Positions 1 through 32,859 of a DNA stretch of 32,859 bases are shown one piece after another. The DNA is taken from the NCBI GenBank assembly GCA_003353855.1, contig PIVS01000010.1, positions 1-32,859 on the forward strand, read 5' to 3'. Both the position numbers and the translations under genes were made by a program. Numbering within the stretch: position 1 is the stretch's first letter; every line of letters starts with the position of its first letter. The notes below the pieces were generated by a model. It saw nothing but the letters and a program-made list of their open reading frames with translations, did no database searches and had not been told where the DNA came from. The DNA is from Desulfobacteraceae bacterium (lineage in GTDB: Bacteria; Desulfobacterota; Desulfobacteria; Desulfobacterales; Desulfobacteraceae).

Positions 1-72
1 AAGAGTTGTCCGGTTAATATCGACATCCGAGAGGTCTGTCATACCATGAACACTTATGAGAAAAAAGATTAG
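1..72 (+). CDS. C-terminal end of a [4Fe-4S] electron-transfer protein (partial)
   Basis: The frame open from base 1 ends at TAG 70-72 and encodes KSCPVNIDIREVCHTMNTYEKKD. It is too short for the ORF track. The CxxxCP-like remnant followed by 'VNIDIREV' resembles the last ferredoxin-type cluster of AsrA/HydB-type (sulfhydrogenase beta, FlxB-like) 4Fe-4S dicluster proteins. Those proteins are normally encoded directly before an AsrB/HydG-like FAD subunit, and that is the gene 20 bp downstream here. Family assignment is inference from a 23-residue tail plus context; an HdrC-like protein is less likely because HdrC usually continues well past its last cluster. Confidence 0.55.
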   Translation, partial: KSCPVNIDIREVCHTMNTYEKKD

Positions 73-92
73 CGAACAAAAGGAGAACAGAC

Positions 93-938
93 ATGGAAAA
101 CCCCTATATGCCGTATCCAGTTCGCATTGATGATATTGAAATTGCAACTGAAGACAGATCCCTTAAAACATTTAAATTTGTTTTTCTCAATGAAGGGGAT
201 GAAGAAAAATTTGCCTACCAGGCTGGACAATTTGCTGAATTATCTATTCCCGGTGTGGGCGAAATTCCCATTGGCATTGCCTCATCCCCCGTTGAAAAAG
301 GATTTGTGAAATTTACGGTTTTCAGAACCGGCGTGGTCACTTCCCATCTCCACGACATGAAGGTCGGAGACATCATGGGATTAAGAGGTCCCCTGGGCAA
401 CTGGTATCCCTGGGACAAGCTTGAGAACAAAAATGTGGTCATCATTGGTGGAGGATTTGCATTTACCACCCTGAGATCCTCAATTGTTTACATGCTGGAT
501 CCTGCCAACCGATCCAAGTTCAAAAATATTGACGTGGTATACGGGGCCAGATCCCCGGGCATGCTCCTCTACCGCGAAGAACTCTTTGAATGGGAAAAAC
601 GGGATGACATCAACATGCACATCACCGTAGACGGCACAGATGATCCTTCATGGAAATACCACACGGGCTTTGTTCCCCAGGTGGTTGAGGATAATGCCCC
701 CAAGGCCGATGAAGATACCTATGCCATCATCTGCGGACCGCCGATTATGATTAAGTTCACCCAGCCCTCTCTTACAAAACTGGGGTATGAACCGGACCAG
801 ATTATCATGTCATTGGAAAACAGAATGAAGTGTGGTATCGGGATGTGCGGCCGATGTAATATTGGAAAAGAACTGGTGTGTAAAGACGGGCCGGTCTTTA
901 CTCTTGATGAAATTAACCAGACCCCGAAGGAGTATTAA
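93..938 (+). CDS. FAD/NAD(P)-binding electron-transfer subunit (AsrB/HydG/FlxA-like)
   Basis: This 281-residue protein has the ferredoxin-NADP reductase-type layout. An N-terminal FAD-binding barrel covers about residues 8-105 (GQFAELSIPG, the RxGxVTSxLH region). An NAD-binding Rossmann half follows (VVIIGGGFAFTTLRS near 115, then ICGPPIMIK). Close to the C terminus is a [2Fe-2S] cysteine cluster, KCGIGMCGRCNIG...VC, as in dihydroorotate dehydrogenase electron-transfer subunits, sulfhydrogenase gamma and AsrB. It should shuttle electrons between NAD(P)H and an Fe-S partner in the cytoplasm, probably the protein whose tail ends at base 72. The start has a good AAGGAG Shine-Dalgarno. Whether the complex is AsrAB, sulfhydrogenase or a Flx-Hdr module cannot be settled because upstream genes are outside the window. 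Confidence 0.85.
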   Translation: MENPYMPYPVRIDDIEIATEDRSLKTFKFVFLNEGDEEKFAYQAGQFAELSIPGVGEIPIGIASSPVEKGFVKFTVFRTGVVTSHLHDMKVGDIMGLRGPLGNWYPWDKLENKNVVIIGGGFAFTTLRSSIVYMLDPANRSKFKNIDVVYGARSPGMLLYREELFEWEKRDDINMHITVDGTDDPSWKYHTGFVPQVVEDNAPKADEDTYAIICGPPIMIKFTQPSLTKLGYEPDQIIMSLENRMKCGIGMCGRCNIGKELVCKDGPVFTLDEINQTPKEY

Positions 939-988
939 ATTTACCGGTTTAAGAGAGGGTGATTTTTTCAAAATTGCCTTATTCTTTG

Positions 989-1017
989 TTGACAAGCATT
1001 CGATGCTGAGATATGTT
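989..1017 (+). promoter_or_regulatory. Sigma-70-type promoter of dsrC
   Basis: TTGACA (989-994), a 17-bp spacer and TATGTT (1012-1017) lie about 90 bp upstream of the dsrC start. A perfect -35 at ideal spacing suggests dsrC is transcribed independently of the oxidoreductase gene before it. Confidence 0.6.
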
Positions 1018-1106
1018 TAGCTTTCAATTATTGATGTGAATATTGAAGCCAAGACAGTACGTCTTAAAAATGATAGAAAAAAACTTTTTACTGGAGGAAA
1101 TTTTAA

Positions 1107-1424
1107 ATGGCAACAACTGAATTTAACGGAAAAACATTCGAAATCGATGAAGACGGATTCCTTCTTGATTACAATCTTTATTGTGACGAGTGGGTAGAAT
1201 ATGTAAAAGGCCAGGAAGGGATTGAAGAGCTGTCCGACGAACATTGGCAGCTGATTAAAGTTCTTCAGGATTACTACGAAAAAAACGGTATTGCTCCCAT
1301 GGTTCGTGTTCTGTCCAAACTTACCAAGTTCAAACTCAAACACATCTATGAATTGTTCCCCTCAGGTCCCGGTAAAGGTGCTTGTAAAATGGCCGGTCTT
1401 CCGAAACCGACCGGATGTGTATAG
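1107..1424 (+). CDS. dsrC: DsrC, sulfur-carrier protein of dissimilatory sulfite reduction
   Basis: At 105 residues this has the standard DsrC length. Both redox cysteines of the C-terminal arm are present: C93 in GKGACKMAG and penultimate C104 in PTGCV, ten residues apart. This spacing separates functional DsrC from TusE and other DsrC-like proteins. DsrC is the co-substrate of DsrAB: sulfite-derived sulfur is carried as a trisulfide between the two cysteines and then reduced by the membrane DsrMKJOP complex. The start has a strong GGAGG Shine-Dalgarno. The gene has its own promoter and terminator, in keeping with the high expression usual for DsrC. The upstream NAD-linked Fe-S/flavin subunits hint at an electron route towards DsrC, which is inference. 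Confidence 0.96.
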   Translation: MATTEFNGKTFEIDEDGFLLDYNLYCDEWVEYVKGQEGIEELSDEHWQLIKVLQDYYEKNGIAPMVRVLSKLTKFKLKHIYELFPSGPGKGACKMAGLPKPTGCV

Positions 1425-1460
1425 TTAGATACCTATCCACACTTTTTTTTTAGTTTATAG

Positions 1461-1497
1461 AGGCTCTGTTTTTTTCAAGCAGAGCCTTTCTTATATA
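1461..1497 (+). terminator. Rho-independent terminator after dsrC
   Basis: AGGCTCTG (1461-1468) pairs with CAGAGCCT (1480-1487) around a T-rich loop and is followed by TTCTTATAT. The 8-bp GC-containing stem lies about 37 bp after the dsrC stop. The T tract is imperfect, so termination may be partial. Confidence 0.7.
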
Positions 1498-1514
1498 TTG
1501 CCCCGGAGTTGATT

Positions 1515-1970
1515 ATGCCCTTACTCGATGAAACCAACAAAAAAATTCTTAACAGTATCCAGCTCGATTTCCCCATTGATCCAAGGCCATTTAAAAAAAT
1601 CGCAGAAAAACTTAATTTTTCTGAAGATGAGCTACTGGACAGAATAAATGCAATGAAAGATGAGATGCTGATCCGGAGAATCGGGGGAAATTTCAGTCCT
1701 GATCGCCTCGGTTACCATTCTACCCTTTGCGCTGCCATGGTGGAAGACGAAAAAATTGATCTGTTTACAAAAACGGTTAACACCTACTCAGGGGTTACCC
1801 ATAATTATCGCCGGGATCATAATTTTAATATTTGGTTTACCTTTATAGCTCCCTCCATGGAGATCATCAAAAAAAACCTTGAAGAAATATCGGAAAAGAC
1901 CGGTGTAAAGACCATTTTAAACCTGCCTGCCACACGGGTATTTAAAATCTCTGCCAATTTTAAGGTATGA
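1515..1970 (+). CDS. ahbA: Siroheme decarboxylase subunit, AhbA type (Lrp/AsnC-like fold)
   Basis: This is a 151-residue protein with an N-terminal winged-helix segment (LDETNKKILNSIQLDFPIDPRPF) and the siroheme-decarboxylase signatures IRRIGGNF, GVTHNYRRDH and NIWFTFIAP. The family (AhbA/AhbB, NirDLGH) converts siroheme to 12,18-didecarboxysiroheme in the alternative haem pathway of sulfate reducers. THNYRR...NIWF is closer to the AhbA/NirD-L type than to the AhbB/NirG-H type, whose corresponding motif reads WPYNLY. This assignment is from memory. The ORF track starts at TTG 1509, but GGAG at 1505-1508 fits ATG 1515 with 6-bp spacing. Its partner subunit is not in the window; it normally acts as a heterodimer. 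It overlaps the next gene by ATGA. Confidence 0.8.
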   Translation: MPLLDETNKKILNSIQLDFPIDPRPFKKIAEKLNFSEDELLDRINAMKDEMLIRRIGGNFSPDRLGYHSTLCAAMVEDEKIDLFTKTVNTYSGVTHNYRRDHNFNIWFTFIAPSMEIIKKNLEEISEKTGVKTILNLPATRVFKISANFKV

Positions 1971-2776
1971 AAAATCTCAGGGTTGCCCTTGTGGTTCAGA
2001 AGAGCATCCCCGGCGCCTTTGAACAAAATCTGCTGGCAAGCTTGGAAGCAGTCTCCCATGCCTCTTCAAAAAATGCTCATATGGTGGTCTTTCCTGAAAT
2101 GAACCTGACCGGATATTACGCAGGCCCGAAAATTCAATCCATTGCACAACCCCTTGGTCCGGAATTAATTCATACACTTTCCAATGCTGCCGAGAAATTT
2201 GACATAACCATCCTGACCGGCATGGCAGAACAGGCAGAAAGCTCTTCGCCTTATGCATCCCATCTTGTCTTTTCGCCCCACAAAAGTGTGGAGCGATACC
2301 GAAAAATTCATATGGCTCCCAATGAAAAAGACTATTTCTCTCCGGGAAATCAGATCCCGATATTTCAATACAAAGCCGTTAATTTTGGTATTCAGCTTTG
2401 CTATGATGCGCACTTTCCCGAACTTTCCACTGCCATGGCCGTGAAAGGGGCAGATATTATTTTTATCCCCCATGCCTCGCCCCGTGGCAGTTCAAGGGAA
2501 AAATACAAGTCATGGATGAGGCATTTAACTGCCAGGGCTTTTGATAACGGGGTTTTTATTGCTGCGGTAAATCAGACCGGTGATAATACCTGCGGACTTA
2601 ATTTTCCTGGTCTTGCTCTATTGATCGGACCCGACGGAAACATCGTTTCCAATTTTCTTGATCCAGATGAAAAAATTAATTATGTCAATATTGACTTGAC
2701 CGCTCTGGACAGGGTGAGATCCCACAAAATGCGTTATTTTCTGCCCAACAGACGCCCTGACCTATTCAACAAATAA
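1967..2776 (+). CDS. Carbon-nitrogen hydrolase (nitrilase superfamily)
   Basis: This 269-residue single-domain protein has the full Glu-Lys-Cys catalytic triad: E44 in FPEMNLTGY, K113 in YRKIHM and C145 in QLCYDAHFPE. The second conserved Glu follows Cys by a few residues. The family hydrolyses small amides, carbamoyl compounds or omega-amides in the cytoplasm. The substrate cannot be read from the sequence. The start overlaps the ahbA stop (ATGA), so the two are translationally coupled. Coupling to haem synthesis is unusual enough that a metabolic link might exist, but none is known to me. It converges on mlaA with only 16 bp between the stop codons. Confidence 0.88.
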   Translation: MKNLRVALVVQKSIPGAFEQNLLASLEAVSHASSKNAHMVVFPEMNLTGYYAGPKIQSIAQPLGPELIHTLSNAAEKFDITILTGMAEQAESSSPYASHLVFSPHKSVERYRKIHMAPNEKDYFSPGNQIPIFQYKAVNFGIQLCYDAHFPELSTAMAVKGADIIFIPHASPRGSSREKYKSWMRHLTARAFDNGVFIAAVNQTGDNTCGLNFPGLALLIGPDGNIVSNFLDPDEKINYVNIDLTALDRVRSHKMRYFLPNRRPDLFNK

Positions 2777-2792
2777 AAAACTCTGATCCATT

Positions 2793-3653
2793 CTATTTTT
2801 CAATTTTGCTTCTGCGGTTTTGAATATAGGCATTTCTGAGGGCCACATAGGGATCCAGGGATGCATCCTTTAATGCTTCATAATCCCCAATTCGAAAAGT
2901 GGTTCTGTTAATTTGATCATAGGCGTATATGCCCAGGTTAAGCTCCCAGGGTTCAACATAGTTGACCGGGGTGATAAAGTAGTCCCCTGCCCTTCCCAAC
3001 GCATCCCGAAGAGTTGAGGGCCCAAGTATCGGCAATACCAGATAAAATCCATCACCAATTGCATAAGATCCAAGGGTTTGTCCCAGGTCCTCATTGGAGG
3101 TTTTCATATTCAAATGCTTTTGGGCAAACTGGTTAAACCCCAGAACCCCCAGGGTTGAGTTGGTAAGAAAAACACCTATTTCATCCGAGGCCTCCAGAAG
3201 CTTACCCTGGAGAAGATTGTTGACAAATCTTACCGGAAACAAAAGATTATAAAAAAAATTATTAACCCCGTTGCGCAGGGGAACGGGTGCAATATATTTA
3301 TACCCCAGGGCAACTGGTTTTAGTGCATAAAAATAGAAGAAATCATTAAATGAATACATTGCATAGTTAAAATAATAGAGCGGATCCGCTACCATTTGTA
3401 CTTCTTCGACCTCATCATCATACTCATCAAAAAAATCCTCGTCAAAACCCTCGTCAGGTATAGTCTCATCACCCTCGGCCACCTGGGTCAAAATAATGGG
3501 GTTACCTGGAAGCGAATCAAGGAGTAAGCCTGATATATTTTTTTCAAGAACGGGGCTGATCCGAAAGAGGTTTTCTTCTGCCGAGCCTATTGAGATCTTA
3601 ACAAAAAACCCGATGAACAATAAAAAGAGCAGGATAAAAACTGATTTTTTCAT
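2793..3653 (-). CDS. mlaA: MlaA (VacJ-family) outer-membrane lipid asymmetry protein
   Basis: The 286-residue protein has the MlaA core beginning at DPLYYFNYAMYSFND (about 90) and ending with DYEALKDASLDPYVALRNAY. MlaA removes mislocalised phospholipids from the outer leaflet of the outer membrane and hands them to MlaC. Enteric MlaA is a lipoprotein. Here the signal peptide (MKKSVFILLFLLFIGFF...GSAEEN) shows no lipobox cysteine, so processing would be by signal peptidase I. A very acidic linker (about residues 61-86, many D/E) separates the signal peptide from the core. It is last in the operon and its ATG overlaps the mlaC stop by 4 bp. Confidence 0.92.
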   Translation of the reverse strand: MKKSVFILLFLLFIGFFVKISIGSAEENLFRISPVLEKNISGLLLDSLPGNPIILTQVAEGDETIPDEGFDEDFFDEYDDEVEEVQMVADPLYYFNYAMYSFNDFFYFYALKPVALGYKYIAPVPLRNGVNNFFYNLLFPVRFVNNLLQGKLLEASDEIGVFLTNSTLGVLGFNQFAQKHLNMKTSNEDLGQTLGSYAIGDGFYLVLPILGPSTLRDALGRAGDYFITPVNYVEPWELNLGIYAYDQINRTTFRIGDYEALKDASLDPYVALRNAYIQNRRSKIEK

Positions 3654-4306
3654 TTTTCAACCTTTTCCCTGAGTTCCTTGATAATGGCTTCAGGCGTTTG
3701 GGATATCTGCTGTCTGTATTGTTCTCTATAGTTGGCAGCCATACTGACACCTGCCACTGTTATGTCGTAAATTTTCCAGTTTGAACTCTCTTTTTTTATC
3801 ATCCGATAGGTTACCGGAATTTGATTTACTCCCTGGACAATCTGTGTTGAGATATCTGTTCTGAAAATATTTTTTTTGGGGGTTAATGGGGTATTTTCCA
3901 GATAGTTAATGGTAATATTTTGAACATCCTGCCCTGCCAGCCTGGTGAAATAGGTCTGGCTTATAAGTTTGGAAAAACAATAGACAAATTCCTCTTTTTG
4001 ATCCTTGGAAAAAGATCGAAATTTTCTACCAAGTGAGAGCATGGAAAATGTCTTAAAATCAAATAGCACCATGGCTCTGCCATAAAGAACTTTTTCCTGC
4101 TCATTTGGGTTTTTTGCGAATTTGGGGTCCTGGATGGTTTCAAGGATTTCATCCACAGATGTTTTTAGATAATCCTGGGCCTCAATTTCCAGTGAAAGAG
4201 CCTCACCTGGTTGATTCCCCTGCCCAGCTTGGCTTGTCAGACCAATGGATACTTGGAAAAAACAGATAAAAACACAAAGAAAGGAAATAAAAATCTTTAA
4301 CTGCAT
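3650..4306 (-). CDS. mlaC: MlaC periplasmic phospholipid-binding protein
   Basis: This is an MlaC/Ttg2D-family protein, with the typical helical-plus-NTF2-like pattern (YLKTSVDEILETI..., FVYCFSKLISQTYFTRL, WKIYDITVAGVSMAANYREQY). It shuttles phospholipid between MlaA in the outer membrane and the MlaFED transporter. The ORF track begins at 4360, but the residues before M19 are polar. Starting at ATG 4306 gives a clean signal peptide (MQLKIFISFLCVFICFFQVSIG); upstream starts at 4345 and 4360 have no better ribosome site, so the start remains tentative. It overlaps mlaA by 4 bp. Confidence 0.9.
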   Translation of the reverse strand: MQLKIFISFLCVFICFFQVSIGLTSQAGQGNQPGEALSLEIEAQDYLKTSVDEILETIQDPKFAKNPNEQEKVLYGRAMVLFDFKTFSMLSLGRKFRSFSKDQKEEFVYCFSKLISQTYFTRLAGQDVQNITINYLENTPLTPKKNIFRTDISTQIVQGVNQIPVTYRMIKKESSNWKIYDITVAGVSMAANYREQYRQQISQTPEAIIKELREKVEK

Positions 4307-4375
4307 AAACAGGCCTGCTTTATAATATGTTTTTGGGTTTATCATTCTGGAGCTTACCATTATAGTGGTTTACCG

Positions 4376-4831
4376 TTACTGAGGTTTATCATTGGAGAAG
4401 ATAAATTTTCTTACCAAAGATTCAATATCCAGAGAAGATTCGGTATTGCTTATTTCATCCCCATCAACCAGTATATCATCGGAACCACCCGGTAAAATGT
4501 CAATATACTTCTGACCTATTATACCAGAAGTTTTTACAGAGGCAATACTATCATCAGATAATTCAATGTCTCCATTAAGACTAAATATTAGCTTTGCAAC
4601 AAGCCGTTCCCTGTCTATACTGATTTTTGAAACATTTCCGATTTCAACCCCGGCTAATTCCACTCTGGCCCCTTGTTTTAGTCCGGAGATGGAGGAAAAA
4701 TAGCCATAAACAGAATAGGTGTTTTTAGGGTAAAAACTGACTTCTCCGATGGTTAAGATCAAATATCCCATGCTGATAATGCCTATCATAACAAATAGGC
4801 CCACATATAATTCTAAATTTCGTCTGTTCAT
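4376..4831 (-). CDS. mlaD: MlaD, single-MCE-domain lipid transport protein
   Basis: The 151-residue protein has one N-terminal membrane anchor (LYVGLFVMIGIISMGYLIL) and one MCE domain (VYGYFSSISGLKQGARVELAGVEIGNVSKISID... GIIGQKYIDILPGG). MlaD forms a hexameric ring under the MlaE permease and passes lipid across the periplasmic face. An AGAGGAT ribosome site precedes the ATG. The gene is slightly shorter than E. coli MlaD because the C-terminal tail is short. Confidence 0.93.
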   Translation of the reverse strand: MNRRNLELYVGLFVMIGIISMGYLILTIGEVSFYPKNTYSVYGYFSSISGLKQGARVELAGVEIGNVSKISIDRERLVAKLIFSLNGDIELSDDSIASVKTSGIIGQKYIDILPGGSDDILVDGDEISNTESSLDIESLVRKFIFSNDKPQ

Positions 4832-4859
4832 ATTTATCCTCTGGCTGAAATCTTCCGGT

Positions 4860-5618
4860 TCAGGTATTGGTGCTGCACGCTATTTCATCGCCACGGATGA
4901 AAGCATTTACAACCTTGCTGTGTGAGTGTAGGATATCATCCCTGCTGCCTTCAAAAACAATCCGGCCCTCATCAAGCATGGCTATGTGCTGGGCAACATC
5001 AAAAATTTCCGGAATATCGTGACTGACAATAACTGCGGTAAATCCAAATTGTTTCTGGTATTCTTCGATCATGGCGTGAACTTTTTTTTTCCTCACAGGG
5101 TCAAGCCCTGTGGTCGGCTCATCAAATAATACCACCTTGGGATCTGTGACAAGGGCCCTTGCAAGGGCAACCCTTTTTCGCATTCCCCCGGAAAGCTGGG
5201 AGGGAAATTTTTCACCAATGGGCCCAAGACCCAGCTGTTCCATTCTTGTTTTTACTTTTTCCTGGATGACAGCTTTTGCATAGTGGGATGTCTCAGTCAA
5301 GGGCAGAGCAATATTCTCAAAAATATTCAGAAAATCAAACAAGGCATTTTCCTGGAACATATAGCTTAAGTTTTTTTTAAAAAGAAGCTTTTCCTTTTTG
5401 GGCATCCCATGAAGTGGTTTACCCTGGATCAACAGTTTTCCCGAATCCTGAAGAATGAGTCCGATAATATGCTTGAGCAAAACGGATTTTCCCGTACCGC
5501 TCTTTCCAATCACCGCCATGATTTCGCCTTTATATATGGAAAGATTAACCCCCCGCAGCACATGGTTTTGGCCAAAACTTTTTTTTATATCGACAAATTG
5601 AATCAAAGGTGAGGTCAT
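4860..5618 (-). CDS. mlaF: MlaF, ATPase of the Mla phospholipid ABC transporter
   Basis: This is a complete ABC ATPase with Walker A GKSGTGKS, signature LSGGM, Walker B VVLFDEPTTGLDP and the switch His in VSHDIPE. MlaF powers lipid transfer by MlaE. The tracked start at 5657 would lie inside mlaE; ATG 5618 (MTSPLIQFVDIKKSFG) begins 4 bp after the mlaE stop and right before the first ABC beta strand, so it is preferred although its Shine-Dalgarno is weak. Confidence 0.94.
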   Translation of the reverse strand: MTSPLIQFVDIKKSFGQNHVLRGVNLSIYKGEIMAVIGKSGTGKSVLLKHIIGLILQDSGKLLIQGKPLHGMPKKEKLLFKKNLSYMFQENALFDFLNIFENIALPLTETSHYAKAVIQEKVKTRMEQLGLGPIGEKFPSQLSGGMRKRVALARALVTDPKVVLFDEPTTGLDPVRKKKVHAMIEEYQKQFGFTAVIVSHDIPEIFDVAQHIAMLDEGRIVFEGSRDDILHSHSKVVNAFIRGDEIACSTNT

Positions 5619-5622
5619 TTTT

Positions 5623-6414
5623 TTAAACCAGAAAATAGGTAATAATATAATCAACAATCAGTATATAGATACAAGACTGGACCACAGAGTTTGTAGTTGC
5701 CATGGATACCCCCTTGGCACCATGGCCTTCCCCGGTGGTCAAATGGGTGTAATAACCGCGATAGCAGCAGATGGTGGTTACAACAATTGCAAATACAAAT
5801 GATTTTAAAAAACCGCCGCCAATGTCAACCATTTGCACGCTTTCTATCACTTTGTCCATGTAAACCGCCTGGTTAATTCCCAGCATTAATGATCCTGTCA
5901 GGTATCCGCCAAAAATTCCCACCACGTCAAAAACAGAGGTTAACAAAGGAAAACTGATAAGGGCTGCCACAATGCGAGGAGAAAACAAAAAGCGAATGGG
6001 ATCTATCTGCATGGTTTTCAGGGCGTCAATCTGCTCTGATATACGCATGACACCAATTTCGGCAGCCATGGCAGATCCGGCTCTTGCTGTAATCATAATG
6101 GCAGCAAGAACAGGGCCAAGCTCCCTGATAATTGTCAGGGATACGGCTGAACCCAATGCAGCTTCGGAGCCGAAGGTAACAAGGGTATAATATCCCTGGA
6201 GGCCCAGGACCATGCCGGTGAATAATCCGGTCAATACAATGACAAACAGGGATTTTGCACCGACAAACCAGGTCTGGTCAAGAATCTTGTCAAATTGAAA
6301 TGGGATGACAAAAATATTAATCACACCCGAAATAAAAAAGATAACAATCCGCCCAATGGATTCAATGATATCCAGAGTTGATCCGCCCAGTTTTTCAATA
6401 TATTTTACAACCAT
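5623..6414 (-). CDS. mlaE: MlaE, permease of the Mla phospholipid ABC transporter
   Basis: This MlaE-family integral membrane protein has several membrane segments and the conserved block ELGPVLAAIMITARAGSAMAAEIGVMRISEQIDAL. It is the first gene of the mlaE-F-D-C-A unit. The ORF could start at 6459 (278 residues). ATG 6414 (MVVKYIEKLGGSTLD) gives 263 residues, close to the E. coli length, and drops a non-homologous polar tail. No STAS-domain MlaB gene is present in the unit; it may lie elsewhere or be dispensable. Confidence 0.93.
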   Translation of the reverse strand: MVVKYIEKLGGSTLDIIESIGRIVIFFISGVINIFVIPFQFDKILDQTWFVGAKSLFVIVLTGLFTGMVLGLQGYYTLVTFGSEAALGSAVSLTIIRELGPVLAAIMITARAGSAMAAEIGVMRISEQIDALKTMQIDPIRFLFSPRIVAALISFPLLTSVFDVVGIFGGYLTGSLMLGINQAVYMDKVIESVQMVDIGGGFLKSFVFAIVVTTICCYRGYYTHLTTGEGHGAKGVSMATTNSVVQSCIYILIVDYIITYFLV

Positions 6415-6522
6415 GGCTCGTTTTATATAAGGTTTATCCGTAAAATACAAGTTACACATGGTGTCAATTTGGTATCAGTTTGTCGAAAATTGTAAATAAG
6501 TGTGAAGCCGTATGGATAATAA

Positions 6523-6575
6523 TTGACACGTGGGATAAAAACCAATACGTATAGGTTACGTACTTTATACCCACG
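6523..6575 (+). promoter_or_regulatory. Possible promoter/operator of the RHH-activase operon
   Basis: TTGACA (6523-6528) is followed 17 bp later by TACGTA (6546-6551), a weak -10. An imperfect dyad CGTGGGATAAA ... TTTATACCCACG (about 6529-6575) spans the putative -10 and could be an operator, for example for the ribbon-helix-helix protein encoded 36 bp downstream. This is suggestive only. Confidence 0.35.
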
Positions 6576-6610
6576 CTATAAAATAACCTCTTCATTTACA
6601 GGATAAAAAT

Positions 6611-7084
6611 ATGGCTCAGAAAATAACATTGAGCATACCCGATTTGCTCCATAAAAAGCTTAAAGAGTGGCGAAATTCATTCAATTTTTCAAAGATGTTC
6701 CAGGAAACTGTAACCGATGCTATTCAAAAGAAAGAGGAATTTCAAAAACGCTTTTCAGAAGATTTTGATATATCAGAAATCATTAAGCGGCTTCAACACG
6801 AAAAAATGATCTGGGAAAAACAATTTTTTAAATCCGGAAAGAATGAAGGGCTGAAATGGGCACGGTCTGCCTACTATGAAGACCTTTTGTACGTAATCAA
6901 CTTTGAAGATAGGTATAAATTAACAAATGATGTCAAATTTAAACCTTATTTTGAAGAGCTCCACAACACAAATGAACTGGAAAAATATGCAAGTGATGCT
7001 GCCGTTGCTCACGAGGTGATGTTTATTGACGGATGGTTTTTGGGTGTGAATGAATTTTGGAACCAGATAAAGGAACAAATTTAA
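6611..7084 (+). CDS. Ribbon-helix-helix-like protein with unknown C-terminal domain
   Basis: In this 157-residue protein the first ~45 residues (KITLSIPDLLHKKLKEWRNSFNFSKMFQETVTDAIQKKE) have the strand-helix-helix pattern of CopG/Arc-type DNA-binding domains. The rest is mixed charged helix with several aromatic residues (FEDRYKLTNDVKFKPYFEEL, FIDGWFLGVNEFWNQI) and matches no family I recognise. It ends 1 bp before the start of the giant activase gene, so the two are almost certainly co-transcribed and translationally coupled. A role as autoregulator or as dedicated partner of the activase is inferred from this spacing only. No membrane segment or signal peptide is visible. Confidence 0.75.
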   Translation: MAQKITLSIPDLLHKKLKEWRNSFNFSKMFQETVTDAIQKKEEFQKRFSEDFDISEIIKRLQHEKMIWEKQFFKSGKNEGLKWARSAYYEDLLYVINFEDRYKLTNDVKFKPYFEELHNTNELEKYASDAAVAHEVMFIDGWFLGVNEFWNQIKEQI

Positions 7085-7085
7085 T

Positions 7086-10000
7086 ATGAAATCTGAAATA
7101 AAAAAACAAGGGTCTTGCATTCTCGGTGTTGATGTGGGATCTGTATCTGTAAGCATTGCAGCCATAGACTCCACAGGGAAAGTTTTTCATAGGGCTACGG
7201 CCTATCACCACGGGGATGTAAAACCATGCCTTTCAAATCTTTTAACAGATGATGCCCTCGAGAACATAGGCTTTATATCAAAAACGGCTTCAACCCCTTC
7301 CCATATCTTCTCCCATGCAATTTTTGATGAGCAGGTTTCAATCATTCGCACATCAAATCACCTCCATAAAAATTCATTTGGCGGCATTTTACACATAGGG
7401 GGAGAAAAATTTTCATTAAGCCTCTTTGATGAGTTGAGCAATTACATCGGTGCAAAACATAATACCTCCTGTGCAGCCGGGACTGGTAGTTTTCTTGACC
7501 AGCAGGCAGGACGTCTTAATCTTTCAGATTCCCAACAAATAAGTAAACAAGCTTTGACCAACAAGAAAAATCGCCCGGATATTGCTACCCGATGTGCTGT
7601 TTTTGCAAAAACCGATTTGATCCATGCCCAGCAGGAAGGCTATGACATTGGGCAAATTTGCGACGGCCTTTGTTTCGGTCTTGCAAAAAACATCGCCAAT
7701 ACCCTGTTCAAGCAAAATGGATTGGTCAAACAAAATGTTGATTCCAAAATTCTTTTCTGCGGCGGTGTGTCCAAAAATATTTGTGTAAAGAATCATTTAG
7801 AATCCATTACCGGCATAGATTTTTTTCTTGATGAATACTCCCAGTTTTATGGTGCTGTCGGGGCGGCTCTTTGCCTCAAGGATCAATTGGGCCAAGGCAG
7901 TCATAAACCCAAATTTTTTACCAGCATCGATGACTATTTTTTGAAAAACTCTATAAAAGAGACCTACCGCTATCCAAAGCTTGCGTTAAAATTATCTGAT
8001 TATCCCGATTTTACATGTTTTAAATCCCATATTTTTGAAGAAGTAGAAATAGACATTTATGAAGACCCTGAAGCCTCCCCCATTACCCATGGATTCCTGG
8101 GTCTGGATGTGGGCTCCACCAGCACCAAGGCCATTTTAATTGACCAGAACTCTCAACCAATTGCCGGGTTCTATACCAAAACATCATCAAGACCCGTGGA
8201 GGCAGTAAAAAAACTTTTTAAAGCCTGTGACACATTTTTAAAAGATTATGATCTGGATTTGGAAATCAGAGGCTGTGGAACCACTGGTTCCGGCAGACGG
8301 ATCTCCGGCAAAATTATTGGTGCGGATATTGAACCCGATGAAATTACAGCCCACGCAACCGCTGCCGTGAACCTGGACCCAGAGGTGGATACCATTATTG
8401 AGATTGGCGGCCAGGATGCAAAATTTACCCTGCTCAAGGACGGAATGGTAACCTCATCTGTTATGAACACCGTCTGCGCGGCCGGAACCGGCAGCTTCAT
8501 TGAAGAACAGGCAAGTAAGCTTGATTGTCCCCTTCCTGATTATTCCGCAAGAACAGAGGGCGTAACCTCACCGGTCTCAAGTGATCGATGTACTGTATTC
8601 ATGGAACGGGATATTAATCATTTTTTTGCCGAAGGATATGAAAAAAATGAAATCCTTGCCTCTGTGCTCCATTCAGTGCGGGATAACTACCTGACAAAGG
8701 TGGCCAATATAAGCAAAATCGGCAACACCATTCTTTTTCAGGGGGCTACCGCCCGAAACAAGGCCCTGGTTGCCGCATTTGAGCAAAAGCTGAACAAACC
8801 CATCCATGTATCCAAATTTTGCCACCTGACCGGTGCTCTTGGAGTTGCGTTTTTAGTCCGGGAGCAGGAACAAAATCAGAAAATTGACCAGACAAATTTC
8901 AGAGGATTTGACCTGTGGACAAAGGATATTCCTGTTCGCCAGGAAACCTGCCTTCTGTGTACCAACAATTGCAAGTTAACCATTGCTGACATTGATGGAG
9001 ATCCCCAGGCCTATGGATTTTTATGCGGCAGGGATTATGGGACCAAAAAAATGGTTCCTCAAAAGAACCGCTATGATTTACTAAAATTGCGGAGACAGCA
9101 AACACGCATCAATTGTAAACCACCTGTTAAACATGATTTTACCATTGGAATTCCTGCTGCTCTTCATCTATTTGAAGACTTAAAATTCTGGGAGCATTTT
9201 TTTTTAAACCTTGGAATACGAACCATCACCAGCAGAGGATTAAAGAACCCGGTAAAATTGGGGAAAAGTGTTGCAAATGCGGAATTTTGTGCCCCGGTTG
9301 TATCTTTACACGGCCATGTATCCCATTTGATGGAAAAAGCTGATTATGTATTTCTTCCCTTTTATTTTGAAAACAAATCAAAGAAAAAGGAAGCCCGACG
9401 TCAACATTGTTATTATACCCAGTTTACCCCTTCCATCATGTCATGTTTACAGGCCTCGGACCAAAAGAAACTGATCTCACCCATCATTCAATATTTATAC
9501 ACCAATTTCCATACCAAAATGGAATTATTTAAATCCTTAAAAGCTTTATCTAAAAACCTTTCTTTTTCTTTTTTTGATATTGTTATGGCCTATGACAGGG
9601 CAATTGAATTCAAACAACAAAACCAAAAAAAATTAAAGGATTTATACCTGAACCAGACCAAAGATACACCTGGCATAAAAACAGTTTTTTTGGGACGGCC
9701 ATACACTGTTCTCTCGGAATCAATGAACAATAATATCCCTGGAATTTTTTCAAATCTCGGGATAAAAACTTTTTTCCAGGACATGCTGGACAGGAAAAAT
9801 CATGATTTTACATTGATCCGCCCCCTGCTCAAGGAGGTCCACTGGAAGTATGCAGCCCAGATTTTGGAAGCCGCCTATATCGCTGCCACCACCAAGGATC
9901 TATACCCTGTCTATATTTCTTCATTCAAATGTGCCCCGGATTCTTTTGCGGTGGATTATTTTAAAGAGATCATGGAACATTTTAACAAGCCCTATCTGGT

Positions 10001-11342
10001 ACTTGAGCTGGATGAACATGATTCAAGTGTCGGGTATGAAACACGGATAGAAGCAGCTGTTCGCTCTTTTACCAATCATTATAATCAAGCAGATAAAAAA
10101 ACGATCAACCAAAACAAATCCTTTAAGCCGTCCTACGCCTCCTCCCTGGAAGGAAAAACCATTATTTTCCCCAACTGGGATTCATTTACAGGGCAATTGC
10201 TTGTGGCAACGCTGAAAAATGAAGGATTAAATGCCCTGCTGATGGAAGAAACCGAAAAAACCCTTAAACAAAGCATTTTAACCAATACTGGCCAATGCAT
10301 TCCCCTCAATGCCATTGGTGCAGGATTTATCCATACGGTTAAAAAACATAATATAGATCCTTCCCAGGCTATTCTCTGGCTCAATCAATCTGAGATTGCC
10401 TGTAACATAAAGATGTATCCATACCATATCAATAAAATTTTTGAACGTGAACAGAACGGATTTGAAAATTCACAAATTTATAGGGGAGAATTGTCCTTAT
10501 TTGATATTTCCTTTAAGGCATCCACAAATGCCTATTATGCTTACATGTTCGGCGGGCTGCTAAGAAGCATTGGATGCAAAATCCGACCCTACGAAATCAA
10601 GAAGGGGGAGACAGACAACATCCTTGCCTCAGCCCTGTCCATCATCGGAGCCGCCTTCCTCACCGGAGGATCCAAGGAAAAGGCCCTGGAAGAAGCCATT
10701 TCCATGGTTACCAAAATTCAGGTACAAAAGGAAAAAAACCGCCCCAAGGTTGCGATATTCGGGGATCTCTATGTCAGGGATAATGATACTATGAATCAGG
10801 ATTTGGTCCATTTTATTGAAGAAAATGGAGGAGAAGTTGTCACCACCCCCTATTATAAATATGTCAAAATTATTGCCAATTCATATTTTAAAAAATGGTT
10901 CAAAGAGGGCAAATATCTGAGTCTGATTTCAAACAAAGCACTGCTCACAGCCATGCAGGCAATGGAGAAAAAATACTATAAATATTTTGAAGTTATCCTG
11001 AATGAAACCGATCTTATTGTCAACGATTCCTATGAAAAGCTTTTAGACCAATATGGAATCTTGCCTGAACACACCGGCGAATCCATGGACAATATCTTGA
11101 AAATTCATCACATAGTCACCGAACACCCTGATTTAAGACTCCTGGTCCAGACCAACCCGGCATTTTGCTGTGCCGGACTTGTCACCGAGGCCATGGCAGC
11201 CAAGATAGAGACAAAAACAAAGGTGCCCATTGTCAGCATCACCTATGATGTATCAGGCGGGAATAAAAACAAGGTGATAATTCCATTTCTCAAAACATTG
11301 CGCAAGACTTCCTATTCCCACAACATGAAAGCGTCGGTCTGA
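7086..11342 (+). CDS. Giant acyl-CoA dehydratase activase-related protein (two ASKHA domains + DUF2229/HgdB-like region)
   Basis: This cytoplasmic protein has 1418 residues. Domain 1 (about 12-275) is a BadF/BcrA-type ASKHA ATPase with ILGVDVGSVSVS and CAAGTGSF (C129). Domain 2 (about 335-590) is a second, better conserved copy with LGLDVGSTSTKA, EIGGQDAKFTLL and VCAAGTGSF. A CLLCTNNC motif near 622 and a DUF2229-like region (to about 900) follow. The C-terminal part ends in NPAFCCAGLVTEAMA, which resembles 2-hydroxyacyl-CoA dehydratase subunit regions. True activases are ~260-residue dimers carrying one bridging [4Fe-4S] cluster. Here two copies in one chain could form that cluster within the molecule. 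Such large fusions occur in anaerobes, but their substrate is unknown to me. No free dehydratase subunits are nearby, so pathway assignment is not possible. Confidence 0.85.
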   Translation: MKSEIKKQGSCILGVDVGSVSVSIAAIDSTGKVFHRATAYHHGDVKPCLSNLLTDDALENIGFISKTASTPSHIFSHAIFDEQVSIIRTSNHLHKNSFGGILHIGGEKFSLSLFDELSNYIGAKHNTSCAAGTGSFLDQQAGRLNLSDSQQISKQALTNKKNRPDIATRCAVFAKTDLIHAQQEGYDIGQICDGLCFGLAKNIANTLFKQNGLVKQNVDSKILFCGGVSKNICVKNHLESITGIDFFLDEYSQFYGAVGAALCLKDQLGQGSHKPKFFTSIDDYFLKNSIKETYRYPKLALKLSDYPDFTCFKSHIFEEVEIDIYEDPEASPITHGFLGLDVGSTSTKAILIDQNSQPIAGFYTKTSSRPVEAVKKLFKACDTFLKDYDLDLEIRGCGTTGSGRRISGKIIGADIEPDEITAHATAAVNLDPEVDTIIEIGGQDAKFTLLKDGMVTSSVMNTVCAAGTGSFIEEQASKLDCPLPDYSARTEGVTSPVSSDRCTVFMERDINHFFAEGYEKNEILASVLHSVRDNYLTKVANISKIGNTILFQGATARNKALVAAFEQKLNKPIHVSKFCHLTGALGVAFLVREQEQNQKIDQTNFRGFDLWTKDIPVRQETCLLCTNNCKLTIADIDGDPQAYGFLCGRDYGTKKMVPQKNRYDLLKLRRQQTRINCKPPVKHDFTIGIPAALHLFEDLKFWEHFFLNLGIRTITSRGLKNPVKLGKSVANAEFCAPVVSLHGHVSHLMEKADYVFLPFYFENKSKKKEARRQHCYYTQFTPSIMSCLQASDQKKLISPIIQYLYTNFHTKMELFKSLKALSKNLSFSFFDIVMAYDRAIEFKQQNQKKLKDLYLNQTKDTPGIKTVFLGRPYTVLSESMNNNIPGIFSNLGIKTFFQDMLDRKNHDFTLIRPLLKEVHWKYAAQILEAAYIAATTKDLYPVYISSFKCAPDSFAVDYFKEIMEHFNKPYLVLELDEHDSSVGYETRIEAAVRSFTNHYNQADKKTINQNKSFKPSYASSLEGKTIIFPNWDSFTGQLLVATLKNEGLNALLMEETEKTLKQSILTNTGQCIPLNAIGAGFIHTVKKHNIDPSQAILWLNQSEIACNIKMYPYHINKIFEREQNGFENSQIYRGELSLFDISFKASTNAYYAYMFGGLLRSIGCKIRPYEIKKGETDNILASALSIIGAAFLTGGSKEKALEEAISMVTKIQVQKEKNRPKVAIFGDLYVRDNDTMNQDLVHFIEENGGEVVTTPYYKYVKIIANSYFKKWFKEGKYLSLISNKALLTAMQAMEKKYYKYFEVILNETDLIVNDSYEKLLDQYGILPEHTGESMDNILKIHHIVTEHPDLRLLVQTNPAFCCAGLVTEAMAAKIETKTKVPIVSITYDVSGGNKNKVIIPFLKTLRKTSYSHNMKASV

Positions 11343-12148
11343 CGTTTTCCGGGTAGGTAGGGTTTAATCTCCGGATCTTTGAGTAAAAATTGGTTTTGAA
11401 ATTCAATCCGCTTAACATTAAACTTATTGTGGGTGTCGACAGCCCTGCGGTATCTGAGATAATATTCATCATAATTTTTTAAATGCTCTTTGGTTTTTGC
11501 CTCTGTGATATTATAAAAATTGGTGTGGGTATAGATGAGCAGAGCTTCAAAATCATTCAGATACGCCTGAAGGCTTTTGTAATGGAGCTGAACATTACGA
11601 TTGGTGTAAAAAAGTTGAACCTGATAGACCCAATTCAGATCTTTTTTGACAAAATAAGATTTATAATCGGTTGTAAATTTGACAAACCGATTTATGGATG
11701 ACTGGTTTTTAGACATAATTACCCTGAGGGTTTCAATAAATTCAATGGTCCGTTTCAGTTCTTTGATCCGTGATTCAACCTTTGAGATCAGCTCAAGGTG
11801 TACCAGGCCTTGATCCAGTTCAATAGTGGTTTGTTTCAGGTTTTCACTCAAACGGATGACCTGTCGGGTAATTGGGGGCAGATGGGTATATTTATTTTTT
11901 TCCCTCATGTTTGAATAGAGATAAAATTCAGAAGCAGACACTGCTGTGAAGGTGGCCAAAAATATCATAAACAAAATCATCCCTTCGCTCTTCCGGGATT
12001 TGAAAAGAAAATAGGGCGTGGTGATGGGGGCCAGGAGAACCACACCTGCCCACCATTTGGGATGTTTTTTTATATGGCATTCAAAAAGCATCAGGCCGGA
12101 CAACAGCAGAACATATGGAAAATAAATATAATACAAGGTTTTATCCAC
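11312..12148 (-). CDS. Unrecognised membrane protein with coiled-coil-like cytoplasmic or periplasmic region
   Basis: This 278-residue protein belongs to no family I recognise. Residues ~5-75 hold two or three hydrophobic segments (YIYFPYVLLLSGLMLF, WWAGVVLLAPITTPYFLF, MILFMIFLATFTAVSASEF). Residues ~95-270 are long charged helices without stop-like breaks, rich in K, E and Y. The start is GTG 12148, whose codon overlaps the comEC stop (GTGGATAA, 8-bp gene overlap), indicating translational coupling with comEC. Its 3' end overlaps the convergent activase gene by 31 bp within both coding regions. Function unknown; the coupling makes a link to ComEC worth testing. Confidence 0.7.
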   Translation of the reverse strand: MDKTLYYIYFPYVLLLSGLMLFECHIKKHPKWWAGVVLLAPITTPYFLFKSRKSEGMILFMIFLATFTAVSASEFYLYSNMREKNKYTHLPPITRQVIRLSENLKQTTIELDQGLVHLELISKVESRIKELKRTIEFIETLRVIMSKNQSSINRFVKFTTDYKSYFVKKDLNWVYQVQLFYTNRNVQLHYKSLQAYLNDFEALLIYTHTNFYNITEAKTKEHLKNYDEYYLRYRRAVDTHNKFNVKRIEFQNQFLLKDPEIKPYLPGKRQTDAFMLWE

Positions 12149-14600
12149 CTTTGCGGGTTAAAATGTTGTAGACAATGCCATCTGAAGAGATGGTAACAGC
12201 ACCATTAATATCGGTCCGGAACACCTTATATCCCCTTTTCCTGTATCTTTTCAGGACATCCGGGTGTGGAAAACCATACTGGTTATTATAGCCACAGGAT
12301 ATTACTACACTTTCAGGGTTTACTTTATCAAGAAAAATTTTACTGCTTGAGGTCAAACTGCCGTGGTGGGGTGAAATAAGAATACTGGATTCAAGATTAC
12401 AAGCCTGCATACCGGCAAGTGTCATTTCCCTTTCATTGAGTATGTCACCGGGAAAAAGCAGGGTAAATTCATCAAACCATAATTTAAAAACCAAAGAATT
12501 ATTGTTCAGGTTTTGGTTGACTGGCCCAATGGCATCTTGAAAAAATATCAGGGATGTTTGATCAAAATTAAGGGTTGAATCGGTATGGGACGGATGCCAA
12601 ACCTTAATTTTTTTTTTATTACACAGATCCATTAGATCCATATAGGGTCTGCTTGAACGGGTATCTCTATTTTTTACCAGCAGGTTAACCTTAAAATTTT
12701 CAAGAATATATAAAAGGCCGTTCATGTGATCGGATTCCGGATGGGTTAAAATAACGGCATCCAGGGAAAAAATTCTTTGGTCCCACAAAAACGGCCCCAC
12801 CACGTAGCGGCCAATGTCAAAACTGGAATAGTCTGAAAAGCCCCCGCCGTCAACCAAAATATTTTTCCCCTCAATGGTCTGAATCAAAGCTGCATTCCCC
12901 TGCCCCACATCCAAAATTGTAACGGTCATTTTTTTTGATAATAAGGTTGTTTTAAGTCCGATTCCAAAATGAACAGACCCTGCTAAAACTGTAATTACCA
13001 TGAGCACAAGACCTGTTTTTTTTTGGCGGGAAATGAATAAACCAACTGCAACAAGAAAAAGATAGACCCATATGACCGTAAGTGAATCAAAGCCAATAAT
13101 TCTGGACCATGACAACTTAAAACCGGTTAAAAATTGAATATAAACGAGGCAAAAAGCAAGAATGCTCTGACAAAGGCTGACAATAATTTCAGCCAGCCCA
13201 GGAAATAAAGGAAGAGATAAAAGGGCAATAAATCCAAGGGGCAGACAGACAAACCCCATCAACGGAACCAATATCAGGTTTGACAATATTTGCACATATG
13301 AAATCAGGTTAAAATAATGTGCAATCAAAGGAAAGGTTCCAAGCCCGGCAAAAAAGGTTACCAGAGCTGCGCCAAGGACTATTGTTATCAAATTCTTCCT
13401 GGATATCCATCCTTTGGCCCCGGTGATTGAATATTTGATGGAAGGTAATCGGACCATTGAAAATCCAATGATTATAAAGAGTAATGCGACAAAAGATAAT
13501 TGAAAGGATATCGAAAACAGAGCAGCACTGTCGATGATTAGAATAACTATTCCTGCCAGGGCCAGGGTATTTAATGGATTCTTTTCTTTTTCACCCAAAA
13601 AAGAGATCATAAAAATACCGGACATGATAAAGGCTCGCTGGGTAGAAGGAGAAAATCCTGAAAAAATCCCATAAAAAAGCAAGGGGATCAGGGTCATAAT
13701 CCCTGCTATTTTTTTGGCACTTCCCTTCATTAAAAGCAGGGGAAATTGGGCAAGAAGGGAGTAGAAAAAGGAAAAAAAGCCCAGGGCAACAATGGAAAGA
13801 TGGAACCCTGAAATAGCAAGAATATGGGAAGCCCCTGCCTTTGAAAACAAGTCTTTTATTTTTAAGGGGATTGCTTCTTTTTTACCGGTAATCAAGGCCA
13901 CCAGGATTGCTGCCGCATTTTTATTTTCCATTCTGTCCATGGCAAAATAAAAAAAACGATTGCGAACCTCTTCAAGGGTACGGATTATTTTAATGGGAAA
14001 CGTTATTGGATTGTCTAACACCAGGATATTATCGGCGCTTACATAGGCTGATCCAAAAACTTTTTGAAATTTCATTTGTTTTTGATAATCAAATCCCTGG
14101 GGGTTTGAAAAATTTCTAATGGGCTTTAAAGGGCTTGTAAATTGAATATGATCTCCGTATTGAAGGAGCTTTTTGCCATAGATATTTAGAATAATCTTCC
14201 CATTGACATTTACAGGCTTCATCCCTTTTTTTTCAAGGAAACGGCAGAACAGGAGGACCCTTTTTTTTCGAGAATAATCCTTTGAAAACGAATTGATTTC
14301 TCCGGTAATGATATACTTGGATGAATCTGCAAACTGTGAAATTGAGTTTAAAGAGTAATTCGGACTTAAAATCCCCGCAATTGAATAAAAGCCCCAGACC
14401 ATTGCGATAAGACTAATACCCATTACAAATGGTTTTAGTTTAAGAAAAAAAATGGAGGCTGCAATGAGAAGAACCAGGGAGAATAGAACAAAAATCCCAA
14501 TTGGCAGATCAGGAAAAAAATTCCCTGTGATGATTCCGGTTATCAGTGACAAGATAACTGGAATCAACGGTGGAAAAGCTGTATTTAATAGTCTTTTCAC
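12141..14600 (-). CDS. comEC: ComEC/Rec2-family DNA uptake channel protein
   Basis: At 819 residues this is a full-length ComEC. The N-terminal part (about 1-200) holds a membrane hairpin and an OB-like segment. The central Competence domain has the hallmark SKAGASHILAISGFHLSI and many membrane spans. The C-terminal metallo-beta-lactamase-like domain (about 555-815) has LDVGQGNAALIQT, DGGG, the metal motif THPESDHMNG and ISPHHGS. ComEC carries single-stranded DNA across the inner membrane during transformation; the C-terminal domain is thought to degrade the other strand. It lies 34 bp downstream of murA in the same direction. No other competence gene is visible, so active natural transformation is not shown. 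Confidence 0.93.
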   Translation of the reverse strand: MKRLLNTAFPPLIPVILSLITGIITGNFFPDLPIGIFVLFSLVLLIAASIFFLKLKPFVMGISLIAMVWGFYSIAGILSPNYSLNSISQFADSSKYIITGEINSFSKDYSRKKRVLLFCRFLEKKGMKPVNVNGKIILNIYGKKLLQYGDHIQFTSPLKPIRNFSNPQGFDYQKQMKFQKVFGSAYVSADNILVLDNPITFPIKIIRTLEEVRNRFFYFAMDRMENKNAAAILVALITGKKEAIPLKIKDLFSKAGASHILAISGFHLSIVALGFFSFFYSLLAQFPLLLMKGSAKKIAGIMTLIPLLFYGIFSGFSPSTQRAFIMSGIFMISFLGEKEKNPLNTLALAGIVILIIDSAALFSISFQLSFVALLFIIIGFSMVRLPSIKYSITGAKGWISRKNLITIVLGAALVTFFAGLGTFPLIAHYFNLISYVQILSNLILVPLMGFVCLPLGFIALLSLPLFPGLAEIIVSLCQSILAFCLVYIQFLTGFKLSWSRIIGFDSLTVIWVYLFLVAVGLFISRQKKTGLVLMVITVLAGSVHFGIGLKTTLLSKKMTVTILDVGQGNAALIQTIEGKNILVDGGGFSDYSSFDIGRYVVGPFLWDQRIFSLDAVILTHPESDHMNGLLYILENFKVNLLVKNRDTRSSRPYMDLMDLCNKKKIKVWHPSHTDSTLNFDQTSLIFFQDAIGPVNQNLNNNSLVFKLWFDEFTLLFPGDILNEREMTLAGMQACNLESSILISPHHGSLTSSSKIFLDKVNPESVVISCGYNNQYGFPHPDVLKRYRKRGYKVFRTDINGAVTISSDGIVYNILTRKGG

Positions 14601-14634
14601 ATATTCACACCTGCCGACCTATTTAATAAGCTGG

Positions 14635-15888
14635 TTACTGAATACGCCGGATATCAGCCCCCAGGGATGAGAACTTTTTTACTATGCCTTCATATCCTCT
14701 GTCCATATGATAAACCCTTGAAATCACAGTTGTGCCTTCGGCAATCAACCCGGCTATTACCAAAGAGGCACTGGCCCGAAGATCAGATGCCATAACAGGG
14801 GCAGCCTGGAGCCTGTCTATTCCTCTGACCATTGCATAATGCCCGTTGGAAATGGAGATATCAGCCCCCATGCGCAACAGCTCATTGGCATGGATGAACC
14901 GGTTTTCAAAAATAGACTCATGGATCATGCTGTTTCCCTTGGCAATAGTCATCATTGCCATGAACTGAGCCTGCATGTCTGTTGGGAAGCCAGGATAGGG
15001 CTGGGTTTTAATATCAATGCTTTTAATGATATCGCTTCCTTGCACCCGGATCTGATTTTCATCCACATCAAGAGTTGCACCTGTGCTCTTGAGTTTGTTG
15101 ATAATTCCGCTAATATGATCTGGAACACAACCCTTGATCAACACATCACCCCGGGTTGCGGCTGCAGCCACCATAAAGGTGCCGGCTTCAATCCTGTCCG
15201 GGATAACATTTACCTTGGCCGGATGAAGCTTTTCCACGCCCTCAATGGAAATAATGGCGGTTCCCGCTCCTGAAATTTTAGCCCCCATCTGAATCAGGGC
15301 ATTTGCAAGACATACAATTTCAGGCTCCCTGGCTGCATTTCGTAACACTGAAGTCCCCTTTGCAAGGACAGCAGCCATCATGAGGTTCTCGGTCCCGGTA
15401 ACTGTGGGAATATCAAAATAAATCTCATTGCCTATCAGGCGGTCGGCTTTTGCCTCTATATATCCGTGGTCCATGCTAATCTCAGCCCCCAGGGCTTCAA
15501 GACCTGAAAGATGCATATTAACAGGGCGTGCACCAATGGCACATCCTCCGGGCATGGAAACCTTTGCATGGCCGAATCGGGCAACCAAGGGTCCCAGAAC
15601 AAGAATGGAAGCCCGCATTTTCCGGACAAGCTCATATTCTGCTTCAATTTTATTAATGCCGGCCCCATCCACAGTTAAGGTGTTGTTTTCAAAATTGCAA
15701 CTTGCCCCTAGATCTTCAAGCAGCATCTGGATGCTGGCAATATCCATAAGTTTGGGAACATTTGTAAAAGTTGATGTCCCGTTGACCAGTATGCTGGAAG
15801 CAATAAGGGGCAGTGCCGCATTTTTGGCACCACTGATGAAGACTTCGCCACGAAGTCGCCTGCCACCGTTGATCTGAATTTTATCCAT
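14635..15888 (-). CDS. murA: MurA, UDP-N-acetylglucosamine 1-carboxyvinyltransferase
   Basis: At 417 residues it is the normal length of the EPSP-synthase-like MurA. It has GAKNAALPL near the N terminus, the catalytic loop [15 protein letters not shown] with C116 in place of the E. coli Cys115, and [12 protein letters not shown]. It transfers enolpyruvate from PEP to UDP-GlcNAc, the first committed step of peptidoglycan synthesis. The cysteine (rather than Asp) means the fosfomycin-reactive residue is retained. The ATG has only a weak ribosome site. A bidirectional terminator just upstream separates it from the tRNA remnant, so its promoter must lie in the short stretch between 15889 and 15920. 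Confidence 0.97.
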
Positions 15889-15921
15889 AGGAAAGATTAG
15901 CTTTTTAATGATTAAAAAAAG

Positions 15922-15957
15922 AAGGGTTTTGTTAAAAGGTCAAAACCCTTTTTTTAT
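15922..15957. terminator. Bidirectional Rho-independent terminator
   Basis: AAGGGTTTTG (15922-15931) pairs perfectly with CAAAACCCTT (15941-15950). It is followed by a T7 run on the + strand, and on the - strand by CTTTTTTT. Read on the - strand it lies immediately after the tRNA 3' fragment, so it probably was the terminator of the intact tRNA gene. Confidence 0.8.
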
Positions 15958-15962
15958 TATGA

Positions 15963-16007
15963 TGGTACCTGGGACGAGAATTGAACTCGTACAACAGGAG
16001 TTAATTG
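15963..16007 (-). repeat. Orphan tRNA 3' half with CCA end (candidate attachment site)
   Basis: On the - strand the sequence reads TCCTGTTGT, then a perfect T arm (ACGAG, loop TTCAATT, CTCGT), an acceptor 3' strand CCCAGGT, the discriminator A and encoded CCA (15963-15965). No 5' acceptor strand (ACCTGGG) or D arm exists in the following few hundred bases, so it is not a working tRNA. A tRNA 3' part cut near the anticodon stem is what a tyrosine-recombinase element leaves at the distal end of an insertion. The next bases (about 16034-16059) carry two similar decamers, GGGACAACTT and GGGCAACCTT, possible integrase arm sites. The isoacceptor is not assigned. Confidence 0.7.
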
Positions 16008-16491
16008 CCTGTAATTATTATAATTTTTTTTACCCGGGACAACTTGTGGGCAACCTTTAACAAAAACACTTTTAAAACAAGGAGCAATTTCGGGGTAATT
16101 TCCCACCCCTCTCCTCTTATAAATCTTAAGCCGCTTATACACTAAAAAAAGATCTAATGCAAATAGCCGTATTGAGCTTTGAAAGTATACTTGAACAACC
16201 TTAATAATAAACAGCCCGGGATCTTTACAAAACCATCCAGTTGATCCCATTCTGCCGTCGGCAAAATATTTTAAAGACTCACCCATGGCACTGGAATTTT
16301 CCTATATGAAAAAGCATTTTGGATTTTCATATTTTCTATTGCAACATGATATAGATTCGTTCATTTAATGTATGAGTCTATTTTCATGTTGCCCTTCCCT
16401 ATGGAATCAGTGATTTCTTCAATTTTAATTTTTTTGTGCAAGATCACACCCAAAGAACGGTAAGAGTATAAATCTTGTGATAGTGAAACAT
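16008..16491. other. Intergenic region without convincing genes; several dyads upstream of a sigma-54 promoter
   Basis: I see no gene with a believable ribosome site or composition here; the tracked 15957-16286 (-) ORF runs through the tRNA remnant. Two perfect 9-bp inverted repeats stand out: ATATGAAAA (16304-16312)/TTTTCATAT (16324-16332) and GCAACATGA (16341-16349)/TCATGTTGC (16384-16392). The second lies roughly 100-150 bp before the sigma-54 promoter, where enhancer sites for an NtrC-type activator are expected. In an AT-rich spacer such dyads can arise by chance. Confidence 0.5.
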
Positions 16492-16508
16492 TTGGCACAA
16501 CAATTGCT
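16492..16508 (+). promoter_or_regulatory. Sigma-54 (-24/-12) promoter of small peptide and cyclase genes
   Basis: TTGGCACAACAATTGCT matches the sigma-54 consensus YTGGCACgrNNNTTGCW at every strongly conserved base, with GG (16494-16495) and GC (16506-16507) exactly 12 bp apart. Transcription would start near 16519, about 30 bp before a strong Shine-Dalgarno. Sigma-54 promoters need an ATP-driven activator; one is encoded at 28620-30008, but which activator acts here is not shown. Confidence 0.85.
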
Positions 16509-16562
16509 AAATTATTTTTTAAACAAAAATCATACAACCTATAAAAAAAGAGGAGGAAAATT

Positions 16563-16649
16563 ATGATATCTTCGTTTTTATTTTTAGTCTTGGTCGCTGG
16601 TTTTTTAGGGCTCATGGGATATGCTTTGTACTGTGTAGGATCCCAATAA
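16563..16649 (+). CDS. Small single-span membrane peptide (28 aa), not in the ORF track
   Basis: ATG 16563 is preceded by a perfect AGGAGG (16551-16556) at 6-bp spacing. The frame encodes MISSFLFLVLVAGFLGLMGY followed by ALYCVGSQ, almost entirely one hydrophobic helix with small residues (A, G, G) on it and a short polar C terminus with one Cys. It begins about 44 bp after the predicted sigma-54 start site and ends 48 bp before the cyclase gene, so both should share a transcript. The length and layout resemble small subunits or regulators of membrane complexes (KdpF, CydX type), but I see no sequence match to a named family. A partner in the downstream membrane-bound cyclase is a reasonable guess only. 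Confidence 0.65.
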   Translation: MISSFLFLVLVAGFLGLMGYALYCVGSQ

Positions 16650-16697
16650 ATAAATTCAAAATTATTCAATTTACTCTTCAGAGATGGAATTTTTATT

Positions 16698-18416
16698 ATG
16701 CTTATCGAAAGATTAAATTTTAAAACCCTTCAGGGAAGACTCATCGTATTGTTATTGTTTCCAGTCTTTTTGATCATATTTTCCGGAGGAATTTTAAGTT
16801 TTATATATACTCGAAATGCTATTCTCGATCAGTGGAATGAATCGGCTGTGCTAAAGCTTCAACGGGCAGCCCACTATATTGAAATGCGTCTTTTAAAACC
16901 CATTGAATTAATGGAAATGCTGTTTCAACTTTCTAAAAAAAAGGAGACACCGATATCCCCGGATACCATTGTGGATCATATAAAAACCCTGGAAGGCGTT
17001 ATTAATGTTGAGTTTCAAAATTTATCAGAAAATGATCACCTCATTTCAGTTCCTGAAAATTCAATGATGGCTAAACATGGGATAATGCATTTCCAGTACA
17101 GCCGAATATCCAAAATTTCTGATCCGGAATATGATAGCGATGTAGGGCATGAAACCGTGACGCTTATTTTGACCTTAATTGATGTCAGAGGAAATGATAG
17201 CGGTCAAATTAAGGTAAAAATGAGCTTTAATTACTTGCTCAAGGACATCATAAAGCTTGGATGGTGGCAAAGTGATATGGCCTGTATTGTTGATCAGGAT
17301 GGCAAATATATGGCTCATACCAATATGACAATGCAAGGCCGCCAGACTCTGGGTGGGGAAAATGACCCATTGGAAAAGGCAATTTTAAATAAAATGGAGG
17401 CCGATCCCTTTGGCACGGTTCAATCAGAAGGACATCCTCCGAATATGGTGGCAGGATTTTATAAACTCGAACAAATTCCCTGGACAATTATATTATTTGC
17501 AAAGGGAGAAAGTATTCTCAAGCCAATTATCCAATACAGAAATGTTTTTGCTTTAGGAAGTGCTGGTCTAATTTTTATCATCCTCCTGCTCATAAGACGG
17601 CATGTTGGCGAAATCGTCAGTCAGATAAAAATGTTGTCGAGAAATGCTAAAAAGGTCGCAGGCGGGGAATATGGTTCTCCCATCAAAGTGAGCAGCAAGG
17701 ATGAAATCGGGCAATTGGTGGGTAACTACAATAACATGGTAAAAGGTTTGATAGAACGGGATTTCATTCGGGATTCCTTTGGCCGATATGTTGACCCGGA
17801 GTTTGCAAAATATTTGTTAAAACATCCAGATGCTGGAGAACTGGGAGGCAAAAGAAGGGAAGTGGTCATGATGATGTCTGATATCAGGGGTTTTACAGCT
17901 CTTTCAGAAACCTTTAGCCCTGAAATTATCATCCGGGTTCTGAATCAGTATTTTTCCCACATGATAAAAATCATTCAGGAGCACAATGGTATTATTGTTG
18001 ATTTTTTTGGAGATGCGATACTGGTATTTTTTGAGCCGCTGTCGGGATCTACCTCTGACACATCGCTTTGCTGCATTCAGTGTGCCTCTCGTATGCAGTC
18101 TGAAATGGCAGCTTTTAATAAAAAAATGCAAGAAGAAAAATTGCCCGGCCTGGGTATGGGCATTGGAATAAATGCTGGCCAGGTAATTGTCGGGAATATC
18201 GGATCTGATACCCGGGCAAAATATGGGGTTGTGGGATCAGCAGTAAATATTACAAGCCGTATTCAGGCCAAGGCAGAGAAGAAGGAAATCATTATCTCTG
18301 AATCAGTATATCACTACACAAAGGATCAAATTCAGATTAAAAAAACATTTTCCACTGAATTGAAAGGGGTGGATGAACCAATGTCTCTACGGATAATAGA
18401 AGACATTATTGGCTAA
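16698..18416 (+). CDS. Membrane-bound class III adenylate/guanylate cyclase with dCache-like sensor and HAMP
   Basis: The 572-residue protein has a membrane span at ~15-37 and a periplasmic sensor of about 240 residues (IVDQDGKYMAHTN is typical of Cache domains). A second span lies at ~282-299, then HAMP (~300-352) and a class III cyclase domain (~385-565). Both metal-binding aspartates are present (D395 in MSDIRGF, D439 in FFGDAI), as are the transition-state pair N517/R521 in GSAVNITSR. The two purine-selecting positions read D435 and S514 instead of the adenylate pair Lys/Asp (or Thr), so the product, cAMP or cGMP, is open. It should turn an extracytoplasmic signal into a cyclic nucleotide. 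The gene follows the small peptide gene under a sigma-54 promoter, and overlaps the convergent methyltransferase gene by 4 bp. Confidence 0.9.
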   Translation: MLIERLNFKTLQGRLIVLLLFPVFLIIFSGGILSFIYTRNAILDQWNESAVLKLQRAAHYIEMRLLKPIELMEMLFQLSKKKETPISPDTIVDHIKTLEGVINVEFQNLSENDHLISVPENSMMAKHGIMHFQYSRISKISDPEYDSDVGHETVTLILTLIDVRGNDSGQIKVKMSFNYLLKDIIKLGWWQSDMACIVDQDGKYMAHTNMTMQGRQTLGGENDPLEKAILNKMEADPFGTVQSEGHPPNMVAGFYKLEQIPWTIILFAKGESILKPIIQYRNVFALGSAGLIFIILLLIRRHVGEIVSQIKMLSRNAKKVAGGEYGSPIKVSSKDEIGQLVGNYNNMVKGLIERDFIRDSFGRYVDPEFAKYLLKHPDAGELGGKRREVVMMMSDIRGFTALSETFSPEIIIRVLNQYFSHMIKIIQEHNGIIVDFFGDAILVFFEPLSGSTSDTSLCCIQCASRMQSEMAAFNKKMQEEKLPGLGMGIGINAGQVIVGNIGSDTRAKYGVVGSAVNITSRIQAKAEKKEIIISESVYHYTKDQIQIKKTFSTELKGVDEPMSLRIIEDIIG

Positions 18417-19030
18417 CGCTTTATTCCCCTACCCCAATAATTAAACGTTAAGGGCCTCGGACCTGGCAAATACGTGGTCTTCATCTCCTGAATATAAAAA
18501 CCTTCTCCTTCAATAAGCTCTGGTATTCTCCGGTTCAAATGACACCCCCCGGCAATATACCTCCACAGGGAAGTCAACCTGTTTTGCCATTTTAGAACAG
18601 CCTTGTCAGGTGCCAGACCATGTTCACAAAAATATAATTTTCCTCCAGGCTTAGGCACACGGTACATCTCTTTTAGAGCTGACAGAATATCAGGAATGGT
18701 GCAAAGGGTATATGTCACCACCACAGAGTCGATGCTATTACTTTCCAGGGGGATCTGGCAGGCAGAAGCATCTAAAAAGGAAACCCTGTCCATTCGTCGT
18801 TGAGCCCTCTTTTCGGCCATGGAAATCATTTTTAAAGAAGGCTCAAGACCTATGAGGAGAGATACTTTTCGATGATCATAAAAAGGGAAATTCAGACCTG
18901 AACCCACACCTATCTCAAGGACCCTTCCAGTTGCCTGGCGAACGATTTTTTCCCGTTGTCGAGTGATTGGACTGCTACTGCATAAATGGTTAACGATTCC
19001 AGGCAAAATATACTCTCTATAAAAACTCAT
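18413..19030 (-). CDS. Class I SAM-dependent methyltransferase
   Basis: The 205-residue protein has motif I VLEIGVGSGLNFPFY, an acidic residue at the end of strand 2 (GLEPS), motif II region SIDSVVVTYTLCTIPD and PGGKLYFCEHG. This is the Methyltransf_11 pattern, closest in feel to UbiE- or METTL7-like enzymes. The HGLAPDKAVLKWQNRLTSLWRYIAGGCHLNR segment is typical of METTL7-like small-molecule or thiol methyltransferases. The substrate cannot be derived. It stands alone, convergent with the cyclase and divergent from the metal-efflux operon. The ribosome site is weak. Confidence 0.85.
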   Translation of the reverse strand: MSFYREYILPGIVNHLCSSSPITRQREKIVRQATGRVLEIGVGSGLNFPFYDHRKVSLLIGLEPSLKMISMAEKRAQRRMDRVSFLDASACQIPLESNSIDSVVVTYTLCTIPDILSALKEMYRVPKPGGKLYFCEHGLAPDKAVLKWQNRLTSLWRYIAGGCHLNRRIPELIEGEGFYIQEMKTTYLPGPRPLTFNYWGRGIKR

Positions 19031-19118
19031 TCTTTGTACTCATTCTATATAATTGCGTTTACCCTGGCGGAGCAGAAAATTCAATCCGGTTAATTTTTAA
19101 TCACCTTTATCTATACGC

Positions 19119-19172
19119 TGTCTAAAAATTAGACAATACATAAATACAAAACCGGGTTGATAAAGGTATCAA
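19119..19172 (+). promoter_or_regulatory. Palindromes upstream of the efflux promoter (candidate activator sites)
   Basis: There are two perfect palindromes: TGTCTAA-AAA-TTAGACA (19119-19135) and TTGATA-AAGG-TATCAA (19157-19172). They sit 80-135 bp before the -24 element at 19254, the usual distance of enhancer sites bound by NtrC-family dimers. Binding by the regulator encoded at 28620-30008 is inference. Confidence 0.55.
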
Positions 19173-19251
19173 TATTTCCAAGATAGTCGCAAAAAGTTTA
19201 AAAGTAATGGCTTTTATCCAGAAATGATTCTTTTTTTCAAATCTAAAAGAC

Positions 19252-19268
19252 TTGGCATACCTTGTGCA
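19252..19268 (+). promoter_or_regulatory. Sigma-54 (-24/-12) promoter of the metal-efflux locus
   Basis: TTGGCATACCTTGTGCA has GG (19254-19255) and GC (19266-19267) 12 bp apart and agrees with the sigma-54 consensus except at a few weak positions. Transcription would start near 19280, 50 bp before the Met/His-rich peptide gene. The same locus encodes a sigma-54-dependent activator, which strengthens the call. Confidence 0.8.
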
Positions 19269-19329
19269 GAATATTGTTTTCATATTGGCGAAATAACCGA
19301 CTAAATTCCCAAAACTTATGGAGAAAAAC

Positions 19330-19458
19330 ATGAGTGATCAGCAAATGTTGGACAGCCAGCATTTGAATGACCAAGATATGAATCATGATGCTGTAGACCA
19401 TGATAAAATGGGCCATGAGTCCAACCAGAAAATGGCAGAGGATTTTTTCCAAGAGTGA
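19330..19458 (+). CDS. Met/His/Asp-rich small peptide, probable metal-binding (42 aa), not in the ORF track
   Basis: ATG 19330 follows a GGAG ribosome site at 6-bp spacing; an in-frame ATG at 19318 would overlap that site. The 42-residue product has 5 Met, 4 His and 8 Asp, including DQDMNHDAVDHDKMGHES. Such DHxKMGH strings are common in Cu/Ag-binding proteins. No signal peptide is visible, so it would be cytoplasmic. It lies directly after the sigma-54 promoter and before the efflux genes. A one-base slip in the T6 run at 19443-19448 would bypass the TGA and extend it by SKSDAENLERLYFKDCKGV to TAA 19505-19507. That extension looks protein-like, so a frameshift (natural, programmed or assembly error) is possible. 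Role as metal buffer is inferred from composition and position. Confidence 0.65.
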   Translation: MSDQQMLDSQHLNDQDMNHDAVDHDKMGHESNQKMAEDFFQE

Positions 19459-19491
19459 TGCAGAAAACCTGGAGCGACTCTATTTTAAAGA

Positions 19492-19520
19492 TTGTAAGGG
19501 CGTGTAAAAAAAAGTATACT
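19492..19520 (+). promoter_or_regulatory. Possible sigma-70 promoter with palindromic -10 before the outer-membrane protein genes
   Basis: TTGTAA (19492-19497), 17 bp, TATACT (19515-19520). The -10 lies inside the perfect 12-bp palindrome AAAGTATACTTT (19511-19522), which could be an operator. It would give the efflux genes a second, sigma-54-independent start about 160 bp before the first large gene. Confidence 0.45.
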
Positions 19521-19596
19521 TTGTACGTTACCTTAAGCCGAATACGGACTACTCGCCCTTTCCTTTAAAATTTTAGAACAATTCTTTTAAGGTAAC
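19496..19596 (+). repeat. Interleaved inverted repeats in the leader of the efflux operon
   Basis: AAGGGCG (19496-19502) can pair with CGCCCTT (19554-19560), and GTTACCTTAA (19527-19536) with TTAAGGTAAC (19587-19596). The arms interleave, so the two stems cannot form as simple nested hairpins: either alternative structures or a pseudoknot. The 10-bp perfect arms make chance less likely. No T run follows. Function unknown. Confidence 0.5.
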
Positions 19597-19686
19597 TTCT
19601 GTTCAATCGATTCAATGCAGCCAGACTGAAGAATAAGTCCGGTGTTGGTTTATAGTCTTTATATCTCTAACCCACAAGGAATTGTA

Positions 19687-21033
19687 ATGAAACAGTTTAT
19701 TATCTTAGCAGTTTTTCTATGTTTTGGAGTCTTGGCCTTTTCGCCGGACAATTCTTTTGCATCAGAAAAGGGGGGGCTTCCTGAAATAGAGGACAGGTTG
19801 TCTGAGAGCCTTGATCTGTCAGATCTACTCCACTATGCATATTTGTCAAATCCCTCTATTACAGCTTCACGGGAATCCTGGCAGATCTTTATCGAGAACT
19901 ACAGGATTGGAAAAAGCTATCCAGATCCCCAGCTCATGACTACTTATTTCCCCAATCCCATCGAAACAAGATTAGGGCCCCAGGACTGGAACCTGACTCT
20001 GTCCCAGGCAATTCCCTTTCCCGGGACCTTGTCACAAAAGGGCAAAGTACTGGAGGCCGATGCCAAGATTGCAAGGCTTATGGTGGATAAAACAGTTAAA
20101 AATATCGTTACCGCTGTTTCTTCTTCTTATTATGAATTGATTTACATCCAGAAAGCCATTGATGTTGCAACAGCAAACCTGACTTTAAACCAGAAATTAT
20201 TGAATATCAGTCACAACGCCTATGCTCAAGACAAAGCTCTTTTCTACGATGTGTCCAAGGCCCGGGCACAGACTGCACAGATTCAATATGACATCATGCT
20301 GTTGCAGGAACTGGAACAAACAGAAAAAACAAAGATTAATATCTTGTTAAACAGGCCCCCCAATGAAGCCATTGGCAAAGCAATGAATCTTGCCCCAAAA
20401 CAGGTGGTCTATTCATTGGACGAAATTTATGGCCTCTCCATGATTTACCAGGAAGATAATCTTATTGCCCAAGAAGCCATTCTAAAGTCAGAAGAAGCCA
20501 TTCAGCTTACCAAATATGAAAATCTACCCTCGTTCAAGTTTGGTCTTTTTTATGCCGGTATCGGCCAGCCGGATGTGGCATCTCCTCCAAAGGATGCCGG
20601 GGATGATGCTGTCGGGGTACAACTGGGTTTAAATCTTCCGTTGTGGTTTGGTAAAAATAAAAGCCGAACGGCAAAGGCAAAAGCTTTCAAAGCAAAAGCA
20701 ACGGCTGATAAAACCGTGACCGCTAACAGAACCAAAGCCAGGATCAGCCGCCTCTGGTTTAAGCTACAGAATTCAAATCGTTTGATTCTCCTTTATGAAA
20801 ACGATCTGCTGCCCCAGGCCCTTGCTTCCGTTAAAACCTCTGAGACCTGGTTCCGAGAAGGACAGGGAAATTTTGCTGATTTCCTGGAGATCCAGGCAAC
20901 CGCCTATAACTTTCAACTATCCCTTGAACGGGCAAAGACTGATTATAGCAAAACTCTTGTACAGCTTGAACAACTGGCCGGAGTAATTCTTGATAGAAAA
21001 AATCCTGAACCAGAAGGAGAGAAGGAGCAATGA
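19687..21033 (+). CDS. TolC-family outer-membrane efflux protein 1 (CusC-like)
   Basis: Starting at ATG 19687 gives 448 residues with a clean signal peptide (MKQFIILAVFLCFGVLAFSPDNSFA) and an AAGGA ribosome site; the tracked start at 19642 adds a polar tail. Two OEP repeats are visible (about 55-240 and 265-440), with the usual amphipathic helices and the VGVQLGLNLPLWFGKNKS / LSQAIPFPGTL strand segments. TolC-type trimers form the outer-membrane duct of tripartite efflux pumps. No lipobox is present. It overlaps the next gene by ATGA and starts the run of four co-directed efflux genes. Confidence 0.9.
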   Translation: MKQFIILAVFLCFGVLAFSPDNSFASEKGGLPEIEDRLSESLDLSDLLHYAYLSNPSITASRESWQIFIENYRIGKSYPDPQLMTTYFPNPIETRLGPQDWNLTLSQAIPFPGTLSQKGKVLEADAKIARLMVDKTVKNIVTAVSSSYYELIYIQKAIDVATANLTLNQKLLNISHNAYAQDKALFYDVSKARAQTAQIQYDIMLLQELEQTEKTKINILLNRPPNEAIGKAMNLAPKQVVYSLDEIYGLSMIYQEDNLIAQEAILKSEEAIQLTKYENLPSFKFGLFYAGIGQPDVASPPKDAGDDAVGVQLGLNLPLWFGKNKSRTAKAKAFKAKATADKTVTANRTKARISRLWFKLQNSNRLILLYENDLLPQALASVKTSETWFREGQGNFADFLEIQATAYNFQLSLERAKTDYSKTLVQLEQLAGVILDRKNPEPEGEKEQ

Positions 21034-22559
21034 AAATAATAATAAGCGGTATATTTATTCTAAGTATTCTTTGTGTATCACTATTATATGCAGATTATGA
21101 CAGCATGAAAAAAGACCTGGAAGAATACACTCCGCAAAAGAGTTTTGCCATCATAGCCGAGCCTGGTGTTCAAGAAGCGAAGACGTTTCCTGGTAATGCT
21201 CCTATCGTTGCAGAAATAAAAACCTTGAAAAAGGGTTATGAAAAAGAAATTTCCAACCCGAACAGCCGGCTTATCGAGATAGGGGTGGATGAAAAAATCC
21301 TCAAACGGCTATCCGGGATATCTTCTGATCAAGATGCGCTCATTAAACATATTGAGCAAAAAATCCGTTTGAATGAGATTCGAGTCATTGCTGTCTTGCG
21401 CAATCCGGCTATCCAGGCCGCCCAAAAAAAAGTAATGGCTGAAATCCAGTCCTTTGACCAGGTCATGAACCTGGACAGCACGCTTAAGCAATATGCCTCT
21501 TTCACCAAGCCAATCAATAATAAGGTTGGTCCCCTGAAAGGGAAGGATTCCATTAAAATGAATTATCCTTTTCCAGGATTGTCCGCCCTTAAAGGCCGTA
21601 TTGTTCAAAGCCAGGTGGCCATGTTGATGGAAAAGATGAAAATTATTAACAAACAGGTTATCAGAGATGTCGAAAAAGCCTATTGGGACTTTATTTTTGT
21701 AGTAAAATCGACAAAGATCACCACGGAGACCATTGATGCTTTTGAACGTCTTGGGGGTGTCGCCACATCCCTGTACAAAAGCGGTAAAACCAGCTTCCAG
21801 GATGTGATCAAGATCAATATTAAGATAGAAGAACTCAAAGAAGATCTGGTTACCTTGAAAGCCAAAAAGAAAAATATAGAAATCCGGATTCTTGAACTTT
21901 TAAACCTACCGGCTAACATCCGTTTAGGCAAGGCTATTGTCGCCCAGCAGCCTCCCAAAACGCCCCGGGCTGAAGCTCTTTTTTCCCTTGCCAGGGAGCA
22001 CCGCCAGGAACTCAAAGCAATCCGGTTTCAGATCAGCAAACTTGAGTCCATGGTGGAAATGTCGGAATCCATGATAGAAGCTCCGCTTACCCTGGGATTT
22101 TCAACTTCTGAAAATGATATCGTCAACACAACTGGTACCGACGCCCCCAATGAGGCCTTTGCCACCAAGACCATGGCGGCCATGAAAAATAACACCCCTG
22201 CCAAACCCTTATACGGGTTGGATGAACCCTGGCTTGCGCAAACAAGGCAGAATCTGTCAAGCCTTCGACAAACTCTGCTAACCCAGGAAAATGCCACAAC
22301 CAGGATGGTGAGAAATGCCTGGTTTAAAACAGACAAAAATCGAAGGGAATTCAGCTTATATCAAAACCGAATTCTGCCTTTGGCAAAATCTGCTCTGGAT
22401 GTGTCCACCAAGGAGTACGAAGCCGGGTCCATCCCATTTTCCCAAGCCATTGATTCCTATACCTATTGGCTGAAAGTTAAATTGACCATCGCAAAAAAAC
22501 AGGCTGACCTTGGCACCTCCTTTGCTGAACTGGAAAATATTGTGGGAAAACAATTATGA
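21030..22559 (+). CDS. TolC-family outer-membrane efflux protein 2, divergent
   Basis: This 509-residue protein starts with a signal peptide (MKIIISGIFILSILCVSLLYA) and shows the OEP pattern from about residue 100 on (NPAIQAAQKKVMAE..., VEKAYWDFIFVVKSTK, LYKSGKTSFQDVIKI, ...VSTKEYEAGSIPFSQAIDSY). The first 90 residues and a low-complexity loop near 355-395 (NTTGTDAPNEAFATKTMAAM) are extra compared with protein 1. The two outer-membrane genes are adjacent and translationally coupled but clearly not recent duplicates. One pump with two ducts is unusual; they may form a mixed trimer or serve different partners. The start overlaps gene 1 and the stop overlaps the adaptor gene (ATGA at both ends). 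Confidence 0.85.
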   Translation: MKIIISGIFILSILCVSLLYADYDSMKKDLEEYTPQKSFAIIAEPGVQEAKTFPGNAPIVAEIKTLKKGYEKEISNPNSRLIEIGVDEKILKRLSGISSDQDALIKHIEQKIRLNEIRVIAVLRNPAIQAAQKKVMAEIQSFDQVMNLDSTLKQYASFTKPINNKVGPLKGKDSIKMNYPFPGLSALKGRIVQSQVAMLMEKMKIINKQVIRDVEKAYWDFIFVVKSTKITTETIDAFERLGGVATSLYKSGKTSFQDVIKINIKIEELKEDLVTLKAKKKNIEIRILELLNLPANIRLGKAIVAQQPPKTPRAEALFSLAREHRQELKAIRFQISKLESMVEMSESMIEAPLTLGFSTSENDIVNTTGTDAPNEAFATKTMAAMKNNTPAKPLYGLDEPWLAQTRQNLSSLRQTLLTQENATTRMVRNAWFKTDKNRREFSLYQNRILPLAKSALDVSTKEYEAGSIPFSQAIDSYTYWLKVKLTIAKKQADLGTSFAELENIVGKQL

Positions 22560-24064
22560 AAAACACAGGGGAAAACTTCATGAAAATAACAAGGTTTGGA
22601 TTGACCATTATCTTCACTGCGCTGATAACCGGTACAGCCGTTTTTTATATAATGACTGCCCTCACTACCTTCGCCCCGGCAACAGGGCAAGCAACCAAAG
22701 AAGGCACTAAAGAACGGAAAATCATCTATTGGAAAGCCCCCATGGATCCCACTGAGATCTATGAAGAGCCAGGCAAAAGTAAGATGGGTATGGATCTTGT
22801 CCCTGTATACGAGGATGAGATGGCAGGAGAGGACGATGACAAGGAACGAAAAATAGTTTATTGGAAGGCCCCCATGGATCCAACCGAGATCTATGATCAA
22901 CCAGGTAAGAGCAAGATGGGCATGGACCTTGTCCCGGTGTATGAGGACGAACTGGTGGGCGGAGTGGACATTAAAATCAATCCTGTGGTGGAACAGAACA
23001 TGGGGTTGAAAGTTGAGTCCGTTGAAAAAGGCCCCTTGAACCATATCGTCAGAACCTATGGGCATGTTACCTTTGATGAGACCCTGACAGGTATTATCAG
23101 TCAGAAATCTTCTGGCTGGATAGAAACGCTTTATGCAGACTATACTGGCTTTATGGTTAAAAAGGGGGACCCCTTATATGAGATTTATTCTCCCTCCCTA
23201 CTGGCCTCCCAGGAAGAATACCTCTCTGCCTATAAAAATCACCAGAGAAGCAAAAGTAAATTAAACAAAGAACTGCTTGAATCAGCCAGGAAAAGGCTCC
23301 AGTATTATGATATTGCGGACCAGGAAATCAGACGCATTGAAAAATCGGGTCAGGTTCAAAAAACCTTGACCGTCAGATCCCCTTACCAGGGTGTGATAAC
23401 CCATAAAAATGTCATTGAAGGGAGCTATGTCAAAACCGGCGCAAGCCTCTTTACCATTGCCGATCTGTCCACTGTATGGGTAGAAGCCCATATCTTTGAA
23501 TATGAACAAAATCTGGTTTATGAAGGGCAGGAAGTTGAAATGATCTTGTCCTATAATCCAGATAAGGTCCACACCGGTAAAATCTCTTATATTTTCCCAT
23601 ATTTGCAGCCAAAAACCCGGGATGTGATCATCCGGATTTCCTTTGAAAACACAAAAGATGAATTAAAGCCGGACATGTTTGCCCAGATTAAGATCAATAC
23701 CAACACTGATAATGCAGGATTATTTATCTCTTCCCAGGCCGTCATTCATTCTGGAGAGAAAAAAATAGTCTTCGTGGCAAAGGGCAAAGGGACTTTCACT
23801 CCCAGACAGATCACCACAGGAATATTTCTGGAACAGGGAAGAGTTCAGGTATTAAGCGGTCTTGCTGCAGGAGAAAATATTGTGGTGTCCGGACAGTTTC
23901 TACTGGATTCTGAGTCCAAGCTCAAAGAGGCAATTCAAAAAATGATCGAATCAAAATCCGGTCTTGCAGCGGTGGGACAGACAGCGACAAAAGAGGGTCC
24001 AGATGACTTCTTTGATGAGATGGATGAAAAGCCAAAAGACGACTTCTTCAAGGACATGGAATAG
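22556..24064 (+). CDS. CusB-like RND periplasmic adaptor with duplicated heavy-metal-binding domain
   Basis: This 502-residue membrane-fusion protein has an N-terminal anchor or signal (~9-32). Two near-identical metal-binding units follow (residues 52-88 and 96-132): YWKAPMDP...PGKSKMGMDLVPVYEDE, 34 of 37 residues equal. The barrel-sandwich/beta-barrel core comes next (IISQKSSGWIETLYADYTGFMVKKGDPLYEIYSPSL, TVRSPYQGVITHKNVIEGSYVKTG, KPDMFAQIKI). The unit is the HMBD family seen once in many CusB proteins; this Met-only version lacks the Cys of the CPMHP/CPxCGM form, which suggests Cu(I)/Ag(I). The acidic tail carries DDFFDEMDEKPKDDFF. M9 (22580) is an alternative start. It links the CusA pump to the outer-membrane duct. 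Confidence 0.93.
   Translation: MKNTGENFMKITRFGLTIIFTALITGTAVFYIMTALTTFAPATGQATKEGTKERKIIYWKAPMDPTEIYEEPGKSKMGMDLVPVYEDEMAGEDDDKERKIVYWKAPMDPTEIYDQPGKSKMGMDLVPVYEDELVGGVDIKINPVVEQNMGLKVESVEKGPLNHIVRTYGHVTFDETLTGIISQKSSGWIETLYADYTGFMVKKGDPLYEIYSPSLLASQEEYLSAYKNHQRSKSKLNKELLESARKRLQYYDIADQEIRRIEKSGQVQKTLTVRSPYQGVITHKNVIEGSYVKTGASLFTIADLSTVWVEAHIFEYEQNLVYEGQEVEMILSYNPDKVHTGKISYIFPYLQPKTRDVIIRISFENTKDELKPDMFAQIKINTNTDNAGLFISSQAVIHSGEKKIVFVAKGKGTFTPRQITTGIFLEQGRVQVLSGLAAGENIVVSGQFLLDSESKLKEAIQKMIESKSGLAAVGQTATKEGPDDFFDEMDEKPKDDFFKDME
22709..22951 (+). repeat. Tandem duplication encoding two metal-binding units in the adaptor
   Basis: Unit 1 at 22709-22819 and unit 2 at 22841-22951 are offset by 132 bp (44 codons). 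The proteins are 34/37 identical while many third codon positions differ, so the duplication is not very recent and both copies appear to be under protein-level selection. Confidence 0.85.
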
Positions 24065-24080
24065 ATAAGGAATTGAGCAG

Positions 24081-27000
24081 ATGATAGATAAAATAATTGA
24101 GTGGTCCGTAAACAACAAATTCATGGTGGTCCTGGCAACTTTTTTCGTCATTGTCGGCGGAATTCTGGCCATGATCAACACGCCTCTGGATGCCATACCC
24201 GATCTTTCCGATGTCCAGGTAATCATCTATACGGAATACCCGGGCCAGGCCCCCCAAGTGGTGGAAGACCAGGTCACCTATCCATTGACAACCGCTATGC
24301 TCAGTGTACCTTTTGCCAAAGTGGTCAGGGGATATTCCTTTTTTGGTGTTTCTTTTGTCTACCTCATTTTTGAAGACGGTACCGATATCTACTGGGCCCG
24401 ATCCAGGGTAATGGAATATTTAAATTTTGTATCCGGTCGTCTACCTGACGGAGTCACCCCCAGCCTCGGGCCTGATGCCACTGGTGTGGGATGGGTCTAT
24501 GAATATATTTTAAAAGACACCACCGGTAAAACAGATCTGGCCGAACTGCGCTCCCTCCAGGACTGGTTTGTCCGCTACGAACTGACAGCCGTTCCAGGGG
24601 TGTCAGAAGTGGCCAGTATCGGCGGCTTTGTCAAACAATACCAGGTGGAGGTGGATCCTAACAAATTACTTTCTTATAATATTCCCATACAAAAGATCAA
24701 AAAAGCCATCCAGCGCTCCAATGCCGATGTGGGAGGTAAACTTATAGAGATGGGAGAAACCGAATTCATGGTCCGGGGCCTTGGATATATAAAATCGGTT
24801 GAAGACATTGAACAGGTTGCGGTCTCCGTTGATGACAAAGGCACCCCTATTTTATTAAAGGATATTGCCAATATCGGAATCGGGCCTGAGCTTCGTCGGG
24901 GAATTTTGGAGTGGAATGGCGAAGGTGAAACCGTTGGTGGTATCGTTATCATGCGGTTTGGTGAAAATGCTCTGGAGGTAATAAAACGGGTCAAAGAGAA
25001 ATTAAAAGATTTGGAAAAAGGATTGCCCGAAGGCGTCGAGATTGTCTCTGGATATGACAGATCCGCTTTAATTGAACGGGCGGTAGAAACCCTTAAAGTC
25101 AAGCTCACCGAAGAAATGATTGTGGTGGCCTTAATTTGTATCATATTCCTGCTTCATTTCAGATCTGCCTTTGTCGCCATTTTCACCCTTCCTGTTGGTA
25201 TATTGATGTCCTTTATGATCATGTTCCCCTTTGGTATTAATGCCAATATCATGAGCTTGGGCGGTATTGCCATCGCTATTGGTGTTATGGTGGATGCCTC
25301 CATCGTTATGGTTGAGAATGCCCATAAACACCTGGAACGGGATCGGGGCAAAAAAAGTCATACCCAGATCATCATCAATGCCTCCAAGGAAGTGGGACCC
25401 GCCTTGTTTTTCAGTCTTTTGATCATTACGGTTTCTTTTTTGCCCGTGTTCAGCCTTATGGAACAGTCGGGAAGACTTTTTAGACCCTTGGCCTATACCA
25501 AGACATCTGCCATGGCGGCTTCGTCTATTCTGGCTATTACCATCATTCCGGTGCTCATGACCTTTTTTGTCAGGGAAAACCCCATAGACCCTAAATTGCC
25601 GGGAAGACAAAAGACTAAAATCTGGATTCTTGCTTTGTCGGGTCCCCCTTTGGCTGTCATTATTGCCGGGTTTGCCGGCATTAAATTACCGGAACTAAGC
25701 CTTGTCTTTGCCCTTGGCTTTTCCATATTTCTTGGGATCTGTCTTTCTCCTCAAAAAATTATACCCGAGGGAAAAAATCCTTTGAACCGGTTCTTGATCC
25801 GAATATACCTACCAACAATTAAGCGGGTGCTAAAATGGCGGAAAATTACAGTATTGGTTTCCCTGGCCGCTATAGCCGTTACCTGGTACCCCATGAGCCG
25901 TGTGGGAAGTGAATTTATGCCGCCCTTAAACGAAGGGGATCTCTTGTACATGCCCACAACCCTGCCAGGTATTTCCATTACCAAGGCAAAGGAACTATTG
26001 CAGCAAACCGATAAGATCATCAAACGGTTTCCTGAAGTGAAAAGCGTCATGGGAAAAATCGGCCGGGCCGAGACCTCCACAGATCCGGCACCCCTGTCCA
26101 TGATCGAAACAGTGATCGTATTGAGGCCCCAGGTCGAGCATGAAATGATTGATAAAAAACGATTTTTTTCTAATTGGGCTGTCTGGTTGAAAAAACCACT
26201 GACCTGGGTCTGGCCGGAACAGGTAAAAGGAAAGATTCTCCATGAATGGCGAAAGAAACCAATCAAATGGTTTTATTCCAATTGGCCAAAGATATTTAAA
26301 GTTCCCTTTACCTGGATAATACCCCAGGAACGGTATATTACTATCCACGAACTGGCTGATGATCTGGAGCAGGCCGTTAAGTTTCCCGGGCTTACAAATG
26401 CCTGGACCATGCCCATTAAGACCCGTATAGATATGCTCTCCACAGGCATCAAAACCCCGGTGGGTATTAAGATCATGGGACCAGATCTTGAGATCCTGGC
26501 CAACCTCGGCGAACAGATTGAGGCACTGCTTAGAAATAAAAAAGGGACTATGTCCGTATTCTCCGAGCGGGTCACCGGAGGCAATTACCTTGATTTTACC
26601 ATCAAAAGAGAAGAGATCGCCCGGTACGGTCTCCATGTACAGGATGTCCAAGACATTATAAAAACGGCCATCGGAGGTATGAATGTGACCTATACAATTG
26701 AGGGCCTGGAAAGATATCCGGTCAATCTGCGTTACAATAGAGAGTTCCGTGATAATATTGACATGATCAAACGAGTATTGATCCCCACCCCGTCCGGAGC
26801 CCAGGTGCCCTTAACCCAATTGGCTGATATTTCCATTAAAAAGGGGCCTGCCGGTATCAAGAGTGAAAACTCCAAACGGAGTGCCTGGGTCTTTGTGGAC
26901 ATTAAAAACATGGATATTGGTACCTATGTGAAACAGGCCCGCAAAATGGTAGATGAGAACATTGAGCTACCATCGGGATACTCACTGGTCTGGTCGGGCC

Positions 27001-27563
27001 AATATGAATATATGGAAAAGGCCAGAAAAACGTTGAACATCATTATCCCGGCCACCCTGCTGGTGATTTTTATTCTGCTTTTTATCCACTTTAACAATAT
27101 CATTGAAGTGGTTATTGTAATGGCCAGCCTTCCTTTTGCCCTTCTGGGCGGGTTCTGGCTTATCTATCTTCTGGGCTATAATATGTCCGTTGCCGTGGGC
27201 GTCGGGTTCATTGCCCTGGCAGGTCTTTCTACGGAAACCGGTATTGTCATGCTGGTCTACCTGGATGAAGTTTTTAAACGGAAAAAAGAAGAAAACCGAA
27301 TGAAAACAGCCGCAGACCTCAATGCCTCCATTGTTGAAGGGGCTGTAGAGAGGGTCCGCCCCTTAATCATGACCGTTGCCACCACCCTGATTGGTCTTTT
27401 GCCGGTTATGTATGGTAGTGGAGCTGGCTCCCAAATCATGAAACGGATCGCAGCCCCCATGGTGGGTGGGCTTATCTCCTCCACTATTATGACATTAATC
27501 ATCATCCCGGTGTTCTACGATATATGGAAAACCCGGGAAATTAACAACAAAAACAAACCTTAA
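24081..27563 (+). CDS. cusA: CusA-like heavy-metal efflux RND pump with enlarged periplasmic insert
   Basis: This 1160-residue HME-RND transporter is longer than E. coli CusA (1047). The proton-relay Asp is at D405 (GVMVDASIVMVENAHK). The Met triad of Cu(I)/Ag(I) pumps is kept: M624 (GDLLYM), M674 (APLSM) and M785 (RIDMLSTGIK). The first two are 50 apart, as in E. coli M573 and M623. About 60 extra residues lie between the second and third Met. They contain two Trp-rich copies, FFSNWAVWLKKPLTWVWPEQ (695-714) and FYSNWPKIFKVPFTWIIPQE (731-750). A further short hydrophobic insert is near 510-550. It exports periplasmic or cytoplasmic metal by proton antiport with the adaptor upstream. An AAGGA site precedes the ATG. 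Confidence 0.95.
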   Translation: MIDKIIEWSVNNKFMVVLATFFVIVGGILAMINTPLDAIPDLSDVQVIIYTEYPGQAPQVVEDQVTYPLTTAMLSVPFAKVVRGYSFFGVSFVYLIFEDGTDIYWARSRVMEYLNFVSGRLPDGVTPSLGPDATGVGWVYEYILKDTTGKTDLAELRSLQDWFVRYELTAVPGVSEVASIGGFVKQYQVEVDPNKLLSYNIPIQKIKKAIQRSNADVGGKLIEMGETEFMVRGLGYIKSVEDIEQVAVSVDDKGTPILLKDIANIGIGPELRRGILEWNGEGETVGGIVIMRFGENALEVIKRVKEKLKDLEKGLPEGVEIVSGYDRSALIERAVETLKVKLTEEMIVVALICIIFLLHFRSAFVAIFTLPVGILMSFMIMFPFGINANIMSLGGIAIAIGVMVDASIVMVENAHKHLERDRGKKSHTQIIINASKEVGPALFFSLLIITVSFLPVFSLMEQSGRLFRPLAYTKTSAMAASSILAITIIPVLMTFFVRENPIDPKLPGRQKTKIWILALSGPPLAVIIAGFAGIKLPELSLVFALGFSIFLGICLSPQKIIPEGKNPLNRFLIRIYLPTIKRVLKWRKITVLVSLAAIAVTWYPMSRVGSEFMPPLNEGDLLYMPTTLPGISITKAKELLQQTDKIIKRFPEVKSVMGKIGRAETSTDPAPLSMIETVIVLRPQVEHEMIDKKRFFSNWAVWLKKPLTWVWPEQVKGKILHEWRKKPIKWFYSNWPKIFKVPFTWIIPQERYITIHELADDLEQAVKFPGLTNAWTMPIKTRIDMLSTGIKTPVGIKIMGPDLEILANLGEQIEALLRNKKGTMSVFSERVTGGNYLDFTIKREEIARYGLHVQDVQDIIKTAIGGMNVTYTIEGLERYPVNLRYNREFRDNIDMIKRVLIPTPSGAQVPLTQLADISIKKGPAGIKSENSKRSAWVFVDIKNMDIGTYVKQARKMVDENIELPSGYSLVWSGQYEYMEKARKTLNIIIPATLLVIFILLFIHFNNIIEVVIVMASLPFALLGGFWLIYLLGYNMSVAVGVGFIALAGLSTETGIVMLVYLDEVFKRKKEENRMKTAADLNASIVEGAVERVRPLIMTVATTLIGLLPVMYGSGAGSQIMKRIAAPMVGGLISSTIMTLIIIPVFYDIWKTREINNKNKP

Positions 27564-27579
27564 AAAAAGGATCTTACCC

Positions 27580-28038
27580 ATGAACTCAATTTTGAAACCC
27601 ATTATTACCATTACTTTTACCGCATTACTATTAACCAGTGCTGCCTTCGCCGGTGATGACATGAAAAACCACGACATGTCTTCGTCAGATAAAATCGGAG
27701 ACCTTTTCCATGAATCCATAGTGGACGGTTATATGCTTTCTTATTACCTCATGGATCTTCGTGATCAGAAAGACGCTGACAAAAAAGATATGGATAAGCC
27801 CCATCACATCATGGTTTATATCATGGATAAAGATCATAAACCCGTTCATGAGGGAAAGGTCGGATTCATGATCAAGAAGGATGATATGGCACCCCCCCAG
27901 AAAGCCATGGCCATGTACATGAGCAAAGGATTCGGTATTACGGCTGATATGAAACAAAAAGGAGTATACTCCATTACTGCCAAGGCACTGTTGGGAGATG
28001 CCAAACTCATAGACAGCTTTACCTATGAGATGAAATAA
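27580..28038 (+). CDS. Periplasmic Met/His-rich protein, likely metal chaperone
   Basis: The 152-residue protein has a clear signal peptide (MNSILKPIITITFTALLLTSAAFA) followed by GDDMKNHDMSSSDK. Its mature part is rich in Met, His, Asp and Lys (DKPHHIMVYIMDKDHKPVHEGKVGFMIKKDDMAPPQKAMAMYMSKGF). It has no cysteine. The beta-rich C-terminal half resembles FixH/YtkA-like or CusF-functional analogues in layout only; I do not recognise the family. It starts 16 bp after the pump gene, so delivery or buffering of Cu/Ag for the CusA-like pump is the natural inference. Confidence 0.8.
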   Translation: MNSILKPIITITFTALLLTSAAFAGDDMKNHDMSSSDKIGDLFHESIVDGYMLSYYLMDLRDQKDADKKDMDKPHHIMVYIMDKDHKPVHEGKVGFMIKKDDMAPPQKAMAMYMSKGFGITADMKQKGVYSITAKALLGDAKLIDSFTYEMK

Positions 28039-28050
28039 TACCTTTAATCT

Positions 28051-28092
28051 CCAAAGGACACGGAGAGTCTGAAAATTTGCCGTGTCCTTTGG
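28051..28092 (+). repeat. Strong intra-operon hairpin between chaperone and cytochrome genes
   Basis: CCAAAGGACACGG (28051-28063) pairs perfectly over 13 bp with CCGTGTCCTTTGG (28080-28092), with a 16-nt loop. It is followed by ACGTCAATTAATT rather than a T run, so it may be a weak terminator, an RNA-processing or stabilising element, or a regulator site. It would lower or uncouple expression of the downstream cytochrome gene. Confidence 0.75.
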
Positions 28093-28118
28093 ACGTCAAT
28101 TAATTAGGAGCCCAAAAG

Positions 28119-28583
28119 ATGAAAGGTTACCGAAAACATGCGTCTACCTTGATGCTGATTTTTTTTCTTTTATCTGGGTCCTATCTATGGGCCCAAGGAG
28201 ACAAGCAAAAAAAGCCAAAAGAACAAGGAATGCACCACTGGACAGCACCACAGGAGGAAAAACTTCGCATTAACCCCATTCCTCTGACAGACGAATCCAT
28301 TCTTCGAGGCAAGAATCTGTACACCAAAGACTGCACAGGCTGTCATGGTGTTAAAGGTGACGGAAAAGGGCCGGATGCATCATATATAACTCCAAGGCCC
28401 AGCAACCTTAAGGCCATGGCCGGCCATCATCGAGATGGGGGTCTGTCCTGGAAAATCAGGAAGGGTAAAGGAGCCATGCCTGCCTGGGAAGAACTCTTTT
28501 CTGAAGAACAAATATGGGATCTTGTTAATTATATTCAGAGCCTGAAATCCTTTGATCAAAAGACTCCTTTGAAACAAGAATAG
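28119..28583 (+). CDS. Periplasmic monohaem c-type cytochrome
   Basis: The 154-residue protein has a signal peptide (STLMLIFFLLSGSYLWAQG), one haem motif CTGCH (YTKDCTGCHGVKGDGKG) and a likely axial Met in GKGAMPAWEELFSEEQIWDLVNYIQ. This is the class I cytochrome_CBB3-type pattern. It has an AGGAG ribosome site and is the last gene in the efflux direction. A Met/His/Lys-rich stretch (KQKKPKEQGMHHW) precedes the domain. Such cytochromes accept or donate electrons in the periplasm; a role in metal redox chemistry is a guess from position. The hairpin upstream may give it separate expression. Confidence 0.9.
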   Translation: MKGYRKHASTLMLIFFLLSGSYLWAQGDKQKKPKEQGMHHWTAPQEEKLRINPIPLTDESILRGKNLYTKDCTGCHGVKGDGKGPDASYITPRPSNLKAMAGHHRDGGLSWKIRKGKGAMPAWEELFSEEQIWDLVNYIQSLKSFDQKTPLKQE

Positions 28584-28619
28584 GTTTTGAGGTCACCACG
28601 CCATTTGGAGGAGAAGGAA

Positions 28620-30008
28620 TCACTTTTCCCCCTTGGGTAGTATGTGGTCAAGGGACAGGTGATGTCGTTTCATTTTATTGTTCAGAGTTGTTCGGGTGAT
28701 ATTCAAAATTTTGGACGCTTCACTCTTATTCCCTTTTGTTTGTTTTAAGGTCTCAACAAGTGCCAGGCTTTCAATTTCATCAAGGGACTTTCCGCCCAGG
28801 GATAACTGAGTTTTAAACGAGGCTTCCGGACGATACTCTTTCATCACATTTATCGGCAGGTCCTTTTCAGATACATATTGCCCCATGGATAAAATGACGG
28901 CTCTTTCAATGGCATTTTCAAGTTCTCGCACATTGCCGGGCCATTGATATTTTGTCAGGGCATCCATTGCCATGGGGGTGAATCCCTTCAGGGCTTTCCT
29001 GTTCTTTTTGGTATATTTTTTTAGAAATTTTTGAGATAGAAGGGGGACATCGCCTGTTCGGTCTTCTAGCGGCGGGATCTCTATGTTTACAACATTCAGG
29101 CGGTAAAATAGATCTTCTCTGAAGGTCTTTTTTTTGACTTCTTTTCCCAGATTACGGTTTGTTGCGGCAATAATACGAACATTCACTTTTATGGTTTTGT
29201 CGCTGCCTACACTTTGAATCTCTTTTTCCTGAATGGCTCTGAGCAACTTTACCTGCATGGAAAGAGGCATCTCTCCGATTTCATCTAAAAAAATAGACCC
29301 CTTATCCGCCTGTCTGAACAGGCCGTCACGTTTCTTGTCCGCACCGGTGAAAGCTCCTTTTTCATGACCAAACAATTCTGATTCCAGAAGGGTTTCGGTC
29401 AAGGCAGCACAATTTACAACCACCAGCATGTGGTCTCGCCGGTAACTGGTTTTGTGGATCGCCTTTGCAAAAAGTTCTTTGCCTGTGCCACTTTCACCAG
29501 TAATAAGAATATTGGCATCAGATTTGGCTGTGATTTTAGCTGTTTCCATGACCCTTTCCATGGTCCGGCTTGATCCAATGATGTCCGAAAAACTGCTTCC
29601 TGATAAAAGTTTCTCTTTAAGGACCTTATTTTCTATGGATAGCTTTAAATGGCTCATGGCCCTGTCGATTATAATTTTAAGTTCTTCAAAATTTAGCGGT
29701 TTGGTTAAATAATCATAGGCCCCAAGCTTCATGGCTTCTACTGCTTTGTCCACTGAGGAATACGCCGTCATAATAATGATAGGGATGGATGGATTGAATT
29801 CTTTGATCTGTTGTAATGCCTCTATACCATCAATACTGGACATCCTGACGTCCATAAGAATCAAATCATAGGGATTTTCTCGGGCTGACTCTATGGCCTG
29901 GCCTCCATCGGTTGCCTTTTCAACCTTGTGACCCAAGCTGCCCAGAACGGTATTGAGCATGGTAAGATGCCCTAAATCATCATCTACGACTAAGATACGT
30001 CCTTTCAT
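28620..30008 (-). CDS. Sigma-54-dependent response regulator (NtrC/ZraR family)
   Basis: The 462-residue protein has a receiver domain (1-120) with phospho-acceptor D53 in LILMDVRM. The AAA+ domain (~143-370) has Walker A GESGTGKE (171-178), GAFTGA (218-223, the sigma-54 contact loop) and DEIGEMP. The C-terminal Fis-type helix-turn-helix reads NKSEASKILNITRTTLNNKMKRH. It should activate sigma-54 promoters from upstream sites after phosphorylation by the kinase, whose gene overlaps it by 4 bp. The sigma-54 promoter with palindromes at 19119-19268 is the obvious target; 16492 is a second candidate. It converges on the cytochrome gene with a 36-bp gap without a terminator. Confidence 0.95.
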   Translation of the reverse strand: MKGRILVVDDDLGHLTMLNTVLGSLGHKVEKATDGGQAIESARENPYDLILMDVRMSSIDGIEALQQIKEFNPSIPIIIMTAYSSVDKAVEAMKLGAYDYLTKPLNFEELKIIIDRAMSHLKLSIENKVLKEKLLSGSSFSDIIGSSRTMERVMETAKITAKSDANILITGESGTGKELFAKAIHKTSYRRDHMLVVVNCAALTETLLESELFGHEKGAFTGADKKRDGLFRQADKGSIFLDEIGEMPLSMQVKLLRAIQEKEIQSVGSDKTIKVNVRIIAATNRNLGKEVKKKTFREDLFYRLNVVNIEIPPLEDRTGDVPLLSQKFLKKYTKKNRKALKGFTPMAMDALTKYQWPGNVRELENAIERAVILSMGQYVSEKDLPINVMKEYRPEASFKTQLSLGGKSLDEIESLALVETLKQTKGNKSEASKILNITRTTLNNKMKRHHLSLDHILPKGEK

Positions 30009-31756
30009 ATCGGGTTTTCCTTTTCCCCAGTAATGGGCAATGACATTGAAATTGTTGTGCCATAGTTTTCTGTGCTTTCTACCTGTATAAAACCATTGTG
30101 GTTTTCTATAATTTTATGGGCAATGGCCAACCCCAGACCGGTACCTTTATTTTTAGTGGTAAAATAGGGGTCAAATATATGTTTTAAATTTTCCACGGGG
30201 ATCCCCCCCCCCGTATCAGATACATTAATAATAATGCTTGATCCTTTTTTTTCTGCCTGCGCTATAAGATTGCCTCCTTCGGCCATGGCTTGAATGGCAT
30301 TGAGATATAAATTTAAGAGAACCTGAGTCAACCGGTCCGGGTCCGCTTTAAGATCCGGCAGGTCTGATTTTATAATTTTTTTAATTTGAATACCAGCGGT
30401 TTCGGCTTCGTGAGTGACAATTCGTATGGAATGATCAATCAAGTCTCTTACCTTGATTTTTTTAAATTTGAGATCAGAGGGCCTTGCAAATTCAAGGAGC
30501 TCGGAAATCACACGATTTACCCGGTCCACCTCTTCTGCCATGAGATTTGCGGCTTGTTTATTTTCACTGCTGTCCTCGAACAGGCTGCCAAAATAGGTGA
30601 CATACCCTTTTATAGAGCTTAACGGGTTTCTAATTTCATGGGCAATACCAGCGGCCAGGTTTCCAACTGTGGCCAGTTTTTCAATGCGCTGTGTTTTTAT
30701 TTCCAGTTCCCTGATTTCTGTTAAATCTTTAAGAACAATCATAAAACCAATGTATTTTCCACCTTCTCCGTGGATGTCTGTTGCACTGACAGCCACCGGA
30801 ACCGATTTGTTTTTTTCTATTAAAAGACAAATCTCTTTTTCTGCTACCGGCTGGCCTGATTTGATCATACCATGCAAACTCCATATATTATCTGGAAGAA
30901 GCTCTTTGGCATCCACACCTTGCACTGCCTGTTCATTTGTCCCAAGAAGATCCCATGCAACAGCATTGCTGTATATGACCCGATACCGGGTATCCATAAC
31001 AAGAATCCCTACAGGCAGATGGGTTACCACTTCCGATGCCAGTTTTTGGGTGTCCTGAAGAAGTTTGCGAGAACGGGTATAGTTTTGTGCCCAGAAGAGT
31101 GAGATAACCCCTGCAAGACCGAGAGAAAAAATAATTGCGGCCATCACAATATTATGTTTCAAATCTTCTCTCATGGCTATTTCAAAAGGGGCGATATTCA
31201 TTCCAATAAAAATATAGGGGCGATTGGTAGGGTCCAGAATTTTTCGGGTTGTGACACTGTTTCCCCAGTCTTGATGATCATGCCCCGGATGGTCGAAAAT
31301 CGGCAAAAAGGTCTTGTATACTTCAAAATATTTTATCCCGTTCTCCTGGCCCACTATTCTCCATTGGGGCAGGTTGGATGGGGAAAGGATCTCTAAAATA
31401 TCGGAATCTACAAATTTTTTCCCAATCAGAGATTTTTTATTATGGGCAAGAATTACCCCTGAACTATCCACTATGCTAATATAAGAAATATCAGACTGCC
31501 CAGCAGTCTCCTCCAGAAGTACCTGTAAATGAATTTCATTTGCAAACACCCCCATTTTTCCCATCATACCCATCATACCGGTGCGTGTGCCTGCTTCAAA
31601 GGAACGAATCAGAGCAGCCCCCTTTTCTTTCAAAAGCTGTCCCATCTGCTCTTTATCCCGATTGTAATTAACAACCCCCAAGAATCCCACAACCGTAATA
31701 AGAACCAAACTGATCCCAATGGTCATCCAGGGGGATATATGAATTTTAGATTTCAT
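30005..31756 (-). CDS. Membrane sensor histidine kinase with Met- and His-rich periplasmic motifs (ZraS-like)
   Basis: The 583-residue kinase has TM1 (~11-30), a periplasmic sensor (~31-202), TM2 (~203-223), PAS (~240-350), HisKA with H373 in AAGIAHEIRNPLSS and HATPase_c (NLYLNAIQAM, DTGGGIPVE, GTGLGLA). The sensor begins with GTRTGMMGMMGKMG (five Met in residues 61-68) and later has DHPGHDHQD (H156, H159, H161). Both could bind Cu(I)/Ag(I) or similar ions. The layout resembles ZraS-type kinases of metal stress and of related sensors in Desulfobacterota. It is first in a two-gene operon with the regulator. The promoter was not identified. Confidence 0.93.
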   Translation of the reverse strand: MKSKIHISPWMTIGISLVLITVVGFLGVVNYNRDKEQMGQLLKEKGAALIRSFEAGTRTGMMGMMGKMGVFANEIHLQVLLEETAGQSDISYISIVDSSGVILAHNKKSLIGKKFVDSDILEILSPSNLPQWRIVGQENGIKYFEVYKTFLPIFDHPGHDHQDWGNSVTTRKILDPTNRPYIFIGMNIAPFEIAMREDLKHNIVMAAIIFSLGLAGVISLFWAQNYTRSRKLLQDTQKLASEVVTHLPVGILVMDTRYRVIYSNAVAWDLLGTNEQAVQGVDAKELLPDNIWSLHGMIKSGQPVAEKEICLLIEKNKSVPVAVSATDIHGEGGKYIGFMIVLKDLTEIRELEIKTQRIEKLATVGNLAAGIAHEIRNPLSSIKGYVTYFGSLFEDSSENKQAANLMAEEVDRVNRVISELLEFARPSDLKFKKIKVRDLIDHSIRIVTHEAETAGIQIKKIIKSDLPDLKADPDRLTQVLLNLYLNAIQAMAEGGNLIAQAEKKGSSIIINVSDTGGGIPVENLKHIFDPYFTTKNKGTGLGLAIAHKIIENHNGFIQVESTENYGTTISMSLPITGEKENPI

Positions 31757-31914
31757 AGGTGCACCTGATTAAAAATTAAACATTTTCTCAAATGATTGGA
31801 TAATTATTAAACACCTTCAGAAAATTAACAAGATATTTCCTAAGTGAAGGAACCGCACGTTACATTTACAAAAAAAACGGACAACTATTGGTAAGTCATC
31901 CGAATGAAAAATCG

Positions 31915-31949
31915 TCACTGTATCTACTGGGGATACGTAGATACAGTGA
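31915..31949 (-). terminator. Terminator of the 31972-32463 gene
   Basis: A perfect 13-bp stem (TCACTGTATCTAC / GTAGATACAGTGA) with a 9-nt loop lies just past the - strand stop at 31972. Read on the - strand it is followed by CGATTTTTC, a short T run. It also insulates the kinase operon downstream from read-through. Confidence 0.75.
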
Positions 31950-31971
31950 GGAAAATTTGCTGATGAAAGGC

Positions 31972-32463
31972 TTATACGTTATCGTTTGGCCGATAGGGGC
32001 TGAACACCTTTAGTTTATTGTTGGATTCAAATCTCACGATTGTGGACCGATACTCTGAAAACCAAAGGCCGATCTGATTGCCACCTGAATTCAGTATTCT
32101 CCCGTATATTACAGGGCCCCCTCGTATGGGCATGAGATTATTAATCTTTTTACCGATTTTATTTTTAAACTCAATTTTATGCCAAAATTTACTATTCAGT
32201 GTGTATTTGGGGTCGATTCCTATAACAGCATAGGGCAGGTTGGATCGGCCGGTATAATAATAATTGTACTCTGTAGATAATTGATTTTGTTTAAAAAGGC
32301 TTTCAACAGCAAGGTCAGCACGAGTTACAGCATACTCACCCGGACTTCCAGCAAAGGCTACCTGAAAATAAAGCATGGTAAAAAGTCCGATTGAAAATAG
32401 AATAGTTGTCCTAATGATATTTCCTTTTTGTTTTAACCAATTTATTTTATATGATTTTTTCAT
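31972..32463 (-). CDS. Exported protein of unknown function
   Basis: The 163-residue protein begins with a basic N terminus and a hydrophobic segment ending at a signal-peptidase-like site (ILFSIGLFTMLYFQVAFAGS). The mature part is rich in Asn, Tyr and Lys, has no Cys, and appears beta-rich (YNYYYTGRSNLPYAVIGIDPKYTL, GGPVIYGRILNSGGNQIGLWFSEYRSTIVRF). It is unrecognised. GGGAGG at good spacing precedes the ATG and a strong terminator follows, so it is likely a real monocistronic gene. Position next to the kinase does not establish a link. Confidence 0.75.
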   Translation of the reverse strand: MKKSYKINWLKQKGNIIRTTILFSIGLFTMLYFQVAFAGSPGEYAVTRADLAVESLFKQNQLSTEYNYYYTGRSNLPYAVIGIDPKYTLNSKFWHKIEFKNKIGKKINNLMPIRGGPVIYGRILNSGGNQIGLWFSEYRSTIVRFESNNKLKVFSPYRPNDNV

Positions 32464-32767
32464 AACAATCCTCCCTTCTTAAATGATATACGCAATCTGT
32501 AAAATTGCTGTGTTGAAAATGAAAAATGCATAACTCATACCAACAGTGCAAGCTTGGATATATTACTTTTTTAAAAAAATGGAATAGTGATCGAATGGAT
32601 TTTTTTCTGATAGCGAATATTGATGGTATAATTTCTGACCAACGATGATTTCAAAATAGGCAGGACTGGAAGAAGCAATGTTGAGGGTGGAGCTGTCCGT
32701 TTTGAGCAAACTTTTCCAAGATTGAAAGTTGCGACTAAGTAATGAAAACAAAATAAACTGACCATAA
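32464..32767. other. AT-rich spacer without a convincing gene
   Basis: It holds the upstream region of the 31972-32463 gene. Two overlapping - strand ORFs are tracked here (32563-32820 and 32571-32765), but neither has a clear ribosome site or family features. The first is out of frame with the gene that enters from the window end. A decayed 3' extension of that gene is possible. Confidence 0.4.
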
Positions 32768-32857
32768 TTATGTTTTCCCCGGTATCGCTCTATAATTCCA
32801 CTGCCCCAGATAATCATCAAAAACTATTCTCATGGTCTCTTTAAAATTATCAGCATA
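32768..32857 (-). CDS. C-terminal end of an unidentified - strand gene (partial)
   Basis: The frame entering from the right edge reads YADNFKETMRIVFDDYLGQW then NYRAIPGKT and stops at TAA (32770-32768). Composition is protein-like (amphipathic, aromatic). It is too short and cut by the window to identify; the frame is not in the ORF track. Confidence 0.45.
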   Translation of the reverse strand, partial: YADNFKETMRIVFDDYLGQWNYRAIPGKT

Positions 32858-32859
32858 TT

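Follow-up and report, generated by a model that had tools for sequence, protein, structure and literature searches.

Gene organization of the locus

The window analyzed here is a stretch of 32,859 nucleotides from a Desulfobacteraceae bacterium (assembly GCA_003353855.1, contig PIVS01000010.1, positions 1 to 32,859 of the forward strand). As listed in Table 1, a putative sigma-54 type promoter (P1) precedes an ORF for a hydrophobic microprotein and a gene for a receptor cyclase, which heads a Cus-type metal-efflux cluster, and genes for a ZraSR-like regulator pair lie behind the pump gene on the opposite strand.

Table 1. Positions of the predicted genes and sites in the window, with the evidence for each.
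Feature	Position	Strand	Evidence
P1, sigma-54 type promoter TTGGCAC-N5-TTGCT	16492..16508	+	Exact match
AGGAGG ribosome binding site	16551..16556	+	6 nt 5' of ATG; read from sequence
28-residue single-helix hydrophobic microprotein	16563..16649 (stop included)	+	G066 homologue, codon-position test, G002 relic
Receptor cyclase: TM, dCache-like sensor with Met/His loop, TM, HAMP, class III catalytic domain	16698..18416	+	Pfam, PDB sequence matches, fold matches, loop
Palindrome TGTCTAAAaATTAGACA, possible activator site for P2	19119..19135		Inverted-repeat scan; function putative
P2, second sigma-54-like site TTGGCATACCTTGTGCA, ahead of pump genes	19252..19268	+	Like sites in 8/10 loci
46-residue His/Met-rich ORF after P2	19318..19458	+	Similar ORFs in G001, G066
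Two outer-membrane efflux proteins, CusC type	19687-21033 and 21030-22559	+	PF02321
CusB-type adaptor with heavy-metal binding domains	22556..24064	+	PF16576, PF19335
CusA/CzcA family heavy-metal RND pump	24081..27563	+	TIGR00914, 1162.4 bits (cut-off 701.45)
Sigma-54 activator response regulator, nearest model ZraR	28620..30008	-	PF00158, PF00072; ZraR 531.9 bits (below cut-off 760)
Sensor histidine kinase, nearest model ZraS	30005..31756	-	sCache_3_2 27.6 bits (below cut-off 28.4), PAS, HATPase

The microprotein ORF comprises 28 codons, with the translation MISSFLFLVLVAGFLGLMGYALYCVGSQ. A first-pass annotation of this DNA had described an AGGAGG site ahead of the ORF, a spacing of 48 bp to the cyclase gene, and a terminal Cys. 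The site and the spacing were found as described, with 48 nt between the stop codon and the cyclase ATG, but the single Cys is residue 24 of 28. The microprotein matched no Pfam family, SHOCT (PF09851) included.

A methyltransferase gene (18413-19030, minus strand) is located between the cyclase and the pump genes, and no ORF of 90 aa was found at its place in genome G002. Positions 15966-16050 resemble a tRNA 3' end by eye; ARAGORN reported no tRNA there, and the tRNA scan and Rfam search of the whole window returned neither a tRNA nor an RNA family.

Sequence conservation of the microprotein

A six-frame search of 86 genomes of the family detected a homologue of the same size in another genus (G066; 52% identity, E 7.7e-4). 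This peptide, MVQSLFFFFLILFGFLGIIIYAFYCIGSR, shares the core GFLGxxxYAxYCxGS with that of the window and is encoded directly ahead of an orthologous cyclase (locus L039; gap of 42 nt) that is 70% identical to the window cyclase. The linkage of the peptide with a homologous cyclase, which the first-pass annotation had put forward as a check, is therefore present in a second genus. The two peptides have the same residue in 14 of 28 aligned codons, 9 of these 14 being different codons, and the nucleotide differences number 9, 4, and 19 at codon positions 1, 2, and 3, respectively. In a simulation of 20,000 mutants carrying identical base changes, none attained the observed BLOSUM score, while 992 attained the identity count. 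The codon-position pattern and the simulation provide good evidence of a selected, translated protein, as the annotation had supposed, and very probably the microprotein ORF is a genuine small gene.

This conservation bears on whether the ORF is a leader, whose translation itself, not its product, sets the translation of the cyclase. CutF-like leaders are described ahead of metal genes: in the passages of PMC9973294 considered here, Rhodobacter CutF is, like the microprotein, encoded by a small ORF that stands first in a metal operon, has a signal peptide, a CxxxC motif, a proline-rich end, and a stem-loop, and by its translation sets that of cutO in response to copper. A leader role would also suit the perfect ribosome binding site of the peptide and the poor one of the cyclase. 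However, the amino acids are conserved, not the position alone, and most cyclase orthologues occur without the peptide. In the window and G066, sequence inspection and RNA folding detected no CxxxC motif, proline-rich C-terminus, or downstream stem-loop; both peptides are free of proline, and the folding z-scores between the genes were +1.63 and +1.03, respectively. Protein-level selection and the absence of RNA structure disfavor a CutF-type leader, and we consider this reading unlikely.

Type I toxins include short hydrophobic peptides about 28 residues in size, so the microprotein might be a membrane-acting toxin-like protein or an otherwise unrelated small protein that was placed by chance. 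The same neighbor in two genera and the Rfam result, which leaves room for an antisense RNA, argue against this reading, and we regard it as highly improbable.

Distribution of the microprotein

When a profile of the two sequences was searched against 389 genomes of the order, short ORFs were found in the window and G066 only. Elsewhere in the 86 family and 389 order genomes, the matches lay within longer ORFs (G178, G152, G114, G108, and a second match in G066) or antisense to an MCP gene (G061, E 0.07), and all of these were dropped. Genus group g8 comprises 19 genomes; among these, the cyclase at E<=1e-75 was present in G066 and G068 only, and the peptide was present only in G066, the genome whose cyclase is close to that of the window.

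The upstream test covered 32 rows, with G003 lacking true upstream sequence and G086 having a short one. Intact peptides were found in 2 rows and a relic in 1 (G002), 28 rows did not exceed the scores of their own shuffles, and the G100a row, which carries a SHOCT helix, reached 33 where its best shuffle scored 30. No peptide was detected in these rows ahead of the G001 cyclase (79% identical) or the remaining cyclase relatives. In G002, whose cyclase is intact and 93% identical, the peptide frame is broken by a 26-nt deletion followed by an insertion of ~85 nt; the ribosome binding site is weakened, and the relic FLGLVEYALYC persists in another frame. This frameshifted sister copy would fit a reading in which the window copy, too, is a decaying remnant without present function. 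The window copy is, however, intact, with a perfect ribosome binding site and promoter, and protein-level selection is seen across the G000-G066 split; a remnant seems to us very improbable.

In a cyclase tree from which G003, G095, the JAIPDY row, and both phosphatase rows were omitted, with X and stop signs removed, G066 grouped with G000 and G002 (support 81/88), and G001 fell outside. A single origin with subsequent losses and a transfer along with the cyclase both fit the history of the peptide.

In Desulfotignum-group loci, the slot of the peptide is occupied by a small SHOCT (PF09851) membrane protein; loci L006, L007, L035, L053, and L054 have a sigma-54 site, the SHOCT membrane protein, and the cyclase in this order. 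Truncation of a SHOCT gene was rejected as the source of the microprotein, since a gap of 48 nt is too small for a SHOCT tail. Alignments of the peptide to the SHOCT helix scored 33 in G100a (best shuffle 30), 33 in G032a (34), and 24 in G028a (39). These scores are near or below the shuffled maxima, with G100a just above its shuffles, so the case for a SHOCT origin is weak.

As judged from these searches, the microprotein is rare and poorly conserved. The first-pass annotation had made conservation of the frame, wherever the cyclase is kept, the test of its proposal, and the outcome largely went against it: the frame is broken in G002 and was undetected ahead of the others. Broken or undetected in most cyclase relatives, the peptide is no obligatory subunit of this cyclase family, and its rarity weakens the view of it as a regulator of the cyclase and undercuts a general regulatory role.

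Putative sigma-54 type promoter upstream of the microprotein

The core of P1, TGGCACAACAATTGCT (16493-16508), has 0 mismatches to the pattern TGGCAC-N5-TTGCW, in agreement with the essentially perfect promoter of the first-pass annotation. The window contains two perfect cores against 0.06 expected from shuffles. In the whole genome, YTGGCACN5TTGCW gave 11 matches, and since the reversed control pattern also gave 4, the perfect match alone is not proof of a promoter. The other core in the window (22511-22526) is located within the second OEP (CusC-type) gene, shortly 5' of the CusB start at 22556, and represents either chance or an internal promoter.

Conservation ahead of related head genes adds support for P1. 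Sigma-54-like sites at p<=0.05 against shuffles were found upstream of 16 of the 31 head genes scored, a count that leaves out G003 (contig cut, no true upstream) and may contain one duplicate, as L035, the JAIPDY row, probably represents the G108 locus. The remaining 15 include G068 (p 0.06), G086 (113 nt only), the second diverged cyclase group, and G066, where no convincing site was found upstream of the peptide (best score 6.5, p 0.49 against shuffles). The occurrence of sites at part of the head genes of the cyclase family suggests that sigma-54 control is independent of the peptide. A search for an activator-site motif common to the regions upstream of the promoters found none. Together, the motif and its conservation support P1 as a putative sigma-54 type promoter.

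Domains and sensor loop of the receptor cyclase

The cyclase matched PF00211 (Guanylate_cyc) with 92.9 bits (cut-off 21.9) and HAMP with 34.6 bits (cut-off 25). The dCache match of its sensor was below the Pfam cut-off (E 0.068), and a low-confidence sensor model (mean pLDDT 60.5) matched solved dCache domains with Z about 10-11. Of the dCache-HAMP-class III architecture first proposed for this protein, the HAMP and class III parts thus hold above their cut-offs, and the dCache part is indicated by the sub-threshold match and the low-confidence model. D395, D439, N517, and R521 were invariant across 7 aligned cyclase proteins; we take the two Asp residues to be the metal-binding pair and N517/R521 to be the Asn/Arg pair of class III cyclases. 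At position 435, presumably the purine-recognition site, the cyclase has an Asp that aligns with Glu in 2w01 and Lys in 6fht. With Asp in place of the ATP-specific adenylyl Lys, a preference for ATP should not be assumed.

The sensor contains a Met/His-rich loop (window 16995-17120). Across 31 rows, the share of Met and His was 10-25% in this loop, whose bounds were chosen by hand, versus 5-8% in the whole proteins. In 12 family rows the mean share in the loop was 0.148, and in 34 rows from outside the family it was 0.097 (p 0.02), two of the latter giving a loop of only 4 residues. This loop, which also occurs in many relatives outside the family, suggests a metal-sensing family. No plasmid record encoding the cyclase was found at E<=1e-60.

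Association of the sensor with Cus-type clusters

The gene context was surveyed in wide neighborhoods of 16 loci and the window, comprising 18 head genes. Same-strand outer-membrane efflux genes of a Cus-type cluster were located behind 14 of these (12 cyclases and 2 phosphatases), the exceptions being G032b, G028b, G086, and G079, the last near a contig end. The arrangement of the window recurs in other Desulfobacteraceae genomes. Between the head gene and the pump, the P2-like pattern TGG[C/T]-N8-TGC was present in 8 of 10 loci, with ~0.6 expected by chance as an estimate rather than a shuffle control. In G014 and G031, the same sensor is joined to a SpoIIE-type phosphatase (assigned by PF07228, 158.5 bits, in G014 and by alignment in G031); in L085 (8702-10549) and L086 (8798-10624), the gene heading the pump cluster encodes such a sensor-phosphatase instead of a cyclase.

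The sensor family was detected in 42 of 395 phylum genomes at E<=1e-15 and in 94 of 389 order genomes at E<=1e-20. Outside the family, a CusA relative (at least 47% identity) was near the sensor in 5 of 20 loci (L152, L158, L163, L164, and L165), an OEP without CusA in one (L159), and a distant RND match of 25% in another (L151). The Cus linkage of the sensor is looser outside the family.

Proposed role of the microprotein and the cyclase

The ZraSR-like pair is likely the activator of the sigma-54 promoters. With Cus-type genes behind the cyclase and a sigma-54 activator close by, the peptide could have partners besides the cyclase, the RND pump among them. AcrZ is a small protein on the RND pump AcrB, and YohP, a 27-residue membrane protein of E. 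coli, is assigned to a class up-regulated in stress. By analogy, the microprotein could serve the pump or the stressed membrane and merely share the cyclase transcript; a pump accessory would suit the regulon, and co-location fits a cyclase partner and a pump partner alike. This is the strongest rival explanation, and we find it doubtful: the ORF adjoins the cyclase and not the pump in both species, the pump has its own sigma-54-like site, and Cus loci without the peptide are common.

We tentatively favor, with confidence somewhat short of even, the reading that the microprotein is a real, lineage-restricted, single-helix inner-membrane protein, co-expressed under sigma-54 control with a cyclase, probably metal-sensing, that leads a Cus-type locus, and that it most likely packs on the cyclase TM helices and tunes signaling or stability. 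Selection on the peptide, its position, the promoter motifs, and the gene order lead us to infer a course in which the peptide is translated and the kinase-regulator pair, once activated by metal stress, would open the sigma-54 promoters, one for the peptide and the cyclase and the other for the pump. The receptor would then detect periplasmic metal, probably of the Cu/Ag class, and cyclic nucleotide would be produced, while the microprotein, most likely lying in the membrane beside the receptor, would tune signaling or stability in a few lineages. The first-pass proposal of a regulator or stabilizer of the cyclase is supported by the linkage seen in G066, whereas the broken frame in G002 and the lack of detection ahead of other relatives count against it; a partnership with the cyclase is plausible.

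The metal-efflux context, which the first-pass annotation had missed, is of greater interest than the question of a regulatory role for the peptide. Metal-efflux loci are usually described as being under transcription regulators alone. In a broader and rather speculative proposal, which we think somewhat unlikely, dCache receptors with a Met/His loop, their output swapped between a cyclase and a SpoIIE-type phosphatase, head sigma-54-controlled Cus clusters and convert the presence of metal in the periplasm into a signal carried by a second messenger or a phosphatase, and one lineage acquired a dedicated 28-residue subunit that tunes the cyclase. If true, a receptor cyclase heading a pump cluster would connect a diffusible second messenger with metal stress, and a signaling enzyme would have a very small subunit in its 28-residue partner.

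Comparison with known systems

The closest solved catalytic domains are those of the guanylyl cyclase Cya2 (2W01) and the class III adenylyl cyclases CyaB and CyaC, with matches that cover the catalytic part only. SHOCT proteins (PF09851), at ~88 residues with a SHOCT tail, show no convincing homology to the microprotein. E. coli ZraSR provides the nearest NCBIfam models of the regulator pair, both scoring below the curated cut-offs (471.7 bits against an equivalog cut-off of 479 for ZraS); to our knowledge, the ZraSR system has no cyclase.

Among open PubMed Central titles and abstract beginnings, nothing was found on a cyclase in a Cus locus or on a membrane-peptide partner of a bacterial cyclase. 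According to a survey of sigma-54 regulons, whose main text lacks the word copper, Desulfobacteria have the most activators (PMC12316311), and a Desulfovibrio copper transcriptome study mentions RND pumps, in a main text without the word cyclase (PMC8836040). In Myxococcus xanthus, CorSR/curA resembles the present locus in having a sigma-54 response regulator with a kinase and a copper cluster with several putative sigma-54 promoters (PMC3707914). It differs in encoding a multicopper oxidase, a P-type ATPase, and others, with neither a cyclase nor a membrane microprotein in the passages of that paper considered here. On the basis of those passages, CorSR is a precedent for a copper cluster under sigma-54 control.
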